A stretch of DNA of 64,000 nt from Dietzia psychralcaliphila (lineage in GTDB: Bacteria; Actinomycetota; Actinomycetes; Mycobacteriales; Mycobacteriaceae), in the NCBI RefSeq assembly GCF_003096095.1, contig NZ_CP015453.1:496001-560000 (forward strand), in the 5' to 3' direction. Both the position numbers and the translations under genes were made by a program. This document shows, one piece after another, positions 1-64,000 of the stretch. The notes under the pieces are model-generated. The model was not told the DNA's origin and did no database searches. It was given only the letters and a program-made list of their open reading frames with translations. Numbering within the stretch: position 1 is the stretch's first letter; every line of letters starts with the position of its first letter.

Positions 1-2
1 CC

Positions 3-44
3 GGGCTCGGCGCCGTCCTGGACTCGCTGCCCGCCCGTCCCTGA
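3..44 (+). CDS. 3' end of an upstream gene (partial)
   Basis: An open frame enters from the left edge and stops at a TGA at 42-44, giving the last 13 residues, GLGAVLDSLPARP. It lies 50 bp before the TSUP transporter on the same strand, so the two could be co-transcribed. Such transporters often follow rhodanese or metallo-beta-lactamase-fold sulfur genes, but 13 residues are too few to identify the family. This could also be a chance frame. Confidence 0.3.
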   Translation, partial: GLGAVLDSLPARP

Positions 45-94
45 CCCACCCCCGCCCGCAGCACCGGCGCACCCGCCGGAGAAAGGCACCTGCA

Positions 95-982
95 ATGGAG
101 ATCACCACGTTCATCGTCGTGTCCCTGGCCGTCCTGGTCGGCCTGTCCCTGGGCCTGCTCGGCGGGGGCGGATCCATCCTCGTCGTACCGCTACTGACCT
201 ACATCGGCGGGCTCGACCCCAAGGAGGCCATCGCGACCTCGCTGTTCGTCGTGGGCGCCACATCCCTGGTCAGCCTCGTCGGCCACGCCCGCAAGGGCAA
301 CGTCCAGTGGCGCACGGGCCTGATCTTCGGCGCCGCCGGCATGGTGGGCGCGTTCGGCGGCGGACTGGCCGGCGGGTACATCCCCGGCACCGCGCTCATG
401 ACCGGCTTCGCGATCATGATGATCGCCACCGCCGGCGCCATGATCCGCGGACGAAAAGACCGCGACGGGCAGGCCCAGGCACACCACCATCCGCTGTGGC
501 GGATCCTGCTCGACGGCCTCGTCGTGGGCGCCGCCACCGGCCTGGTCGGTGCCGGCGGCGGCTTCCTCGTGGTCCCGGCCCTGGTCCTCCTGGCGGGCCT
601 GCCGATGACCGCAGCGGTGGGCACCTCCCTGCTGGTGATCGCCATGAAGTCCTTCGCCGGGCTCGGCGGATACCTCACCTCGGTGTCGTTGGACTGGCCG
701 CTCGTCGCCGCGGTCACCGCCGCCGCGATCCTCGGTTCGCTGGTGGGCGTCCGGCTCACCTCCGTGGTGCCGGAAAAGGCGCTGCGGAAGGGTTTCGGAT
801 ACTTCGTCCTGCTCATGGGCGCCTTCGTCCTGTCCCAGGAACTGCCCTTCCCGGCCGCACCGATCATTCTCGGCGTCGTCGGAGTCATCGCCGCCGTGGT
901 GGCCGTGTGCCTACTCATCGGCGGCCGGTGCCCACTGCGTTCGCCGCAGGACCGTGCCGAGCCGGCGCTGCGCACTCTATAG
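95..982 (+). CDS. TSUP (TauE/SafE) family membrane permease
   Basis: A 295-residue integral membrane protein of the 4-toluene sulfonate uptake (TauE/SafE) family, whose members move sulfite, sulfoacetate or related anions; the substrate cannot be told from sequence. It shows the family's two homologous halves, each opening with a glycine-rich turn followed by VVP (GLLGGGGSILVVP near residues 20-30 and GLVGAGGGFLVVP near 148-160). They are joined by a short polar linker with a HHH run near residue 129. About eight hydrophobic segments are visible. The ATG follows a GGAGAAAGG ribosome-binding site at 78-86 with 8 nt spacing, which supports the start. Confidence 0.85.
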   Translation: MEITTFIVVSLAVLVGLSLGLLGGGGSILVVPLLTYIGGLDPKEAIATSLFVVGATSLVSLVGHARKGNVQWRTGLIFGAAGMVGAFGGGLAGGYIPGTALMTGFAIMMIATAGAMIRGRKDRDGQAQAHHHPLWRILLDGLVVGAATGLVGAGGGFLVVPALVLLAGLPMTAAVGTSLLVIAMKSFAGLGGYLTSVSLDWPLVAAVTAAAILGSLVGVRLTSVVPEKALRKGFGYFVLLMGAFVLSQELPFPAAPIILGVVGVIAAVVAVCLLIGGRCPLRSPQDRAEPALRTL

Positions 983-1041
983 GGACCGGCGCGCAGTAAA
1001 GGCGAAGCCGCCCTGACGCGGTCGATCGCGAGGAGGAAAGC

Positions 1042-1155
1042 ATGACCAGTGAACGCACTCTCGAGCTCGGACTGAAGGCCAACGCCGCCCAGTTCACGCT
1101 TCTCGTCGCCATCAATGCGCTGGTAGGCGGCAAGGTCGGACAGCAACAGACCTAC
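1042..1155 (+). pseudogene. N-terminal remnant of an MFS transporter
   Basis: An ATG with a near-perfect AGGAGG site at 1031-1036 opens a frame whose first about 38 residues (LGLKANAAQFTLLVAINALVGG core) look like the N-terminus and first membrane helix of an actinobacterial major facilitator transporter. The similarity ends around 1145-1155. From there the frame only reads the antisense of the neighbouring gene's 3' end, running on to a stop at 1326. The rest of the transporter (some 370-400 residues expected) is absent. The intact initiation region suggests the loss is recent. Confidence 0.65.
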
Positions 1156-1157
1156 AC

Positions 1158-2258
1158 CTACTTAGCCATATCGCCCCACCCGTCGAACCCCGACGGGTCG
1201 TGGCGGCCCATGTTGGCGTGCTCGAACAAGCCCCAGCCCACGTCGCCGTTGCAGGTGGCTCGCGCCACGTGGTCCACGACGTTGAACGGCAGCATGTTCA
1301 CCACGTCGGGTGAGGTCATGTCGTAGGTGACGGACTCGCTCCAGTCGCGGCCCATCCAGCGACCGTGTGACCACGCCGGGTCGCCCACGTAGCCCGCGCC
1401 CATGCTCAGCGGCACCCCGCCCAGGGTCTCGACCTCCAGCGACAACGGCTCACCGCGAGGGGTTGTCAGGTGCAGTTGGGCGCGGTCGGGATGCCGGGTG
1501 CCACTGCGATACTCGACCTCGATCCGGGGCCAGCCCAGCTGCTCGATTCGCCCGTCCGCGAACACCCGGCTCGCATGGTTCAGCGTGCGGTGCCCGTCGG
1601 GGCTCTCCTGCAGGATCATGACCATCGCGTAATCATCGAAGCGCAACGGGATGTAGGTCCACCAGAACCCCTCGCGCGGTTCGGCTGCCCACCGGCCCGG
1701 GGGATCGGACTCGCCGCTCGGGCGGATCCCCCACGAGCGGTCGCGGGTGCCCAGCCACACGTCCGGATCGACGCGGAAGTCGCGGCCGTCGACCGAGAGC
1801 GTCCCCGACCAGCTGCCCACCTGCGCGAACCGGCTCGCGTCCAACATCGGGCGCGTGCCCTCCAGTAGGACGTGCCGGTCCTCGAGCACTGCGTCGAACG
1901 TGCCCTCCCACGTCATGTCCATCGAGAGATCCGGGTGCTCGCAGATCAGACGCAACGACCGCAGCGGGTCAATGACCTCGATCCGGTACCCGCCCACGGT
2001 CGTCTCCAGCCACCGCGACTCAAGCGCATCGGAGAACCGCACCGACCGCTGCGTGTCGCCGTGGCGCACCGTCGCGAACGCGTCCACCACGCCGAGGTTG
2101 GGATACACCCCGAACCCGGTCACCAGGAACACCTCGCCGGTGCGGTCGTGCGCGTTGAAGTAGTAGCGGTCGTAGAAGTTCCGATCGCTCGTGCCCGCCT
2201 GCGCCATCGGCAGCGGCGTCTGGTGAACGGGGAACTCGTCGAGCGGGGTGGGCTTCAT
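1158..2258 (-). CDS. DUF7064/DUF7065-like protein, function unknown
   Basis: A 366-residue soluble protein rich in aromatic residues and beta-strand-like segments, without signal peptide or membrane helix. It resembles mycobacterial proteins annotated with DUF7064/DUF7065, whose fold is lipocalin-like and distantly related to hydroxyneurosporene-synthase-type proteins. These are often near steroid or lipid catabolism genes, which is family knowledge and not shown here. I place the start at the ATG at 2258 (MKPTPLDEF); an open frame continues upstream to 2378 but through the terminator and non-coding-looking sequence. Its 3' end touches the broken MFS gene, so the deletion there may have altered its last residues. 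Confidence 0.65.
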   Translation of the reverse strand: MKPTPLDEFPVHQTPLPMAQAGTSDRNFYDRYYFNAHDRTGEVFLVTGFGVYPNLGVVDAFATVRHGDTQRSVRFSDALESRWLETTVGGYRIEVIDPLRSLRLICEHPDLSMDMTWEGTFDAVLEDRHVLLEGTRPMLDASRFAQVGSWSGTLSVDGRDFRVDPDVWLGTRDRSWGIRPSGESDPPGRWAAEPREGFWWTYIPLRFDDYAMVMILQESPDGHRTLNHASRVFADGRIEQLGWPRIEVEYRSGTRHPDRAQLHLTTPRGEPLSLEVETLGGVPLSMGAGYVGDPAWSHGRWMGRDWSESVTYDMTSPDVVNMLPFNVVDHVARATCNGDVGWGLFEHANMGRHDPSGFDGWGDMAK

Positions 2259-2371
2259 TTGCGGGCCTCGTCGTGTGGGAAGAATGGAAGATCTACGCCA
2301 GATTGTCTGACGCTGGGGTTTCTGGCCCGACTTCGTCCAGAGCGGAAGTTGGCGGTCTCGATCTTCCGGTC

Positions 2372-2412
2372 GCAACAAAGGGGCCGGACTCCCAGGCGGT
2401 GAGTCCGGCCCC
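2372..2412 (-). terminator. Intrinsic terminator of the DUF4352 gene
   Basis: A perfect 12-bp stem (GGGGCCGGACTC at 2380-2391 pairing with GAGTCCGGCCCC at 2401-2412) with a 9-nt loop. On the minus strand it is followed by TTTGTT. It lies 12 bp beyond the stop of the minus-strand DUF4352 gene. Confidence 0.8.
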
Positions 2413-2424
2413 TGGCTGGACTGG

Positions 2425-3120
2425 TCAGAAGTTATTGACCCAGGCCAGTCTGTTCGAACTGAACGAGATGAACCCGTCGTTCAAGACGACGTACTGGCCC
2501 GGCTGTGCCGCGGGGTCTCCTTCGAAACAGACATCGCCAGAGACCTGGCCGCCGGGAGCGAGGTCGCCAAACGAAAGCTCAGCGCGGTCGCCGCCGTACG
2601 TGGTCATCCTGGCTGCGCCGTTGGGGTCCTGCATTTTCCAGTCGATGGAGTTGAAGTTGACTGGCTTGTCACTATCGTTGTTGATGGTGATGGTGGTGCA
2701 CATGATCTGGCTGCCGAACGTCGTGGATTCGGCTGTCAGCGGCGAGCTGGTGGTGGAGACTTCGTCCTTGGTGATCGCGTCGCCGGCATTCGCCGCAGTG
2801 TCCCCATCGGCCTTGCCCTGAAAATCCACACCCGAAGACTCGTCCTGAGCGGCGCCCTGGGAGCTGTTGTCCCCCGGAGTTACGGACGGGGAGTCGTCCT
2901 CCCCTGAACTCACCGCCGCGATGATTATCCCAATCAGCACTAGTACACCGAGAACTATAAGCCCAATTTTCATGCAGCCGGCCTTCTTCTTCGGCGGAGG
3001 CTGCTGCGGGTAGCCCTGCTGCTGGTAGCCCTGCTGTGGGTATCCAAACTGCTGTTGAGGCGGTCCTTGCTGCCAATTCGGGTCCGGATTGCCCTGGGGG
3101 TGCTGCGGTGGCTGGGTCAT
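2425..3120 (-). CDS. DUF4352-domain membrane-anchored protein
   Basis: A 231-residue protein in three parts. Residues 1-45 are a cytoplasmic Pro/Gln/Tyr-rich tail with QQGYPQQ-type repeats and a KKK stop. Residues about 49-71 form one transmembrane helix (IGLIVLGVLVLIGIII core). The rest is an extracellular domain with two cysteines, of the DUF4352 immunoglobulin-like family. Gram-positive proteins of this shape are surface anchored and mostly uncharacterised. The ATG at 3120 has GGAGG four bases upstream. It is monocistronic, with its own terminator. Confidence 0.75.
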   Translation of the reverse strand: MTQPPQHPQGNPDPNWQQGPPQQQFGYPQQGYQQQGYPQQPPPKKKAGCMKIGLIVLGVLVLIGIIIAAVSSGEDDSPSVTPGDNSSQGAAQDESSGVDFQGKADGDTAANAGDAITKDEVSTTSSPLTAESTTFGSQIMCTTITINNDSDKPVNFNSIDWKMQDPNGAARMTTYGGDRAELSFGDLAPGGQVSGDVCFEGDPAAQPGQYVVLNDGFISFSSNRLAWVNNF

Positions 3121-3316
3121 ATGACCTCCAAGTGTGAGGGGCGCTTACTGAGAACTTCCTCAGAGGGTATCGGAAAGTTTGTAGTTCGGCTCGGGAAGCT
3201 GTCCCTTATGTCAGGGATCCAATTCGCATACGGACTCAGAAGCTCACCGGGCGAGAGTTCGATGCGGGATTCAGCACTTCGGTACCAGGTGAGGATGCTG
3301 GGGAACGGTGCTGGCA

Positions 3317-4558
3317 TCAGTCGGCGATCAGCCGGGCGAGCATGGCGTGGTGCAGGACGTACTCGTCCGGGTGGGCGGGTGGTTCCTGTTCGCCGAAGTG
3401 AATACGACGACGAGTGATCCGCGACAGGATCACGGCCTGCCGCAGCCCGGCGTACACGTAGTAGAACGGCAGATCCCGGACGGTGGATCCGGTGAGCTGC
3501 TCGTACTGCTCGACGACCTCGCGGTGATCGAACAGCTCCGGGGTGCCGGGGAAGTCAAAGGCCACGGCGAGCTCCTGGAACAGGTCGTGGAAGTACAGGA
3601 ACCACCCCAGGTCCACCTCTGCGGGCGCGATGGCCGCCATTTCCCAGTCCAGCACGGCCGAGGGGCGCGTCCCCTCGTAGAGAATGTTGCCGATCCGGGC
3701 ATCGCCCCAGCTCAGCACATCCGGGCCGGTCTCGGCGGGCCAGTGGGCCTCGATCCAGTCGAAGGCGCGCTCGATCACCGGGATCTGCAGCCCGTCCTCG
3801 CGGGTGGTCCACTGGTAGTAGGCGCGCTGCTCGTCCACATGGGCGCGCAGCGCGCTTATGCCGGGGGCCGGAGCGAGCGACGAGACCAGGTCGGCGGGCG
3901 CCGGGATCTGGTGGATTGCCGCCAACACCCCGACGGACTCGCGCTGCAGCTCCCGCCGCTGCTCGGGGTCCATCTCCAGCAGCCAACCGACAAAGACGTA
4001 CGGGGGATTGTCGACCGGAGCCCGCCCTGTAGCGCGGTCCATCACCAGGAACGGCGTGCCGAGGACGGCCGGGTCCTGCTCCACCCAGCGGACGCGGGGG
4101 ACCGGCAGTTCGGTGTTCTCGCGGACCACCCTCATCACGTCGAACTGCTTCTGCAGGTCGTAGACGGGGAACACCGGGAACGCGTCGTCCTCGGGGCACA
4201 TCCGCGCTACCAGTTGAACTGTCTGCGGCTCGACTGTCTTCGGCTCGACCAAGCCCGCTGGAGAGGCCGCGCCGACGGGGGTCGCATCTGCGGGAGACGA
4301 ACCGGCGGGGGTCCACGTGGCGTCGAACAGCACCGAGATGTTGGACATCCCCGAGCTCTCCGGCCTGCTCACCGCCGAGACCTCGACCCCGGCGTCGGAG
4401 TCGACCTCGTCGCGGCCGGCCAACCAGAGGGTCAGGCGCGCGCGGAAGTCGTCGAGGTCGGCCTCACCGGAGGTCACTCGTTGATGGAGAGGTTCGTCGG
4501 AGCGCGCCGGTGTGGGAGTCGCCGGTGTGGGAGCCGGCTGTGTCGTGTGGTCGGTCAT
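3317..4558 (-). CDS. Phosphotransferase family protein (APH/choline kinase fold)
   Basis: A 413-residue aminoglycoside-phosphotransferase-fold protein of the FadE36-like group common in mycolata, where members are thought to phosphorylate small metabolites; the substrate is unknown. The catalytic loop is SWGDARIGNIL near residue 285 (D as general base, N as metal ligand; W replaces the usual His of HGD). The second metal-binding aspartate is in LDWEMA near residue 300. The N-terminal 30 residues are Pro/Thr-rich and probably disordered. I prefer the ATG at 4558 (MTDHTT) with AAGGG upstream over an earlier frame start at 4630. It faces the LLM gene across a 303-bp intergenic region. Confidence 0.75.
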   Translation of the reverse strand: MTDHTTQPAPTPATPTPARSDEPLHQRVTSGEADLDDFRARLTLWLAGRDEVDSDAGVEVSAVSRPESSGMSNISVLFDATWTPAGSSPADATPVGAASPAGLVEPKTVEPQTVQLVARMCPEDDAFPVFPVYDLQKQFDVMRVVRENTELPVPRVRWVEQDPAVLGTPFLVMDRATGRAPVDNPPYVFVGWLLEMDPEQRRELQRESVGVLAAIHQIPAPADLVSSLAPAPGISALRAHVDEQRAYYQWTTREDGLQIPVIERAFDWIEAHWPAETGPDVLSWGDARIGNILYEGTRPSAVLDWEMAAIAPAEVDLGWFLYFHDLFQELAVAFDFPGTPELFDHREVVEQYEQLTGSTVRDLPFYYVYAGLRQAVILSRITRRRIHFGEQEPPAHPDEYVLHHAMLARLIAD

Positions 4559-4700
4559 ACGGTCGGGACCCTTCGTGCGGACCTGCCGCGCGGGCGATAC
4601 CCGCACTCGGCCCAGTGTGACCCACCACACATAAAGAAGTGCTCGAAATGCGCAACCCCGGGGTTGTTCCCGCCGGAGGGGAGGCTCGCCTCGTCGTCGT

Positions 4701-4718
4701 CGTATACAGGTGTATAGA
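4701..4718. promoter_or_regulatory. Candidate operator palindrome between divergent genes
   Basis: A perfect dyad TATACA-GG-TGTATA at 4703-4716, weakly extended outward by CGTC and GACG. It sits in the 303-bp region between the phosphotransferase (start 4558) and the LLM gene (start about 4862). AT-rich palindromes of this size in such GC-rich DNA are typical of GntR, MarR or TetR operators, but no regulator gene is adjacent. The rest of the intergenic region shows no gene or RNA I recognise. Confidence 0.45.
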
Positions 4719-4861
4719 CGGACTGCACTACGTTGCCACCACGGGGGTGAGGCGGGGCGGACAGGAAGGTCGGTGATCCGTCACCGAACGGCCCGCGTCG
4801 GTAGCCTCGGGGCGCGGGTCGTGACGGCTCGAACCAACAGAAGTGAACACAAGAAAAAGGT

Positions 4862-5848
4862 GTGCAGTTGTCGATCCCATTGAGCATCCTCGACCTGGTC
4901 TCCATCCCGGAGGGTTCCACCGCCCGTGAGGGCATCGCCGCCTCGATGGAGTCCGCGCGCCTGGCCGACCGGCTGGGCTACAAGCGTCTCTGGTTCGCCG
5001 AGCACCACAACACCCCCAACCTCGCGTCCAGCGCCACGGCGCTGTTGATCTCGCAGGCGGCCTCGGTGACGGAGAAGATCCGCGTGGGCTCCGGCGGAGT
5101 GATGCTGCCCAACCACGCGCCGCTGATGGTGGCCGAGCAGTACGGCACGCTCGCCAACCTCCACGGCGACCGGATCGACCTGGGCCTGGGCCGCGCTCCC
5201 GGTACCGACGGCATGACCGCGCAGGCGCTGAGCCGGTCGTCGGCCGAGCCGCAGGCCTTCGCCCAGCACATCTACGACCTGCAGGCGTGGTTCGGCGAGA
5301 CCGGCACCGCGCACAGCACCCCGATCCTGTCGTCGGTCTCGCAGGGCATGGAGGTGCCGATCTGGGTGCTCGGCTCCACCGTGAACGGCGCCTCGATCGC
5401 CGGGCAGTTGGGGCTGCCGTTCTCGCTGGCCTCGCACTTCGCCCCCGACCAGATCGACGACGCCATCCGCGTCTATCGGGAGTCCTTCAGCACCGAGGCG
5501 CCCACCGCGCGACTGGAGAAGCCGCAGGTAATGGCCGGGATCAACGTGATCGTCGCCGACACCGACGCCGAAGCCCGCCATCAGTTCACGACCCTCCAGC
5601 AGATGTTCCTCGACCTGCGGGCCGGGCGCAGCCGCAAGATCCAGCCGCCCGTGGACCCGGAGCAGTTCGCCGGCAGCTCGCCCGGGATGCTCGAGATCAG
5701 CGCGGTGGGATCGCCGGAGACCGTCAAGGCGCAATTGGACGAGTTCGTCGAGCGCACCGACGCCGACGAGTTGATCACCGTGACCTACGCGTTCGACCCG
5801 GCGGTGCGGAACCGGTCCCTGGAGTTGCTGGCCGACCTCTGGTACTGA
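4862..5848 (+). CDS. LLM-class flavin-dependent oxidoreductase (MsnO8-like)
   Basis: A 328-residue luciferase-like monooxygenase with a TIM-barrel fold. Members use reduced FMN (or F420) to oxidise small substrates; the substrate here is unknown. Diagnostic pieces are ERxRLWFAEHHN-type residues near 38-50, the SGGVMLPNHAPL region near 78-90, and LGLGRAPGTD near 108-117. Start: the first frame codon is GTG at 4862, but AAAAAGG ends only 1 nt before it; TTG at 4868 has that site at 7 nt spacing and gives MSIPLSILDL, so 4868 is equally likely. The 3' end of this gene is the source of two fossil copies at 6514-6606 and 8003-8048. Confidence 0.8.
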   Translation: MQLSIPLSILDLVSIPEGSTAREGIAASMESARLADRLGYKRLWFAEHHNTPNLASSATALLISQAASVTEKIRVGSGGVMLPNHAPLMVAEQYGTLANLHGDRIDLGLGRAPGTDGMTAQALSRSSAEPQAFAQHIYDLQAWFGETGTAHSTPILSSVSQGMEVPIWVLGSTVNGASIAGQLGLPFSLASHFAPDQIDDAIRVYRESFSTEAPTARLEKPQVMAGINVIVADTDAEARHQFTTLQQMFLDLRAGRSRKIQPPVDPEQFAGSSPGMLEISAVGSPETVKAQLDEFVERTDADELITVTYAFDPAVRNRSLELLADLWY

Positions 5849-5892
5849 ATACAGCGGACACCGAATCAGTCGGTAGCGAGGTGGAGGCCGGC

Positions 5893-6513
5893 ATGGATGC
5901 CTGGGAGGCGATACTCCGGGCCCGTCGAGAGCTGGCGCAGGACCTGGCGGGGTTCGATGAGGAGCAATGGCGTCACCCGACCCTGTGCGGCCAGTGGGAC
6001 GTCGAGCACGTCGTCGCGCACCTCACCGCCGCGGCGTCGGTCGGGCAGTGGGCATGGATGCGCAGCATCGTCCTGGCCGGGTTCCGGCCGGCCGTGCACA
6101 ACGAACGAAGACTGCGCGACCACCTGGGCACCACGCCGAAGGACACACTCGACCGTTTCCGGGCCGTGATCGACTCGACCGTCGCACCAACCAAGGACCT
6201 GCCCGCCTACCTGGGGGAGGTCATCGTGCACGGCGAGGACATCCGCCATCCGCTGGGACTACCGAGTTCGAGCGACACGGAGGCGGTGACGGAGGTGGCG
6301 GAGTTCTACGTGAGCCGCAACTTCACGGTGAACAGCAAGACGACCGCCGCCGGACTGGCCATGCGCGCCACCGACGGACCGTTCCGAGCCGGGGCGGGCC
6401 CGGAGGTGGCCGGCCCGACGCTCGCGCTCGTCATGGCGATGGCCGGCCGGCGCAGCCACCTCGACCAGCTCACCGGCGACGGCGTGCCCCGACTCGCGGA
6501 GCGGTTGACCTAG
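5893..6513 (+). CDS. Maleylpyruvate-isomerase-family (mycothiol-dependent, DinB-like) protein
   Basis: A 206-residue protein of the TIGR03083/DinB_2 superfamily. The N-terminal four-helix domain shows the family pattern TLCGQWDVEHVVAHL near residues 33-47, where the metal-binding histidine occurs, and VHGEDIRHPLG near 115-125. Such proteins carry out mycothiol-dependent reactions or bind metal as four-helix bundles; substrate unknown. The ATG at 5893 has GGAGG at 5883-5887. An upstream in-frame GTG at 5881 overlaps that site and is less likely. It lies 44 bp after the LLM gene and may share its transcript. Confidence 0.75.
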   Translation: MDAWEAILRARRELAQDLAGFDEEQWRHPTLCGQWDVEHVVAHLTAAASVGQWAWMRSIVLAGFRPAVHNERRLRDHLGTTPKDTLDRFRAVIDSTVAPTKDLPAYLGEVIVHGEDIRHPLGLPSSSDTEAVTEVAEFYVSRNFTVNSKTTAAGLAMRATDGPFRAGAGPEVAGPTLALVMAMAGRRSHLDQLTGDGVPRLAERLT

Positions 6514-6606
6514 CCGCAGGTGACGGCCGGGATCACCGCCACCTGCGCGCACGATCCGGCCGTGCGGAACCGGTCGATCGAGCTGCTGGCCGAGCTGTGG
6601 TTCTAG
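6514..6606 (+). pseudogene. Fossil copy A of the LLM gene 3' end
   Basis: Directly after the stop of the preceding gene, this stretch reads PQVTAGI followed by TATCAHDPAVRNRSIELLAELWF and a stop. The first piece matches PQVMAGI (near residue 222) of the LLM gene at 4862-5848; the second matches that gene's last residues (DPAVRNRSLELLADLWY). The roughly 80 residues between are missing, so it is an internally deleted fragment. It encodes no complete protein. Its last 38 bp recur at 8009-8046. Confidence 0.75.
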
Positions 6607-6729
6607 TTGCCAGGGATTCTCGGGCGGGAGCGATTGCGCGCGTGGAACGTGTCGGTTACGTCTGTCCAACGTCGGTTGAGTGCAATGCTGGCCCGGACAA
6701 TGTCAGTCAAGGGGGCCTAGAGTGACATT

Positions 6730-7929
6730 GTGGACCTCGAAATGTTCGTCAACGACGCGACCGGCGCGCTCGTAGATATTGCCGGCACTGACCCGCGCGT
6801 CGGCGACTGGCGCCACAGAGCATTCGTTCCCGCGCAGCTTCCCGAGGAGATGCCAGAACTCACCATGCCTACCGTCCTCGCGGTGGGAAACGCCCGGGCG
6901 GCGTTGGCCTCGTTGGACAGCACGGCGCGTCGCCTACCAGATCCGACCCTTCTCCGCGTCCCTACCCTTCGCCGTGAGGCGCACTCGACCTCCGCCCTGG
7001 AGGGCACGTACGCACCCTTGGCCGAAGTGCTGGGGGCTGACGCGGAGGAACCAGGGTCGCCGGACCTTCGTGAGATCCTCAACTTCGAAGTCATGGCGAG
7101 CCTCGGGTTCGCATGGGCGGCGGACGGCCGCCCGCTGTCGACGACGATGCTGTACGACCTTCAGGGCGTGCTCATGAGGGGCGGGCCCCTTGAGGAGGTC
7201 TCGGGTCGGCTACGCGACACCCAGGTCGTCGTCGGACTCAGGTCGGACGTGGACCCAGGCGGGCCGGCGATCAAGCGAGCCCGCTTCGTCCCGGCGCCTC
7301 CCGGCCCGCTCCTCGAGGCAGGACTGTCCGATCTCGTCGACTGGATGCGCACTGACCACAGTTCGACGCTCGACCCCGTCGTCGCCGCGGCAATGTCGCA
7401 CTACCAGTTCGAGACATTGCACCCGTTCCGCGACGGAAACGGTCGCCTAGGGAGGTTCCTCATCGTCCTACACCTCCTCTCGATGGACGTCCTGGGGGAG
7501 CCCACTCTCACCGTGTCTCCGTGGTTCGAGGCTCGACGGGCCGAGTACTACGACGCACTACTCGGCGTGAGTACGCGGGGAGACTGGGACAACTACGTGG
7601 CGTTTTTCGCGCGGGGCCTCGAAGCCGCCGCGCGCACTACGCACACTCAGATGATCGAACTCGTCGGCGTGCAAGCCGAACTCAAGGACATCGTTCGTGG
7701 GTCCCACTTGCGGTCCGAGACGCCGATTTCCCTAGTCGACCTGGCCATTGCCCATCCGACGTTCACGGTCCGTCAGGTGGAGCAGGTGCTGGGCGTCTCC
7801 TATGGCAGGGCCAACACTGTCGTCGGACAGTTGGTGGAGCTCGGGGTTCTCGCCTTTATAAACCCTGAGGCCTACAAGCGCCGGGTGTACGCCCCCCGCG
7901 TACACGACGTGATTCTCGGGAGGGGATAG
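6730..7929 (+). CDS. Fic-domain AMPylase-like protein, class II
   Basis: A 399-residue Fic protein. The catalytic motif HPFRDGNGRLGR (residues about 231-242) is complete, including the catalytic His and the nucleotide-binding GNGR, so transfer of AMP (or another phosphate-containing group) from a nucleotide to a protein hydroxyl is predicted. The inhibitory motif TSALEG (about 87-92) lies N-terminal, which defines class II and means the enzyme is self-inhibited and needs no separate antitoxin; none is present. A winged-helix-like C-terminus (about 320-395) may bind DNA. The start is GTG at 6730 with no good ribosome-binding site; ATG at 6742 is an alternative. It is flanked by fossil LLM fragments, suggesting acquisition. 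Confidence 0.85.
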   Translation: MDLEMFVNDATGALVDIAGTDPRVGDWRHRAFVPAQLPEEMPELTMPTVLAVGNARAALASLDSTARRLPDPTLLRVPTLRREAHSTSALEGTYAPLAEVLGADAEEPGSPDLREILNFEVMASLGFAWAADGRPLSTTMLYDLQGVLMRGGPLEEVSGRLRDTQVVVGLRSDVDPGGPAIKRARFVPAPPGPLLEAGLSDLVDWMRTDHSSTLDPVVAAAMSHYQFETLHPFRDGNGRLGRFLIVLHLLSMDVLGEPTLTVSPWFEARRAEYYDALLGVSTRGDWDNYVAFFARGLEAAARTTHTQMIELVGVQAELKDIVRGSHLRSETPISLVDLAIAHPTFTVRQVEQVLGVSYGRANTVVGQLVELGVLAFINPEAYKRRVYAPRVHDVILGRG

Positions 7930-8002
7930 AGACAGGACCCGACGACGCTCAGTTTGCCTGCGTCAACTGCGAAGGGTCGCTCGCTCTAGCATTCCGGCGG
8001 CG

Positions 8003-8048
8003 CAGTGCGAACCGGTCGATCGAGCTGCTGGCCGAGCTGTGGTTCTGA
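8003..8048 (+). pseudogene. Fossil copy B of the LLM gene 3' end
   Basis: After the Fic gene, 38 bp at 8009-8046 are identical to 6567-6604 and encode NRSIELLAELWF followed by a stop, i.e. the C-terminus of an LLM protein. A one-base indel just upstream separates the two copies. With copy A it forms a direct repeat around the Fic gene. The rest of 7930-8122 contains a short direct repeat of the type GACTG(G/A)GCTGGTT and no gene that I recognise. Confidence 0.7.
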
Positions 8049-8122
8049 GACTGGGCTGGTTTTCAGACTGAGCTGGTTCTGAGTCCGGTGGGGCCTGCGC
8101 CGCGGCGCTGATAGAACGGGGT

Positions 8123-9601
8123 ATGGCCATCGACGCATTCGAACCCCACCCCCTCGTCCGCCTGCTCGGCACGCCCTCGGCCGAGTTCACCGCCGCAGCC
8201 CTCGTGAGGGCGGTCGAAGAGCTGGGACTGGAGCAGGTGAACCTGCGCTACGTCGGCGGCGACGGCCGTCTGAAGACCCTGGCCTTCCCCATCAATTCGC
8301 GCGAGCACCTCCATGAGGTCTTGACGCGAGGCGAGCGCGTGGACGGCTCGAGCGTCTTCCCCGGGACCGACACCGACGCCAGCGACGTCTACATCGTCCC
8401 GCGCCACCGCACCGCCTTCCTCAACCCCTTCGGCGAGCGGACCTCGCTCGACGTGCTGTGCTCCTTCTATACCGAGGGCGGGACGCCGCTGCCCTACGCG
8501 CGTGAGCAGGTCGTGCGCCGCGCCGCCGAGGTGCTGACGCAGGAGACCGGCATGACGCTCGAGGCCTTCGGCGAGCTGGAGTACTACCTCGTCGACAAGC
8601 CCGATCCGCTCTTCCCCGTGGAGGAGGAGCGCGGCTACCAGGAGTCGGGGCCCTTCTCTAAGCACGAGCGGGTGCGCGAGCAGGTGCTGGGTCATCTCTG
8701 CACCATGGGGGTGCCGCTGAAGTACGCCCACGGCGAGGTCGGCAACATACTCGAAGAAGACCGTCAGCTGGTCCAGCACGAGATCGAGCTCCAGCCCGGC
8801 CCCCTGGAGCAGGCTGCCGACAACCTCGTCCTGGCCAAGTGGGTGGTGCGCGAGGTCGCCTACGCCCACGGCCTCGAGGCGACCTTCGCGCCACTGGTGA
8901 GCGGCGAGGGTGCGGGGAACGGCCTGCACATCCACAGCCGGCTGGTGCGAAACGGCACCAACACCGTCGTCACCAAGCAGGGGATCAACGACACCGGGCG
9001 CCGGTTGATCGCCGGTTACCTCTCGGCGGCCAGGGCGCTGTCCGCGTTCGGCAACACGGTCCCCACGTCCTACCTGCGGTTCACCGCCGGCGACGAGTCG
9101 CCCGAGGACATCTGCTGGGGGGAGAAGGACCGCACCGGTCTGGTCCGGGTCCCACTGGCCTGGGGCGGCGACGTGCTGGCCGGCATGGTGGCCCACGCCA
9201 ATCCCGGCAGCACCGAGCCCGTCCCCGAACCGGCCACCCACCCCCAGACCATCGAGTTGCGACTCGGCGACGGCTCGGCCGACGTGCACCTGCTGCTGGC
9301 CGGCATGGCCGTCGCGGCGACGCGCGGGCTGGGTGAAAACGGGAGCTTGGAACTGGCCGAGCGGCTGAAGGCGGACCACAACGACGACTTCGAGCAGCTG
9401 CCCTCCTCGTGCGATGAGGCGGCCGACGTACTGGAGGCCGAGCGCGAGATGTTCGAAGCCGACGGCGTCTTCCCCGGTCAGCTCATCGACGCCCTGCTCG
9501 CGGGCTTGCGCGACGCCGACGACGACGAGCCGGACGGGAAGAGCGCCGACGACGAGGCAGCACGGGAGGAGCTCATCCGCCGTCACTGGCACGTCGGCTG
9601 A
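8123..9601 (+). CDS. Glutamine synthetase family protein
   Basis: A 492-residue member of the glutamine synthetase superfamily (ATP-dependent ligation of ammonia or an amine to a gamma-carboxylate). Visible landmarks are GELEYYLVD near residue 150 (metal-binding glutamates), HEIELQP near 214-220, and GNGLHIHSRL near 263-272 (ATP/metal His). It is clearly divergent from GlnA: the NRKDR-type substrate loop reads GEKDRTGLVRVP. The N-terminal 90 residues fit the beta-grasp domain, and the C-terminus carries an acidic tail. It could be a gamma-glutamyl-amine/polyamine ligase and not a nitrogen-assimilation enzyme; I cannot decide. The start at 8123 is supported by CGGGG upstream. Confidence 0.75.
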   Translation: MAIDAFEPHPLVRLLGTPSAEFTAAALVRAVEELGLEQVNLRYVGGDGRLKTLAFPINSREHLHEVLTRGERVDGSSVFPGTDTDASDVYIVPRHRTAFLNPFGERTSLDVLCSFYTEGGTPLPYAREQVVRRAAEVLTQETGMTLEAFGELEYYLVDKPDPLFPVEEERGYQESGPFSKHERVREQVLGHLCTMGVPLKYAHGEVGNILEEDRQLVQHEIELQPGPLEQAADNLVLAKWVVREVAYAHGLEATFAPLVSGEGAGNGLHIHSRLVRNGTNTVVTKQGINDTGRRLIAGYLSAARALSAFGNTVPTSYLRFTAGDESPEDICWGEKDRTGLVRVPLAWGGDVLAGMVAHANPGSTEPVPEPATHPQTIELRLGDGSADVHLLLAGMAVAATRGLGENGSLELAERLKADHNDDFEQLPSSCDEAADVLEAEREMFEADGVFPGQLIDALLAGLRDADDDEPDGKSADDEAAREELIRRHWHVG

Positions 9602-9640
9602 CGGCGGAATAGCGCCCGGTAGAGCGGGGTTGGACGGGGC

Positions 9641-10486
9641 ATGACAGCTCAACCGATCATCGCCGTCACGGGAGCCACCGGAGCCCTGGGAGGCTCGGTC
9701 GCTCGACGTCTGGCCGAGCGGGGACTCTCCCAGCGCCTGATCGTCAGAAACGCAGAGCGGGCGCCGTCGTTGCCGGGCGCGGACGTCGCCGAGGCGTCGT
9801 ATGAGGACGGCGAGGCCCTGGTTGATGCCCTGCGCGGCATCGAGACCGTGTTCTTCGTCTCCGGCCACGAGGCCGCCGATCGCGAGTCGGTGCACCGGTC
9901 CGCCGTCGACGCCTTCCGGGCGGCCGGCGTGCGGCGGGTCGTGTACACCTCGTTCCTGGGCGCCTCGCCGGAGGCGAGTTTCACCTACGCGCGGACCCAC
10001 CACGCGACCGAGGAGATGATCAGGGGCGCGGGTTTCCAGTTCGTATTTCTCCGCCCGAGCTTCTACCTGGACTATGTGGCCGACTGGGCCGATGCCGAGG
10101 GGGTCATCCGCGGGCCCGCCGGGGACGGGCGCATCGCGTGGGTCGCCCGGGAGGACCTCGCCGAGGCGGCCGCCGTGGTCCTGTCGAGCGGGGGACACGA
10201 CGGCCGGACCTACGACCTGACCGGCGACGAGCTGCTGACCATGGAGGGGACCGCCGCGCGGCTGACCGAGGCCACGGGCACGGCCTACCGGTTCCAGAAC
10301 GAGTCGATCGACCAGGCCTATGCCTCCCGCCGGCAGGACTTTCCCGGGACGCCGGAGTGGGAGCTCGACGGGTGGGTCGGGACCTACCTGGCGATCGCCC
10401 GCGGGGAGATGGCGGTGGCCACCCGATCGGTGGAGGAACTCACCGGCCACGCGCCCCAGAGCATCGCGGACTTCTACGGCAGGTGA
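9641..10486 (+). CDS. NmrA-like NAD(P)H-binding SDR oxidoreductase
   Basis: A 281-residue atypical short-chain dehydrogenase of the NmrA/QorB type. The N-terminus has the dinucleotide motif [15 protein letters not shown] (residues about 10-24), followed by the VRNAERAP stretch used for NADP phosphate recognition. The catalytic YxxxK is not canonical (YARTHH), as is usual in NmrA-like proteins, which act as quinone reductases or redox sensors. ATG follows a GGACGGGGC site. It lies 39 bp after the glutamine-synthetase-like gene, and its last 13 bp overlap the 3' end of convergent bioD. Confidence 0.75.
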
Positions 10487-11286
10487 GCTGCGCGAGGTCG
10501 GACCACGGCGTCCAGAGCGCCCGGGGCGAACCACTGCGCCGCGTGACGCGTGAACTCGGCGGGATCCAGTTGTCCGGCGCCAGCGGGAACCCGGCCGAGC
10601 ACCGGCACCCCGGTCAGGCGGGGCAGGTCCTCTACATTGCAGCGCTCGGCGAGGTCCGGGTCGTACGGCCATGAGCCGATCACGATCCCGGCGCACCGGA
10701 GCCCCGCGGCCTCGATCGCGCGGATCGTGAGCTCGGTGTCGGACAGCGTGCCCAGTCCCGCGCGGGCGACCACGATCACCGGGGCGTCGAGCGACCGGGC
10801 GAGGTCGAGCACAGTGAGGTCGGTACCCAGGCGCACGAGCACGCCGCCGGCGCCCTCGATCAGGTCCAGCCGACCGGCCTCGGTGGCGGCTGCGGCTCCA
10901 GCTGAGTGGGCTTTCTCTGCAGGTGCGGCGGCCTGGTAGGCGGTGTCCACTGAGGCGGGGTCCCGGTTGGCGTCGAGCCACCGGCGGATCGGCCCGAGCA
11001 GGTCGTCGAGCGTCGACTGCGGCACCCCCGCCACTCGCGAGGCGGTCTCGGGGGCCAGCGGGTCGGGCAGGCGCCGCACCTCCAGGACGCGCTGGACCCT
11101 CGACAGTCGCGCGGCCTCATCCGCGTCACCGGGCTCACCAGGCGCCAGGCCCGTCTGCATCGGTTTGCAGATGCCCACGTCCAGGCCCACCGATCGCGCG
11201 AGCGCGGCCAGCGCGGCGGTGGCGATGGTCTTGCCGACGTCGGTGCCGGTGCCGGTGACGAGAACAGGGGCGGGCGCGGCGGTCAT
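10474..11286 (-). CDS. bioD: ATP-dependent dethiobiotin synthetase BioD
   Basis: A 270-residue enzyme that carboxylates 7,8-diaminopelargonate with CO2 and ATP to close the ureido ring of dethiobiotin, the third step of the pathway encoded here. It carries the P-loop [10 protein letters not shown] at residues about 11-20, the KPMQTG substrate loop at 41-46 and EGAGGVLV near 144-151. An Ala/Glu-rich stretch near residues 115-135 looks like a lineage-specific insertion. It is the last gene of the bioBAFD operon, overlapping bioF by 4 bp (ATGA). Confidence 0.93.
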
Positions 11287-12560
11287 GCGCGGGCCCCGGC
11301 GGCGGAGGTGGCTGCGGCGGGGGAGCGCGAGGCCCCGGTAGTGGCGGGGGAGGTCGAGGAGTCGGGAAGGCGGTACCCGTGTTCCTCGAGAACCCGGGCG
11401 AGCACCTCGCTCGCGCGGGCGAGGTCAGCGTCGGAGATGTCCGCGCGGGCGGTAAGCCTGAGTCGCGCTGTGCCCTCGGGGACCGACGGCGGGCGGAAGC
11501 ACCCCACGCGCAGGCCCAGCTCAGCGCAGCGGGCGGCCGCGGACGCGGCGCGAGACGGATCCCCGAGGATCACCGACACCACCGCCGAGTGCGGTCGATC
11601 CGCGCCGGTCACCGCGGCCAGGTGCTCGGCGACGTCCAGGACCCGGCGGGCCCGCTCGGGCTCCCGCCGCAGCACTGTCAGTGCCGAGCGCGCCGCGCCC
11701 ACACTCGATGGCGCCAGGCCGGTGTCGAAGATGAAGGTGCGGGCGGTGTCGATGAGGTGCTCACGTACCCGCTCCGAGGCCAGGACCACCCCGCCCTGCG
11801 AGCCGAGCGCCTTGGACAGCGTCGCCGTGATCACCACGTCCTCGAACCGCGTCAGCCCCACCTCGTCGACGAGCCCCCGCCCGCCGTCACCGCGCACACC
11901 CAGCCCGTGGGCCTCGTCCACCAGCAGCACCGCGCCGTGCGCCCGGGACGCCCCGTGGAGGGCGAGCAGCGGAGCGAGGTGGCCGTCGGCGCTGTACACC
12001 GAGTCGGTGACGACCAGCGCGCGCTTCTCGGTGCGCCCGGCCAGGGCCCGGGCCACCGCCTCGACGTCGCCCCGGTCGACGACGACAACGCGCGCCCGCG
12101 ACAAGCGGCACGCATCCACGAGCGACGCGTGAGAGCCCCCGTCGGAGACGATGAGCGATCCCCGCCCGGAGAGCGCGACCACCGCGCCGAGGTTGGCGGT
12201 GTAACCGGAGGAGAACACCAGCGCGGCGGGCTTGCCCGTGAACTCGGCGAGCTCGTGCTCGAGCGCTGCGTGATCGCTCGTCGTGCCGGTGACCAGCCGC
12301 GACCCGGTCGAGCCCGCGCCCCAGCGACGAGTGCCCTCGATCGCGCCCGCGACCACCTCGGGGTGCCGGCCCAGACCCAGGTAGTCGTTGGAGGCCAGGT
12401 CGATCACGCGGTCGTCGGCGGGACGCGGCCGCAGCACGCGGTGCACGTGCCGGGCCGCCCGGTCCTCGGCGGCGGCGTCGAGCCAGTCCAGGGCAGGGGA
12501 GCGGTCCGGCGCGGTTCCGCCATCCGTAGCGGAGCCAGAGGGAAACAGCTGGTCAGTCAT
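11283..12560 (-). CDS. bioF: 8-amino-7-oxononanoate synthase BioF
   Basis: A 425-residue PLP enzyme that condenses pimeloyl-thioester with L-alanine to give 8-amino-7-oxononanoate. It has the alpha-oxoamine synthase landmarks: [11 protein letters not shown] near residue 55, [11 protein letters not shown] near 117-127, [15 protein letters not shown] near 215-229 and the PLP lysine in [11 protein letters not shown] near 248. The N-terminal 30 residues and C-terminal 30 residues (Ala/Ser/Thr-rich) extend past the usual fold. It overlaps bioA and bioD by 4 bp each, indicating translational coupling. Confidence 0.93.
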
Positions 12561-14008
12561 CGGCCCGCTCCCGCCGCTTCGACCCCTTCCGCGGCAGCCC
12601 CCGCCGCTGCCCGTGCTCCCGACACGGCCGCCGCACAGATCAGGTCGATCTCCTCATCCGTAGAGACCAACGGGGGCATCGTGTAGATGAGATCCCGGAA
12701 GGGGCGTAGCCACACGCCGTGTGAGGTGATCGCGGTTGTCGTCGTCGTCATCTCCACCGGCTCCTCCAGTTGAACCACACCGATCGCGCCCAGCACCCTC
12801 ACGTCCACCACACCGGGCACGTCGAGCGCGGGCGCAAGCCCGCGGCGCAGGCGCGCCTCGATCTGCGGCACGCGCTCGCGCCACTCGCCGGCCTCGACCA
12901 GATCCAGCGACGCACACGCGACAGCGCATGCCAGCGGGTTACCCATGAACGTCGGCCCGTGCGCCAGGCCACCCGCCTCGCCGGCGCTGATCACCTCGGC
13001 CACGCGGTCTGTGGTGAGCGTGGCGGCCAGGGTCAGGTATCCGCCGGTCAGCGCCTTGCCCAGACACATGATGTCGGCCGCGACACCGGCGTGGTCGGCG
13101 GCGAACAGTTGGCCGGTGCGGCCGAGGCCGGTGGCGATCTCGTCAAAGATCAGCAGCGCGCCGGCCTCGTCGGCCAGCCGGCGCAGGTCGTGCAGGTAAT
13201 CGGGGTGGTGGAAGCGCATGCCGCCGGCGCCCTGGACCACCGGCTCCACGATGATCCCCGCCAGCTCGTCGGCGTGGCCGCGGATCACCCGCTCCAGCGC
13301 GGCGACGTACTCGGGGTCGTAGTGCTGTGGCGGCTGCGGCGCGAACACCTGCTCGGCCACCACGCCCCGCCACATCGAGTGCATGCCGCCGTCGGGGTCG
13401 CAGACACTCATGGGGGAGAGGGTGTCGCCGTGGTAGCCGCCGCGCCAGGTGGCCAACCGGGTGCGCTCGGGGCGGCCGAGCGAGCGCTGGTATTGGATGG
13501 CCATCTTGGCGGCCACCTCCACAGACACCGACCCCGAGTCCGCCAGGAACACCTTGTTCAGGTCGCCCGGCGCCATCTTTGCCAGCCGGGTCGACAGCTC
13601 CACTGCCGGAGCGTGCGTGAGCCCGCCGAACATCACGTGGCTCATCGTGTCGATCTGGCCGTGCGCGGCGGCGTCGAGGTGTGGGTGGCGATAGCCGTGG
13701 ATCGCCGCCCACCACGAGCTCATGCCGTCGATGAGCTCGCGGCCGTCCGCCAACCGCAGCCGCACGCCCTCCGCGGAGAGGACCGGCAGCGGCTGGGTGC
13801 TCGCCGGGAACCCGCCGTACGGATGCCAGACGTGCTCGGCGTCCGCGGCCAGGAGCGCGGCGGTGGCGGCCTCCTGCGCGGCGCGGCCCAGTTCCTCGCC
13901 GGCGGGGTTCGAGCCCGTGGCGGGGTTCGAGCCCGCGCCGGGATTCGACACCGCGGCATGGCTCGGACGAGCGGCTGGGGCGGCGGTGGGGTGAAGCGAG
14001 GCGGACAT
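12557..14008 (-). CDS. bioA: Adenosylmethionine-8-amino-7-oxononanoate aminotransferase BioA
   Basis: A 483-residue class III PLP aminotransferase that uses S-adenosylmethionine to aminate 8-amino-7-oxononanoate to diaminopelargonate. Landmarks are [15 protein letters not shown] near residues 94-108, [13 protein letters not shown] near 287-299 and the PLP lysine in [13 protein letters not shown] near 322. The first about 45 residues are an extra low-complexity segment with an imperfect repeat ([18 protein letters not shown]) before the catalytic domain, absent from typical BioA (about 430 residues). The gene starts 1 nt downstream of the bioB stop. Confidence 0.93.
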
Positions 14009-14009
14009 G

Positions 14010-15152
14010 TCAGGCGTTCGCGGGCTCGCTGGTGCCGGCCCCGCGCGTACGGATGGCGACCTTCTTCTCCTGCGCGGCGGGTGCCGTCACGGGTGCAGCG
14101 CCGGGCCCCGCCCCGGGAGCCGCCGCGGGAGTCGCGGAGTGGTCCGCCGCCTGGTCGGCCCCGTCCATCCGCAGGACCTCGAGGCCGGCGTCGGCGATCA
14201 TCTGCAGGTCCTCGCCGCCGGGCTGGCCCTCGCTGGTGAGGTAGTCGCCCAGGAACAGCGAGTTGGCCACGTAGAGGCCCATGCCCTGGAGGTAGCCGAG
14301 GTGGCGCTCGCGGCCGGCGGCCATCCGGATCTCGGTGTCGGGGGCGACGAACCGGACCATCGCCAGGATGCGCAGGCAGTCGCGCGGGTTGAGCGTGTCC
14401 ACGCCCTCGAGCGGGGTGCCGTCGAAGGGCAGCAGGAAGTTCACGGGGATGGAGTCGACGCCCTTGGAGCGCAGGTCGAAGGCCAGCTCGACCAGCTGCT
14501 CGCGGGTCTCACCCATGCCGGCGATGAAACCCGAGCACGCCGACAGGCCCGCACCGTGCGCCTGGCTGACGGTGTGCTCTCGGTCGGCGTAGGTGTGCGT
14601 GGTGCAGATCTCCTCGTAGTGGCTCTCCGCCGTGTTGAGGTTGTGGTTGTAGGCGTCGGCGCCGCTGGAGCAGAGCTTCTCGGCCTGACCGTCCTTCAGC
14701 GCACCCAGGCAGGCGCAGACCTCGACGCCCGGGGTGTCGGACTTGATGGCCTCGATGATGTCGGAGACCTTGCCGACCTCGCGGTTGCTCGGGCCGGTGC
14801 CGCTGGCGACCAGGCACACGCGCGAGGCGCCGGCCGCGATGCCCGCCTTGGCGGCGGTGACGGCCTCGTCGGTGTTCAGCCACGTGTAGCGCAGGATGCC
14901 GGCGGTCGAGTTGAGCCGCTGCGAACAGTAGAAGCAGTCCTCCGGGCACAGGCCGCTCTTGAGGTTGACCAGGTAGTTGACCTTGACCTTGTTGTCGAAG
15001 TGCCGGAACCGCAGTCGGGACGCGGCCGCGACCACCTCCATGAGCTCGGCATCGGACGAGTCCAGGACGGCGACTGCCTCCCTGGCGTCGATCGCCCCGC
15101 CGTCGAGAATGCGGTCCGCGAGCTCGTGCCAACGGGTGGTCGTGGTGGCCAT
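14010..15152 (-). CDS. bioB: Biotin synthase BioB (radical SAM)
   Basis: A 380-residue radical SAM enzyme that inserts sulfur into dethiobiotin. The [4Fe-4S]-binding CxxxCxxC is present as [12 protein letters not shown] near residues 66-77, with the further conserved cysteines of the [2Fe-2S] site in the barrel. The catalytic domain ends near residue 330; the last 50 residues are an Ala/Pro/Gly-rich tail ending in a basic [11 protein letters not shown] segment, longer than usual. AGGAGG directly precedes the ATG and touches the first of three BioQ-type operators. First gene of the bioBAFD operon. Confidence 0.94.
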
Positions 15153-15161
15153 GGTTCCTCC

Positions 15162-15222
15162 TGAACGCCGTTCACTGAACGCCGTTAAGGTAGCGGGTAT
15201 TCGCCGACTTGTACAGTGTTCA
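15162..15222. promoter_or_regulatory. Three BioQ-type operators in the bioB/bioQ promoter region
   Basis: Three 13-bp sites fit the BioQ pattern TGAAC-N3-GTT(C/A)A: TGAACGCCGTTCA at 15162-15174 (perfect palindrome), TGAACGCCGTTAA at 15176-15188, and TGTACAGTGTTCA at 15210-15222. The first abuts the bioB ribosome-binding site and the second follows it in tandem. For bioB, reading leftward, TGTACA and TACCTT with 17-bp spacing form a plausible -35/-10 pair, and sites two and three overlap these elements. Repression of the divergent bioB operon and autoregulation of bioQ are inferred. Confidence 0.85.
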
Positions 15223-15272
15223 GTTTTCTGGCGCGTCGAAGGTGCACGCGCGGGGCGATAGGGTTACCGGTC

Positions 15273-15809
15273 GTGGCACTCAACAAGTCGGCCGTCGTCG
15301 ACACTGCGCTCGACCTCCTACATGAGGCGGGGTTGCCGGGCATGTCGATGCGCACGCTGGCGACGCGGCTGAACGTCCAGCCGAGTGCTCTGTACTGGCA
15401 CTTCCCGTCGAAGCAGGCGCTGCTCGCCGCCGTCGCCGAGCGGGTCCTGGCGGACGTGGCCCCGGTGGAGGCCGGCCCCTCCGCGCCCGACGAACTGCGC
15501 GGGGTGGCCCGGGCGATGCGGATCGCTGTGGCGGGGGTGCCCGACGGGGCCGAGATCGTGGCGCTCGGACTGGCCGCCGGTGCGACCAACCCGGTGGCCG
15601 GCGCGGTCGCACGGACGTGTGCGCGGCACGGGGGCGGCGATCGGGCGGCGGGCCTGACCACGGCGCTCACCGCCTACGTGCTGGGCCTGACGATCGAGGA
15701 GCAGACACACCACAACCTCGCCGCCGTGGACCCCTCGATGCCGCGGGTCCACTACGACTCGCGCTTCGACGAGGGTCTCGAGGCCATGCTGGCGGGCGTC
15801 ACCGACTGA
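15273..15809 (+). CDS. bioQ: BioQ-like TetR-family repressor of biotin genes
   Basis: A 178-residue TetR-type protein. Residues about 7-52 form the helix-turn-helix domain (AVVDTALDLLHEAGLPGMSMRTLA, then LYWHFPSKQALL); the remainder is a helical ligand/dimer domain. Its divergent position against bioB and the three BioQ-type operators between them make it the biotin regulator BioQ of mycolata, which senses biotin status through BirA. The start is taken as GTG 15273 (MALNKSAVV); the open frame extends upstream but through the operator region. An intrinsic terminator follows the stop by 22 bp. Confidence 0.85.
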   Translation: MALNKSAVVDTALDLLHEAGLPGMSMRTLATRLNVQPSALYWHFPSKQALLAAVAERVLADVAPVEAGPSAPDELRGVARAMRIAVAGVPDGAEIVALGLAAGATNPVAGAVARTCARHGGGDRAAGLTTALTAYVLGLTIEEQTHHNLAAVDPSMPRVHYDSRFDEGLEAMLAGVTD

Positions 15810-15831
15810 CCGCGCCCCGGCCCAAAGAGAA

Positions 15832-15877
15832 GGACGTTCCGCACACGATTCGCGAGTAGCGGGTGTGCGGAACGTCC
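15832..15877. terminator. Terminator with GTTCCGC stem and 16-nt loop (bioQ)
   Basis: A perfect 15-bp stem (GGACGTTCCGCACAC at 15832-15846, complement at 15863-15877) around a 16-nt loop, between bioQ and the convergent CAP gene. AAAGAGAA precedes it. The stem core and loop length recur in the hairpin at 51847-51896. Confidence 0.75.
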
Positions 15878-15928
15878 CTATCGATGATCGCCGTCGCCGG
15901 GAGCCGGCGGCGGCGCTCTAGCCGCGAC

Positions 15929-16474
15929 TCAGCTGCGGGTGAACACCTGGGTGGCGTAGAGCTTGTTGCTGCCGGCCACGGCGACGCCCATGCCCATGGC
16001 GGTGTGGTCCGTGCGCAGCAGGTTGATCCGGTGGCCGTAGGACGCCATCCACTGGTCCACCAGCTCCTGCGGGGTGGCGTTGCGCCAGTTCTGCAGCACG
16101 TTCTCCGACCAGCGCGTGGTGCCACTGGGGACCTGATCGCGCAGGACGGGGTTGTGGTACATGTCGTCCACCGACGCCTGCACCTGGCTCCAGGCGGTGG
16201 CGATGTCGTTCAGGTCGTCGTTGACCGCCAGCGGCGCCCGGCCATTGGCCACCCGGGCGGCGTTGGTGGCCGCGATCAGCTGGTCGCGGTACTCGTCACT
16301 GGTGGGATCGAGATCCGGGACGGTGCCGCCGCCGCCCACGTTGAACCCGAAGGACGAGCCCGGGACGAGGACCTGCTGCGCGGAGGCCGCGGGCACGCCG
16401 AGGCCGGCGACCGCCATGGAGGCGGCCGCGCAGACGGCGAGGGACTTGGCGAAACGAGGGGAGGTGCGACGCAC
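15929..16474 (-). CDS. Secreted CAP (SCP/PR-1) domain protein
   Basis: A 181-residue exported protein. The basic RRTSPRF start and hydrophobic helix end in the signal cleavage site ASA-QQ near residue 32. Residues about 60-180 form a CAP domain: NAARVANGRAPL, the ATAWSQVQA helix, RWSENVLQNW (motif with the conserved Glu) and W-x-x-S-x-GHRINLL (conserved His). Bacterial CAP proteins of this type are secreted, with mostly unknown function. The GTG at 16474 has TTGGAG at a 7-nt distance; the frame extends to a GTG at 16495 that lacks a site. A 5' hairpin overlaps the leader. Confidence 0.8.
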   Translation of the reverse strand: MRRTSPRFAKSLAVCAAASMAVAGLGVPAASAQQVLVPGSSFGFNVGGGGTVPDLDPTSDEYRDQLIAATNAARVANGRAPLAVNDDLNDIATAWSQVQASVDDMYHNPVLRDQVPSGTTRWSENVLQNWRNATPQELVDQWMASYGHRINLLRTDHTAMGMGVAVAGSNKLYATQVFTRS

Positions 16475-16489
16475 GAGGGGTCTCCAATT

Positions 16490-16518
16490 CTGCACTCACC
16501 GAGGGGGAGTGAGTGCAG
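16490..16518. promoter_or_regulatory. Inverted repeat in the CAP gene leader
   Basis: A perfect 10-bp inverted repeat (CTGCACTCAC and GTGAGTGCAG, loop 9 nt), 16 bp upstream of the CAP protein's GTG at 16474. It could be an operator or an mRNA leader hairpin; there is no U-run, so it is not a terminator. Confidence 0.45.
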
Positions 16519-16612
16519 ATGACACTGTAAGGATCAGATGTGCGCCGGGCTAGCGGAGCCCCCATTCTGGTGGGATTTTAATCTTTCCGGTGAGGGGACG
16601 CGGGGTGTCCGA

Positions 16613-17191
16613 TCAGCGCTCGAAGTCCAGCACCACGTGGATCTGCCCGTCCTCGTCGGTGGCCGTTCCCACTCCCACGGTGGCGAACTCGCCGTCGAGC
16701 ATCCGCTCGCGCATGCCGGTGTCGGTGAGCATGGCGGTGAGCACGTTCTGCGGCGTGGCCTCCGCTGGTAGCTGGAGCACCGTGCGGTCCCGCGCCTCGG
16801 CGCTCTCGGGGACCGGGAGGTCGCCCGTCGTGGGATCGCCCGCCGCCAGCTGGTCCGCGCGGACACTGGCCTCGACGGACAGGATCGCGTCGGTGACCAG
16901 GCGTTCCGCGCCCACCGCGGTGCGCGCCTCGTTGACTCCGGCCACCACGCTGCCCTCGAACGCCTTCCGGGCCACCTCGGGTGGGACGACGACGAGGGGG
17001 GCGTCCTGCGCGGCCACCGCGGTGGCTCCCGGTGCGGCCGCGCCCGACATGAGTGAGGCCAGGCCGGGGATGTCCAGCGGGAACGGCAGGGCGAGCTCGA
17101 GTGACCCCTGGGCGGAGGCCGTGCCGGCGCCCGTGGCGAGCAGGAGGGCGGAGGCCCCGGCGACGACGGCGGAACGGATGGGATGACGCAC
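16613..17191 (-). CDS. Secreted CAP-like protein, divergent
   Basis: A 192-residue exported protein: signal peptide with RHPIRS start and cleavage after GTASA near residue 28, then a Pro/Ala-rich spacer and a CAP-like domain (FEGSVVAGVNEARTAVGAERLV and GMRERMLDGEFATVGVGTATDEDG). The conserved His and Glu of the adjacent CAP protein are not obvious, so it may be a degenerate paralogue. The GTG at 17191 has GGAAAGG at about 9 nt. It lies upstream of and in tandem with the other CAP gene, 118 bp apart. Confidence 0.65.
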   Translation of the reverse strand: MRHPIRSAVVAGASALLLATGAGTASAQGSLELALPFPLDIPGLASLMSGAAAPGATAVAAQDAPLVVVPPEVARKAFEGSVVAGVNEARTAVGAERLVTDAILSVEASVRADQLAAGDPTTGDLPVPESAEARDRTVLQLPAEATPQNVLTAMLTDTGMRERMLDGEFATVGVGTATDEDGQIHVVLDFER

Positions 17192-17424
17192 GTGGGTGTC
17201 CTTTCCTGGGGCAGCGGCGGGAGCCGGACCCGGCGGGGATCGTTGACTCACACAGTAGTGCTGCGAGTTCACTCACGCATCTTTCGTCACACAAGTCACA
17301 TCTGTTACATCGTCTGTAGTGGAATGCGTCGAGAATCGGCTGGCTTTGCCGTGTGATGGTCGCGGCCTTGCAACGATCGGGTCGAGAACCCGCATCCGAC
17401 TGTGATCGGCGTTACGGTCGGGCC

Positions 17425-18531
17425 ATGACGTCGATCCAACGAACCCGGAACATCGATCCGATCACCGTCGCGGACCTGGAGTCGCTGGGAACCGCCTCCG
17501 GCCCGGCGGTGTCGGTGTTCATGCCCACACACCGCGGCGGACCGGTGACGCGGGAGGGCCCGCTGAGGTTGCGCTCGCTTCTCGACCGCGCCCAGGCCGA
17601 GCTGGTCGCCCAGGGCGTCCCGACCGGGGACGCCGTCGAGCTGGTGGCGCCGCTGAGGGAGCTGGGCAACCGGGACCCCTTCTGGCAGCACACGGCCGAC
17701 GGGCTGGCCCTCTATGCCGCCCCCGGGATCGCGCGGGCCTTCCGGCTGGGCACCGAGGTGCCCGAACAGTTCCACGTGTCGGATTCGTTCGCCGTGCGAC
17801 CGCTCGTGCCGGCCGCGATCGGCGACGGCGAGTTCCTCATCCTGGCCCTGAGCCAGAACTCGGTGCGTCTGTTCGAGGCCACGCGGGGGTCGGTCCACGA
17901 GCGGGATATCGGGCGCGCGCCGGGATCGCTGGACGACGCCGAAGGCCGCACCGAGCGCGAGCCCCAGCTGCAGCACCAGGCCGCGGCCGGTGGCACCGCC
18001 GCCTTCCACGGGCACGGGGCCGGCGGTGAGGTGGATCGGGTGATGCTGCAGAAGTTCTTCCGCCAGGTGGCCGCGGGGATCGACGAGCTGCTCGCGGGTC
18101 CGGGTCGGCGGCCGCTCGTGTTGGCCTCCGTGGCCGAGCATCACCCGATGCTCAGGGACGAGCTGACCTATCCCCATCTCCTCGACGAGGTGGTGGCCGG
18201 GAACCCCGACCATGCCAGCGGAGCGGAGCTGCAGGACAAGGCGTGGCCGATCGTCCAGCCCGTCCTCAGCGCCGACGCCGCCGCGGCCACCGAGCGGTTC
18301 GGGGAGGCCCTCGGGACCGGGTTGGGGCTGAGCGATCCCGCGCAGATCGTCACCGCTGCTTCCGAGGGCAGGGTGGACACGCTGCTGCTCACCGCCACTG
18401 TGTGTCGGCCGGAGGACCAGCCGGGGGGCCTCGACGGCGCCGTGGGACACACGTGCGCCACGTCCGGACGGCTCGTGGTGCTGGAGGCGCTCCCGCACGG
18501 CAACGCCGTCGGCGCGATCCTGCGCTACTGA
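17425..18531 (+). CDS. baeRF-family (bacterial eRF1-like) protein
   Basis: A 368-residue protein of the bacterial archaeo-eukaryotic release-factor-like (baeRF/Vms1-related) superfamily. The N-terminal part (SGPAVSVFMPTHR at residues about 28-40, LRSLLDRAQAEL at about 50) and the middle stretch with the RNase-H-like fold fit this family; proteins of this kind are thought to act at stalled ribosomes, mostly without experimental proof. I chose the ATG at 17425 (MTSIQRTRNID); an upstream ATG at 17353 adds residues that look non-coding. Confidence 0.65.
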   Translation: MTSIQRTRNIDPITVADLESLGTASGPAVSVFMPTHRGGPVTREGPLRLRSLLDRAQAELVAQGVPTGDAVELVAPLRELGNRDPFWQHTADGLALYAAPGIARAFRLGTEVPEQFHVSDSFAVRPLVPAAIGDGEFLILALSQNSVRLFEATRGSVHERDIGRAPGSLDDAEGRTEREPQLQHQAAAGGTAAFHGHGAGGEVDRVMLQKFFRQVAAGIDELLAGPGRRPLVLASVAEHHPMLRDELTYPHLLDEVVAGNPDHASGAELQDKAWPIVQPVLSADAAAATERFGEALGTGLGLSDPAQIVTAASEGRVDTLLLTATVCRPEDQPGGLDGAVGHTCATSGRLVVLEALPHGNAVGAILRY

Positions 18532-18627
18532 CCGTGATCCTGCGCGACTGGCAAGGGGGCCGAGCTACTGGCCGGGGCCTGGAGGTCCTGGCGGTGTCCC
18601 TGCGTTCCGGTTCCCGCGCGACACGAC

Positions 18628-18643
18628 CTTACCTGTGGGTAAG
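18628..18643. promoter_or_regulatory. Candidate operator overlapping the fadH promoter
   Basis: The dyad CTTACC-N4-GGTAAG lies 31 bp before the fadH ATG and shares bases with a TAAGAT -10-like element at 18640-18645. TetR-type fatty-acid regulators use palindromes of this kind; no regulator gene is adjacent, so the partner is unknown. Confidence 0.4.
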
Positions 18644-18673
18644 ATCGCGGTCGGGCAGGGCACAATGGGTCCT

Positions 18674-20737
18674 ATGAGCGCCAGCCATCCGCACCTGACC
18701 AGCCCCCTCGTCGTCGGGCCTCTCACCCTGCGCAACCGCGTGGTCATGGGGTCGATGCACACCGGGCTCGAGGACCGCAGCAAGCACCTCCCCGAGCTCA
18801 CGGCCTACTTCGCCGAGCGGGCGCGCGGGGGCACCGCCATGATGATCACCGGCGGGTTCTCGCCCGACGTCGAGGGCTGGCTGCTGCCCGCCGGGTCGAT
18901 GATGGCCAGCCGGCGGATGGCGGACAAGCACCGCGGTCTCACCGACGCCGTCCACGCGGAGGGCTCGAACATCCTGCTCCAGCTGCTGCACGCCGGCCGG
19001 TACGGGTATCAGCCGTTCGTCCGCTCGGCCTCGTCCACCAAGTCCCCGATCAGCATGTTCAAGGCCCGCGCCCTGAGTTCGCGGGGCGTCGAGCGCACCA
19101 TCGACCACTGGGTCCGGGCCGCCCGACTGGCGAAGCGTGCGGGGTACGACGGCGTCGAGGTCATGGGTTCCGAGGGGTACCTGATCAACCAGTTCCTCGC
19201 GGCCCGCACCAACCAGCGCACCGATGACTGGGGTGGCACCGCGAGCAAGCGCATGCGGTTCCCCGAGGAGATCGTCCGCCGGATCCGCGCCGAGGTGGGC
19301 CCGGACTTCCTCATCCAGTACCGCATCAGCGTGCTCGACCTGGTGCCAGGAGGACAGACCTGGGACGAGACCGCCGAACTCGCGCAGCGGCTCGAGGCGG
19401 CGGGCGTCGACGTGTTCAACACCGGCATCGGCTGGCACGAGGCCCGGATCCCCACCATCGTCACCTCGGTGCCGCGGGCGGCGTTCGTCGACCTGGCGGG
19501 CCGGCTCAAGCAGACCGTCGACGTACCGGTGATCGCCTCCAACCGCATCAACACCCCGGACGTGGCCGAGCAGATCCTCGCCAGCGGGCAGGCCGATCTG
19601 GTGTCGATGGCGCGGCCGCTGCTCGCGGACCCGGCGTTCGCCGCCAAGGTCGCCGAGGGGCGGGCCGACGAGATCAACATCTGCATCGCCTGCAACCAGG
19701 CGTGCCTCGATCACACCTTCGCCAACAAGCGGGCGTCCTGCCTGGTCAATCCCCGCGCCGGTCGGGAGACGGAGCTGCTGCTCACGGTGGCCCCCGCGCG
19801 TCGTCGGGTGGCCGTGGTCGGCGCGGGCCCGGCGGGCCTGGCGTGCGCGGAGGCGGCCGCGTCGCGAGGGCTGGCGGTGGAGGTCTTCGAGGCGGAGGAG
19901 GAGATCGGCGGGCAGTTCCGCTACGCCATGCGCGTGCCGGGCAAGGAGGAGTTCGCCGCGTCGCTGGCCTACTTCAGTCGCCGACTCGACGTGCTCGGAG
20001 TGCCCGTTCACCTGGGTCGACGGGCCGTGGCCGCGGATCTGGCGGGCTTTGACCACGTGGTGGTGGCCACCGGCGTCCGCCCGCGCGAGCTGGATGTTCC
20101 GGGCGCGGACCACCCGATGGTCATGACCTACCCCGAGCTGCTCACCGGCGCCCGCAGGCCCGGCCGTCGCGTCGCCGTGATCGGGGCCGGCGGGATCGGC
20201 GTGGACGTCTCGGAGTTCCTTCTCGCCGGCGGGCCGGGACTGGACCTCGACGGCCGCCGCGCCCACGGGCACTCCACCGACGTAGAGGCCTGGAAGCGAC
20301 ACTGGGGCGTGGCCGATCCGGCCGTCGAACGCGCGGGGCTCGGCACGGCCGTGGTCGACGAGCCCGCGCACGAGGTGCACCTGCTCCAACGCAAGACCAC
20401 CTCGATCGGCAAGGGCCTCGCCAAGACCACCGGATGGGTCCACCGCGCCGAGCTCAAGATGGGCGGAGTGCAGCAGTACACCGGGGTGGCCTACGAGAAG
20501 GTCGACGACGACGGGCTGCACATCCTCACCGCCGAGGGCGAGCGCCGGGTCGTTCCGGTGGACTCGGTCGTGGTGTGCGCGGGCCAGGAGTCGGTGCGCG
20601 TGCTCGCCGATGAGCTGGCCAGTCCGGGAGCCGGAACGGCGAGCCGGGTCCACGTGATCGGTGGTGCCGATGTGGCCGCCGAGCTGGACGCGAAGCGCGC
20701 CATCAAGCAGGGCGTGGAGCTCGCGGCGAGACTCTGA
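18674..20737 (+). CDS. fadH: 2,4-dienoyl-CoA reductase (NADPH), FadH type
   Basis: A 687-residue three-domain flavoprotein that reduces 2,4-dienoyl-CoA during beta-oxidation of unsaturated fatty acids. Residues 1-340 form an old-yellow-enzyme FMN barrel (LTLRNRVVMGSMHTGLED, LLQLLHAGRYG). CIACNQACLDHTF (about 343-355) with a later cysteine supplies the [4Fe-4S] ligands. VAVVGAGPAGLACAEAA (about 384-400) binds FAD, and VAVIGAGGIGVDVSEFL (about 500) NADPH. The ATG at 18674 (MSASHPHL) matches homologues; ATG 18665 is possible. The architecture equals E. coli FadH, but 2-enoate reductase-like roles cannot be excluded. Confidence 0.85.
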   Translation: MSASHPHLTSPLVVGPLTLRNRVVMGSMHTGLEDRSKHLPELTAYFAERARGGTAMMITGGFSPDVEGWLLPAGSMMASRRMADKHRGLTDAVHAEGSNILLQLLHAGRYGYQPFVRSASSTKSPISMFKARALSSRGVERTIDHWVRAARLAKRAGYDGVEVMGSEGYLINQFLAARTNQRTDDWGGTASKRMRFPEEIVRRIRAEVGPDFLIQYRISVLDLVPGGQTWDETAELAQRLEAAGVDVFNTGIGWHEARIPTIVTSVPRAAFVDLAGRLKQTVDVPVIASNRINTPDVAEQILASGQADLVSMARPLLADPAFAAKVAEGRADEINICIACNQACLDHTFANKRASCLVNPRAGRETELLLTVAPARRRVAVVGAGPAGLACAEAAASRGLAVEVFEAEEEIGGQFRYAMRVPGKEEFAASLAYFSRRLDVLGVPVHLGRRAVAADLAGFDHVVVATGVRPRELDVPGADHPMVMTYPELLTGARRPGRRVAVIGAGGIGVDVSEFLLAGGPGLDLDGRRAHGHSTDVEAWKRHWGVADPAVERAGLGTAVVDEPAHEVHLLQRKTTSIGKGLAKTTGWVHRAELKMGGVQQYTGVAYEKVDDDGLHILTAEGERRVVPVDSVVVCAGQESVRVLADELASPGAGTASRVHVIGGADVAAELDAKRAIKQGVELAARL

Positions 20738-20783
20738 GCAACCGCCCCCTCCTCCCCTCCTCCCCTCCTCGCCCACTCCCTCC

Positions 20784-20943
20784 CTCACCTGGCGGACCCT
20801 TCCCACCAGTTGGCGGACCCGGTCCCTCACCTGGCGGACAGAATTCGTGTCCGGCGGGCCGTCCTTCGCATCAGATGTCCGCCGACCGGGGTGGTGTGTC
20901 CGCCAACCACTGCGGGGTCGCGGTGGGGTGTCCGCCAACCGGG
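20784..20943. repeat. 21-bp-phased inverted array, copy 1 (uninterrupted)
   Basis: Three direct units with core GGCGGAC start at 20791, 20812 and 20833, exactly 21 bp apart. They are followed by a 37-bp centre and by inverted cores GTCCGCC at 20877, 20898 (21 bp) and 20930 (32 bp). The units facing the centre carry extended sequences, GGCGGACAGAATTC on the left and TCAGATGTCCGCCGA on the right. The array fills the gap between the convergent fadH and MFS genes. Copy 2 is at 25274-26695. Function unknown. Confidence 0.8.
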
Positions 20944-20983
20944 GGAGGGGTGAGCAGGGGGTTGCGACGAGGGGTTGCGCGGT

Positions 20984-22600
20984 TCAGGCGCAGCGCTTCT
21001 CGCGGCGGCGGTCGACAACACTGAACGCGAGCGCGCCGGCCGCCAACGCCGCGATCAACCCGAGCGCGGCCCGGAACGCGAGCAGCCAGTCGTCCTGGGA
21101 CTCGACTATCCAGAACAGCACGCCGGGGACCACAGCCGTGCCGATCGCGGTGCCCATGCGCTGGCCCAGGGAGATGATGCTGCCTGCCACCCCTCCGTAC
21201 GCGGGGTCGACCGCCCGCAGCGTGAGCGTCTGGTTGGGGGAGATGGTCATGCCCTGGGCGGTGCCCATCAGTGCGGCGGGGGCCATGAAGATCAGGTAGC
21301 CCACCGCCCCGGACTCCACCACGCCCGCGAGCAGGATGAACGCCAGCAGCGCGGTGATGGTGAGGCAAAAGCCCACGATGACCAGCCGCCTCCCGAGCCG
21401 CAGTACGAACCGACCCGCGACCTGGGCGGAGACCGCGGCGCAGATCGAGGCGGGCAGGCTCACCAGCGCGGAGTCGATCGGCGCGTACCCCAGGTGGAAC
21501 TGCAGGTACATGGGCATCACGATCCACAGGCTCGTGCCGCCCATGAAGTAGATCGAGACGATGATCATGCCGTTGCGGAACGCCGGGTCGCGGAAGATCT
21601 CGGGATTGACCAACGGCGGGCGACCGACCCGCTCGTAGCGGCGCTCCCACCACGCAAAGCCACCGAGCAGGGCCACCCCGAGCGGCACCAGAGCCCACAA
21701 CGCGGGGTGGGCTCCGCGGTTGAGGAAGGGCAGCATCACCGAGAGCACGGCCGCCCCCAGCAGCACGATGCCGACCGGGTCCAGGTCGAGGCGACGGCGC
21801 GGTGCCTTCTGCGGCGGCGCCACCGGCGCGGAGGCGTTGGTCGCGGCCGCGGCCCGGGAGGTGGTGACCTCGTCGTCGTCGTCCTCCAGGTAGGCCAACG
21901 CGCCGGCGCGCGCCCTGGATCCGCCGATGTCGCGGCCGTCGTGGTCGGTCCGGGGCAGCGCGCGGTCGTCGGGCAACCACCGCTGACCCAGCACCAGGGC
22001 GAGCACGCCGAGCGGCACGTTGACCAGGAACATCGCGCGCCAGCCCAGGTCGTTGCCGAGCGCCTGGATGAGCAGTCCACCCACCAGCGGGCCCGAGGCG
22101 GTGGCCACCGACACGGTGGTGGCCATGGTGGCGAACGCGCGGGCTCGGGCACCCCCGCGGAAGTACTTCTGGATGAGACCGAAGGTCTGCGGGTTGAGCA
22201 TCCCGGACCCGATGCCCTGGACCACCCGCGCGGCGTTGAGCATCTCGATGTTCTGCGCGAACCCCGCGATCACCGCACCCACGGTGAAGACGGCGACCCC
22301 CGCCAGGAAGAGCCGCTTGCGGCCGGTCGCGTCGCCGAGGCGCCCGGAGGGCACCAACAGCAGACCGAATGACAGCGCGTATCCCGAGACCACCCACTGC
22401 AGTCCACTGGAATCGGCCTCGAGGGCCGGGCCGATCACGGGCAGGGCCACGTTGATCACCGACAACGCGAGGAGCGCCATGAACAGCGGGACCATCAGGG
22501 TGGTGAGGACCCGCGCAGTACTCACCGGCCGCTCCGCCGAGCCCTCCGCCGTACCCGTCTCTGCGCTCTCCACTGCGCTCTGTGCTGCCCCATCGCTCAC
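20984..22600 (-). CDS. MFS drug exporter, DHA2 (EmrB/QacA) family
   Basis: A 538-residue, 14-helix major facilitator protein of the drug:H+ antiporter-2 family. Motif A appears as GRLGDATGRKRLF near residues 85-97; the antiporter motif C region is SGPLVGGLLIQALG near 168-181. A charged loop of about 70 residues (EDDDDEVTTSR) separates the two halves. Substrates in this family are varied lipophilic compounds. The N-terminus is cytoplasmic and Ser/Glu-rich. It is divergent from the SurA-like lipoprotein gene; no regulator is next to it. Confidence 0.85.
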   Translation of the reverse strand: MSDGAAQSAVESAETGTAEGSAERPVSTARVLTTLMVPLFMALLALSVINVALPVIGPALEADSSGLQWVVSGYALSFGLLLVPSGRLGDATGRKRLFLAGVAVFTVGAVIAGFAQNIEMLNAARVVQGIGSGMLNPQTFGLIQKYFRGGARARAFATMATTVSVATASGPLVGGLLIQALGNDLGWRAMFLVNVPLGVLALVLGQRWLPDDRALPRTDHDGRDIGGSRARAGALAYLEDDDDEVTTSRAAAATNASAPVAPPQKAPRRRLDLDPVGIVLLGAAVLSVMLPFLNRGAHPALWALVPLGVALLGGFAWWERRYERVGRPPLVNPEIFRDPAFRNGMIIVSIYFMGGTSLWIVMPMYLQFHLGYAPIDSALVSLPASICAAVSAQVAGRFVLRLGRRLVIVGFCLTITALLAFILLAGVVESGAVGYLIFMAPAALMGTAQGMTISPNQTLTLRAVDPAYGGVAGSIISLGQRMGTAIGTAVVPGVLFWIVESQDDWLLAFRAALGLIAALAAGALAFSVVDRRREKRCA

Positions 22601-22739
22601 CTGGGCGATGGTATCCGTGGCCGATCAGGCGGCGGCCGGTCGTCGCGCGGCGGGCGCCCCCGCGCGCGTGCACAGGTCCCGCCTAACTCCGATGTGTAGC
22701 CTCGGCGGACTGATGCACCCATCAACGTCAGGAGATCGA

Positions 22740-23513
22740 GTGCTGAAGAACAAATGGCGGCTGGTCGCGGCCGCGGCGGGGGCCGTGCTCATCGCGGCGG
22801 GCTGCAGTGCCCCGGGCGACGACGACGGAGCAGCGGAGGGCGAACCGACCGCCGCGACCGAGCAGGCCGACCAGCAGACCGACCCCGAGCAGGACGCCGC
22901 CGGTCCGAACACCGACGACATCCCGGACCCGGTGGCCGAGGTCAACGGCACCGAGATCACCAAGGACGAGTTCGTCACCGTCTTCCAGGGCCAGTACCAG
23001 CAGATGACCATGCAGGCGCAGATGACCGGGCAGCCCGTGGACGAGGACCAGCTCAAGGAGCAGACCCTCGAGGGGCTGGTCGGGAGCGAGCTGCTGCGGC
23101 AGGAGGCCGTGGAGCGCGGACTCGAGGTCTCGGACGCCGAGATCGACACCGCGCTCGCCGGGTTCGCCGAGGCCAACCAGGCCAGCGAGGACGAGTTCAT
23201 CTCCGCCATGGGCGAGCAGGGGATGGACCGCGACGACGTGGTGGAGCAGATCGAGAAGCAGCTCCTCGTGGAGAAGCTGGTCGTCGAGGAGTACGGCGAG
23301 TTCTCCGCGACCGATCAGGAGATCGAGGCCGCCTACCAGCAGTTGGTGGAGCAGCAGGCGATGTCCGGCGGACAGGCGGGCGGCGGACTGCCCCCGCTCG
23401 AGCAGGTCCGCGGGGAGGTCGAGGAGCAGCTGGTCGCCGAGCAGCAGGCGCAGGCCATGCAGACACTCTCCGAGGAGTTGCGCGAGGGCGCGGACGTGAC
23501 CGAGCACCTCTAG
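22740..23513 (+). CDS. SurA_N-domain lipoprotein (PrsA/SurA-like chaperone)
   Basis: A 257-residue lipoprotein: signal peptide with lipobox LIAAGC (cysteine about residue 22), then an acidic, Gln/Glu/Asp-rich linker to residue 60, then a SurA N-terminal chaperone domain (VAEVNGTEITKDEFVTVFQ, then TLEGLVGSELLRQEAVERG). The parvulin-type prolyl isomerase domain that follows in PrsA/SurA is missing, so a membrane-anchored holdase for secreted proteins is inferred. The GTG at 22740 has AGGAG 6-7 nt upstream. Confidence 0.8.
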   Translation: MLKNKWRLVAAAAGAVLIAAGCSAPGDDDGAAEGEPTAATEQADQQTDPEQDAAGPNTDDIPDPVAEVNGTEITKDEFVTVFQGQYQQMTMQAQMTGQPVDEDQLKEQTLEGLVGSELLRQEAVERGLEVSDAEIDTALAGFAEANQASEDEFISAMGEQGMDRDDVVEQIEKQLLVEKLVVEEYGEFSATDQEIEAAYQQLVEQQAMSGGQAGGGLPPLEQVRGEVEEQLVAEQQAQAMQTLSEELREGADVTEHL

Positions 23514-23558
23514 CGGAACCAGGAGTAGGGCGGCGGCGTCCGTGGTGGAATCGGTTCC

Positions 23559-25226
23559 ATGGGCGCACCGGGCGGGATCCTCGCGACTGTCACTGCCGCA
23601 CTCACCGTGGCACTCACCACGGCGGTGACGAGCGTGGTGGTCCTGAGCTCGTCGACGGCCGCCGCGCAACCGGCGGCTGGGCAGCCCGCGCAACCAGCGG
23701 CTGGGCAGCCCGCGCCCCCGCCGGCCTCCCCGCCCGGACTCGGCCCCGCCGGCACCTCCACGGTCCACGGGGACGCGGCCTCCACCGACACGCTGCCCGG
23801 TCGCGGGCCGGGCGCGAACCCCGCGATCGTCGGCGCCCTGACCGGGGCCACCTGCTCCACCGTGTTCGTGGGCACCACCGGCATGCCCGTCGCCCTGTGC
23901 ACCTCCTACGTGGGACTCCACCCGCCCACCCCGCTCGCGCCGACGGTCAAGCTCTTCCACCCCGACACCGCTGCGGTGCTGGCGGAGGTGCAGCTGGCCA
24001 AGGGTGCGCTCCTGGGTGGGGTGTACGGATACCTCGACGAGCGTGACCGGGTGGTGGTGGCCGACGGCAACCGCAGGCTCCTCGCCGTGGGGCACCACCG
24101 CGACCCGGACGGCTCCTGGCGGATGACGGTCGATGTCCTGGCCGACCTGTCCGCGGGCGTCCCCGACGGCGACGCCGTGACCGGCCTGATCCCGGCTTTC
24201 GACGGGCGGGTCTGGTTCGCGACCTCCGGTGGGGTGGTGGGGACCGTGCTACCGGGCGACGACGACACTCTGCGCACCCTCGCCCTGCCCGCAGGGGAGC
24301 GGATCTCCAACGGGCTGACGGTCCGCCCCGGTGGTGCATCGGTGATCACCACCCGGGCCCTCTACGAGGTGGACGTGGCGCCGGACGGGACCCCGGAGGT
24401 GCGCTGGCGGCACGCCTACGAGGTGGGCCCGGCGCGCAAACCCGGTCTGTTGGCGCACGGCTCGGGAACCACGCCCACCTACTTCGGCCCGGACGACTCG
24501 TTGGTGGCGATCACCGACGACGCCGAGCAGCCTGATCTGATCGTCCTGCGCCGTATCGACGGCTCGCAGGTGTGCCGGATGCCGGCGTTCGCGACCTCGC
24601 TCGCACCGGCCTCCGCCGCGCCGGACGGGGTCCTGATCGAGGGTCCCGCGGCCACGGAGAACTCGATCATCGCGTTCGGGGACGCGCTGGTGCTGGTCAA
24701 CACCTACGGGTACGAGTATCCGCCGTTCGCAGTCGACGGCCCGGCCGTGCCCGCCTCCGCCCCGTACACCGGAGGGATGACCCGAATCGACGTGAGCCCG
24801 GACGGCACGGCGCGCGTGGACGGCACGGTGAACCCGGATGGCACCGCGAACCCGGATGGCACGGCGAACCCGGGCAGCGCATGCTCGCGAGTGTGGACCT
24901 CGCTCGCCCGTACCGCGTCGTTGCCCAAGCTCACGACCGGAGACGGCCTGATCCATGCCCTGGCGTACGGCCCGTCGGGGGTGCAGCGAGGGCTTGGCCC
25001 GGAGCTCGGACCTCTGCTCGATCAGGGGCTGGCGCAGAAGTTCGGCCCGGTGGACGTGACCTCGACGGATGTCGAGACCGGCCGCGAGGTCGTCCGCGAC
25101 TTCGTGGGCGTGGCGCCGCTGGACGAGCCCATGGAACTCACCGGGACCATCGTCTCCCGCGGCGACGGCCCGGGTGTGATGTGGCAACCCACGCTCACGC
25201 GCATGCTCCGGGTAGGGCCCGCGTAG
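23559..25226 (+). CDS. Secreted propeller-like protein of unknown function
   Basis: A 555-residue protein with an N-terminal hydrophobic signal or anchor (about residues 8-32) and a Pro/Ala/Gln-rich linker with two AAGQPAQP-type repeats. A long, beta-rich region follows, with repeated GxVYGYLDERDRVVVADGNRR-like blades, suggesting a beta-propeller. A short tandem PDGTAN repeat near residues 420-440 is a likely slippage product. No enzyme motif is visible. Located 45 bp after the SurA-like lipoprotein gene, so probably in the same transcript. Homologues in mycolata are only hypothetical to my knowledge. Confidence 0.7.
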   Translation: MGAPGGILATVTAALTVALTTAVTSVVVLSSSTAAAQPAAGQPAQPAAGQPAPPPASPPGLGPAGTSTVHGDAASTDTLPGRGPGANPAIVGALTGATCSTVFVGTTGMPVALCTSYVGLHPPTPLAPTVKLFHPDTAAVLAEVQLAKGALLGGVYGYLDERDRVVVADGNRRLLAVGHHRDPDGSWRMTVDVLADLSAGVPDGDAVTGLIPAFDGRVWFATSGGVVGTVLPGDDDTLRTLALPAGERISNGLTVRPGGASVITTRALYEVDVAPDGTPEVRWRHAYEVGPARKPGLLAHGSGTTPTYFGPDDSLVAITDDAEQPDLIVLRRIDGSQVCRMPAFATSLAPASAAPDGVLIEGPAATENSIIAFGDALVLVNTYGYEYPPFAVDGPAVPASAPYTGGMTRIDVSPDGTARVDGTVNPDGTANPDGTANPGSACSRVWTSLARTASLPKLTTGDGLIHALAYGPSGVQRGLGPELGPLLDQGLAQKFGPVDVTSTDVETGREVVRDFVGVAPLDEPMELTGTIVSRGDGPGVMWQPTLTRMLRVGPA

Positions 25227-25273
25227 CGACGGCGCCTGCGGCGCCCAACCCTTCCCAGCCTCGCCCCTCCGAG

Positions 25274-25357
25274 CCCGGTTGGCGGACGCCCCGCCCCAGT
25301 TGGCGGCCGCCCCACCCCGGTTGGCGGACGCCCCGCCTCGGTTGGCGGACAGAATTC
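25274..25357. repeat. 21-bp-phased inverted array, copy 2, left half
   Basis: Four units with core GGCGGAC (GGCGGCC in the second) start at 25281, 25302, 25323 and 25344, all exactly 21 bp apart. The last one runs into GGCGGACAGAATTC as in copy 1. The IS30-family element separates it from the right half at 26654-26695. Confidence 0.8.
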
Positions 25358-25373
25358 GCGAGGAATCGGGCCC

Positions 25374-26637
25374 GAAGTCAAGTGGTCGAAGCAATCGTGG
25401 GTTAGGTGGCTGCGGTGAGTAGCAGCTCGTTGAGTTTGTCCGCGGGGGTGGCCAGATTGAGGGTCGGCCTGGGTCGTGAGTTTAGGGTGCCCGCGACTTT
25501 GGCGAGGTCCTCAGCGGAGTGGGTAGATAGGTCACTTCCCTTCTTGAACCAGTGCCGCAACAACCTGTTGGTGTTCTCGTTAGTGCCCCGTTGCCAAGGC
25601 GAGTGTGGGTCGCAGAAGTACAGGTCCGCGTCCAGGGCGAGCTGAATCTCGGCGTACTTGGCCAGTTCGCGGCCGCGGTCCCAGGTGATCGACCTGCGCA
25701 AATGCTCTGGCAACTTACGCATTTCGCGGATCATCGCCTCCGCTACTGCCGCAGAATTGTGACCGTCAGGTAAGTGAAGCAAAATCGTGAACCGACTGGT
25801 GCGCTCAACGAGTGTGCCGATCGCCGAGTTCGAGGCCGTGCCTCCCATGATGAGGTCTCCTTCCCAGTGCCCCGGGACGGCGCGGTCATCAACCTCAGCT
25901 GGTCGCTCACTGATCTTGAACGCCTCCTTGTAGGGCGAGGGGTCCCGGCGACCGCGGGCGCGAGTCTGACGCCGACTTCGCCCCAAGCTCAGGCATCGAT
26001 GCAGGTCAGCACGCAGAGAGCCTCGGGTTTGCACGTACAGGTTCTGGTAGATCGTCTCGTGGCTCACCGTGACAGTGTCGCTGTCCCGGGCAAGGACATC
26101 ACTGATCAGCTTCGGCGACCAGCCATCGTCCATCCATGCCTCGATCTGACGACACAGGCCAGGGTGCAATGACAGTTTCATCGGCTTGGGCCGGGACCGC
26201 CGTCTGGCTGCGGCCCGATGAGCGATAGCCGCCCGATAAGCACCGTCAGGGCTGATGTTCCGCCTGACCTCCCGCCAGACGGTCGTCTTGTCTCGTCCGA
26301 TGTCCTCACCGATCTCCTGCGCAGACGCCCCCTGCTTAACCCCGGCAGCGATCCCCACCCGGTCATCGATGGACAGCGGGCGACGGGTGCGCCCCTCCTC
26401 GGGAAGATCGGCCGGCCATGGGCCAATGCCACGAGTGCCAACACGCAGGGTGAGCTCCATGTGTCCACACTCGCCCCACCACTGCCACGCACCGCTCTTC
26501 GACACGCCAGCTCTCGCCGCGGCGGACCGAATCGTCTCTCCCTCGCACATGTATCGAACGAATACCTCACGCAGTTCCCGTGGCAACAACTTCGGCATAG
26601 CAACGCTCCTTCAGCGTTGCTTCGACTGTATGACTTC
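25374..26637 (-). mobile_element. IS30-family insertion sequence
   Basis: About 1264 bp bounded by imperfect inverted repeats beginning GAAGTCA and continuing, after four mismatched bases, with GTCGAAGCAA (17 of 21 positions identical). It encodes one intact transposase. A small hairpin (CAACGCT/AGCGTTG, 26601-26619) lies just before the transposase start and may limit its translation. The exact ends and target duplication are uncertain because the flanks are GC-rich (GGGCCC on the left, ACCGGGC on the right). It interrupts the centre of a 21-bp-phased array. Confidence 0.85.
25402..26598 (-). CDS. IS30-family transposase
   Basis: A 398-residue DDE transposase. The N-terminal part contains helix-turn-helix segments (RSAAARAGVSKSGAW near residues 23-37, EIGEDIGRDKTTVWREVRRN near 95-114). 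The catalytic domain shows GHWEGDLIMG (first Asp, near 244-253), TWDRGREL (second Asp, near 310) and DPHSPWQRGTNENTNRLLR (Glu, near 333-351). It has full length and no frameshift, so the element may still be mobile. The ATG at 26598 is followed by a normal reading frame. Confidence 0.93.
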   Translation of the reverse strand: MPKLLPRELREVFVRYMCEGETIRSAAARAGVSKSGAWQWWGECGHMELTLRVGTRGIGPWPADLPEEGRTRRPLSIDDRVGIAAGVKQGASAQEIGEDIGRDKTTVWREVRRNISPDGAYRAAIAHRAAARRRSRPKPMKLSLHPGLCRQIEAWMDDGWSPKLISDVLARDSDTVTVSHETIYQNLYVQTRGSLRADLHRCLSLGRSRRQTRARGRRDPSPYKEAFKISERPAEVDDRAVPGHWEGDLIMGGTASNSAIGTLVERTSRFTILLHLPDGHNSAAVAEAMIREMRKLPEHLRRSITWDRGRELAKYAEIQLALDADLYFCDPHSPWQRGTNENTNRLLRHWFKKGSDLSTHSAEDLAKVAGTLNSRPRPTLNLATPADKLNELLLTAAT

Positions 26638-26653
26638 ACCGGGCTCGGAGCGC

Positions 26654-26695
26654 GTCAGATGTCCGCCGAGTCGATCACGATGTCCGCCAACCGGA
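26654..26695. repeat. 21-bp-phased inverted array, copy 2, right half
   Basis: Two inverted cores GTCCGCC at 26661 and 26682, 21 bp apart, the first preceded by TCAGAT exactly as in copy 1. The array ends before the convergent universal stress protein gene. Confidence 0.75.
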
Positions 26696-26731
26696 GGGGG
26701 GGAGGTGGAGCGGTCGTCGGGTGGCCGGGCT

Positions 26732-27586
26732 CTAGTCGGTTGGGCGGACCACGGCGACAGCGCACGGCGCAGTCTGGAGCAGACGCCGACTGACCGACCC
26801 GAGCAACAGACCGGCGAACCCGCCTTGCCCGCGCGATCCGGTCACCAGGAGTGCGGCCCCCGATGCTTCGGTGGCGATCGTGGTGGCGGGTTCGCCCACC
26901 ACGAGGACCAGGTCGACGATCACGCCGGGGTGGCGGGCCTCGTGAGGGGCGAGGGCGTCGATGACCGCCTTCTCGTCCTCGGCGAGCACGCTCTCAGCGA
27001 GCTGGTCCAGGTCGAACAGCGAGGCGCCCGGCAGTCTGGGGACCTCGACGGTGTGGATCACCCGCAGGGTGGCGCCACGTCGCTCGGCCTCGGCAAAGGC
27101 GAACGCGGCGGCGGGATCGCCGGCCGCGGATCCGTCGGCGGCCAGCACCACCGGGCCGCTGCTGGGGCCTTCGGGCGTGAGCGGGGTGATCACGATGACG
27201 GGGCAGGTCGCGTGTTCGACCACGCCGGCGGAGGTCGATCCCATGGCGAAGTCCTCGCGGGCGGTGAGCCCGCGGCTGCCCACGATGATCGCCGAGGCGT
27301 ACCGGGTGGCGGCGACGAGCGCGCCGACGGGACTGTCGGCGACCACGCGGTAGGTCGCCGGGACATCACCGGCCAGGTCGGTGAGCTGGTCACGCATGGC
27401 CCCCTCGACGTTGGCCCGCGCGGTCTCGTCAAAGGCCACCACGCGGCCGACGGCGCGGTCGGCGGAGATCACCTCGAGGCTCGTGTGGTGGTCGCGCGCC
27501 CAGGTGGCGGCCCAGGCCACGGCCCGGCGGGCGTCCCGCGAGCCGTCATAACCACACACGACCGGTCCGATGGCGGTCTCCGTCAT
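26732..27586 (-). CDS. Universal stress protein, tandem UspA domains
   Basis: A 284-residue cytoplasmic protein with two UspA folds. Each ends in the ATP-binding pattern G-x2-G-x9-G(S/T): GSRGLTAREDFAMGST near residues 102-117 and GSRGQGGFAGLLLGSVS near 251-267. DGS-type nucleotide residues open both halves. In mycobacteria such tandem proteins respond to hypoxia or nitric oxide and bind ATP. It is monocistronic here, with furA on the other side of its start. Confidence 0.88.
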   Translation of the reverse strand: MTETAIGPVVCGYDGSRDARRAVAWAATWARDHHTSLEVISADRAVGRVVAFDETARANVEGAMRDQLTDLAGDVPATYRVVADSPVGALVAATRYASAIIVGSRGLTAREDFAMGSTSAGVVEHATCPVIVITPLTPEGPSSGPVVLAADGSAAGDPAAAFAFAEAERRGATLRVIHTVEVPRLPGASLFDLDQLAESVLAEDEKAVIDALAPHEARHPGVIVDLVLVVGEPATTIATEASGAALLVTGSRGQGGFAGLLLGSVSRRLLQTAPCAVAVVRPTD

Positions 27587-27684
27587 GGCGTCCTCCTGCG
27601 GGTTCGGGGTCGCGGGTCAGCCTAGTCGGCGGGTTCGGAGGCGGTAGGGGGAGCGGTCACGGAGGTGCCGTCATCGTTACCAAA

Positions 27685-27719
27685 CCGGAACCAGTCCTTT
27701 TCTGGACCAGTTCCAGAAA
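27685..27719. promoter_or_regulatory. Fur-type operator dyad at furA
   Basis: Overlapping dyads precede furA: GGAAC-CA-GTCC and GGAC-CA-GTTCC (27687-27714), and TTTCTGG / CCAGAAA with a 7-bp spacer (27699-27719). This is the place where the FurA of actinobacteria binds its own promoter, so autoregulation by peroxide is inferred. Confidence 0.55.
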
Positions 27720-27738
27720 GTGCGCTACGGTAGTGCTC

Positions 27739-28179
27739 ATGACGACGGACATGCAGGACCCCGGAGCGCTGCTCCGGTCGGCCGGGCTGAGGGTGACCTC
27801 TCCCCGACTGGCGGTCCTCGCCGTCGTCGACAGCCGTCCCCACATCGCGGCGGAGGACGTCGCGACCCGGGTCCGGGAGCGGCTGGGAGCGGTGTCCACG
27901 CAGGCCGTCTACGACGCCCTGCGGGTATGCACCGACGTCGGCCTCATGCGCCGCATCGAACCGGCGGGCTCGCCCGCACGGTACGAGCGCCGCACGGGGG
28001 ACAACCACCACCACCTCGTGTGCCGGCAGTGCGGCCGGATCGAGGACGTCGAATGCGCGGTGGGGCATGCGCCCTGCCTGCAGGCGGACCATGATCACGG
28101 CTTCCTGATCGACGAGGCCGAGGTCAACTACTGGGGCACATGTCCCGAATGTCAGGCGGACCGTGCCCGGCTCGGTTAA
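27739..28179 (+). CDS. furA: Fur-family peroxide/metal regulator FurA
   Basis: A 146-residue Fur/PerR-type regulator. It has the winged helix (LRSAGLRVTSPRLAVLAVVDSRPHIAAEDV) and the dimer domain with the metal-binding HHHLVCRQCGRIEDVEC and CPEC clusters (two CxxC zinc motifs, near residues 93-101 and 135-138). Placement 55 bp upstream of katA marks it as the FurA that represses catalase until oxidised. The ATG at 27739 is chosen; an in-frame GTG at 27733 is also possible. A Fur-like dyad lies in front. Confidence 0.85.
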   Translation: MTTDMQDPGALLRSAGLRVTSPRLAVLAVVDSRPHIAAEDVATRVRERLGAVSTQAVYDALRVCTDVGLMRRIEPAGSPARYERRTGDNHHHLVCRQCGRIEDVECAVGHAPCLQADHDHGFLIDEAEVNYWGTCPECQADRARLG

Positions 28180-28234
28180 GACTGAGACCCAGACCACATC
28201 GCCCATCACCCCACCACAACGAGGAGCACCAGAC

Positions 28235-29761
28235 GTGACCACGCATCCCGCCGACCGAGGCGTACGCGACTTCCAGCCCAAGTCCGCCACCACCACCGAC
28301 AGTGGCCAGCCGGTACCGAGCGACGAGTTCAGCGCCCGGTTGGGCGAGCTGGGCCCGCAGCCGATCCACGACTTCTACCTCATCGAGAAGCTCGCGCACT
28401 TCAACCGCGAGAACGTCCCGGAGCGGCTGCCCCACGCCAAGGGATCGGGCGCCTTCGGCGAGTTCGAGACCACCGAGGACGTCTCCGACATCACGTGCGC
28501 GGGCCTGTTCCAGAAGGGCGTCAAGACCCCGATGCTCGCCCGCTTCTCCACCGTCGCCGGTGAGAAGGGCAGCCCGGACACCTGGCGCGACCCGCGCGGC
28601 TTCGCGCTGAAGTTCTACACCGACGAGGGCAACTACGACATGGTCGGCAACAACACGCCGGTCTTCTTCGTCCGCGACGCCCTCAAGTTCCCGGACTTCA
28701 TCCACTCGCAGCGCCGTAAGAACGCCTCCGGCCTGCGCAACCACGCCATGCAGTGGGACTTCTGGACCCTGAGCCCCGAGTCGACCCACCAGGTCACCTG
28801 GCTCATGGGCGACCGCGGTATCCCCGCCACCTGGCGTCACATGGACGGCTTCGGCTCGCACACCTACCAGTTCATCAACGCCGCGGGCGTGCGCCACTGG
28901 GTCAAGTTCCACTTCAAGACCAACCAGGGCATCGACTTCCTCACCCAGGACGAGGCCGACAAGCTCGCCGGTGAGAACGCCGACTACCACCGGCAGGACC
29001 TCTACGAGTCCATCGGCAAGGGCGAGTTCCCCTCCTGGGACCTGCACGTCCAGGTGATGCCGGTCGACGAGGCGCAGGGCTACCGCTTCAATCCGTTCGA
29101 CCTCACCAAGGTCTGGTCGCAGAAGGACTACCCGCTGCGCAAGGTCGGCACCATGACGCTGAACCGTAACCCGCAGAACCACCACGCCCAGATCGAGCAG
29201 GCCGCGTTCGCGCCGACCAACATCGTCAAGGGCATCGGCTTCTCGCCGGACAAGATGCTCCTCGGCCGCGTCTTCGCCTACCCGGACATCCAGCGCTACC
29301 GCATCGGTGCCAACTACCAGCAGGTGCCGGTCAACCGCCCGCTCTCGCCGGTGAACTCCTACTCCAAGGAGGGCGCCATGCAGTACGAGTTCCCGCACCC
29401 GGCGCAGGCGGAGTACGCCCCCAACACCATCGACGGCCCGGCCGCCGACCCGGCCCAGGCGTTCGACTTCGGCGACTGGGACACCAAGGGCTCGGAGATC
29501 TACCGCGGGGACGTGTCGCCGCATGCCGACGACACGGACCAGGCCCAGGCCACGACGCTGTACCGCGAGGTCCTCGACGACGCCGCCCGCGGGCGTCTGG
29601 CGGGCAACATCGCCGGTCACGTGAGCAAGATCGACCCGTCGGAGACCGAGCTGCTCGAGCGCGTGTACGCCTACTGGGCAGCCGTCGACCAGGGTCTGTG
29701 CGAGGCAGTGAAGGCGGGCGTCGAGTCCGGTCCGCGCGGCAACCACCGTCGCCAGGAGTGA
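28235..29761 (+). CDS. katA: Monofunctional heme catalase KatA
   Basis: A 508-residue clade 3-type catalase that dismutates hydrogen peroxide. The active-site His lies in PERLPHAKGSGAFG (about residue 67; LPH in place of the usual VVH), the essential Asn in GNNTPVFFVRD (about 138) and the proximal heme Tyr in RVFAYPDIQRYR (about 348). The GTG at 28235 has GAGGAG 8 nt upstream. It forms a peroxide-response pair with furA, and an intrinsic terminator follows. Confidence 0.93.
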   Translation: MTTHPADRGVRDFQPKSATTTDSGQPVPSDEFSARLGELGPQPIHDFYLIEKLAHFNRENVPERLPHAKGSGAFGEFETTEDVSDITCAGLFQKGVKTPMLARFSTVAGEKGSPDTWRDPRGFALKFYTDEGNYDMVGNNTPVFFVRDALKFPDFIHSQRRKNASGLRNHAMQWDFWTLSPESTHQVTWLMGDRGIPATWRHMDGFGSHTYQFINAAGVRHWVKFHFKTNQGIDFLTQDEADKLAGENADYHRQDLYESIGKGEFPSWDLHVQVMPVDEAQGYRFNPFDLTKVWSQKDYPLRKVGTMTLNRNPQNHHAQIEQAAFAPTNIVKGIGFSPDKMLLGRVFAYPDIQRYRIGANYQQVPVNRPLSPVNSYSKEGAMQYEFPHPAQAEYAPNTIDGPAADPAQAFDFGDWDTKGSEIYRGDVSPHADDTDQAQATTLYREVLDDAARGRLAGNIAGHVSKIDPSETELLERVYAYWAAVDQGLCEAVKAGVESGPRGNHRRQE

Positions 29762-29806
29762 CCACTCCGTAGACGAGCACGGCTCTGACGAGCACGGCCA
29801 GAGACA

Positions 29807-29845
29807 GGGCCCGATCCCGCGACGAGCGGGATCGGGCCCTTCTCG
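29807..29845 (+). terminator. Terminator of katA
   Basis: A perfect 14-bp stem (GGGCCCGATCCCGC at 29807-29820, complement 29826-29839), 5-nt loop, then TTCT. It lies 46 bp after the katA stop. Confidence 0.85.
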
Positions 29846-29908
29846 TGCGCCGGCCTCCCGCCCGGGCCCGGCTCGCGGAGCCCCGGCGGAGGGCGTGCCG
29901 AGGCCCCG

Positions 29909-30970
29909 TCAGCCGGCGCGGACCACGGCGAGGGCGTCGAGGTCGGCGATCGCCCGGCAGGCCCGCCGCATGAGCAGGGCGAACATCTCGTCCCCGCGCG
30001 GGGTCCGGGTGCCGTACATCCAGCCGAAGATCCCGAGCACCGGGGTCTGGAGCAGCCCGTAGACGTAGTCGTCCCAGCAGGTCTCGAGGGAGTAGTCGGT
30101 CACCCCGTGCCCGAGGAGCGCGCGGTGGTAGTCGGCCACGATGCCGCGTTCGGAGGCGCGGCGGTCGGCGACATCGAGGCTGGAGCCGAGGAAACCGCCG
30201 AGGTCGCGGCCGGGGAGCCCCACCGTGAGGGTCTGCCAGTCGCAGGCCAGGGACGGCCGGTCCCCGGAGGGGTCGATCAGCATGTTGTCGGCGCGGTAGT
30301 CGGCGTGCAGCAGGGCGAATCGATCGGTTCGCCCGTTGGCCCAGTCCGCGATCAGCGGCGCGATCTCGGACAGGATCCGTTGCTCGTCGTCGTCGAGTCG
30401 GTCTCCCAACTCGGAGAGGAAGGCCTCCAGCGCGGGCCCGCCGAGCTCCTGCAGGGTGACGTTGTCCTCCGCCGAGGGGCACGAGAGCCCGTCGATGCCG
30501 CGCAACGTGGGATCGCACCAGCGCGGACCGTGCAGACCGGCGAGGTTGACGGCGCAGTCGCGGGCGTCCTCGACGGTCAGGCCGGTGAGCTGGTCGCCCT
30601 GGACCAGCGGCGCCACGTCGTCGAGCACGAGCGTGAACTCGCCCTCCCGCTCCCCGAGCGCGGCGAACCGCGCCCGCGGAACCCGCACGGCCACGGTCGG
30701 CGCCAGGTCGCGGTAGAACAGCACCTCGCTGCGGTAGACGCCGTGCAGCAGCGGTCGCATGCCCTCGTCGGGGTTCGGGAGTTTGACGAACAGCGTGGGA
30801 GGCACCCCGTCGCCGTCCACGTGCGCGACCACACAGCAGCCGATCTGGCCGGTGCCCACCGCCTCGGTCCGCGCCGACCGGATCTCGGTGCCGAGCGCCT
30901 GGGAGAGCCATCCCGCGGTCACCTCCTCCGGAGTGCAGACCACTGGGGCGCTCGAATCGACGCTGGTCAT
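29909..30970 (-). CDS. Phosphotransferase family protein (APH fold), LLM-coupled
   Basis: A 353-residue aminoglycoside-phosphotransferase-like kinase. The catalytic loop is LLHADYRADNMLI near residues 222-234 (D, N) and the second metal Asp is in ACDWQT near 244. It belongs to the actinobacterial group often annotated as 'phosphotransferase' next to lipid or steroid genes; the substrate is unknown. The ATG at 30970 overlaps the stop of the preceding LLM gene (ATGA, 4 bp), so the two are translated together and may act on the same compound. Confidence 0.8.
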   Translation of the reverse strand: MTSVDSSAPVVCTPEEVTAGWLSQALGTEIRSARTEAVGTGQIGCCVVAHVDGDGVPPTLFVKLPNPDEGMRPLLHGVYRSEVLFYRDLAPTVAVRVPRARFAALGEREGEFTLVLDDVAPLVQGDQLTGLTVEDARDCAVNLAGLHGPRWCDPTLRGIDGLSCPSAEDNVTLQELGGPALEAFLSELGDRLDDDEQRILSEIAPLIADWANGRTDRFALLHADYRADNMLIDPSGDRPSLACDWQTLTVGLPGRDLGGFLGSSLDVADRRASERGIVADYHRALLGHGVTDYSLETCWDDYVYGLLQTPVLGIFGWMYGTRTPRGDEMFALLMRRACRAIADLDALAVVRAG

Positions 30971-32091
30971 GACTGTGGGTCCTTCCGCAGGTGGAGCCGT
31001 CCGGGGTTGGGTGGGAGATGGTCGAACCGGCGGGGGTCCCGCCGCGAGCGCCAGGCGGCCAGAACCGGGGCCAGCTCGTCGGGGGTCGCGCCGTGCAGGA
31101 CCACCGAGTCGGCGCCGAGCGCGAGCTGACCCTCGATGCGGTCCGCGCAGTGCTCGGCGCTGCCGACCGCCGCGCAGGCCAGCCATTCGTCGGGCAGCAC
31201 GTCGCGGGCGTGGCGCAGGAGGTCGAGGTCGTCGGTCGCGTCGAGCGCACCGGAGTGGGCGGACAGGCGCTCGTCGGCGCGGAACCGCTCCAAGCCCGCC
31301 GGGTCCCAGCCGTTCACCCGGACCAGCACGTCGCCGTAGCCGGTGAGGTAGGTGGCCAGGCGGCCGACGAGCTTGCGCAGCCGTGCGGTCTCGTCGAGCG
31401 AGTCCTCGATGGTGGCCATCACCGACCAGATCCGCACCTGCGCCGGATCGCGCCCGGCCCGCTCGGCGGCGTCGCGGACCAGCCGGACCGATCTGGCGAC
31501 GGCGGTGTCGGACATGAAGGTGTGCAGCACCACGCCGTCGGCGATCCGTCCGGCGAGCCGGAGCGAGTTGTCCCCCATGGCCATGAGCAGCACCGGGATG
31601 TCCTCGTCGAACGAGGAGTCCTGCACGAGGTAGGGGTAGCTGCCCGCCGGGCCGTCGTGGCCGACCACCGAGCCGCCGTGCCAGAGCGTCCGGTAGATGC
31701 CGACCGCGTCCTCCAGTTGCGCTGAGGTGACGTGCGGCAGACCCATGATGTCGAACAGCAACGGGATGCCGCGGCCGAGCCCGAACGCGTATCGGCCGCC
31801 GGACATCCGGTGCAGCGTGGTGGCCATGGTGGCCGTGACCAGGGGGTGCCGGGTGTTGTGGTTGGTCGCGGCGGTGCCGACGCCGATCCGGCTGGTCGCC
31901 GCGACCGCGGCCCCCGCCATGACCGCCGCGTCCTTGAGGGCGAACCGCTCGGACAGCAGGATCGACCCGAGCCCCAGTTCCTCCGCACGGGCGGCTTCGA
32001 CGACGAGATCGGCCGGCGACGCGCTGTGCCCGGCCAGGCCGTAGCAGGCGAGCTCGGGCATGAGGGGATCGACGGGATCGTCGTGGGTCAT
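30967..32091 (-). CDS. F420-dependent LLM oxidoreductase (TIGR03857-like)
   Basis: A 374-residue luciferase-like protein of the kind that uses coenzyme F420. TIM-barrel landmarks are LGLGSILLSERFALKDA near residues 37-53, TRIGVGTAATNHNTRHPL near 64-81 and GRYAFGLGRG near 95-104. The ATG at 32091 has GAAGGG 6-7 nt upstream; an earlier frame start at 32148 would overlap a palindrome. Operon with the phosphotransferase. The substrate is unknown. Confidence 0.8.
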   Translation of the reverse strand: MTHDDPVDPLMPELACYGLAGHSASPADLVVEAARAEELGLGSILLSERFALKDAAVMAGAAVAATSRIGVGTAATNHNTRHPLVTATMATTLHRMSGGRYAFGLGRGIPLLFDIMGLPHVTSAQLEDAVGIYRTLWHGGSVVGHDGPAGSYPYLVQDSSFDEDIPVLLMAMGDNSLRLAGRIADGVVLHTFMSDTAVARSVRLVRDAAERAGRDPAQVRIWSVMATIEDSLDETARLRKLVGRLATYLTGYGDVLVRVNGWDPAGLERFRADERLSAHSGALDATDDLDLLRHARDVLPDEWLACAAVGSAEHCADRIEGQLALGADSVVLHGATPDELAPVLAAWRSRRDPRRFDHLPPNPGRLHLRKDPQS

Positions 32092-32141
32092 GCGTGCCCT
32101 TCGACAGGGTTGGACCACAAGGCGGAACACCAGGGTGGAAA

Positions 32142-32155
32142 GTGACACATGTCAC
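32142..32155. promoter_or_regulatory. Candidate operator of the LLM-phosphotransferase operon
   Basis: A perfect dyad GTGACA-CA-TGTCAC, 50 bp upstream of the LLM start. This is a common TetR operator shape in mycolata; no regulator is adjacent. Confidence 0.45.
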
Positions 32156-32223
32156 GTTACCCCGGTCGTCGCTGCGGTCCGGCCTGTTCGGCGTCGGCTG
32201 AGCCCGACGACGTCGACCGTTAC

Positions 32224-32308
32224 GAGCCCAGCACCGTCACGAACCCAGCACCGTCACGAACCCAGCACCCTCACAAGCCCGGCACCCTCACAACCCCAGC
32301 ACCCAGCG
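32224..32308. repeat. 17-bp tandem repeat across the mgtE stop
   Basis: Five 17-bp units (consensus GAACCCAGCACCSTCAC on the plus strand) at 32224, 32241, 32258, 32275 and 32292. The last unit encodes the final codons of mgtE (WVLGL) and the fourth contains its stop (32288-32290). The array appears to have grown outward from the gene's 3' end. Confidence 0.75.
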
Positions 32309-33736
32309 TGCGATGAGGAAGTACACGATCAGCCCGATCGCGTCGACGAACGTCGTGATGAACGGGTTGGAGAACACCGCCGGGTCCGCCCTGACGGCCT
32401 GCGCGAGCAGCGGCATCAGCCCGCCCACCGTGGCGGCGATGGTGCACAGCGCCAACAGTGTGAGACCGATGACCAGGCCGAAGTCGAATCCGAAGATCAA
32501 TCCCGCGGCGATGTACCCCGCCCCGCCGAGGGCCAACCCGAGGATAAACCCGGTCCGCACCTCCTGCACCAGCACCCGGTGGGCGTCGCGGGGGCGGACG
32601 TCGCCGAGCGCCAGGGCTCGGGTGACGGTCGTGGCGGCCTGGTTACCGGTGTTGCCGCCGGTGCCGATGATGAGCGGGACGAACAGCGAGAGCGCCACCA
32701 CCTGCTCGAGCGTTGCCTCGAACACCGCCAACACCTGCACGGTGAGCGCGGCGCCCAGTCCCAGCACGAGCAGCCACACCACGCGGGAGCGGACGATCGA
32801 CCGGACGGGCGTGGACAGGTACGGCCGGCGCAGCGGCTCGGCACCACCCTGGCGGGCCGCGTCCTCGGACTCGGCGTCCTCGAGGATCCGCAGCGCGTCG
32901 TCGACGGTGAGGATGCCCACGAGGCGGTCCTCCTTGTCCGTGATCGGCAGGACGATCACGCGCTCCTCCGCGCTGAGGCGGGCGGCCTCCTCCTCGGTGG
33001 CGCGGGCGTGGATCGAGATCGCGTCGTTCATCAGGTCCCCGACGAGGGTGTCGGGATCCGCCCCCATCAGCGACCGGAGACCGACGACCCCGACGAGTCT
33101 GCGCCCCTGGTCCACGACGGGGATGGTGTAGATGGTCTCGACGTCGACGAGCCGGGCGCGGACCCTCTCGAGAGCCTGCTCCGCCGTCATCTCCGGGCGG
33201 GCGGAGACGAACTCCGGCGTCATCCTGCGGCCGATGGACCCGGCCGGATAGCCGAGGATCTCGTTGGTGAGGGCGCGCTCCTCCGGCGGTAGTCCTCGCA
33301 AGAGACGCGTGGCGACGAAGGCCGGGAGCTCGTCGATGAGCGCGACGCGGTCGTCGGGGTCGAGTTCCTCGAAGAGGTGGGCTACCTGCTCCTCACGCAG
33401 ACCCCTGAGCAGCTCGGACTGCACCGGCGCATCGAGGGCCTCGAACAGCACGAGCGCGCGCCCCTTGGGCAGTAGCCGGAACGCGACGGCCCGGTCCCTG
33501 TCGGCGGTGCGCTCGAACATGTCCACCACGACCTGGTCGGGCAGTGAGGCCATGAGGCGCGAGGCGGCCCGGAGGTCGCCGCGGGAGCGGAGTCTCGCCA
33601 ACCGTCGGGTCGCCTCGTCGAGGCTCAGTTCGCCGTAGGTCCCGGACTCGTCGGCAGGGTCGTCGATCAGGGCGAAACCCGTGTCGTCGGTCGGGGGTCC
33701 GTCATGGTCCTCCCGGGTCTCCCGCGGCTCACTCAT
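32288..33736 (-). CDS. mgtE: Magnesium transporter MgtE
   Basis: A 482-residue Mg2+ channel/transporter. Residues about 45-165 are the MgtE_N superhelical sensor (LFEELDPDDRVALIDELP), about 170-290 two CBS domains (ERVRARLVDVETIYTIPVV; GILTVDDALRILED) and about 310-482 five membrane helices with PLIIGTGGNTGNQA (the family's pore motif) and the final IARWVLGL. Cytosolic Mg2+ closes the channel through the N-terminal and CBS domains. It overlaps mrpG by 8 bp and is therefore the last gene of the Mrp operon. Confidence 0.93.
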   Translation of the reverse strand: MSEPRETREDHDGPPTDDTGFALIDDPADESGTYGELSLDEATRRLARLRSRGDLRAASRLMASLPDQVVVDMFERTADRDRAVAFRLLPKGRALVLFEALDAPVQSELLRGLREEQVAHLFEELDPDDRVALIDELPAFVATRLLRGLPPEERALTNEILGYPAGSIGRRMTPEFVSARPEMTAEQALERVRARLVDVETIYTIPVVDQGRRLVGVVGLRSLMGADPDTLVGDLMNDAISIHARATEEEAARLSAEERVIVLPITDKEDRLVGILTVDDALRILEDAESEDAARQGGAEPLRRPYLSTPVRSIVRSRVVWLLVLGLGAALTVQVLAVFEATLEQVVALSLFVPLIIGTGGNTGNQAATTVTRALALGDVRPRDAHRVLVQEVRTGFILGLALGGAGYIAAGLIFGFDFGLVIGLTLLALCTIAATVGGLMPLLAQAVRADPAVFSNPFITTFVDAIGLIVYFLIARWVLGL

Positions 33737-34178
33737 CGCGGGTGCCGTCCGGATCGGCGCCCCGGGCGTCGCCCCGCGCGTCTGCGACCCGGGCGTCGGC
33801 GGGCGAGGCATCGGAGAGCCGGCTGTCCCCGTCCGGGGTGTCGCCGATGAACTCGACCTGCGAGTACCGGGTCGCGGTGGTGGGAGCGGCACCCGAGAGG
33901 AACCCCGCGCGCGCGATGGACATCGCACCGATGGCGGAGGAGGCGAACTGCAGCACCGCGGCCACTGCCACCTTCGGCGCCGCGTCCCACGTGGGGTGCA
34001 AGAGGAAGGCGCCGACGATCACGAAGACCAGTCCCAGGCCGGCGGCCGCGCCGATCGCCGACGACCGTACGTAGAGGTCCGGGAAACGCAGGAGGCCGAT
34101 CGCACCTCCGAGGAACACCACGGAACCCGCGAGGACGGAGATCGATCCCAGGACTGTCGCGATCAGTTCCCAGTTCAT
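33729..34178 (-). CDS. mrpG: Mrp antiporter subunit MrpG
   Basis: A 149-residue membrane subunit with three helices (residues about 8-30, 42-62, 70-90) and the family core GAIGLLRFPDLYVRSSAIGAA. The C-terminal 55 residues are an Asp/Ala/Gly-rich cytoplasmic tail with ADARVADARGDARGAD-type repeats, longer than usual MrpG. It overlaps mrpF by 4 bp and mgtE by 8 bp. Confidence 0.88.
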   Translation of the reverse strand: MNWELIATVLGSISVLAGSVVFLGGAIGLLRFPDLYVRSSAIGAAAGLGLVFVIVGAFLLHPTWDAAPKVAVAAVLQFASSAIGAMSIARAGFLSGAAPTTATRYSQVEFIGDTPDGDSRLSDASPADARVADARGDARGADPDGTRDE

Positions 34179-34432
34179 CGCCGACCTCCGGTCATGAGCC
34201 GGGCCAGCGAGAGCGCGGAGACCAGTCCCACCAGGGTCGCGACCAGCACGAGGTCGTAGACGAAGGGACTGTCCACCCTGACGCCGACCAGGGCGAGGAG
34301 CGCGATGAACGCGAAGAAGAGCAGGTCCGCCGCGATCGCCCGGTCCCCGGCGTGGGGTCCGCGGATCATGCGGTACGAGGACAGGACGGCCGCGATGGCG
34401 ACCAGGACGATGGCGATGTCGACGACGATCAC
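34175..34432 (-). CDS. mrpF: Mrp antiporter subunit MrpF
   Basis: An 85-residue three-helix subunit with the family's RMIRGPHAGDRAIAADLL (residues about 22-39, with the conserved GDR) and FVYDLVLVATLVG. It starts at a GTG (34432) and overlaps mrpE and mrpG by 4 bp each. MrpF belongs to the smaller half of the Mrp complex and is needed for Na+/H+ exchange. Confidence 0.88.
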   Translation of the reverse strand: MIVVDIAIVLVAIAAVLSSYRMIRGPHAGDRAIAADLLFFAFIALLALVGVRVDSPFVYDLVLVATLVGLVSALSLARLMTGGRR

Positions 34433-34794
34433 CGGACCAGCCCCTTTCTCCGAATCGCCCGCAGCATGTGGTTCTCCATATCGTGTAGCGAGGCGATCAG
34501 GTCGTCGGGATCCGGGAAGTACATCCCGTGGACCACGATCTCCCACTCCCCACCGTCCCCGGGATGGTCCGCCCCCAGGGTCAGGGTCCCCGGGGTCAGG
34601 GTGATGAGTGAGGACAGCACCGTCACCTCGAGTTCGGTGCGGCACCTCGTGGGGAACCGCACGAAGCCCGGGGTGATCGAGGCGTGGGGGAGGAACGCGT
34701 CCCGGACGACCTTCGCGCTGGTGGTGGTCTGCTGCCAGAAGAACCAGAGCAGGAACCACACGATCCGCAGCGGCCAGGTCAACGTGGAGGTCAT
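34429..34794 (-). CDS. mrpE: Mrp antiporter subunit MrpE
   Basis: A 121-residue membrane subunit: one N-terminal hydrophobic segment with aromatic residues, then a cytoplasmic domain with RCRTELEVTVLSSLITLTPGTLTL, the family signature. The last stretch has GMYFPDP and the HMLRAIRRKG basic end. Overlaps mrpD and mrpF by 4 bp. Confidence 0.85.
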   Translation of the reverse strand: MTSTLTWPLRIVWFLLWFFWQQTTTSAKVVRDAFLPHASITPGFVRFPTRCRTELEVTVLSSLITLTPGTLTLGADHPGDGGEWEIVVHGMYFPDPDDLIASLHDMENHMLRAIRRKGLVR

Positions 34795-36518
34795 CCGAGC
34801 ACCGCCTGGACGTATCCGGTCGGGTCGTACAGGTTGGCGGCCGCGGTCCCGGACAGCTCCAGGAGCATCTGACCACCCAGCCCCAGTGCCAACGTCACCA
34901 CGGCCAGCGCCAGTGCGGGCGCAGCGAGTCCCAGGCCGATCCGGCGACCCGGGGGCACCATGACGGGGTCGGGGGACCCGGCCTCCGCGGTGGTGGCGGC
35001 CCTGGTGGCGGTGCCGGCCGTGGCGGTGAAAGCTGTGGTGCCAGCGCCGGTCGTGGCGGGACCTGCGGCGGTACCCGTGGCGGAGACGCCGGTCGCGATC
35101 CCGTCGGCTCCGGTCGTGATCCCGTCGGCTCCGGCCCGATCCCGCCCGTCGGGGATCCCCGGGGCGTCGGAGTAGGCCGGATCCATCCCCGCGGGCAGCG
35201 TGCGGGAGTCGGTGGCGGTGGGTTCGCCGAGGAAGATCCCCGTCCAGATCTTGAGCATCGACAGCAGGGTGAGGATGCTGACCGCCACGGCGACGGCCGC
35301 GGCGGCGATCTGGCCGGCGTCGAGGGCGGCGATGATCAGGCTGAGCTTGGCCACGAACCCGGAGAAGGGCGGGATCCCTGCCAGCGACATGGCGGAGGCG
35401 AAGAAGGCGATCGCGATGAGGGGTTCGGTCTTGGCCAGTCCCGAGAGCTGCCCGAGTCGCCTGGGACCGTAGCGCACCTCGATCGCGCCGATCGCCAGGA
35501 ACAGCCCGGCCTTGACGATCATGTGGTGCAGCAGATAGAAGATGCCGGCGGTCAGACCGAGGGGCCCGAACAGGGCCACCCCGAGCAGGATGTACCCGAT
35601 CTGGCTGACCATGTGGAACGCGAGGATTGAGCGCGGGGCGGCCTCGCCCACCGCGCCCAGTACGCCGATCAGCATGGTGGCCGAGAACACGACCACGCCC
35701 ACCCAGAGGTAGCGCGAGTCGCCGTCGAAGATCACCGCGTAGACGCGGTAGATCGCGTAGATCGCGATCTTGGTGTGCAGGCCGGAGAACATCGCGGTCA
35801 CGGCGGGGGACATCTTGGGGTACGCCCGCGCCAGCCACCCGTGTACGGGGACCACGGCGGCCTTGATCGCGAGCGCGAACAGCACCAGTGCGGTGGCCAC
35901 GGCCACGCCGGTGTCCTCCGAGGCGGCCCCGTGGAGTTCGGCGATGTTGACGGTCCCCGTCAACCCGTAGATCAGGGCCACGCCGATCAGCAGGATGGTG
36001 GAGGCGAGCAGGTTGACCGAGATGTAGAGGCGCGAGGCCGCGACGCCGGCCGCACTGGCCCGCCCGGACCGGGTGATCATCATGAGCCCGTAGGAGGGCA
36101 GGAGCATGACCTCGACAAAGACGAAGAAGTTGAACAGGTCCCCCGTGAGCAGGGCGCCGTTGACGCCGGCGGTCACGAGCAGCACCAGCGCCGGGTAGAA
36201 CCTCTTGAACGCCTCCCCGGCCGCCACGGCGAAGGCCGCGCACGTGAGCGTCAACAGACTCGTCACGGTGAGCATGAGCGCGGAGAACATGTCCAGCACG
36301 AACGGGATGGCCACCCCGGGGGCCCACAGCGCGACCTGGTGCACCACGACCGAACCGTCCGACACCCACGGCACGGTGGCGATCGCCGCGGCCAACTGTG
36401 CCACGAGGACGGTGAACAGGACGGTCAGGACGAGCCGCGTCCTCGAGGCGACCGCGACGAGCAGGCCCGCCGTCAGCAACGGCACGGCGACGAACAGGGT
36501 GAGGGCGGACTCCAGCAT
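34791..36518 (-). CDS. mrpD: Mrp antiporter subunit MrpD with Ala/Thr/Gly-rich insert
   Basis: A 575-residue proton-translocating subunit related to complex I NuoM/NuoN. The LLTGDLFNFFVFVEVMLLPSYG region (about 125) contains the essential Glu; the lysine in LFALAIKAAVVPVHGWLARAYP (about 215) and HHMIVKAG (about 328) are conserved too. An unusual low-complexity insertion lies at residues about 431-519 with GADGITTGADGIATG repeats, before the last membrane helix; MrpD is normally about 500 residues. Overlap with mrpC is 1 bp (TGATG), with mrpE 4 bp. Confidence 0.9.
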   Translation of the reverse strand: MLESALTLFVAVPLLTAGLLVAVASRTRLVLTVLFTVLVAQLAAAIATVPWVSDGSVVVHQVALWAPGVAIPFVLDMFSALMLTVTSLLTLTCAAFAVAAGEAFKRFYPALVLLVTAGVNGALLTGDLFNFFVFVEVMLLPSYGLMMITRSGRASAAGVAASRLYISVNLLASTILLIGVALIYGLTGTVNIAELHGAASEDTGVAVATALVLFALAIKAAVVPVHGWLARAYPKMSPAVTAMFSGLHTKIAIYAIYRVYAVIFDGDSRYLWVGVVVFSATMLIGVLGAVGEAAPRSILAFHMVSQIGYILLGVALFGPLGLTAGIFYLLHHMIVKAGLFLAIGAIEVRYGPRRLGQLSGLAKTEPLIAIAFFASAMSLAGIPPFSGFVAKLSLIIAALDAGQIAAAAVAVAVSILTLLSMLKIWTGIFLGEPTATDSRTLPAGMDPAYSDAPGIPDGRDRAGADGITTGADGIATGVSATGTAAGPATTGAGTTAFTATAGTATRAATTAEAGSPDPVMVPPGRRIGLGLAAPALALAVVTLALGLGGQMLLELSGTAAANLYDPTGYVQAVLG

Positions 36519-36931
36519 CACCGGTGGACCCCTTCCGCGTCGTGGTTCGTCGGCTCGTCGGGCTCCGGGTCCTCCGGGTGCGCCCCGCCCGGGATCTCCG
36601 GGAGGAGGTCCAGGTGGTCGAGGTCGCCCACGTCGGTGTCGTCGTCGTCCCCGCCGATCACCGCCAGCACGAGCAGGTAGATGGTGATGGCGAAGGCGAT
36701 GACGATGGCGGTGAGCACGAACGCCTGCGGCAGACCGTCGGCTGTCAGTGCCGGGTCGGGGTCGGCCACCAGCGGTTCCTCGCGTCGTGAGGCCCCGCCG
36801 GCGGCCATGATCGTCAGGTGCGCGGCGTGACTGAGCAGGATGAACCCCAGGATCACCCGGACCATCCCGCGTTGCAGGACGAGGAAGACGAAGCCGGCCA
36901 TCAGGACGCCGACGGAGATCGCGAGGGTCAT
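36518..36931 (-). CDS. mrpC: Mrp antiporter subunit MrpC
   Basis: A 137-residue NuoK-like subunit with three helices and the core GFILLSHAAHLTIMAAG plus LPQAFVLTAIVIAFA. The C-terminus is an acidic tail (DDDDTDVGDLDHLD). Overlaps mrpA by 4 bp. Confidence 0.88.
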   Translation of the reverse strand: MTLAISVGVLMAGFVFLVLQRGMVRVILGFILLSHAAHLTIMAAGGASRREEPLVADPDPALTADGLPQAFVLTAIVIAFAITIYLLVLAVIGGDDDDTDVGDLDHLDLLPEIPGGAHPEDPEPDEPTNHDAEGVHR

Positions 36932-39765
36932 GCCTGTACCTCCCTGTTGTCGGCGGTGTCCACGGTCGGCTGGTCGTCCCCGGTCGGTTCCGAATCCCCG
37001 GTGGTCTCGTCGCTCCGGTCATCTCCGCCGAGCTTGTCGATCGCCGCCATGATCACACCGAGGACGGCCAGGTAGACGCCCACGTCGAAGACGAGCGCGG
37101 TGGTGAGGTGCACGTCGCCGAGGTAGGCGTGCAGCGGCAGCAGGAACGAGCCGTCCACGAAGCCCGCCAGGCCCGTGACCACGCCGATGATCACACCCGC
37201 CGCGATGACCGCGACGTACGGCACCCGGATCCGCGCCGCCTCGTCGCTCGGTGCGCGCAGGTAGTAGATCGCGATCCCGGCCCCGCCGATGAGCGCGGAG
37301 TTGAAGCCTCCGCCGGGGGCATTGTGGCCGCGGACGAGGAAGTAGAGCGAGAGCAGCACGATCAGGGGGCCGAGGATCCGGGCGAACGTGCGCAGGAAGA
37401 CCCCGTTGTCCCCGGCGGACAGGAGCGGGGAGTCCGCGGGGACGGCGAGCGGAACCTCGCGTCGGGGTAGGGCGCGCCTGGCGTGCAGTGCCAGGATCAC
37501 CGCGAGTCCGGCCACCCCGAGCACGGTGAGCTCGCCGAGGGTGTCCAGCGCCCGGTAGTCCACCAGGACGGTGTTGACCACGTTGATGCCGCCGGTGTCC
37601 TCCTCCGCGTTGTCGAGGAAGTACCGCCCGACGTCGGAGAGTTCGCGGCGACCCGTCATGGCCCACACCGCCGCGCCCGAGGCCAGGCCGACCACGATCG
37701 CGATGGCGGCGCTGAGGAGCGTGCGCGAGCGGGAGACCGTGTGGAAGGCACGGGGGAGACGTTGGAGGACCAGGACGATGACGACGACGGTGAGGACCTC
37801 GACGAGCAACTGCGTCAACGCCACGTCGACCGCGCCGAGCGTGAAGAACCACAGCGCCATGGCGAACCCGACGATCCCGACGTTCGCGACGGCACCGAGA
37901 CGGGAGCGGGAGACGACCATGGCCGCGGTCCCCACCACGAGGAGTACCACCACGATCCAGTCCTCCACCCGGACGGGCGACCCCACCTCGGGGTCGGGCC
38001 GGACGGTCGCGACACCCACGGCAGCCAGGGCGACCAGCACCAGCAGGACGGCCCAGACGTGCCGGGAGATCCGGTCCGTCCGGGTCACGTCACCCACGCG
38101 CGCCCCGCCCGCGATGACCCAGCGGCGCAGCGCGTCGACCGTGGCCACGCCGGTGATGGGCGCGAGCTCACGGTCGAGGAAGCGGTCCACCGGATGGCGC
38201 ACCAGGACCAGCACGATCCCGAACGTGATCACGACCATCGACATGAACAGTTCCGGCGCGAAGCCGTGCCAGAGCCCGAGGTCCGTCTCGTAGCCCTCGC
38301 CGATGGATGCGCGAGCGGCGGCCGCGACCGCGGGCTCGAGGAGGAAACCGGTGAGACCGAGCACCAACCCCAGCACCGCGGGCAGCGCGGCGGGGAGGAA
38401 GAACGACGCGTGGGGCGCCTCGATGGTCTCCGGGGTGCTGTGCACCGGCTCGGGCCCCGGCCTGGCCGGCGGACCGTGGGTGACGAACCCACCGAGCAGG
38501 AAGCGCGCGGAGTAGGCGAACGTGAAGGTGGCCGCGAACACGGCCAGGGCGCCGAGCGCGGGTCCGGTCCACGCGGCTCCCGGCGCGTCGAGCATGCTCT
38601 TGAACATCCACTCCTTGGACACGAAGCCCAGTAGTGGGGGCAGTCCGGCCATCGACGCCGCGGCCAGGCCCACGCCGATCGCCGTGCCGGGCATGATGCG
38701 GTAGAGCCGCGGGAGACCGCTCATGGCGCGGGTGCCGGTCTGTTGGTCGACGACGCCCACGAACATGAACAGCGAGGACTTGAACAGCGCGTGGGCGATG
38801 GTGTGCACGATCGCGGCGACCATCGCGGCCGGGGTGCCCACACCGATCGTCGCCACCAGGAATCCCAGCTGGCTGATCGTCGAGTAGGCCAGCAGCTCCT
38901 TGAGGTCGTCCCGCTGCATCGCGAACACGGCGCCGAGCACCGCGGTGGTCATGCCACAGGTGATGAGCAGCAGGTTCCACACCGGAACGTCGTGCAGCGC
39001 CTCGGAGAACCGCAGCAGCAGGTAGATGCCGGCCTTGACCATGGCCGCGGCGTGCAGGTACGCACTGACCGGGGTCGCCGCGACCATCGCGTCCGGCAAC
39101 CACGCCTGGAACGGGAACTGCGCGGACTTGGTGAAGGCGGCCATGGCGATCAGCACGGCGATCACGGCCGCGAAACCGGGGTCGGCCGACCACACCGGAT
39201 CGGTCAGGATGTCCGACAGGACGGTGGTGCCGGTGCGGACGACCATGAGCGCGGCGGCGGTGAGCAGGCAGAGACCGCCCGCGACGGTGACGAGCAGAGT
39301 CCGTACCGCGGGCTGCGTCCCCTTGGGTCCCGCGAGGGTGATGAGGAAGAACGAGCAGAGGGTCGTGAATTCCCAGGCGACGAACAGCAGGACCACGTCG
39401 TCCGCCAGGACGAGCCCGAGCATGGACGCCGCGAACAGGGTCATCAGGCCGTAGTAGCCACCGTGGCCGCCGCCGCGGCCGAGGTACCGGGACGAGTAGG
39501 CCATCACGATGGCACCGATCCCGAGGACGATCATGGTGAACACGCGGGCCAGCGGGTCGAGCGACAGTCGGAGCTCGACGCCCAGCGCGGGCATCCACGG
39601 GGTCGTGGACACGGTGTCGACCGGGACGGCGAACCAGATGTACAGGGCGAGGCCCCCGAGCATCGCCGCGAGCGGCCAACCGGCGTCCCGCCCCATGACG
39701 CGGGCCAGCAACGGTGAGATAGCCGCGATGCCGAAGGCCACTACGAGGGCGAGGGTCAAGGTCAC
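36928..39765 (-). CDS. mrpA: Fused Mrp antiporter subunit MrpAB
   Basis: A 945-residue subunit joining MrpA (NuoL-like, residues about 1-620) with the DUF4040/MrpB segments (about 620-905). FVAWEFTTLCSF contains the essential Glu near residue 130; the conserved Lys and His lie in AAFTKSAQFPFQAWLPDAM near 209-227 and HTIAHALFKSSLFM near 315. The MrpB part shows HNAPGGGFNSALIGGAG near 829. The fusion is normal for actinobacteria. GTG start at 39765; divergent from the YhgE-like gene with only 116 bp between. First gene of mrpA-mgtE. Confidence 0.92.
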   Translation of the reverse strand: MTLTLALVVAFGIAAISPLLARVMGRDAGWPLAAMLGGLALYIWFAVPVDTVSTTPWMPALGVELRLSLDPLARVFTMIVLGIGAIVMAYSSRYLGRGGGHGGYYGLMTLFAASMLGLVLADDVVLLFVAWEFTTLCSFFLITLAGPKGTQPAVRTLLVTVAGGLCLLTAAALMVVRTGTTVLSDILTDPVWSADPGFAAVIAVLIAMAAFTKSAQFPFQAWLPDAMVAATPVSAYLHAAAMVKAGIYLLLRFSEALHDVPVWNLLLITCGMTTAVLGAVFAMQRDDLKELLAYSTISQLGFLVATIGVGTPAAMVAAIVHTIAHALFKSSLFMFVGVVDQQTGTRAMSGLPRLYRIMPGTAIGVGLAAASMAGLPPLLGFVSKEWMFKSMLDAPGAAWTGPALGALAVFAATFTFAYSARFLLGGFVTHGPPARPGPEPVHSTPETIEAPHASFFLPAALPAVLGLVLGLTGFLLEPAVAAAARASIGEGYETDLGLWHGFAPELFMSMVVITFGIVLVLVRHPVDRFLDRELAPITGVATVDALRRWVIAGGARVGDVTRTDRISRHVWAVLLVLVALAAVGVATVRPDPEVGSPVRVEDWIVVVLLVVGTAAMVVSRSRLGAVANVGIVGFAMALWFFTLGAVDVALTQLLVEVLTVVVIVLVLQRLPRAFHTVSRSRTLLSAAIAIVVGLASGAAVWAMTGRRELSDVGRYFLDNAEEDTGGINVVNTVLVDYRALDTLGELTVLGVAGLAVILALHARRALPRREVPLAVPADSPLLSAGDNGVFLRTFARILGPLIVLLSLYFLVRGHNAPGGGFNSALIGGAGIAIYYLRAPSDEAARIRVPYVAVIAAGVIIGVVTGLAGFVDGSFLLPLHAYLGDVHLTTALVFDVGVYLAVLGVIMAAIDKLGGDDRSDETTGDSEPTGDDQPTVDTADNREVQA

Positions 39766-39881
39766 GTGCCGTTGGCTCCGCTGCTGGTCGAGGTGGGCGT
39801 CGGAACAGACCCGTGGGTACCGAGCCCGCCGGGCCAGGCTAACACTGTCCTCCCCGGCGGATTCGGGCAGGATTCCGGGGC

Positions 39882-41474
39882 ATGCCGAATGACCTGCGGG
39901 AACGAGTGCTCTATGTCACTAACATCCACGGCATGCCCCCCACCCCCGATGCAGCCGACCGCGTGGAGGACGCCGACGACGGACCTCGCACCACCGAGTT
40001 CGGCCGTGTGGACGCCCCGGTGACCACGCCGGCGGACGGCCACGTGGTCGACCCGGTGACCACGCCGGTGGATGACCCGGCTCCCGCACCCCCCGCCGCC
40101 CCGGGACCCGGTCGGCGGGTCCTCGCACTGGTGGTGCTGGTCCTGCCGCTGATCCTGGCGGCGTTGTGGGCGGCCGTCGGCCCCGCCCCGACCGAGGACG
40201 CCGACCGCGCCGGTGCGGGCGGACCACTCCAATCCGCGCTCGCCGACGCCTCGGCCCAGTCGACCTTCACCAGAGCCGGGGCGGAGCAGCTCCGGAGCGG
40301 GTCGGCCGAATTGGCGGACGGTGCCGAGCAGATGCGCGCGGGTGGCGCGGAACTCGCGAACGGGATGGACCAGCTCCAGTCGGCGATCGGACAGGCGGGC
40401 ACCGGTGCGACCGAGGTCGCCGGGGGAGTGCGGGAGGTCGTCGGTGCGGTCCGCGGCGTGGCGGTGATCCAGGGCCAGGTCTCGACCGCGATCGACGACG
40501 CGCTGGGGCGCCTGGAGGGCGACGCGCCCGAGGTGGTCCGGGCCAGGGAGGCCCTCACCGGTCTGCAACAACAGCTCGCCACCCAGGGGATGGGGCAGGG
40601 GACACTCGACGGACTCGACGCGCTGGAGGGCGGGGCCGACGAGCTCGCACGCCAGCTCTCGGCGCCGGGAGCCCCCCTGCGGGACGGCGTCTTCCAGGTG
40701 ACGCGCGGGTCGCACGAACTGCGGGACGGGGCCGCGGAGCTCGCCGCCGGGACCGGGGAACTGCGCGACGGTGCCGCCGATGTCGCCGGGTCCGCGGAAC
40801 GGACCGACGACGCGATCGGCCGGGCCGGGCGGGCCCTGGCCGCCGAGCGCGGCGACGCCGGGGCCGCCGCCGCGGAGGCCGCCGACGACTCACAGCGCCG
40901 CACCTCGGCGGGGATCCTCGCCCTGGCCGCGGCGGCGGTGCTGGGAGCCCTGCTCGTCAACCTGGTCCGCCGGCCCGGCTCCGGCATCACCGAGCCGGTC
41001 CTCGCACTGGCCGTGTTGTCCGCGGGCCTGTCCGCGTGGGCCCTCGCCACGGCGGACGCGCCGACTGTCGCCACCGCGGCGGCCGTGGTGGGACTGATCC
41101 TCCTCGTCGTCGTCGCCTCGTCGGTCCTGTGGCACGCACTGACCGTCGTGCTCGGCACCTGGCCGGGCCGTGTGGTGGGACTATTCGTGGCGGCCGCCTC
41201 GATCGGCGTCGCCTGGTGGGTGTGGGTGTCCGGAGGCGCACCGACCGCCGCGCTGACGGCGGTGTCGGGCACCCCGACCGGTCAGGCCACCGCGGCGCTG
41301 GACGCTGTCTTGCTGGGCGGCTCGCCCACGGTGGCGTGGACGGGTGCCGCGGTGCTCGCCGCGGTGGCCCTGTGTGCCGGTCTGGCGGCCGGGATCTGCG
41401 GGCAGCGGCCCGTCAGCCGCGCTCGCCGGCTGCCGACGTGGTCTCGAGAGGGGCGTCCACGCCGCCGTCGGTGA
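39882..41474 (+). CDS. YhgE/Pip-like membrane protein with heptad repeats
   Basis: A 530-residue protein: a Pro/Thr/Val-rich cytoplasmic segment with a TTPADGHVVDPVTTPVDD repeat, a helix at about residues 80-100, an extracellular stretch (about 125-335) of 7-residue repeats of the form GAEELxxG (RSGSAELADGAEQM, RDGAAELAAGTGEL), then several helices up to the end. The repeats match those of YhgE/Pip phage-infection-protein-like families, which may take part in secretion. An alternative start is the ATG at 39933. Its 3' end overlaps the acyl-CoA dehydrogenase gene by 62 bp. Confidence 0.7.
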   Translation: MPNDLRERVLYVTNIHGMPPTPDAADRVEDADDGPRTTEFGRVDAPVTTPADGHVVDPVTTPVDDPAPAPPAAPGPGRRVLALVVLVLPLILAALWAAVGPAPTEDADRAGAGGPLQSALADASAQSTFTRAGAEQLRSGSAELADGAEQMRAGGAELANGMDQLQSAIGQAGTGATEVAGGVREVVGAVRGVAVIQGQVSTAIDDALGRLEGDAPEVVRAREALTGLQQQLATQGMGQGTLDGLDALEGGADELARQLSAPGAPLRDGVFQVTRGSHELRDGAAELAAGTGELRDGAADVAGSAERTDDAIGRAGRALAAERGDAGAAAAEAADDSQRRTSAGILALAAAAVLGALLVNLVRRPGSGITEPVLALAVLSAGLSAWALATADAPTVATAAAVVGLILLVVVASSVLWHALTVVLGTWPGRVVGLFVAAASIGVAWWVWVSGGAPTAALTAVSGTPTGQATAALDAVLLGGSPTVAWTGAAVLAAVALCAGLAAGICGQRPVSRARRLPTWSREGRPRRRR

Positions 41475-43494
41475 GCATCGGGACGTCAAAGACGAACTCG
41501 GGGATCGCGAAGGCGTCCACCAGCGTGCGCGCCTTGCCGGCGAGCTTGGTGCACAGGCGGTTGTGGGCGGCGGTCGCGGCCTTGGTGCGCTCGGTCGTCA
41601 GACGGTTGTGCTCGAGGAACCACCCCTTGTCGCGGTCCACGATGTCCAGGACGTAGAGGTCGCACAGCGTCCCCAGGACCTTCTTGGCCTCCGGGTCCTC
41701 GCACGCGTCCACCGCCTCGGCGAAGCGGGCGAACACCCAGCTGTCCATGTGCGCGCGCCCGGCCTGCAGCATGTGGTCCTGGGCCGAGTTGAACACCTTG
41801 AACGCCGCCGAACCGTCCTCGCCCTGCGCCTTGCGCAGACGCCGCGCGACCGTCTCCAGCAGGTGCTCCTCGCGGTCGACCAGCAGCTCGAGCTGGTTGC
41901 CGCGGTCGAGCAGGTCGGTGTGCTCGCGGTCGGTCACCGTGTCGATGAGCTTCTGCCACAGCGTGGACGCGCGGGCCTTCTCCTGCACCACGTCGACCGC
42001 GGTGGTGAGGGCGAACGCCACGGTCTCGCGCTGGTCCATATCGCCGAACTCCGCGGCGTAGGCGCCGAGCAGCTCCTTGGCCACCAGCTGCGTGAGCACC
42101 ACGTTGTCGCCCTCGAACGTCGAGAAGACGTCGCAGTCCTTCCGCATCTCGGTGAGCAGGTTCTCGGACATGTACCCGGCGCCGCCACAGGCCAGGCGGG
42201 CCTCGATGATGGTGTCGTTGGCGAACCCCGTCACGGTGGCCTTGATGCCCGCGGCGTGGGATTCCATCTCCCGCCGCCGCTCGGCGTCGAAGGCGTCCGG
42301 GTTCTTCTCGAACTCGTGGAGCTCGGCGACGATCGCGTTCTGGGCGCACGCGTAGGCGTAGGCGCGGGCCACCCGCGGCATGAGCCGACGCTGGTGCTCG
42401 CGGTACTCCAGCAGCGGGATGCCCTTGCCGGTCTCCGGGTGGTCGAACTGGCGGCGGACCAGCGAGTACCGCACCGCCAGTGCCAGCGAGGTCCGGGCCG
42501 CGGCTCCCGCGGCCGCACCCACCGACACCCGACCGCGGATCAAGGTGCCGAGCATGGTGAAGAAGCGGCCACCGACCGAGTCGATGGGCGACGAGTACTC
42601 GCCGCTGGCGTCGACGGCACCGAACCGGTCGAGCAGCGCCTCCCGGGGCACACGGACGTGGTCGAACATGATCTTGCCGTTGTCCACGCCGAGCAGCCCG
42701 CCCTTGTGTCCGTGGTCGGTCGTCGTGACACCCGGCAGGTCGTTCCCGTCCTCGTCCCGGATCGGCACCAACAGGCAGTGGACGCCGTGGCGGAGCTCCT
42801 CACCGTTCTCGGCGTGGGTGATGAGCTGCGCGAACACCGCGGCCATGGAGCCGTCGCGGGCCGCGTTGCCGATGTACCACTTCTCGGAACTCGGAGTGGG
42901 GGAGTGGACGACGAACTCGCCGGTCTCCGTGTCGAAGGTCGCGGTGGTCTCGAGGTTCTGCACGTCCGAACCCCCGCCGAGTTCGGTCATGGCGAAGCAG
43001 CCCATGAGGTCGAGGGACATGACGCCCGGCAGGTACTTCTTACGCGTCTCGTCATCACCGAGATTGGCGATCGCCCCGCCGAACAGACCCCACTGGACAC
43101 CGGCCTTGACCATCAGTGACAGATCCAGGTGGCCGAGCATCTCGAAGGAGGTCAGCGCCCCACCGGTGTCCCCGGTGCCGCCGTCCTCGGTGCGGAACCC
43201 CAGTCCGGGCATACCCGAGTCGGCCAGGCGCCTCATCTGGTCGAGCACATGACTGCGGTGCTCCTCCATGCTCACCCCGATCGGGTTGAGCATGTCCGGG
43301 GTCATCGCCTCCCGCGTCATCCGGCGCGCGTCCGCCCAGCGGCCGTCGAGGACCTTCTGGAGCCCGGCGGCGAGGGCGGGGTCCCCCTGGCCGGTGGTGG
43401 TGATCCGGCCGTAGTGGGGATGGCCAGCGGAAGTCGTCTGGGGGGCCGCCGCACCGGGCGCGGCGGCGTTCTGGACGTCGGTCTGGGAGGTCAT
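41413..43494 (-). CDS. Large acyl-CoA dehydrogenase/oxidase family protein
   Basis: A 693-residue FAD enzyme of the large ACAD/ACOX-like branch, about 300 residues longer than a standard acyl-CoA dehydrogenase. The substrate- and FAD-binding loops appear as GCFAMTELGGGSDVQN (about 164-179) and WYIGNAA (about 207). The catalytic base is probably the Glu of STFEGDNVVLTQL (about 462). The C-terminal 200 residues are helical, as in acyl-CoA oxidases. It oxidises an acyl-CoA, chain length unknown. Monocistronic, convergent with the YhgE-like gene. Confidence 0.85.
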   Translation of the reverse strand: MTSQTDVQNAAAPGAAAPQTTSAGHPHYGRITTTGQGDPALAAGLQKVLDGRWADARRMTREAMTPDMLNPIGVSMEEHRSHVLDQMRRLADSGMPGLGFRTEDGGTGDTGGALTSFEMLGHLDLSLMVKAGVQWGLFGGAIANLGDDETRKKYLPGVMSLDLMGCFAMTELGGGSDVQNLETTATFDTETGEFVVHSPTPSSEKWYIGNAARDGSMAAVFAQLITHAENGEELRHGVHCLLVPIRDEDGNDLPGVTTTDHGHKGGLLGVDNGKIMFDHVRVPREALLDRFGAVDASGEYSSPIDSVGGRFFTMLGTLIRGRVSVGAAAGAAARTSLALAVRYSLVRRQFDHPETGKGIPLLEYREHQRRLMPRVARAYAYACAQNAIVAELHEFEKNPDAFDAERRREMESHAAGIKATVTGFANDTIIEARLACGGAGYMSENLLTEMRKDCDVFSTFEGDNVVLTQLVAKELLGAYAAEFGDMDQRETVAFALTTAVDVVQEKARASTLWQKLIDTVTDREHTDLLDRGNQLELLVDREEHLLETVARRLRKAQGEDGSAAFKVFNSAQDHMLQAGRAHMDSWVFARFAEAVDACEDPEAKKVLGTLCDLYVLDIVDRDKGWFLEHNRLTTERTKAATAAHNRLCTKLAGKARTLVDAFAIPEFVFDVPMLTDGGVDAPLETTSAAGERG

Positions 43495-43584
43495 GACACG
43501 ACTCTACGGATCGTTCACGCCGATTTGCACCGGTAGCGCGGCCCCGTAGCGGCCGGGCCGGGCAGCAAGTGACCCGCAAATGAC

Positions 43585-43618
43585 CGAGGTCCCGGACCGT
43601 GAACGGTCCGGGACCTCG
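43585..43618 (-). terminator. Terminator of tRNA-Pro
   Basis: A perfect 16-bp stem (CGAGGTCCCGGACCGT at 43585-43600 and its complement at 43603-43618) with a 2-nt formal loop, starting 5 bp beyond the tRNA 3' end on the minus strand. A GTCATTT tract follows. Confidence 0.8.
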
Positions 43619-43623
43619 CATTG

Positions 43624-43697
<74 letters not shown>

Positions 43698-43766
43698 GTG
43701 ACAACGAGGGATACTCTAGCGTCCCGCCGGCTGATTCGCGAAACCGGGGTGGTTCGCGAAACCGGG

Positions 43767-44753
43767 TCAGGCCGGCAGCGGCACCCGCTCGCGCAACGGT
43801 GTCACCGGGACCGGCGCGTCGTCTCCGCCGCCCCCGGGTCCGGCGACCAGTTCGAGCAGCGTTGCCTCGGGCCTGCAGAACGTCCGGACCGGCACGTACG
43901 GCGAGGTGCCGAGCCCCGCGGACACGTGCAGGACCAGGTTGCGACCCCATGCGGAGAGCCCCTGCGCCCGCGAGCGGTCGATCCCGCAGTTGGTGACGAT
44001 CGCCCCCGTGGGCAGACAGAGCTGCCCACCGTGGGTGTGGCCCGCCACCGCGAGGTCGTACCCGTCGGCGTCGAAACGGTCCAGCACCCGGGGCTCCGGC
44101 GAGTGGACCAGACCGATCCGCAGGTCGAACGCCGGCCCGGCGGGACCCTCGATCTCGCTGTAGCGGTCGCGACCGATGTGCGGGTCGTCGACGCCCGCCA
44201 CCAGGACCCGACGGCCGTCCACGACGATCTCCGCGCGACGGTGGGTGGCATCCACCCAGCCGCGCTCGGAGAACGCCGCCTTGAGGTCGCGCCACGGCAG
44301 CGGGACGGACGAGTGCTTCTTCCGGCCGATCCCGAGGTAGGACAGGGGGTTCTTGGGCATCGGCGCGTAGTAGTCGTTGGAACCGAACACGAACGCCCCG
44401 GGCAGGCCGAGCAGCGGGCCGAGGGCCTGCACGACGGACGGCACCGCGCGGTCGTCGGAGAGGTTGTCGCCGGTGTTGAGCACCAGATCCGGCTGCAGCT
44501 GCGCCAGGGCCGAGAGGAATTCCTGCTTGCGTTTCTGGCCGGGCATCATGTGCAGATCGGAGATGTGCAGGATCTTGAGGGGCGACGACCCCGGCGCGAG
44601 CAGCGGGAGGGAGTGGCGACGCACGGTGAACGCGTTGCGCTCCCACCCCGATGCGTAGACGGTCCCGGCCACGACCGCCCCCGCGAGGACGGCCGCCGCG
44701 CGGGCGGAGGGGGTCGACGGGGTGCTCTGGGGCCGGCGAGAGGGGCGCTGCAT
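43767..44753 (-). CDS. Calcineurin-like metallophosphoesterase, membrane-anchored
   Basis: A 328-residue phosphoesterase with an N-terminal hydrophobic anchor (about residues 17-35) and the binuclear-metal motifs DLHMM (first DxH, near 67), GDNLSD (about 96), GSNDYY (about 125, the GNH[DE] position, here with Asn-Asp), HSPEPRVL (about 218) and GHTHGG (about 240). It belongs to the YkuE-like group. It lies 48 bp downstream of ponA2 in the same orientation, as in mycobacteria (Rv3683), so a role at the cell envelope is likely. Confidence 0.85.
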   Translation of the reverse strand: MQRPSRRPQSTPSTPSARAAAVLAGAVVAGTVYASGWERNAFTVRRHSLPLLAPGSSPLKILHISDLHMMPGQKRKQEFLSALAQLQPDLVLNTGDNLSDDRAVPSVVQALGPLLGLPGAFVFGSNDYYAPMPKNPLSYLGIGRKKHSSVPLPWRDLKAAFSERGWVDATHRRAEIVVDGRRVLVAGVDDPHIGRDRYSEIEGPAGPAFDLRIGLVHSPEPRVLDRFDADGYDLAVAGHTHGGQLCLPTGAIVTNCGIDRSRAQGLSAWGRNLVLHVSAGLGTSPYVPVRTFCRPEATLLELVAGPGGGGDDAPVPVTPLRERVPLPA

Positions 44754-44801
44754 CAGACCACCCTACCGGCGGCCGCGGGTACCCTCCCCCCGCCGCGGCG
44801 G

Positions 44802-47183
44802 CTACCTCGGTGGCGAGATGGTGATGGGTGCGAGCCCGGGGACGTTGAGGACGACGGGCTCGTCGCCGATCGCTGCCCCCGGTCCGGAGGCGCCCTGGCC
44901 GCCGGCTCCCCGCGTTCCGGCACCGCCACCGCCCGACCCGTCGGACACGCGGAGGGTGATCTGGGATCCGGGGATCCCGGTCCCGCCGTCGAGTCCCACG
45001 ACAGTCCCGTACGGGCGGCCGGTGCCGGACACGAACTGGGTGTTGACGACGAATCCGGCGCCCGTGAGCAGCGAGGTGGCCGCCGACTGGCTCATCCCCT
45101 CGACATCCGGTGTCCCCGTGCCGCTGGTGCCCGCCTGGTACGCGGGATCCGGGGCGGGCAGCTGGACCGGGCCGTAGATCTCGGCGATCGGGGCGAGCGC
45201 GGAGAACCAGGTGTTGGCCGGCTCCAGACCTCCGAAGAGGTTGCCGAACGAGCACTGCCGCAGCGGGCTGGTGCACAGCTCGCTGGTGGTGGTGCCGTCG
45301 TTGAAGGCGTAGACGGCGGCGGAGTAGTTGTTGGTGAAGCCGAGGAACGCCGAGGAGCGGTTGGCCTCGGTGGTTCCCGTCTTGCCCGACATGGGCAGGC
45401 TCCACCCGGCGGCGCCCGCGGCGCCCGCGGCGGTGCCGGCCCCCACGTGGTCCTTGGACAGGGCCACGGAGAGGGTGTTCGCCAGCCCCGGCTCGACCAC
45501 CTGCTCGCACCCCGGCTCGGTCAACTCGACCGGCTTGCCCGTGCGGTCGGTGATCGACTCGACGGGACTCGGCGGGCACCACATCCCGCCGGAGGCGAGG
45601 GTCGCCCCGACGTTGGACAATTCGAGCGCGTTGACCGCCGTGGGGCCGAGGGTGAACGATCCCAGGTTGTTCTTCTTGATGAAACCGGCGATCGAGTCGC
45701 CGTCCGCCGCGGTCCCCTTGCGGTCGTAGGACCGCATGCCGAGCCTCACCGCCATGTCCACGGTGGGGGACACCCCGACGTCCTTGATGAGGTTGACGAA
45801 GGTGGTGTTGGGGGACTGCGCGAGCGCGTCCGAGACGGACAACGAACTCGGGTACGACCCCGCGTTCTCCACGCAGTACTCGGCGGGCGGGCAGCCTCGC
45901 GCACCGCCGGCACCCAGGCCGGAGACCTGGACGCGGCGCGGGACCGCCAGGTTGGTGTTGGTGCCCATGCCCTTCTCCATGGCCGCGGCCACCGTGAAGA
46001 CCTTGAACACCGAGCCGCCACCATCACCGACCAGTGAGAACGGCTGCGGCTGGACGGTCTGGCTGTCGCCCAGTTCCAGGCCGTACTGGCGACTCGAGGC
46101 GATCGCCACGACCTTGTGCGACTCCCGGCCGGGGCGCACGACGCTCATGACCTCGGCCACGCCCTGACCCGTCGGGTTGCCGTACGTGTTCAGGGACCGC
46201 TGCACCGAGTCGTGGACGGTCGGGTCGAGGGTGGTGCGGATGGTGTAGCCGCCCTGTTGGACCATCTCGCGGCTCAGGCCGTTCTGGTCCAGGTAGTCGA
46301 GCACGTAGTCGCAGAAGAACCCGCGGTCACCTGCCGTGATGCACCCGCGGGGCAGCGAGTTGGGGCGCTCCAGCACACCGAGTGGCTCGGCCGCGTAGGC
46401 CGCGCCGTCGCCCGGCGTGATCGCGCCGGTCTGGACCATGGTGTCGATGACGGTGTCGCGGCGGTTCTTGGTGTCCTCGGGGTTGGTGTACGGGTCGAAC
46501 CTGCTGGTGGACTGGATCATCCCGGCGAGCATGGCGGACTGCGGCACGGAGAGATCCGCGGCGTCGACGCCGAAGTAGGTCTGTGCGGCGGTCTGGACTC
46601 CGAAGGAACCGTTGCCGAACGAGATCAGGTTGAGGTACTTGCTGAGGATGTCGTCCTTGCTCATCTCGCTGTCGAGCGTGAGGGCCATCCGGATCTCTTT
46701 GATCTTGCGCGCCGGGGTGGTCTCGACGGCGGCGCGTCGTTCCGCGTCGTTCTCGGCGGAGACGAGGAACTGGTAGTTCTTGACCAGCTGCTGGTCGATG
46801 GTCGAGGCGCCCTGCTGCACGTCCCCGGACGTGGCGTTGGTGAGCGCCGCGCGGATCGTGCCACGCCAGTCCACACCGTTGTGGTCGGCGAACCGGCGGT
46901 CCTCGATCGCGATGATCGCCAGCTTCATGTTCTGCGAGATCTCCTCGCTCGGGACCACCACCCGTTGCTGGTCGTACAACCAGGCGATGGGCGTCCCGTC
47001 GGTATCGGTGACCGTGGAGATCGACGGCAGGTCACCCTTGATCAGGTCCGCCGAGGTCCCGGAGAGCGAGTCCGCCATCTTGTTTGAGGCCAACCCCGCC
47101 GCCCCGGCGATCGGGAACAACGACCCGGCCGCCACCACCCCGGCGGCGACACAGGTCGCGACCAGCTTTCCCAGCGAACTCAT
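44802..47183 (-). CDS. ponA2: Bifunctional penicillin-binding protein PonA2-like
   Basis: A 793-residue class A PBP that polymerises and cross-links peptidoglycan. After the membrane helix (about 5-30), the glycosyltransferase domain carries EDRRFADHNGVDWRG (about 93-107, catalytic Glu) and QGASTIDQQLVKN (about 124-136). The transpeptidase has SVFK (about 407, SxxK), SPN (about 469) and KTGTTE (about 612). One PASTA-like domain follows (about 695-760). The start at 47183 (MSSLGKLV) fits the M. tuberculosis protein better than GTG at 47213. Divergent from whiB4. Confidence 0.92.
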   Translation of the reverse strand: MSSLGKLVATCVAAGVVAAGSLFPIAGAAGLASNKMADSLSGTSADLIKGDLPSISTVTDTDGTPIAWLYDQQRVVVPSEEISQNMKLAIIAIEDRRFADHNGVDWRGTIRAALTNATSGDVQQGASTIDQQLVKNYQFLVSAENDAERRAAVETTPARKIKEIRMALTLDSEMSKDDILSKYLNLISFGNGSFGVQTAAQTYFGVDAADLSVPQSAMLAGMIQSTSRFDPYTNPEDTKNRRDTVIDTMVQTGAITPGDGAAYAAEPLGVLERPNSLPRGCITAGDRGFFCDYVLDYLDQNGLSREMVQQGGYTIRTTLDPTVHDSVQRSLNTYGNPTGQGVAEVMSVVRPGRESHKVVAIASSRQYGLELGDSQTVQPQPFSLVGDGGGSVFKVFTVAAAMEKGMGTNTNLAVPRRVQVSGLGAGGARGCPPAEYCVENAGSYPSSLSVSDALAQSPNTTFVNLIKDVGVSPTVDMAVRLGMRSYDRKGTAADGDSIAGFIKKNNLGSFTLGPTAVNALELSNVGATLASGGMWCPPSPVESITDRTGKPVELTEPGCEQVVEPGLANTLSVALSKDHVGAGTAAGAAGAAGWSLPMSGKTGTTEANRSSAFLGFTNNYSAAVYAFNDGTTTSELCTSPLRQCSFGNLFGGLEPANTWFSALAPIAEIYGPVQLPAPDPAYQAGTSGTGTPDVEGMSQSAATSLLTGAGFVVNTQFVSGTGRPYGTVVGLDGGTGIPGSQITLRVSDGSGGGGAGTRGAGGQGASGPGAAIGDEPVVLNVPGLAPITISPPR

Positions 47184-47268
47184 AGCCGACACGGGGCCAG
47201 GGTACGTGAACACCCCTGTCGCGCCACCCCGTGAGGTCTGGGCAGCACACGACTCTTTACTTCTGTTG

Positions 47269-47284
47269 TGTGACTACGGTAACA
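47269..47284. promoter_or_regulatory. Possible Crp/GlxR site at ponA2-whiB4
   Basis: TGTGACTACGGTAACA departs from TGTGA-N6-TCACA at one base. It lies 85 bp from the ponA2 start and 170 bp from whiB4, in their shared promoter region. The sequence is also AT-rich enough to be a -10 element (TAACAAT). Confidence 0.4.
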
Positions 47285-47454
47285 ATATGAGGGAACGCGG
47301 GACGTTTCGAACCCGGATGAGGTCGTAGTCCGACGGCATTCTCGGCGGAGAGGCTCCCGCGGACACCGTGGGCCTGCCGCGCCGGGTGGGCCCAGAAGGC
47401 CGGAGGCGTGTGCGGGAGACCCGTCCGCGACTCCACACAGACAGGGGTACATCG

Positions 47455-47832
47455 ATGACGGCCACCCTTCCCGGGACCTCCCGCACAGACGACGCCGGGG
47501 TCCGCCCCGGTTCCAGCAATCCTCTCGGGTCCGAGGAGACGATCATCGGGGAGGGCCGCCAGGAATGGGTGGCCCAGGCCCGGTGTAAGGACATCGACCC
47601 GGACGAGCTCTTCGTCCGTGGCGCCGCCCAGCGCAAGGCGGCCTCCATCTGTCGCCACTGCCCGGTTCTCCTGCAGTGCCGCGCCGACGCGCTGGACAAC
47701 CGCGTCGAGTTCGGGGTCTGGGGCGGTATGACCGAGCGTCAGCGCAGGGCCCTGCTCAAGCAGCACCCCGAGGTCCGTTCCTGGGCCGACTTCTTCGCCC
47801 AACAGATCGAGCGACACACCGTCATCTACTGA
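47455..47832 (+). CDS. whiB4: WhiB4-like iron-sulfur regulator
   Basis: A 125-residue WhiB protein. The four cluster cysteines are ARCKDID (about residue 43), CRHCPVLLQC (about 65-74), and the family turn GVWGGMTERQRRAL follows (about 87-100). WhiB4 of M. tuberculosis is an oxygen- and redox-sensitive [4Fe-4S] protein that alters nucleoid structure and antioxidant gene expression. Identity as WhiB4 rests on its place between ponA2 and the ArsA-like pair. AGGGG lies 8 nt before the ATG at 47455. Confidence 0.9.
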   Translation: MTATLPGTSRTDDAGVRPGSSNPLGSEETIIGEGRQEWVAQARCKDIDPDELFVRGAAQRKAASICRHCPVLLQCRADALDNRVEFGVWGGMTERQRRALLKQHPEVRSWADFFAQQIERHTVIY

Positions 47833-47870
47833 TCGGCGTCATCTGCTGGTCGGCCCCGTACCCCGACACC

Positions 47871-47904
47871 GACGCGACCCGCGGCACCCGCCGCGGGTCG
47901 CGTC
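47871..47904 (+). terminator. Terminator of whiB4
   Basis: A perfect 14-bp stem (GACGCGACCCGCGG at 47871-47884, complement at 47891-47904) with a 6-nt loop, 38 bp after the whiB4 stop. Confidence 0.75.
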
Positions 47905-47970
47905 GTCTGATCAGCCGGTCACCGGGTCAGCCGGACGTCTGTTCAACCGGGCCTCACCTCACCAGGTGTC

Positions 47971-48075
47971 CTGGTCAGCCACAGCGCTGGTCAGCCACAG
48001 TGCTGGTCAGCGGCAGACCTGGTCAGCCACAGTGCTGGTCAGCGGCAGACCTGGTCAGCCGCAGAGCTGGTCGCC
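47971..48075. repeat. 16-bp tandem repeat across an ArsA-like gene stop
   Basis: Six full 16-bp units (CTGGTCAGCCACAGTG and variants) from 47971 to 48066, plus a partial one. Two variants alternate in units 2-5. Unit 6 holds the stop of the minus-strand ArsA-like gene (48055-48057), and every unit repeats its last codons and TGA. The array therefore seems to have expanded from the 3' end of that gene. Confidence 0.8.
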
Positions 48076-49161
48076 GACCGAGCGCAGCGCCTGCAGGTTG
48101 GAGATCTCGAACGGGAGCGAGGGCACGCCCACGATCCGTACGTCCGGATGGGTGTCGGTGAACGACTCCAGCAGGCGGACCTCCTGCTTGGCCGTCCCGG
48201 CCCGGTCGGCGTGGATGCGCAGGACCGCCTCGGCCTCGGGGTTCCCCGCCAGCCGATCGGCGGCCGCACACGCCTGCTCGGCCGTCAGGTCCGTGAGTCG
48301 CGGGTGGGTGCGGTTGATCACGACCCCCGCGAGCGGCATCTCCTCCTCCGAGAGCCGTTCGGCGAAGAACGCGGCCTCGCGCAGGGCGGGCCGTTCCGCG
48401 GACGAGACCACCAGGAACTCGGTGCCCTTGCGGCGCAGGACCGCCTGGGTGCGGGAGGCGCGGGTGGCGAACCCGCCGAACGTGGAGTCCAGGGCCACCA
48501 CCATCTCCGATGCGTCCTTGAGCATCGACGAGCCGACGACGGCCGACACCCCCCGCATCGCAGTACTCATGGCGCCCGTCATCAACCGGCCCACCCCGCG
48601 GCCGGGCGCGGCGAACACCCGCATGAGGCGGCTGTCCATGAAGGCGCCCAGGCGGCGCGGGGCGTCGAGGAAGTCGAGGGCGTTGCGCGAGGGAGGGGTG
48701 TCCACCACGACGAGGTCCCACGTCGAGTCCTCGAGCAGCTGCCCCAGCTTCTCCATGGCCATGTACTCCTGCGTCCCGGCGAAGGACGTGACCATGGTCT
48801 TGTAGAAGCGGTTGTCCAGGATGGACTGCGCCTTCTCGGGCGTCGTGTTGGCGGTGACCAGCTCGTCGAACGTGCGACGCATGTCGAGCATCATCGCGTG
48901 TAGCGACCCGTCCGAGTCCGCGTGCTCCGGCCCGAGGTCCACCCGGGACGGCTCGTTGGAGAGGCTGTCGATGCCCAGCGCCTGCGCGAGGCGCCGGGCG
49001 GGGTCGATCGTGAGGACCACGGTGTCGCGGCCGAGCTCGGCGGCGCGCAGGGCGACCGCCGCGGCGGTGGTGGTCTTGCCCACGCCGCCGGCTCCGGTGC
49101 AGACCACGACGCGGGTCGCGGGGTCGGTGAGCATGGCCGTGATGTCGAGACGACGGGTCAT
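48055..49161 (-). CDS. ArsA-like anion-transporting ATPase (Rv3680-like)
   Basis: A 368-residue soluble P-loop ATPase of the ArsA/GET3 fold. Visible are the deviant Walker [10 protein letters not shown] (about residues 23-31), DPARRL switch (about 53-58) and [12 protein letters not shown] (about 147-158). In M. tuberculosis the homologous pair Rv3679-Rv3680 forms a complex needed for envelope integrity rather than arsenic export. It starts 1 nt after the stop of the partner gene. Its stop lies within a tandem repeat. Confidence 0.88.
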
Positions 49162-49162
49162 A

Positions 49163-50239
49163 TCAGTGCACTCCCTGATCGACGAGGGCGGAGGCGAGGT
49201 CGTACAGATCGGCGACCTCGACGCCGTTGGGCAGGGCGGGCAGCACGAGGGTCGGGCAGCCGGAGGAGGTCAGCGTCTCGCCGGCCTTGAGCTGACCGCG
49301 TGCGACGCGCGCGTGTTCGATGGCCTCCACCAACAGTCCCTGCAGGCCCTCGTCGTCGAGCTCCACACCGGTCTCCTCGAGCCCGGCGAGCACCGCCTCG
49401 GCATCGATGTCCTCCTCGGCGATCCGCTCGAGCGCGGCGTCGTCGAGGTGCCTGGTCTCGGCCCGGTTGATGATCACCTGGCCGACCCGCAGTTCGTGGG
49501 AGCGCAACTCCTCGATCGCCTCGATGGTCTCCTGGACGGGCAGGGACTCGAGGAGGGTGACCAGGTGGACGACCGTCTGCGGGGAGTGGACCAGCTCGGA
49601 GACGGCATCGGCCTGACGACGAATGGGGCCGCCGGCGGCCAGGTCCGCCATCGCGGTGGTCACGTCGAGGAACTTGCCGATGCGGCCCGTCGGCGGGGCG
49701 TCCACCACCACGGCGTCGTACACCACCTCCTTCTTGGCGTGTTGGCGCGTGACGACCTCGTAGATCTTCCCGGTCAGGAGCACGTCCTTGAGTCCGGGGG
49801 CGATGGTGGTGGCGAACTCGATCGCACCCACCGACTTCATGACCTTGCCCACCACACCGAGGTGATAGAAGGTGTCGAGGTAGTCGAGCATCGCGGCCTC
49901 GATGTCGATGGCCAGCGCGAAGACCTTGCCGCCGCCGTCGACCCGGGCCACCAGCTCCTCGCGATAGGGCAGCGGGGCGCGGTCGAAGATCCGCGAGATG
50001 CCCTGGCGTTCCTCCACCTCCACCAGCAGCACGCGCTTACCGGTCGAGGCCAGTGCCAGCGCGAGCGAGGTGGCGACCGTGGTCTTGCCCGTTCCCCCCT
50101 TGCCGGACACGTAGTGGAGATCGGCACGGGCGGAGGAGTCGGACCAGCCGGTGGACAGCTCGTCGGCGATGCTCGACCGCGTCGACTGTGCCTCCTGCGT
50201 ACGTGTCGCCTGCGTTCCTGGAATGTCGGTGGACGGCAT
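49163..50239 (-). CDS. ArsA-like anion-transporting ATPase (Rv3679-like)
   Basis: A 358-residue paralogue of the following ATPase: Walker [13 protein letters not shown] (about residues 45-56), VEERQG switch (about 77), [11 protein letters not shown] (about 176-186). The N-terminal 38 residues are Ser/Thr-rich and not conserved. I place the start at the ATG 50239 (MPSTDIPG) with GGAA upstream; the frame extends further but would overlap the divergent DUF4177 gene. The two ATPases probably form a heterodimer. Confidence 0.87.
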
Positions 50240-50305
50240 GCGTTCCAGACTAAGCGCATCCACCATCGCGCGCGGGCTGCTCTCGACTTCCCTAGAGTGG
50301 GGGTC

Positions 50306-50476
50306 ATGAGCGAATCCACCTCCGCAGCCCGGTTCGAGTACGCGACCGTCCCGCTGCTCACCCACGCCACCAAGCAGATCCTTGACCAGTGGGGCAGTGA
50401 CGGCTGGGAGCTCGTCTCCGTGCTGCCCGGGCCCACCGGCGAACAGCACGTCGCCTACCTCAAGCGCCAGCTCTGA
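50306..50476 (+). CDS. DUF4177 small protein
   Basis: A 56-residue protein with the DUF4177 pattern YATVPLLTHATKQILDQWGSDGWELVSV, ending in YLKRQL. Function unknown. It is conserved between the Rv3679-like and RidA genes in mycolata. ATG at 50306 with GGGGG just upstream. Its stop overlaps the RidA start (TGATG). Confidence 0.85.
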   Translation: MSESTSAARFEYATVPLLTHATKQILDQWGSDGWELVSVLPGPTGEQHVAYLKRQL

Positions 50477-50955
50477 TGTCGGAGGGCGAGGGCGGGGGTT
50501 ACTGGAGTCGCAAGCTGGAGCAGCTGGGGATCGAGCTGCCGACCGTTGTCCCTCCGCTGGCCAACTATGTCCCCGCCGTACGGACGGGGGCGTACGTCTA
50601 CACCTCCGGTCAGCTCCCGATGGTCGACGGCGGCCTCGCCGCGACCGGCAAGGTCGGCGCCGAGGTCAGCCCGGAAGCGGCCGCCGATCTCGCCCGGACC
50701 TGCGCACTCAACGCGCTCGCAGCCATCGACGGCCTGGTGGGCATCGACTCGGTGGTGAGGATCGTCAAGGTTGTCGGGTTCGTCGCCTCCGCCCCCGGTT
50801 TCAACGCCCAGCCCGCCGTGGTCAACGGCGCCTCGGACGTGTTGGGTGAGGTCTTCGGCGACGCCGGGGTCCACGCCCGCTCGGCCGTCGGCGTGTCCGA
50901 GCTGCCGCTCGACGCGCCCGTGGAGGTCGAGCTCATCGTCGAGGTCGAGGGCTAG
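50476..50955 (+). CDS. RidA-family (YjgF) enamine/imine deaminase-like protein
   Basis: A 159-residue trimer-type protein of the RidA superfamily, which hydrolyses reactive enamine/imine intermediates to ketoacids. It is the longer actinobacterial form with a 30-residue N-terminal extension. The catalytic Arg lies in HARSAVGVSELPLDAPVEVE near residue 135. TGATG overlap with DUF4177, and 10 bp before the MBL gene. Confidence 0.85.
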   Translation: MSEGEGGGYWSRKLEQLGIELPTVVPPLANYVPAVRTGAYVYTSGQLPMVDGGLAATGKVGAEVSPEAAADLARTCALNALAAIDGLVGIDSVVRIVKVVGFVASAPGFNAQPAVVNGASDVLGEVFGDAGVHARSAVGVSELPLDAPVEVELIVEVEG

Positions 50956-50965
50956 GGCCGGAACC

Positions 50966-51805
50966 ATGGCGACGACCGGCGGTCTGGCCCCGATCACCTT
51001 CCCCGCGTACGAGACGCTTCGCCCCGTCACCGACCTGTCCGGGGTGATCCTCTGCGACAACCCCTCGGAGATGACCTTCGAGGGGACCAACACGGTCGTG
51101 CTGCGGGCCCCGGGATCGCCCACCGCAGTCGTGGTGGATCCCGGGCCGGACGATCGCGCGCACGCCGAGCGGATCGCCGCCATCGTGGGGGAGATCGAGC
51201 TCGTCGTCGTCACCCATCGCCACGGCGACCACACCGACGGGATCGACCACCTCCGGGCGCTGACCGGCGCGCCGGTCCGTGCGGTGCAGGAGCGGTTCTG
51301 CCGCGATGCCGAGCCGCTGGTCGACGGCGAGGAGATCCACTCCGCCGGGCTCGACATCATCGTGCTTGCCACGCCCGGGCACACCGCGGACTCGGTCAGC
51401 CTCGAGGTGCGTCCCGCGGGTACCGGGTTCACCGCGCCGGCGGACTGCGTGGTGCTGGGCGACACGATCCTGGGCCGCGATTCGACAGTCCTGGACTCCA
51501 CCGACGGCGATCTGGGCGACTACCTGGGCAGTATGGATCTGCTGGCCGCGCGGGCCGACGGCGTGACGGGCATCCCCGGGCACGGGCCGGATGTGGAGAA
51601 CACCGGCCGCGCTGCGCAGGTGCTCGGCCGCCACCGTCGCGACCGGCTCGAGCAGATCGTGGCGGCCCGAGACGAGCTGGGCCGCGACGCCTCAGCTGAA
51701 GCGATCACCCGGCACATCTACCGGGACGTGACGCCGTTCCTGCTGATCGTCGCCGAGCAGTCGACCGTCGTGGCCCTGCGCTACCTGGACCGCCTCGACG
51801 CCTGA
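50966..51805 (+). CDS. Metallo-beta-lactamase-fold hydrolase
   Basis: A 279-residue MBL-fold hydrolase with the metal motif THRHGDHTDG (HxHxDH, near residues 75-84), a further ATPGHTADS (about 135) and GHGPDV (about 205). The C-terminal winged-helix-like domain (about 220-279) resembles LACTB2/Rv3677c proteins. The substrate is probably a thioester or RNA end; unknown. It is the last gene of the DUF4177-RidA-MBL run and ends at a bidirectional terminator. Confidence 0.87.
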   Translation: MATTGGLAPITFPAYETLRPVTDLSGVILCDNPSEMTFEGTNTVVLRAPGSPTAVVVDPGPDDRAHAERIAAIVGEIELVVVTHRHGDHTDGIDHLRALTGAPVRAVQERFCRDAEPLVDGEEIHSAGLDIIVLATPGHTADSVSLEVRPAGTGFTAPADCVVLGDTILGRDSTVLDSTDGDLGDYLGSMDLLAARADGVTGIPGHGPDVENTGRAAQVLGRHRRDRLEQIVAARDELGRDASAEAITRHIYRDVTPFLLIVAEQSTVVALRYLDRLDA

Positions 51806-51846
51806 TCCGCCCCGGCCCGCCCAACCGCTCCGGCCCGCCCAACGAA

Positions 51847-51896
51847 AAGAGCGTTCCGCGCACCCCTCTCTCGGGGGATGTGCGCGGAACGCTCTT
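51847..51896. terminator. Bidirectional terminator with GTTCCGC stem and 16-nt loop
   Basis: A perfect 17-bp stem (AAGAGCGTTCCGCGCAC at 51847-51863, complement at 51880-51896) around a 16-nt loop with its own CCC/GGG pairing. A-run on the left, T/C-run on the right, between the convergent MBL and crp genes. It repeats the design of the hairpin at 15832-15877. Next to it, TCTCGATGAGG is repeated three times (51896-51933). Confidence 0.85.
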
Positions 51897-51941
51897 CTCG
51901 ATGAGGCCGGTCTCGATGAGGCTCGATGAGGCCGGCGGCGC

Positions 51942-52646
51942 TCAGCGGGCGCGGCGGGCCAGGCGCTCGGTGTCGGAGATGATGACGCTCTTGCCCTCGA
52001 GGCGCAGCCAGCCGCGGTGTGCGAACTCGGCCAGGGCCTTGTTGACCGTCTCGCGGGACGCGCCGACCAGCTGGGCGATCTCCTCCTGCGTGAGGTCGTG
52101 CGTCACGCGGATGTTGCCGCCCTCCTGGGTGCCGAAGCGCTGGGCCAGCTGCAGCAACGCCTTGGCCACGCGACCGGGGACGTCGGTGAAGATGAGGTCC
52201 GCGAGGTTGTTGTTGGTGCGGCGCAGGCGGCGGGCCAACACGCGCAGCAGCTGATCGGAGATCTCGGGACGCTCAGAGATCCACCGCTTGAGCGCGGAGC
52301 GGTCCATGGACTGCACGGAGACGTCGGTGACGCAGACCGCCGAGGAGGTCCGCGGACCCGGGTCGAAGATCGACAGCTCACCGAACATGTCCGACGGGCC
52401 GAGGATCGACAGCAGGTTCTCGCGACCGTCGGGCGCCTTGCGGGAGAGCTTCACCTTGCCGGAGGTGACGATGTACAGGCTGTCGCCCTGCTCGCCCTCC
52501 CGGATGATCACGTCACCCTTCGAGTACTCCTCGCGGGTCAGGTCAGCACGCAGCGCCGAGACGGCCGCGGGCTCGACACCCTGGAAGATGCCGGCCCGGG
52601 TGAGTACGTCGTCGGCAGACTGGTCCGTGCGGCGATCTATCGTCAC
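51942..52646 (-). CDS. crp: Crp/GlxR-family cAMP-responsive regulator
   Basis: A 234-residue global regulator equal to Rv3676/GlxR. The N-terminal cyclic-nucleotide domain has [17 protein letters not shown] (about 59-75) and [18 protein letters not shown] (about 93-110, phosphate-binding RTSS). The helix-turn-helix is [21 protein letters not shown] (about 185-205, here shown as the recognised segment [16 protein letters not shown]). The GTG at 52646 (MTIDRRTD) is used; the frame extends to 52694. It likely controls acs, whose promoter has a perfect site. A palindrome covers the start codon. Confidence 0.94.
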
Positions 52647-52656
52647 AGTCTGTGAC
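52642..52656. promoter_or_regulatory. Palindrome over the crp start codon
   Basis: GTCACAG-T-CTGTGAC, a perfect 15-bp palindrome that includes the crp GTG (52644-52646). The half-sites are in reversed order compared with TGTGA-N6-TCACA, so it is not a standard Crp site. It may bind Crp weakly, bind another factor, or fold in the mRNA. Confidence 0.45.
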
Positions 52657-52769
52657 CCTCCCGTTCGGGCGTGGACGAGCGAGGTCCGCGCCATGGCGTG
52701 CGTGTGGCGAAAGCCACTGTAGCCGTTCCGGTGCCCGAGGTGTGACCAACGCGCGGCTACCCGGGTGGG

Positions 52770-52880
52770 TCAGGGGTCGATCTTCTCCGGCTCGGCCAGG
52801 ATGGCGGCCTCGAACTTGTCCATCAGTAGGGCGAAACCGGCGAGGAGGACCGGGACCAGGACGACGAGGATTCCCTGCAT
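52770..52880 (-). CDS. Small membrane protein (36 aa)
   Basis: An ATG at 52880 opens a 36-residue frame: MQGILVVLVPVLLAGF as one membrane helix, then a short charged end (MDKFEAA, EPEKIDP). The third-codon position is GC-rich and the product is amphipathic in a biologically sensible way. It lies upstream of crp, in the same direction, where mycolata often carry a small membrane protein. The CGGGGG upstream is close to the start. It may be co-transcribed with crp or have its own promoter. Confidence 0.6.
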   Translation of the reverse strand: MQGILVVLVPVLLAGFALLMDKFEAAILAEPEKIDP

Positions 52881-52963
52881 GCCCCCGAGTAAACACCCCC
52901 GGGGACCGGCACGCACGTGCGACCCGGCGCACCCGAGGGTGGTCCGGGCCGTAATGTGGACTC

Positions 52964-53758
52964 ATGCCCGACCCCGCTCCAGCTTCCGTGAAGCGCCGCA
53001 GACGAGGGGTGGCCGCGAGGGGGGTGGAAACCGACCTCGGGCGCACCCGCCGCGCCAGGCGCATGCTCCGCACCCTCGAGGACGCCTTTCCGCACGTCTA
53101 CTGCGAACTCGACTTCACCGACCCGCTCGAGCTGAGCGTCGCGACGATCCTGTCCGCCCAGTGCACCGACAAGCGGGTCAACGAGGTCACGCCGGCGCTG
53201 TTCGCCCGGTACCGAACGGCGGCGGACTACGCGGGCGCGGACCGCGACGAGCTCGAGGCGCTGATCCGGCCGACCGGTTTCTACCGCAACAAGGCACGGA
53301 GCATCCAGGGCCTGGGCGCGGCTCTGGTGGAGAAGTACGACGGCGAGGTGCCGGGGCGGCTCGAGGACCTGGTCACCCTCCCCGGATTCGGACGGAAGAC
53401 GGCCAACGTGGTGCTCGGGAACGCGTTCGGCGTGCCCGGTCTGACCGTGGACACCCACTTCATGCGACTGGTGGCGCGCTGGAAGTGGACCGAGGCCACC
53501 GACCCGGTCCGCATCGAGCGGGAGGTGGCGAGGCTGCTCCCGCGCGCGGGATGGACCGACGCCAGTCACCGGATCATCTTCCACGGCCGCCGGGTGTGTC
53601 ACGCACGGACCGCGGCCTGTGGTGCGTGTGTCCTGGCCGACGACTGCCCGTCCGCGGGTGAGGTCGGCCCGCTCGATCCCGTCGCTGCCGCCCGCCTCGT
53701 GGCGGGACCGGAACGCGAACACCTGTTGCAGCTGGTCGGACTGGGGGATCAGGTGTGA
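52964..53758 (+). CDS. nth: Endonuclease III Nth
   Basis: A 264-residue base-excision repair glycosylase/AP lyase for oxidised pyrimidines. The helix-hairpin-helix [13 protein letters not shown] (about residues 141-153) contains the catalytic Lys; the catalytic Asp lies in VDTHFMRL (about 164). The [4Fe-4S] cluster ligands fit C-x6-C-x2-C-x5-C ([17 protein letters not shown], about 209-225). The first 30 residues form a basic extension. Overlaps the TlpA-like gene by 4 bp. Confidence 0.95.
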
Positions 53759-54420
53759 GCGCCTCACTGAGATGGTCGTTGGTGGCGCTCGTGGCGCTGA
53801 TCGGCGTCGTCGTCGCGCTGGTCTCCACACTGGGTGACGACCAGGAGTCCGGGGGAGCCGCGTCGGCACCGACCGCGCCCCCGGTGGGCGCACCTCCGCT
53901 CGACGAGCCGCAGACCGTCGTGGACCCCGACACCCGCGCGACGGCCGGGCTCCCGGAGTGCCGCGACAGCGCAATGGCGGCCACCACCGCGGGCCCCGTC
54001 GCCGGGTTCATGGTGCGGTGCATGGACGACGGCAGCACCACCACACTCGGCAAGATCCAGGCGGGCCGTCCGATGGTGGTCAACCTGTGGGCCTACTGGT
54101 GCGAGCCGTGCCGCAGGGAGCTCCCTGCCATCCGGGACGCGCAGGCCACGCTGGGCGACCAGGTCCGGGTGGTGCTGTCCCACACCGATCCCTCCGAGAC
54201 CAAGGGGTTCGACACCCTGGCCGCGCTCGGGATCGAGGAACTGATCTCCGTCTCCGACCAGGACGAGGAGCTGCCGAGCCTGCTGGGGGCGCCGCCCGTC
54301 CTGCCGCTGACCGTGTTCGTCCGCGCCGACGGCACGGTGGCGCACGTGCTCATCGAGCCGATGGACACCGAGCAGGACGTGCTCGACGCCGTCTCCGAGC
54401 ATCTGGGGGTCACCGCATGA
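53755..54420 (+). CDS. TlpA-like membrane-anchored thioredoxin
   Basis: A 221-residue protein with an N-terminal helix (about residues 7-27), a Pro/Ala linker and a redoxin domain (about 75-221) with the active site [11 protein letters not shown] (CxxC near residues 121-124). It should act outside the membrane as a disulfide reductant. Two more cysteines lie near residue 69 and 89. Operon nth-tlpA-nudix-marP with 4-bp overlaps. Confidence 0.85.
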
Positions 54421-55487
54421 CCGGTTCCACGCGGGACGCCCCCGTGCCCCGTCCCGGCGACGTGACCGGCGTACCGCATCCCGGGTGGATGGATCCGCTC
54501 ATGGCGGCGTGTACCGACGGCAGCTTCGACGGGCTGCTGCCCAGGCGGCGCCCGCCCGAGGACCGCGGCCCCAACGAGGTCGGTCGTCCCCATCGGGACG
54601 CCGCCGTGCTGGTGCTGTTCTCGGGTTCGGCGGACGCGCCCGGCCCGCACCCCCCGGAGGACGCCCGCGTGCTGCTCACCCACCGCGCACCCACGCTGCG
54701 CAACCATTCGGGTCAGATCTCGTTCCCCGGTGGCGGGGTCGACGACACGGACAGCGGACCGGTCGAGGCGGCCCTGCGCGAGGCGTGGGAGGAGACGGGG
54801 CTGGAGAGCCACGGCGTGGACGTCCTCGCCGTGTTGCCCGAGCTGTACATCCCGGTGTCCAACTACTCCGTCGCCCCGGTGTTGGCCTACTGGCGTGAGC
54901 CGATGGAGGTCTCGTCGGTGGATCCGGGCGAGACCGCGCGGGTGATGACGGTGCCGGTGAGTGAGATGCTCGACCCGGCCAACCGCTTCCTGCTCCGGCA
55001 CACCACGGGGTGGACCGGACCGGCGTTCCAGCACGACGACCTGGTGGTGTGGGGTTTCACCGCCGGGATCCTGGCCGCGATGTTCCACTCCGCCGGCTGG
55101 GACCTGGACTGGGACACCGACGACGTGCGGGATCTGGAGCAGACCCTGGCGGCCTCCGGCAACGGCGAGCAGCACCGGATGTCGGCGGAGGAGGCGCGAC
55201 GCGAGTCCGACGACCCGCTGGCCGACAGGACGGTGGCCGGGGTGCCCGGCGCACGATCCGGCCTCGCCGCCGCCGTGCCTGAAGCCGCCGTGCCCGCCGA
55301 CGCCGCCTCCAACGCCGCCCCCGACGCCGTGCCTGATGCCGCCGTGCCCGACACGGCCGACACTGTCGACGGCCCGGTTTCCGCCTCCAGGACACTGTCC
55401 GACGCCGCGCGGGGCGGTGTACCCGTGGACGACGACGAGGAACCGCTCGACCTGCCCGCAGACGATCCCCGGAGGGGGTACCGGTGA
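54417..55487 (+). CDS. Nudix hydrolase, CoA-pyrophosphatase-like (NudL/Rv3672c-like)
   Basis: A 356-residue Nudix protein. The Nudix box GGGVDDTDSGPVEAALREAWEETGL starts near residue 104, shown by its key elements GxxxxxE, REAWEE and TGL. An upstream stretch RAPTLRNHSGQISFPGG is the CoA-specific NuCoA signature (LLTxRSxxxRxxxGxxxFPGG). The C-terminal 110 residues are a poorly structured tail with VPEAAVPADAASNAAPDAVP repeats, absent from short NudL proteins. Overlaps both neighbours by 4 bp. Confidence 0.85.
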   Translation: MTGSTRDAPVPRPGDVTGVPHPGWMDPLMAACTDGSFDGLLPRRRPPEDRGPNEVGRPHRDAAVLVLFSGSADAPGPHPPEDARVLLTHRAPTLRNHSGQISFPGGGVDDTDSGPVEAALREAWEETGLESHGVDVLAVLPELYIPVSNYSVAPVLAYWREPMEVSSVDPGETARVMTVPVSEMLDPANRFLLRHTTGWTGPAFQHDDLVVWGFTAGILAAMFHSAGWDLDWDTDDVRDLEQTLAASGNGEQHRMSAEEARRESDDPLADRTVAGVPGARSGLAAAVPEAAVPADAASNAAPDAVPDAAVPDTADTVDGPVSASRTLSDAARGGVPVDDDEEPLDLPADDPRRGYR

Positions 55488-56680
55488 CGGGCTCTCAGTG
55501 GCTCGACCTCGCCCTGTACGCGCTCGCCGCGGCGGCGGCCATCTCGGGCTGGATCAACGGCGCCGCGGCGTCGGGTTTCGCACTGCTCGGCGTGGCGATC
55601 GGTGCCACCTCCGGACTGCTCGTGGCACCCCACCTGGTGAGGGAACTCGACTCACCGGTGGGCCGGCTCGCGGCGGGACTGGCCGTGATCGCGGTGATGG
55701 TGATCATCGGCCAGATCGCCGGGGTGACGATCGGCCGCGCAGCCAGGCGCTACATCTCCGGGGCCGGGGCCAAGATCCTCGACAGCACCGTCGGGGCCGT
55801 CTTCCAGGCCGCTGCGATGCTGCTGGTGGCGTGGCTGGTGGCCATCCCCGTGGCGGCCCAGGAGGGCCCGGGGCTGGGCAAGGCCGTGCGCGGGTCGTCG
55901 GTGCTGGCCAAGATCGACGACGTGGCGCCGGAGCAGATGCAGCGGATCCCGGCGGCGTTCACCTCGGTCCTCGGCACCACCGGGTTCCCGGACATCCTCG
56001 GCCCGTTCGGCACCACGCCCATGCAGGAGGTGCCCCCGCCCGACCCGGTGCTCGCCGGGTCGGAGGTCGTGGCGTCGGTGCAGCCGTCCGTGCTCAAGAT
56101 CCTGGGCCGCGCCGAGTCGTGCAGCCGTGCGCTCGAGGGCTCGGGGTTCGTCGCCGCCCCCGGGCTGGTCATGACCAACGCGCACGTGGTGGCGGGCACC
56201 GGCTCGGTCAGCGTCGTCGCCGGCGATCAGGAACTCGAGGCGGACGTGGTGGTCTACGACCCGGGCGTCGACGTTGCCGTCCTGCGCGTGCCGGGCCTGC
56301 AGGCGCCGGTCCTGCCCTTCGCCGACGATCGGGCCCGGAGCGGTGACGACGCCATCGTCGTGGGTTATCCCGGCAACGGCCCCTATCGGCCGGACGCCGC
56401 CCGGATCCGCGAGCGGGTGACGTTGCGCGGCCCGGACATCTATCGCGAGGCGACGGTCGAGCGCGAGGTGTACATCCTTCGTGGGGCGGTGCGCGAGGGC
56501 AACTCCGGTGGACCGCTGATCACGCCTCAAGGGCAGGTCGTGGGAGTGGTGTTCGGAGCCGCGATGGACGCCGCCGACACCGGGTACGCGCTCACCGTCG
56601 AGCAGGTCCTCCCGCAGCTCCAGCTGGCGGTCGACTCGCTGGAGCCCGTCTCCACGGGAAGCTGCGTCGGGGCCCGCTGA
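55484..56680 (+). CDS. marP: MarP-like membrane serine protease
   Basis: A 398-residue protein with a CvpA-type four-helix membrane domain (residues about 5-130), a linker and a periplasmic chymotrypsin-like protease. The triad is His in TNAHVV (about 234), Asp in DPGVDVAVLRV (about 264) and Ser in EGNSGGPL (about 340). Two cysteines (about 212 and 394) match the regulatory disulfide of Rv3671c, a protease essential for acid resistance in M. tuberculosis. GTG start, 4-bp overlap with the Nudix gene. Confidence 0.93.
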   Translation: MTGSQWLDLALYALAAAAAISGWINGAAASGFALLGVAIGATSGLLVAPHLVRELDSPVGRLAAGLAVIAVMVIIGQIAGVTIGRAARRYISGAGAKILDSTVGAVFQAAAMLLVAWLVAIPVAAQEGPGLGKAVRGSSVLAKIDDVAPEQMQRIPAAFTSVLGTTGFPDILGPFGTTPMQEVPPPDPVLAGSEVVASVQPSVLKILGRAESCSRALEGSGFVAAPGLVMTNAHVVAGTGSVSVVAGDQELEADVVVYDPGVDVAVLRVPGLQAPVLPFADDRARSGDDAIVVGYPGNGPYRPDAARIRERVTLRGPDIYREATVEREVYILRGAVREGNSGGPLITPQGQVVGVVFGAAMDAADTGYALTVEQVLPQLQLAVDSLEPVSTGSCVGAR

Positions 56681-56889
56681 GCGGAAGCTCCTAACCCCTA
56701 GCCCTCGCCCCGCTCTCGCCCCCTAACCCTCGCCCTCTCGCTCACCCCGCTCTCGCGGCTCGCGCTGCGCGAATGGTCCGCCTTGGCAGCGCACTCCGAC
56801 GATCAACGTGCAGAGGGGGCGCGTAAGTCGAAGGGGGGTGGCGAAGTCCCGCGTGGGTGGATCTGGCTCCAGGGGATCGTGCCGAGCGG

Positions 56890-57759
56890 TCAGAGCCCGT
56901 TCACGTGGCGCGCGAAGTCCACGATCAAGCGGGACGTGGCCCGGGGTTGTTCCATCGCCGGGTAGTGCCCCGCGTCCGGGACCAGTTCGGTGCGCAGATC
57001 GCGGGCCCACGACGCCGACGAGCGGACCGTCTCCGGGCGGATGAACCGGTCCTCGGCGCCGCTGATCCCCAGCACCGGCTGATCGAGCACTCCGGACACC
57101 GTGCGGCGGAAGTCGCGGCCGTCCGGACGGAACTGACTGCGGACCATCCAGCGGCGGGACTCCAGGGACAGGTGCGCGACCTTGGGGATGAGCATGGCCC
57201 GCCTCAGCAGCGCGGCGGTCTCCCGGAAGTCGTCGGTGTCGGGCCACGCCGGGCCGGAGCGGGCCCTGAGCATCGACTCCACCGACGCAGCGCCGTCTGC
57301 CGTGAGGTGCCGCTCGGGTAGTCGGGGTGCCTGGTCCGCCAGGAGGCGGGGGACCAGGGCGCGACGTTGCGCGCGATCGCGGAGCGCGGCGCGGCGGGTG
57401 GCCAGGGGGTGGGGGGATCCGATGACGACGAGGCCCCGCACCGCGCGCGGCCGCCGGTACGCGGCGGTCCAGGCCACGAATCCGCCCTCGCCCTGCCCCA
57501 CGATCACCGCGGAGGAGTGCCCGAGCGCCCGGATGAGGTGGGTGATGTCGGAGGACAGCGTCCACCCGTCGTAGCCGCGAGGTGGCTTGTCGGAGTCGCC
57601 GTGGCCCCGCAGGTCCACCGCGACGGCGTGGAAACCGGCCTCGGCCAGCGCGACCACGGGTGCACGCATGGTCCACCAGATGCCGCCCAGACCGTGGATC
57701 ATCAGCACCAGCGGTGGGAGTTCCCCCGGGGTGGTGTCGGTCGGGAGGGCCTCGGCCAC
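56890..57759 (-). CDS. EphE-like alpha/beta hydrolase with missing nucleophile
   Basis: A 289-residue (as drawn) alpha/beta-hydrolase fold: oxyanion HGLGG (about residue 22), strand and cap, ISGAEDRF (acid Asp, about 220) and DAGHYPA (His, about 260). The nucleophile elbow is GQGEGG (about 89-94): where epoxide hydrolases have Asp and lipases Ser, a Gly is found. The family-typical N-terminus (RIDGSWRHRDVSANGIRLH) is in frame upstream of the GTG at 57759 but no ATG, GTG or TTG precedes it; a CTG at 57858, overlapping the holin-like stop, is possible. Position matches EphE (Rv3670). Confidence 0.7.
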   Translation of the reverse strand: MAEALPTDTTPGELPPLVLMIHGLGGIWWTMRAPVVALAEAGFHAVAVDLRGHGDSDKPPRGYDGWTLSSDITHLIRALGHSSAVIVGQGEGGFVAWTAAYRRPRAVRGLVVIGSPHPLATRRAALRDRAQRRALVPRLLADQAPRLPERHLTADGAASVESMLRARSGPAWPDTDDFRETAALLRRAMLIPKVAHLSLESRRWMVRSQFRPDGRDFRRTVSGVLDQPVLGISGAEDRFIRPETVRSSASWARDLRTELVPDAGHYPAMEQPRATSRLIVDFARHVNGL

Positions 57760-57854
57760 GTGCAGGCGGATGCCGTTGGCCGAGACGTCACGATGCCGCC
57801 ACGACCCGTCGATCCTGACGATCGACGGGTCGGGCGGCCGGTGTGCTGGAGTCT

Positions 57855-58370
57855 TCAGCTGCGCGAGGCGGGCTGGGGCGTCTCGGAGACCCGCACCGTC
57901 CCGGGCCGCGGCTCGGCGCCCGTGGGCATGGCCAGCTTGAGGTCGGACACCGAGTCGATGGTGCGCTGGGGCTTACGGATCTTCTTGATCTTGCGGTACC
58001 CGAGAAGCCCGCACACCGCCGCCAACAGCACCAGCACGACGAACACGATGAGGAACCCGATCCAGTCCCACGTCTTGGTGCCGAACCACAGCGAGATGAG
58101 CTTCGCCCACATGAAGACGAACGGGAAGAAGGACATGAGCAGCAACACGAGCGCCGCGACGAAGAAACCGGACCCGGTGGCCGCCTTCTTGACCTGCTCG
58201 GTGACCTCGGTCTTCGCCAGTTCGATCTCCGCGCGGACGAGCGTGGACATCTGTGTCGTGGCGTTCTTGACCAGGGTTCCGATGCTGGCGTCGCCCCGAC
58301 CGATCGAATCCGCGTCGTGCAGAGGGATCGATGCCTCGGTCGGCGAGTGGGTTCCCTGGGCGTGGCTCAC
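57855..58370 (-). CDS. Phage-holin-family-like membrane protein (Rv3669-like)
   Basis: A 171-residue protein: N-terminal Ser/Thr/Pro-rich segment, an amphipathic helix (LVKNATTQMSTLVRAEIELAK), two membrane helices (about residues 68-90 and 105-130) and a basic linker GYRKIKKIRKPQR. Fits the holin-like superfamily (DUF1469-type) whose role in mycolata is unknown. The GTG at 58370 has GGAGG at 7 nt, better than an ATG at 58421. Its stop overlaps the possible CTG start of the hydrolase. Confidence 0.75.
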   Translation of the reverse strand: MSHAQGTHSPTEASIPLHDADSIGRGDASIGTLVKNATTQMSTLVRAEIELAKTEVTEQVKKAATGSGFFVAALVLLLMSFFPFVFMWAKLISLWFGTKTWDWIGFLIVFVVLVLLAAVCGLLGYRKIKKIRKPQRTIDSVSDLKLAMPTGAEPRPGTVRVSETPQPASRS

Positions 58371-58451
58371 GGTTGTTCCTCCATTGTCAGGCGACGGATG
58401 CACCGCCGTCCATCGTGCCACGACACGTGGCTGCCTTCACCCGCTACCCGG

Positions 58452-60419
58452 TCAGCCGCGGGTGCCCTTCTCCCTGATCTGTTCCATGATGGTCGGATCG
58501 GACAGCGTCGAGGTGTCCCCGCCGTCGCGGCCCTCGGCCATGTCCTTGAGCAGGCGCCGCATGATCTTCCCGGACCGCGTCTTGGGCAGCTCGGGCACGA
58601 TCGTGATGTCGCGCGGCTTGGCGATCGGGGAGATCTCCCGCGAGACCTCGGCGCGCAACTCGTCGATGAGCTTCTGGCGGTCCTCCTCGGCGTCGACGCT
58701 GCCGCGCAGGATCACGTACGCGACGATCGCCTGGCCGGTGGTCTCGTCGTTGGCTCCGACGACCGCCGCCTCGGCGACCGCACGGTGGCCCACGAGGGCG
58801 GACTCGACCTCCGAGGTGGAGATCCGGTGGCCGGAGATGTTCATGACGTCGTCGACGCGGCCGAGCACCCACAGTGCGCCGTCGGAGTCCCACTTGGCGC
58901 CGTCGCCGGCGAAGTAGTAACCCTCCTCCGCGAACCGTGACCAGTAGGTGTCGCGGTAGCGCTCCATGTCGCCCCAGATGCCGCGGAGCATGGCCGGCCA
59001 CGGCTCGGTGATCACCAGGAAGCCCTGCTCCTCCGGCGCGACCTCCTTGGCGTCGCTGTCCACGATCGCCACGTTGATGCCGGGGAGCGGCCGCATGGCC
59101 GAACCGGGCTTGGTCTCGGTCACGCCCGGCAGTGGGGAGATCATGATCGCGCCGGTCTCGGTCTGCCACCACGTGTCCACGATGGGGGCCTTCCCCCCAC
59201 CGAGGTTGTCGCGGTACCAGCGCCACGCCTCCGGGTTGATCGGCTCACCGACGGAGCCGAGCAGGCGGATCGAGGACAGGTCGTGCTCGGCCGGGATCTC
59301 GGCGCCCCACTTCATGAAGGTCCGGACGAGTGTCGGCGCGGAGTAGTAGATGGTCACGCCGTACTTCTCGATGATCTGGAAGTGGCGGTGCTCGTCCGGC
59401 GAGTTGGGGGTGCCCTCGTAGACGATGCACTCGGCGCCGTTCGAGAGCGGGGCGTACACGCCGTACGTGTGGCCGGTGACCCACCCGACGTCCGCGGTGC
59501 ACCAGTAGACGTCCTGGCCGGCCTTGTGGTCGAAGACGTTGTGGTGGGTGTACGAGGCCTGGGTGAGGTAGCCGCCGGAGGTGTGGACGATCCCCTTGGG
59601 CTTGCCGGTGGTGCCGGAGGTGTAGAGCAGGAACAGCGGGTGCTCGGAGTCGAAGGCCTCCGGCGTGTGCTCGGGGGACTGCTGGGGGACCACCTCGTCC
59701 CACCAGACGTCGCGGCCCTCCGTCCACTCGACGTCCAGGCCGGTGCGGCGAACGACGAGGACGTTCTGCACGGACTTCGCGTGCCCGTCGACACCCTCGA
59801 GGTTCCCGGCCAGCGCGTCGTCGACTCCGGCCTTGAGCGGGGCGGGCTTACCGCGACGGAACTGTCCGTCGGCGGTGATCACGAGCTTGGCCTCGGCGTC
59901 GTCGATGCGGGAGCGCAGGGCGGCGGGGGAGAAGCCGGCGAAGACGACGGAGTGGGTCAGTCCGAGGCGGGCGCACGCGAGCATCGCGATGTAGACCTCG
60001 GGGAGCAGCGGCATGTAAATGGCCACCCGGTCGCCGGCGACCAGCCCGAGGGAATGAAGGTAGTTGGCCGCGCGGCTGACCTCGTCCTTGAGTTCGGCGT
60101 AGGTGATGTCGCGGGCGTCGTCCTCGGGCTCGCCGATCCAGTGGATCGCCACCCGGTCGCCGTTGCCGGCCTCGACGTGGCGGTCCACGCAGTTGTAGGC
60201 GACGTTGAGCGTGCCGCCCACGAACCACTTGGCGACCGGGGCGTCGGACCAGTCGAGGACCTCGGACCACTCGGTCGACCAGTCCAGACGCCGTGCCTGC
60301 TCGTCCCAGAACGCGAGTCGGTCGGAGGCTGCCACGTCGTAGAGATCGGCCTGCGCGTTGGCCTGTGCGGTGAAGTCGGGCTCGGGGGCGTAGGTCTGGG
60401 TGTGGTCGTGATCGGTCAT
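58452..60419 (-). CDS. acs: Acetyl-CoA synthetase Acs
   Basis: A 655-residue AMP-forming acetate activator. The P-loop-like [14 protein letters not shown] lies near residues 263-276, the A5 region [10 protein letters not shown] near 414-423, the hinge Asp in [13 protein letters not shown] near 519-531 and the regulatory lysine in [11 protein letters not shown] near 618, the site of acetyl inhibition. The start is ATG 60419; the frame extends to 60506 past the Crp site. Expression is probably under Crp through the site at 60492-60507. Confidence 0.95.
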
Positions 60420-60491
60420 CAGCGGCTCTCTCTCGGGATATGTGTTCACGGCGGCCGGAATCGACACGGCGGAAACGACCGGACCGGTTTC

Positions 60492-60507
60492 TGTGAGCGT
60501 AGTCACA
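60492..60507. promoter_or_regulatory. Crp/GlxR site in front of acs
   Basis: TGTGAGCGTAGTCACA matches TGTGA-N6-TCACA perfectly. It lies 73-88 bp upstream of the acs ATG. Regulation of acs by Crp proteins is known in actinobacteria. Confidence 0.85.
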
Positions 60508-60563
60508 TACCTTTCGCCGTGTTTCGCAACACACCCGATGGGGGGACGCGGGGGGAGAAGGGG

Positions 60564-61400
60564 TCAGGACCTCGGCTCGCGCCCTGGGGAATCGTCCGTC
60601 TCACTGCCGTCGTCAGGGGTGCCGCCGGCACCCTCCGGGGCCTCTGTCTTCCCGGTTCTCCGGCCTTCGCCCACCGTGGTCTCCGGCGACCTCGTCGTCG
60701 TCACCCCGGACTTCCCCCCGGCCTTCGCCGCGCCCTCCGGTGACTTCTCCCCGGCGGTCACCGCGTCTCCCCGGGACTCCCGCCCGGGCCGCTTCGTCCC
60801 GGGCTCGTCCTCTGCCTGCGTCGCCTCTGCCTGTGTCGCCTCTGCCGGAGTCGACTTCGTCGGCGTCCTCGTGTCCGGCCTCGCCTTGTCCTGCCTCGCT
60901 TTGTCCTGGGTCGCGTCGCCCGGCGTGTCCGCCTCGCGGGCCTTCTTCACCGCGGGCGCCTTGTCAGGTTTCTTCCCAGGCTTCGTCTCGGGAGGCGTGT
61001 CCGCAGGCTTCTCTGTGGGCTTCTTCCCGGGCGTCGATTCCGCCTTCCTCCCGGGCGCGGACGGCGAGGCCTCGCGGCCGCGCACCGGGGCCTCGATGCC
61101 GTAGTACTCCAAGAGCCGGTGCTCCTGGTCAGGGGTCAACGCGTCCTCGGTGTGGTCGGGGCGTGGCGAGTCCCGGATGATGGCGCGGGTGTGGTCCACG
61201 TGCAGCTCGTCGTCGATGAGCCGTGCGCCGTGGAGGGGGACGATGGCATCCGAGGAGAAGATGCCGGTCGAGACGGTGGCAAAGGTGATCTTGCCGCTGG
61301 CGTCGTCCACGTAGACCTGGCGGACGGCGCCGATCTTGGTCCCTGTCGAGTCGAATGCGGTCGCGTCGAGTAATGCGTCGAGCTGGTCTTTGAGGGTCAC
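60564..61400 (-). CDS. PRC-barrel protein with Lys/Pro/Thr-rich tail
   Basis: A 278-residue protein. Residues about 10-80 are a PRC-barrel domain (TKIGAVRQVYVDDASGKITFATV). The rest, about 170 residues, is low-complexity and rich in Lys, Pro, Thr, Ala, Glu, with short repeats (DKARQ/DKARP, AEATQAEATQAE). The tail has a histone-like composition and is likely disordered; it could bind nucleic acid or the wall. PRC-barrel proteins of this type are stress-related, without clear function. It is not part of the Rv3684-Rv3660c order as I recall it. Confidence 0.7.
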   Translation of the reverse strand: MTLKDQLDALLDATAFDSTGTKIGAVRQVYVDDASGKITFATVSTGIFSSDAIVPLHGARLIDDELHVDHTRAIIRDSPRPDHTEDALTPDQEHRLLEYYGIEAPVRGREASPSAPGRKAESTPGKKPTEKPADTPPETKPGKKPDKAPAVKKAREADTPGDATQDKARQDKARPDTRTPTKSTPAEATQAEATQAEDEPGTKRPGRESRGDAVTAGEKSPEGAAKAGGKSGVTTTRSPETTVGEGRRTGKTEAPEGAGGTPDDGSETDDSPGREPRS

Positions 61401-61562
61401 GGGATCTCCGGGGGGTCGAGGTGGGCACCGGGGCCGGGCGAGCCCTTGAAGTACTGGTGATTACACCAGCTCGACAGCGGTTGAGCCGGGTGTTGGCAGC
61501 CTGTGTCGGCGGATTGCGACGCGCGGGGCGGTGGTGACCCGCGGGTCGGTAACCTCGTCGGG

Positions 61563-62321
61563 GTGAACCCTCGAGCCCAGGACCCCCTCGCCCCGCTGCT
61601 CGCGCTCCCCGGCGTCGCGGAGGCATCGGAGGCCGCCAGGAGCGCGCTCGCCACCGTCCACCGGCATCCCGCCAACCGTCGGGGCTGGCCCACGACAGCG
61701 GCGGAGTCGGTCCTGCGCGGGGCCCGGGCCTCGGCCGGCGTGGAGGGCGCGTCGGTGCGACTGGACGCCGACGGCGACCACGACGAGGTGCTCGCCGGCG
61801 CCCTGCGGGTCGCCGTAGAGCTGACCGGGGAGTCGCTCGACCGGGCCGTGGCGGTGTGGACCCGTTCTCCGCTGCAGGAGCTCGCCCACCTGCACCTGCT
61901 GGCCGCGTCCGGCCCCGACGTGGACGAGGCCGCCCTGGGCCGGCCCCGATCAGACCAGGGCGTGGCCGAGCGGCTCCTGGGGTTGGCGGAGCTGGTGACC
62001 GGTGGGACGAAGGTGCCCGCACCCGTCCTGGCGGCGGTGGTCCTGGGCGAGCTGTCCGGACTGCGGCCGTTCGGGTCCGCGGACGGCGTGGTGGCCCGGG
62101 CGGCGTTCCGGCTGGTGACCGTGTCCACCGGTCTCGACCCGCACTGTCTGGGCGTGCCGGAGGTGACCTTCTACCGAGATCCCGCGGCGCACCGGTCGGC
62201 CCTGGAGGGTTTCGTCTCCGGCACCGAGCAGGGCGTCGGTTCGTGGATCCTTCACTGCTGTAGAGCGCTGGAGGCCGGTGCGCGAGAGGCGACCTCGATC
62301 GCCGATGCCGCCGGGGGCTGA
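61563..62321 (+). CDS. Fic-fold pseudoenzyme (Rv3662c-like)
   Basis: A 252-residue protein that resembles mycobacterial Rv3662c, usually annotated as hypothetical or oxidoreductase. It contains a Fic-like core: RPFGSADGVVARAA (about residues 168-181) lines up with HPFxDGNGRxxR but lacks the catalytic His and the GNGR, while SAGVEG (about 58-63) fits the Fic inhibitory motif (S/T)xxxE(G/N). So it is probably an inactive Fic homologue. GTG at 61563 lies about 10 nt from a TAACCT -10-like element (61548), suggesting a leaderless mRNA. Confidence 0.7.
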   Translation: MNPRAQDPLAPLLALPGVAEASEAARSALATVHRHPANRRGWPTTAAESVLRGARASAGVEGASVRLDADGDHDEVLAGALRVAVELTGESLDRAVAVWTRSPLQELAHLHLLAASGPDVDEAALGRPRSDQGVAERLLGLAELVTGGTKVPAPVLAAVVLGELSGLRPFGSADGVVARAAFRLVTVSTGLDPHCLGVPEVTFYRDPAAHRSALEGFVSGTEQGVGSWILHCCRALEAGAREATSIADAAGG

Positions 62322-62344
62322 GCGTCCTACTCCTGACACGCGAA

Positions 62345-62374
62345 TGGCGGGTCGGCACGCGTGCCGACCCGCCA
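62345..62374. terminator. 30-bp perfect palindrome, probable terminator
   Basis: Arms of 15 bp (TGGCGGGTCGGCACG and its complement) with no loop, 24 bp after the stop of the Fic-like gene. No T-run follows on the plus strand. It may terminate transcription from both sides. Confidence 0.6.
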
Positions 62375-62744
62375 ACTCACTGCGGTTCCATCGAGAGATC
62401 CGGGTACCAGGCGTCCTGTGGTCCGCCGTGTGGCCGGTCCGGGACAACCGTCGGTGACGGCTGGCGCGGACCCACGGCTGGGTTGCCTCTCGGGCGTTAT
62501 CCGTCGCGTGGGTTCCGGAGTATCGATGACGGTGTCTCGGACGGGGGACCATGACTTCTCTTCCGTCACCGTCCTGGCGTCTTCGTCACCGTGCCCTGAG
62601 CATGCCGCGCGGACAGGCACCCCGGCGATGGGGGGATCCCACAACGAACCCGGGGACTTGCGGGTGATTCCCGCCATCGCCTCCCGCCGGCCCGGCGACG
62701 GATGATGAGGTGTTGCGCCCGAGGGGCGGGTGGAGGGACCAGGC
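62375..62744. other. Intergenic region without recognised content
   Basis: 370 bp between the palindrome and the HAD hydrolase. Open frames on both strands exist but show no protein family, no suitable ribosome-binding site and Ser/Arg/Pro-rich composition typical of GC-rich noise. No RNA motif was recognised. Confidence 0.5.
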
Positions 62745-63575
62745 TCAGTGGTCTCGCCGCGCGGCGCGCGCGAAGGAGAACGTCGCGGCCCCCACGGCGA
62801 GCGCGATGGCCCCGACGCCGACGATCGGTCCGGTCGCACGTTCCAGCGTGGGCAGCAACGGGGTGGGGTTGGAGAAGGTGAGGATGGGCCACCCGCGCTC
62901 CAGGGCCTCGCGGCGCAGGGCCCTGTCCGGGTTGATCACGGTGGGGTGGCCCACCTCCTCGAGCATCGGGAGGTCGGTGGACGAGTCCGAGTAGGCGTAC
63001 GAGCCCTCCAGGTCGTAGCCGTAGCGCTCGGCGAAAGCCCGGATCGCCTCGGCCTTGCCCGGCCCCTGGCAGTAGAACTCGATCGCCCCGCCGTACCGCC
63101 CGTCGGCGTCGCGGTTCATCCGGGTGCCGGCGTAGTGGTCCACGCCGAGCATCCGGGCGATCGGCGCCACGAGCTCCTCTCCGGAAGCGGACACGATCAC
63201 CAGGTCGTGCCCGAGGGCGCGGTGTTCGGCGAGCAGTTCCTGTGCCTCGGAGTAGACGGTCGGCGAGACGGTCTCCGTGAGCGCCTCGGTGACGATCCGC
63301 TCGACCTTCGCGGGCTCCCAGCCCTTGGTGGCGGTGGCCATGGCCTGGCGCACCTTCTGCATCTGCTCGTCGTCGGCGTCGGAGAGACTGAACGCGAGCT
63401 GCGTGTAGGCCAGGTCGATCACGGAACGACGCGATAGCAGCCCCTCGTCGAGGAACGATTTGTTGAACGCGAACACCGACGAGGTGGCGATGATCGTCTT
63501 GTCGAGGTCGAAGAACGCGGCGATCCGGCGAGGTCGGTGCGATGACCGAGGGCCCTGGCGGCGTGGGGCGGACAC
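62745..63575 (-). CDS. HAD-superfamily IB hydrolase (SerB/CicA-like)
   Basis: A 276-residue phosphatase-like protein. Motif I FFDLDKTII (about residues 21-29), motif II IVSASGEELV (about 125-134), motif III around GPGKAEAI (about 171) and motif IV YSDSSTDLPML (about 195-205) are complete. It also has a C-terminal hydrophobic helix (about 245-265) that may anchor it. Equivalent to Rv3661, a HAD-IB hydrolase of unknown substrate. Start at GTG 63575 with GGAGA just upstream. Divergent from the 6C RNA. Confidence 0.85.
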   Translation of the reverse strand: MSAPRRQGPRSSHRPRRIAAFFDLDKTIIATSSVFAFNKSFLDEGLLSRRSVIDLAYTQLAFSLSDADDEQMQKVRQAMATATKGWEPAKVERIVTEALTETVSPTVYSEAQELLAEHRALGHDLVIVSASGEELVAPIARMLGVDHYAGTRMNRDADGRYGGAIEFYCQGPGKAEAIRAFAERYGYDLEGSYAYSDSSTDLPMLEEVGHPTVINPDRALRREALERGWPILTFSNPTPLLPTLERATGPIVGVGAIALAVGAATFSFARAARRDH

Positions 63576-63593
63576 GTCTCCACGATACGGTTC

Positions 63594-63622
63594 TTGTGCT
63601 CATGGCGTGGATAAGTGATACT
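63594..63622 (+). promoter_or_regulatory. Promoter of the 6C RNA
   Basis: TTGTGC at 63594-63599 and GATACT at 63617-63622 with a 17-bp spacer, a good housekeeping-sigma promoter that would start transcription near 63629. Confidence 0.7.
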
Positions 63623-63628
63623 GATCAC

Positions 63629-63726
63629 GCTCGAGAGAGCATCCCCCTATAGGTGCTCGGTTCGTCCCCCCACGGATCGAGACTTCGAGAAACCGCGGCG
63701 TCCCCCTGCCGCGGTTTCTCTCATTT
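63629..63726 (+). ncRNA. 6C small RNA (B11-like)
   Basis: About 98 nt with three C-rich hairpin loops: GAGCA/TGCTC with CCCCC (63637-63658), CTCGGTTCG/CGGATCGAG with loop TCCCCCCA (63656-63681; it competes with the first stem), and a 13-bp stem GAGAAACCGCGGC/GCCGCGGTTTCTC with loop GTCCCCCT (63687-63720) followed by TCATTT as terminator. 6C RNA is conserved in actinobacteria and its C-rich loops pair with G-rich mRNA starts. In M. tuberculosis the B11 RNA sits at the same place, between Rv3660c and Rv3661. Confidence 0.88.
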
Positions 63727-63834
63727 CGGGCGGCGGGGGCAACCGTTGTCCACACCCCCGCTCTCTCCACAGTCGGTCCGCGAACGGTGCTCCGGGACGC
63801 GTCTGCCGACCGGTGGGTACGCGACGCTGAGCCC

Positions 63835-64000
63835 GTGACCCAGAGCCCTCGATCAGCGCACATCGCAGACCTCGACCGTGTCTCGGGCCGGGCTGTCTCC
63901 ACCAGGAATGTCTCCGGCAGGACTGTGTCCGACGGGCGCACCGTCGGCACCGCCGTCGCCGTCGATGTGACCGACCCGGATCTCGACGCCGACGTCCGGG
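63835..64000 (+). CDS. ssd: Start of an Ssd/CpaE-like gene (partial)
   Basis: A GTG at 63835 opens a frame that is uninterrupted to the window end (55 codons). Its last part, VTDPDLDADVR, resembles the opening of Rv3660c (LTDPxLRDELxRV), the septum-site-determining protein Ssd of the CpaE/MinD family. The first 40 residues are an unconserved Ser/Arg/Val-rich extension; a later start is possible. Identification depends mostly on synteny with Rv3661 and 6C RNA. Confidence 0.6.
   Translation, partial: MTQSPRSAHIADLDRVSGRAVSTRNVSGRTVSDGRTVGTAVAVDVTDPDLDADVR

Follow-up and report, generated by a model that had tools for sequence, protein, structure and literature searches.

The two inverted arrays in the window (the whole stretch of 64,000 nucleotides of Dietzia psychralcaliphila DNA analysed here; window coordinate = C1 coordinate minus 496000) are probably copies of a genus-specific DNA element with two-fold symmetry that occurs dispersed and is recognised as DNA by a putative sequence-specific protein. 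In this element, units of the form TTG-NNN-GACA face inward in 21-bp steps on both arms around a dyad-symmetric core of 36 or 37 bp. Array 1 consists of a left arm (20787..20839, + strand) with three inward units (GGCGGAC at 20791, 20812, and 20833), a 37-bp core with GGGCC at its centre (20840..20876, no strand) and a right arm (20877..20940, - strand) with units at 20877, 20898, and 20930. A sequence-only reading of the same DNA had described this copy as 3 + 3 units in exact 21-bp phasing; the unit count was correct, but while the first two units of the right arm are 21 bp apart, the third lies 32 bp further out (about three turns). In the orthologous array of genome G002 the core was identical to that of array 1 in all 37 letters.

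In array 2, the left arm (25277..25350, + strand) holds four inward units in 21-bp steps (GGCGGAC at 25281, 25323, and 25344; GGCGGCC at 25302) and the right arm (26661..26692, - strand) two units, at 26661 and 26682, again separated by 21 bp. The earlier count of 4 + 2 units was confirmed, but that reading had overlooked three things: a 1,269-bp insertion sequence of the IS30 family interrupts what is a single array in the middle, the core is conserved, and the unit triplet is typical of the species. The left half of the core (25351..25371) ends in GGGC and the right half (26641..26660) opens with GGGC, the two copies of the target duplication (no strand is assigned to either half). Once the insert is left out, the core measures 37 bp, the same as in array 1. 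No integrase was seen adjoining the two arrays of the window.

The inserted element (25372..26640, - strand) encodes a transposase of 398 aa (25402-26598). It was assigned to the IS30 family by the HTH_38 domain together with a DDE (rve) domain in this protein, and by imperfect terminal inverted repeats at the ends, compared by eye. An apparent 4-bp target duplication was observed in 2/2 full copies, whereas 2 bp are reported for IS30 itself, a value not necessarily shared across the family. All three copies found in the genome, one of them truncated, begin 20 bp past a GGCGGAC. Less firmly than the layout itself, we suggest that the arrays most likely serve this element as a preferred target, with insertion at the array axis. 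A nearly palindromic target is described for IS30 insertion hot spots (PMC9333248) and is likewise used here, the difference being that in Dietzia a repeat family with arms, specific to the genus, provides the target.

Phased inverted arrays exist beyond chance: the genome holds 20 occurrences of GGCGGAC-N14-GGCGGAC and none of a reversed control. Two of the 20 sites, at 1075 kb and 2945 kb, lack a dyad and seem fortuitous. In a held-out test of 31 arrays outside model building (scan range: gap 30-43, step 17-25, ties resolved towards 21), the core was 36 or 37 bp in 31/31 arrays and the outer step 21 bp in 62/62. A free scan of 85 arrays without a spacing prior gave an exact 21-bp step in 168 of 205 cases, with 205 units oriented inward vs 16 outward, where chance would give about 19 in either orientation. 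The 24 longer steps tended to whole helical turns (R 0.51, p about 0.002), and for 17 steps of 26-90 bp R was 0.71 at 10.5 and 0.74 at 10.75. The phase is thus kept in further copies, and also in orthologous pairs. Across 20 pairs whose flanks are orthologous on both sides, 387 of 1,050 filler and core sites differed (37%), while the segment length had changed in only 10 of 60 segments, always by 1 bp. Distances to the flanking stop codons differed by 10-104 bp in 24 of 31 cases, by 0-3 bp in four and by more in three, and the unit number differed between orthologous arrays. The mis-registered rows G000_749k, G002_34k, and G001_L125 were excluded from the pairing, unit-similarity and fold tests.

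The triplet NNN tends to be typical of a genome, which suggests a trans-acting recogniser. It was GCG in 39/40 units of G000, 29/30 of G002, 27/27 of G020, and 14/15 of G016, and CAA or CAC in 87/103 units of G015 and 22/28 of G009 (counts including G000_749k and G002_34k, entered by hand, and excluding G001_L125). Exceptions to one triplet per genome were G001, with CAA, CCG, CAC, and CCT, and G008, with both GCG and CAA. At the same gene junction, GCG arrays were found in one species and CAA, CAC, or CCG types in another. At junctions common to both unit types, core identity rose above the 95% background level in two cases only, 749k (0.67) and G016_192k (0.64, passing background in one of two comparisons only), so that some arrays may be independent arrivals. 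For G004, the stretches examined did not reach the junctions orthologous to 165k and 428k.

At E <= 1e-4, the array family was detected in 12 of 23 Dietzia genomes vs none of the 278 examined from 30 further genera of the same bacterial family; array-bearing genomes have between 1 and about 25 arrays (half of the two-strand model matches taken). At a looser threshold (E <= 0.05, first model) matches occurred in 22/23 Dietzia genomes, and 7 of 40 fetched matches from this search were inside called ORFs. As the geometry is built into the search models, deformed arrays would go unseen. In a further search, 13 stretches were matched; six were Dietzia, and the other seven scored <= 21 bits with the model. 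Four of the non-Dietzia stretches were viewed (L045, L052, L055, L050), and no dyad array was present in them. One viral scan gave 0 stretches and another two, with no array in either by the model; BLAST of array 1 against plasmids and phages gave no match. No description of the element was found in the literature searched, in which few subscription papers were covered. Within G000, the eight multi-unit arrays are all no more than 0.75 Mb away from base 1 of C1 (a 3.88-Mb contig), near which we take two genes recognised by eye to be dnaA and dnaN. For G015, two array-dense stretches, the only ones placed, fall at 553-570 and 732-749 kb. An origin-side clustering of the arrays is suggestive, as a pattern picked after the fact.

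The spacing kept while the intervening sequence diverges, the genome-typical triplet and halves whose fillers, core and predicted folding energy show no co-adaptation for pairing (see below) point to a site that acts at the DNA level. Binding of a putative protein on one helical face, as originally proposed, is the best reading of the phasing. A dimer of this protein would occupy the core and further protomers would be aligned along the arms on one face of the helix, possibly forming a compact nucleoprotein complex directly behind gene ends. With less assurance, the complex may act in the manner of REP/BIME within the 3' space, affecting topology or providing a barrier between converging transcription units, and would be dispensable. 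It is also conceivable, but only as a tentative extension, that the arrays are the platform of a candidate DNA-binding, possibly recombinase-like core-plus-arm protein whose three-base specificity shifted between species, the dispersed sites moving together from GCG to CAA/CAC under a geometry constant to the base pair, perhaps linked to the origin side.

The arrays had been described as lying between convergent gene ends. Of the 85 arrays, 50 were in convergent, 21 in tandem and 3 in divergent contexts, 2 inside called ORFs and 9 at edges, compared to 56 convergent, 101 tandem, and 55 divergent among 212 background intergenic regions. The convergent preference (50/74 with both neighbours called) was therefore confirmed, but not as a rule (21/74 tandem, 3/74 divergent); 17 of the 21 tandem-context arrays were closer to the 3' end of the upstream gene.

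This REP-like site preference would also fit a selfish mobile element without a host role, in which a transposase or recombinase recognising core and arm units copies the arrays to 3' intergenic sites. Such an origin, which we judge unlikely, overlaps with the preferred explanation, since binding and mobilisation would then be the work of one protein. Its dispersal in variable copy number, with none at E <= 1e-4 in 11/23 Dietzia genomes, and its use as an insertion-sequence target, as for REPs, speak for it. Moreover, arrays stand on both sides of a gene that shows an AbiEi_1 match and weak matches of restriction-nuclease-like type in G000, G002, G004, G015, G020, G016, and partly G008, and the only two arrays of G004 both flank this gene. 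However, the array-free junctions viewed showed neither a target duplication nor a clean array insertion boundary. The AbiEi_1 tract of G004 is 99% identical to that of G002 vs 91-96% at two other compared loci, so recent recombination explains the G004 array pair. In G016 the gene is interrupted in a genome that still carries arrays; no copy turned up next to the lone array of G010 (40 kb examined) or that of G019 (20 kb examined), and its junction was not found in G017 and G011 (620-780 kb each examined). As a cognate factor of the arrays the gene was rejected on the G004, G016, and G010/G019 cases, and is a lead only.

A bidirectional transcription terminator, one of the roles first suggested, or an RNA-protecting 3' hairpin at gene ends would agree with the placement of the arrays and with their GC-rich inverted arms, which fold well (mean z -5.9 vs mononucleotide shuffles, 41 arrays). 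Two weak model matches, L153 and L128, lie between convergent genes and form hairpins of a single unit, perfect or nearly so. Yet a U-tailed hairpin was found inside only 2 of 84 arrays, and a separate one within 300 bp of nine, including one preceding the array common to G015, G010, and G019. The array is absent at some orthologous junctions, including convergent ones in G004 and G019, and Rfam covariance models gave 0 matches at E <= 1 in window positions 20600-26900. Neither the fillers (complementarity within arrays 0.411 vs 0.416 in shuffles) nor the half-cores (0.444 vs 0.461) were co-adapted, and natural folds gained nothing over chimeras (-57.1 vs -57.4 kcal/mol). Covariation signals were mixed in the units: the outer ones were weakly positive, while 5 of 16 predicted pairs showed some double change and the covariation term was -0.52. 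Units at the same level across the arms were more alike than crossed ones in 18 arrays vs 4, with 19 ties (vs shuffles: outer 3/4000, inner 186/4000), but similarity within the same arm was equally strong (1/4000, 0/4000), and tandem duplication may explain part of this likeness. As the common consensus lets arrays fold, a single-strand hairpin role is conceivable; a terminator is nevertheless improbable, and a protein-bound DNA site fits the arrays better.

That the arrays are a neutral tandem-repeat relic, in which slippage multiplied the units and period and symmetry were inherited without selection, is compatible with exact 21-bp duplicates at 748.6 kb, variable unit number and the same-arm likeness, but very hard to reconcile with spacing kept despite the filler and core divergence, a symmetric core and a triplet changed across dispersed loci. 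A heptad-coding remnant (7 codons = 21 bp), the alternative raised initially, finds a parallel outside Dietzia in L050 (Chthoniobacteraceae MAG; model match over nearly its whole length, 16 bits), where the same 11-mer recurs as 21-bp direct repeats in an extended, unidirectional tandem whose heptad frame is open and rich in leucine, but can practically be dismissed for the Dietzia units, which are inverted across a core whose 37 bp are not a multiple of 3 and lie outside called genes in all but 2/85 arrays.

Among known systems, REP/BIME elements are the nearest analogue. REPs are likewise dispersed, non-coding, located at mostly convergent or downstream sites and targeted by insertion sequences, with reported binding of gyrase, IHF, and DNA polymerase I (PMC1525189, PMC3733652); they are palindromes of 20-40 bp, usually in >100 copies per genome (PMC2817692). 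The Dietzia arrays are dispersed extragenic elements at 3' and convergent sites as well, but they are not short high-copy palindromes; the unit itself is non-palindromic, and each array sets direct units in phase along two opposing arms, with a core of fixed length between them. No GTAG/CGTC tag was noticed by eye in the array consensus. The layout also resembles lambda-type attP, with inverted core sites and direct-repeat arm sites for one bivalent protein, although the Dietzia arrays occur in many copies with symmetric arms. Neisseria uptake-sequence pairs that act as terminators similarly place an inverted genus-specific word between convergent genes; the arrays are far fewer, phased and, in 82/84, without a U-tailed hairpin.

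If a protein reads the arrays, they would be a rare multi-site DNA system in which the recognition word was switched between related species at common loci under strict helical phasing, and the shift from GCG to CAA/CAC might be a natural record of protein-site co-evolution. Both the change in specificity and the function of the system would then be open to experiment. An actinobacterial genus would thereby possess a phased counterpart of REP/BIME elements, together with a defined landing site for an IS30-type element.

The window covers bases 496001-560000 on the main contig of a genome of 3.9 Mb, and at the start of this contig we recognise, by eye, dnaA and dnaN. The window holds two arrays, at 20787-20940 (array 1) and 25277-26692 (array 2). 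Both were much as the sequence-only reading had described them, with two exceptions: the third right-arm unit of array 1 stands 32 bp from its neighbour and not 21 bp, and array 2 is a single array whose centre is cut by an inserted IS30-family element of 1,269 bp. The array pattern is not a product of chance; GGCGGAC-N14-GGCGGAC occurred 20 times in the genome, against 0 for the reversed control. In genome G007, one strand had 6 matches to the reversed control, perhaps a different 21-bp repeat.

Units carry the word TTG-NNN-GACA and point inward, on both arms, to a core 36 or 37 bp long; two units per arm are usual (2+2 in 52 of 85 arrays by a 21-bp walk). In a free scan of the 85 arrays, 168 of 205 steps were of 21 bp, and 205 units pointed inward versus 16 outward. 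One core-length scan, which favours 36-37 bp and includes several single-unit hairpins, gave this core in 52 of 55 rows (one mis-registered row among the 52); of the other three, two were mis-registered and one had 38 bp (G020_L152). A better test came from 31 held-out arrays, absent from the model and drawn from the second-profile matches listed: the core was 37 bp in 28 and 36 bp in 3, and the outer step was 21 bp in 62 of 62. GCG occupied positions 8-10 of both core halves (34-36 of 42 half-cores), and GGGCC was frequent at the core centre. Single-unit dyads or hairpins with the array word, at L068:1548-1598 and L154 (1166 and 3070 kb of the genome), are maybe minimal or decayed forms.

Two sequence-only profiles, built on 21 and on 41 arrays, were used for searches; E-values from both are rough. 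With the first, 22 of 23 Dietzia genomes matched at E <= 0.05, weak matches being partly chance (7 of 40 fetched lay inside called ORFs). With the second, at E <= 1e-4, matches were found in 12 of 23 Dietzia genomes and, under stricter filters than within the genus, in none of the 278 non-Dietzia genomes among 301 of the family. Copies per genome ranged from 1 (G010, G019) to about 25 (G015). In another genus, G034:C14:58517-58607 was matched four times, the matches overlapping at 21-bp steps and sharing one filler; this tandem repeat with GGCGGAC is perhaps coding. In a Chthoniobacteraceae MAG, a 21-bp unit with GGTTGGCGGAC is repeated in one direction over a long tract at L050:6430-6860, which has an open leucine-rich heptad frame and no dyad.

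Comparison of related loci argues that array spacing is under constraint. Among 20 orthologous-flank pairs, which are not mutually independent, 387 of the 1,050 positions in fillers and cores differed, and length changed in 10 of 60 filler or core segments, by 1 bp each. In these pairs the distance between an array and the stop codon next to it differed by 10-104 bp in 24 of 31 cases, by 0-3 bp in 4 and by more in 3, these last owing to gene calls or to inserted genes. The 24 steps that exceed 25 bp, a set that includes chance matches, leaned toward whole helical turns (R 0.51, p about 0.002); for the 17 steps of 26-90 bp, R was 0.71 at period 10.5 and 0.74 at 10.75.

Among 85 arrays, 50 were convergent, 21 tandem (17 of them closer to the upstream gene's 3' end) and 3 divergent; 2 fell within a called ORF and 9 at the edge of a contig or locus. 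As background, intergenic regions no shorter than 80 bp were taken from the window and from 21 fetched stretches; 56 of them were convergent, 101 tandem and 55 divergent. Fisher tests gave p 6e-10 for convergent enrichment and 2e-5 for divergent depletion, values that are optimistic because gene calling followed a simple GC3 rule, each orthologous array was counted separately and the background is restricted to the stretches named. The orthologous junctions 517k, 521k and topA of G004 are short spacers without arrays, although G002, closely related to it, carries arrays at two of them (517k and topA), and the 747/749k junction of G019 lacks both array and gene; arrays are thus not required at these junctions.

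A hairpin acting as RNA was weighed against a DNA site. Under hairpin selection, one would expect a better match between the sides of the same array than between sides of different arrays. No gain was found for filler (0.411 within versus 0.416 between, 41 arrays), half-cores (0.444 versus 0.461, 52 arrays) or fold energy of natural versus mixed-side arrays (-57.1 versus -57.4 kcal/mol; other strand, -56.1 versus -56.2). Unit likeness gave a mixed signal: units at matched levels across arms were more alike than crossed ones in 18 arrays versus 4, with 19 ties, and outer units were alike across the dyad beyond shuffles (3/4000), inner ones marginally (186/4000); same-arm units were equally strongly alike (1/4000 and 0/4000 shuffles). 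Of 84 arrays, 2 contained a U-tailed hairpin and 9 had one within 300 bp, a locus common to G015, G010 and G019 has a classic hairpin with T-rich tail before the array, and Rfam gave no match in the window region of the arrays. Our main reading, which we consider fairly likely, is that the arrays are DNA dyads bound by protein.

The GCG triplet was found in 39 of 40 units of the source genome (two IS-split arrays left out), 29 of 30 in G002, 10 of 11 in G004, 8 of 9 in G013, 14 of 15 in G016 and 27 of 27 in G020; CAA or CAC was found in 87 of 103 in G015, 22 of 28 in G009 and 3 of 4 each in G010 and G019. Triplets were mixed in G001, and G008 had both types. Arrays of both types share junctions with both flanks matched at 428k, topA/578k, 747k, 749k and G016_192k, and with one flank matched at 3496k. 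Among these junctions, core identity across types rose above the 95% background level at 749k (0.67) and, in one comparison out of two, at G016_192k (0.64), but nowhere else, so that a shared origin of each array is not proven. Whether or not arrays share descent, the unit word largely follows the genome. Our inference of a trans-acting recogniser rests mainly on this genome-typical triplet.

The genome carries two full copies and one truncated copy of the window's IS. In all three, the IS start (transposase orientation) lies exactly 20 bp past a GGCGGAC, and the truncated copy keeps only that end. Both full copies show an apparent 4-bp duplication and, with the IS and one duplication removed, restore 37-bp cores; the 578k site is present without IS in G020. 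Weaker IS30-like matches were found at 27 other loci; none of the 18 tested had an array match below E 0.03, and other IS30 relatives in the genus were thus not seen at arrays.

Genes also lie between arrays. Two complete arrays enclose a gene of 319 aa at L012:1700-2659 (747.4-748.4 kb of the genome) that matches AbiEi_1 and, weakly, restriction-nuclease-like entries (MTES_1575/DUF559). The gene is likewise flanked in G002, G004, G015 and G020, was seen in part in G008, and is interrupted in G016, where its two pieces are separated by an ORF that matches a Mutator-family transposase (L065:2-730). At about 735-738 kb of G004:C1, identity to G002 is ~99%, versus 91-96% at two other compared loci, probably through recent recombination. 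In G008, the space between two arrays, beside the same neighbour gene, holds four genes (L063:543-4562), for an MFS/sugar transporter, an epimerase, a short-chain dehydrogenase and an IclR regulator.

The arrays resemble REP/BIME elements in where they sit and in serving as IS targets. Membership is not claimed, since copy number and unit form differ. For what the putative complex would do in Dietzia, the leading options are topology or insulation, and selfish spread.
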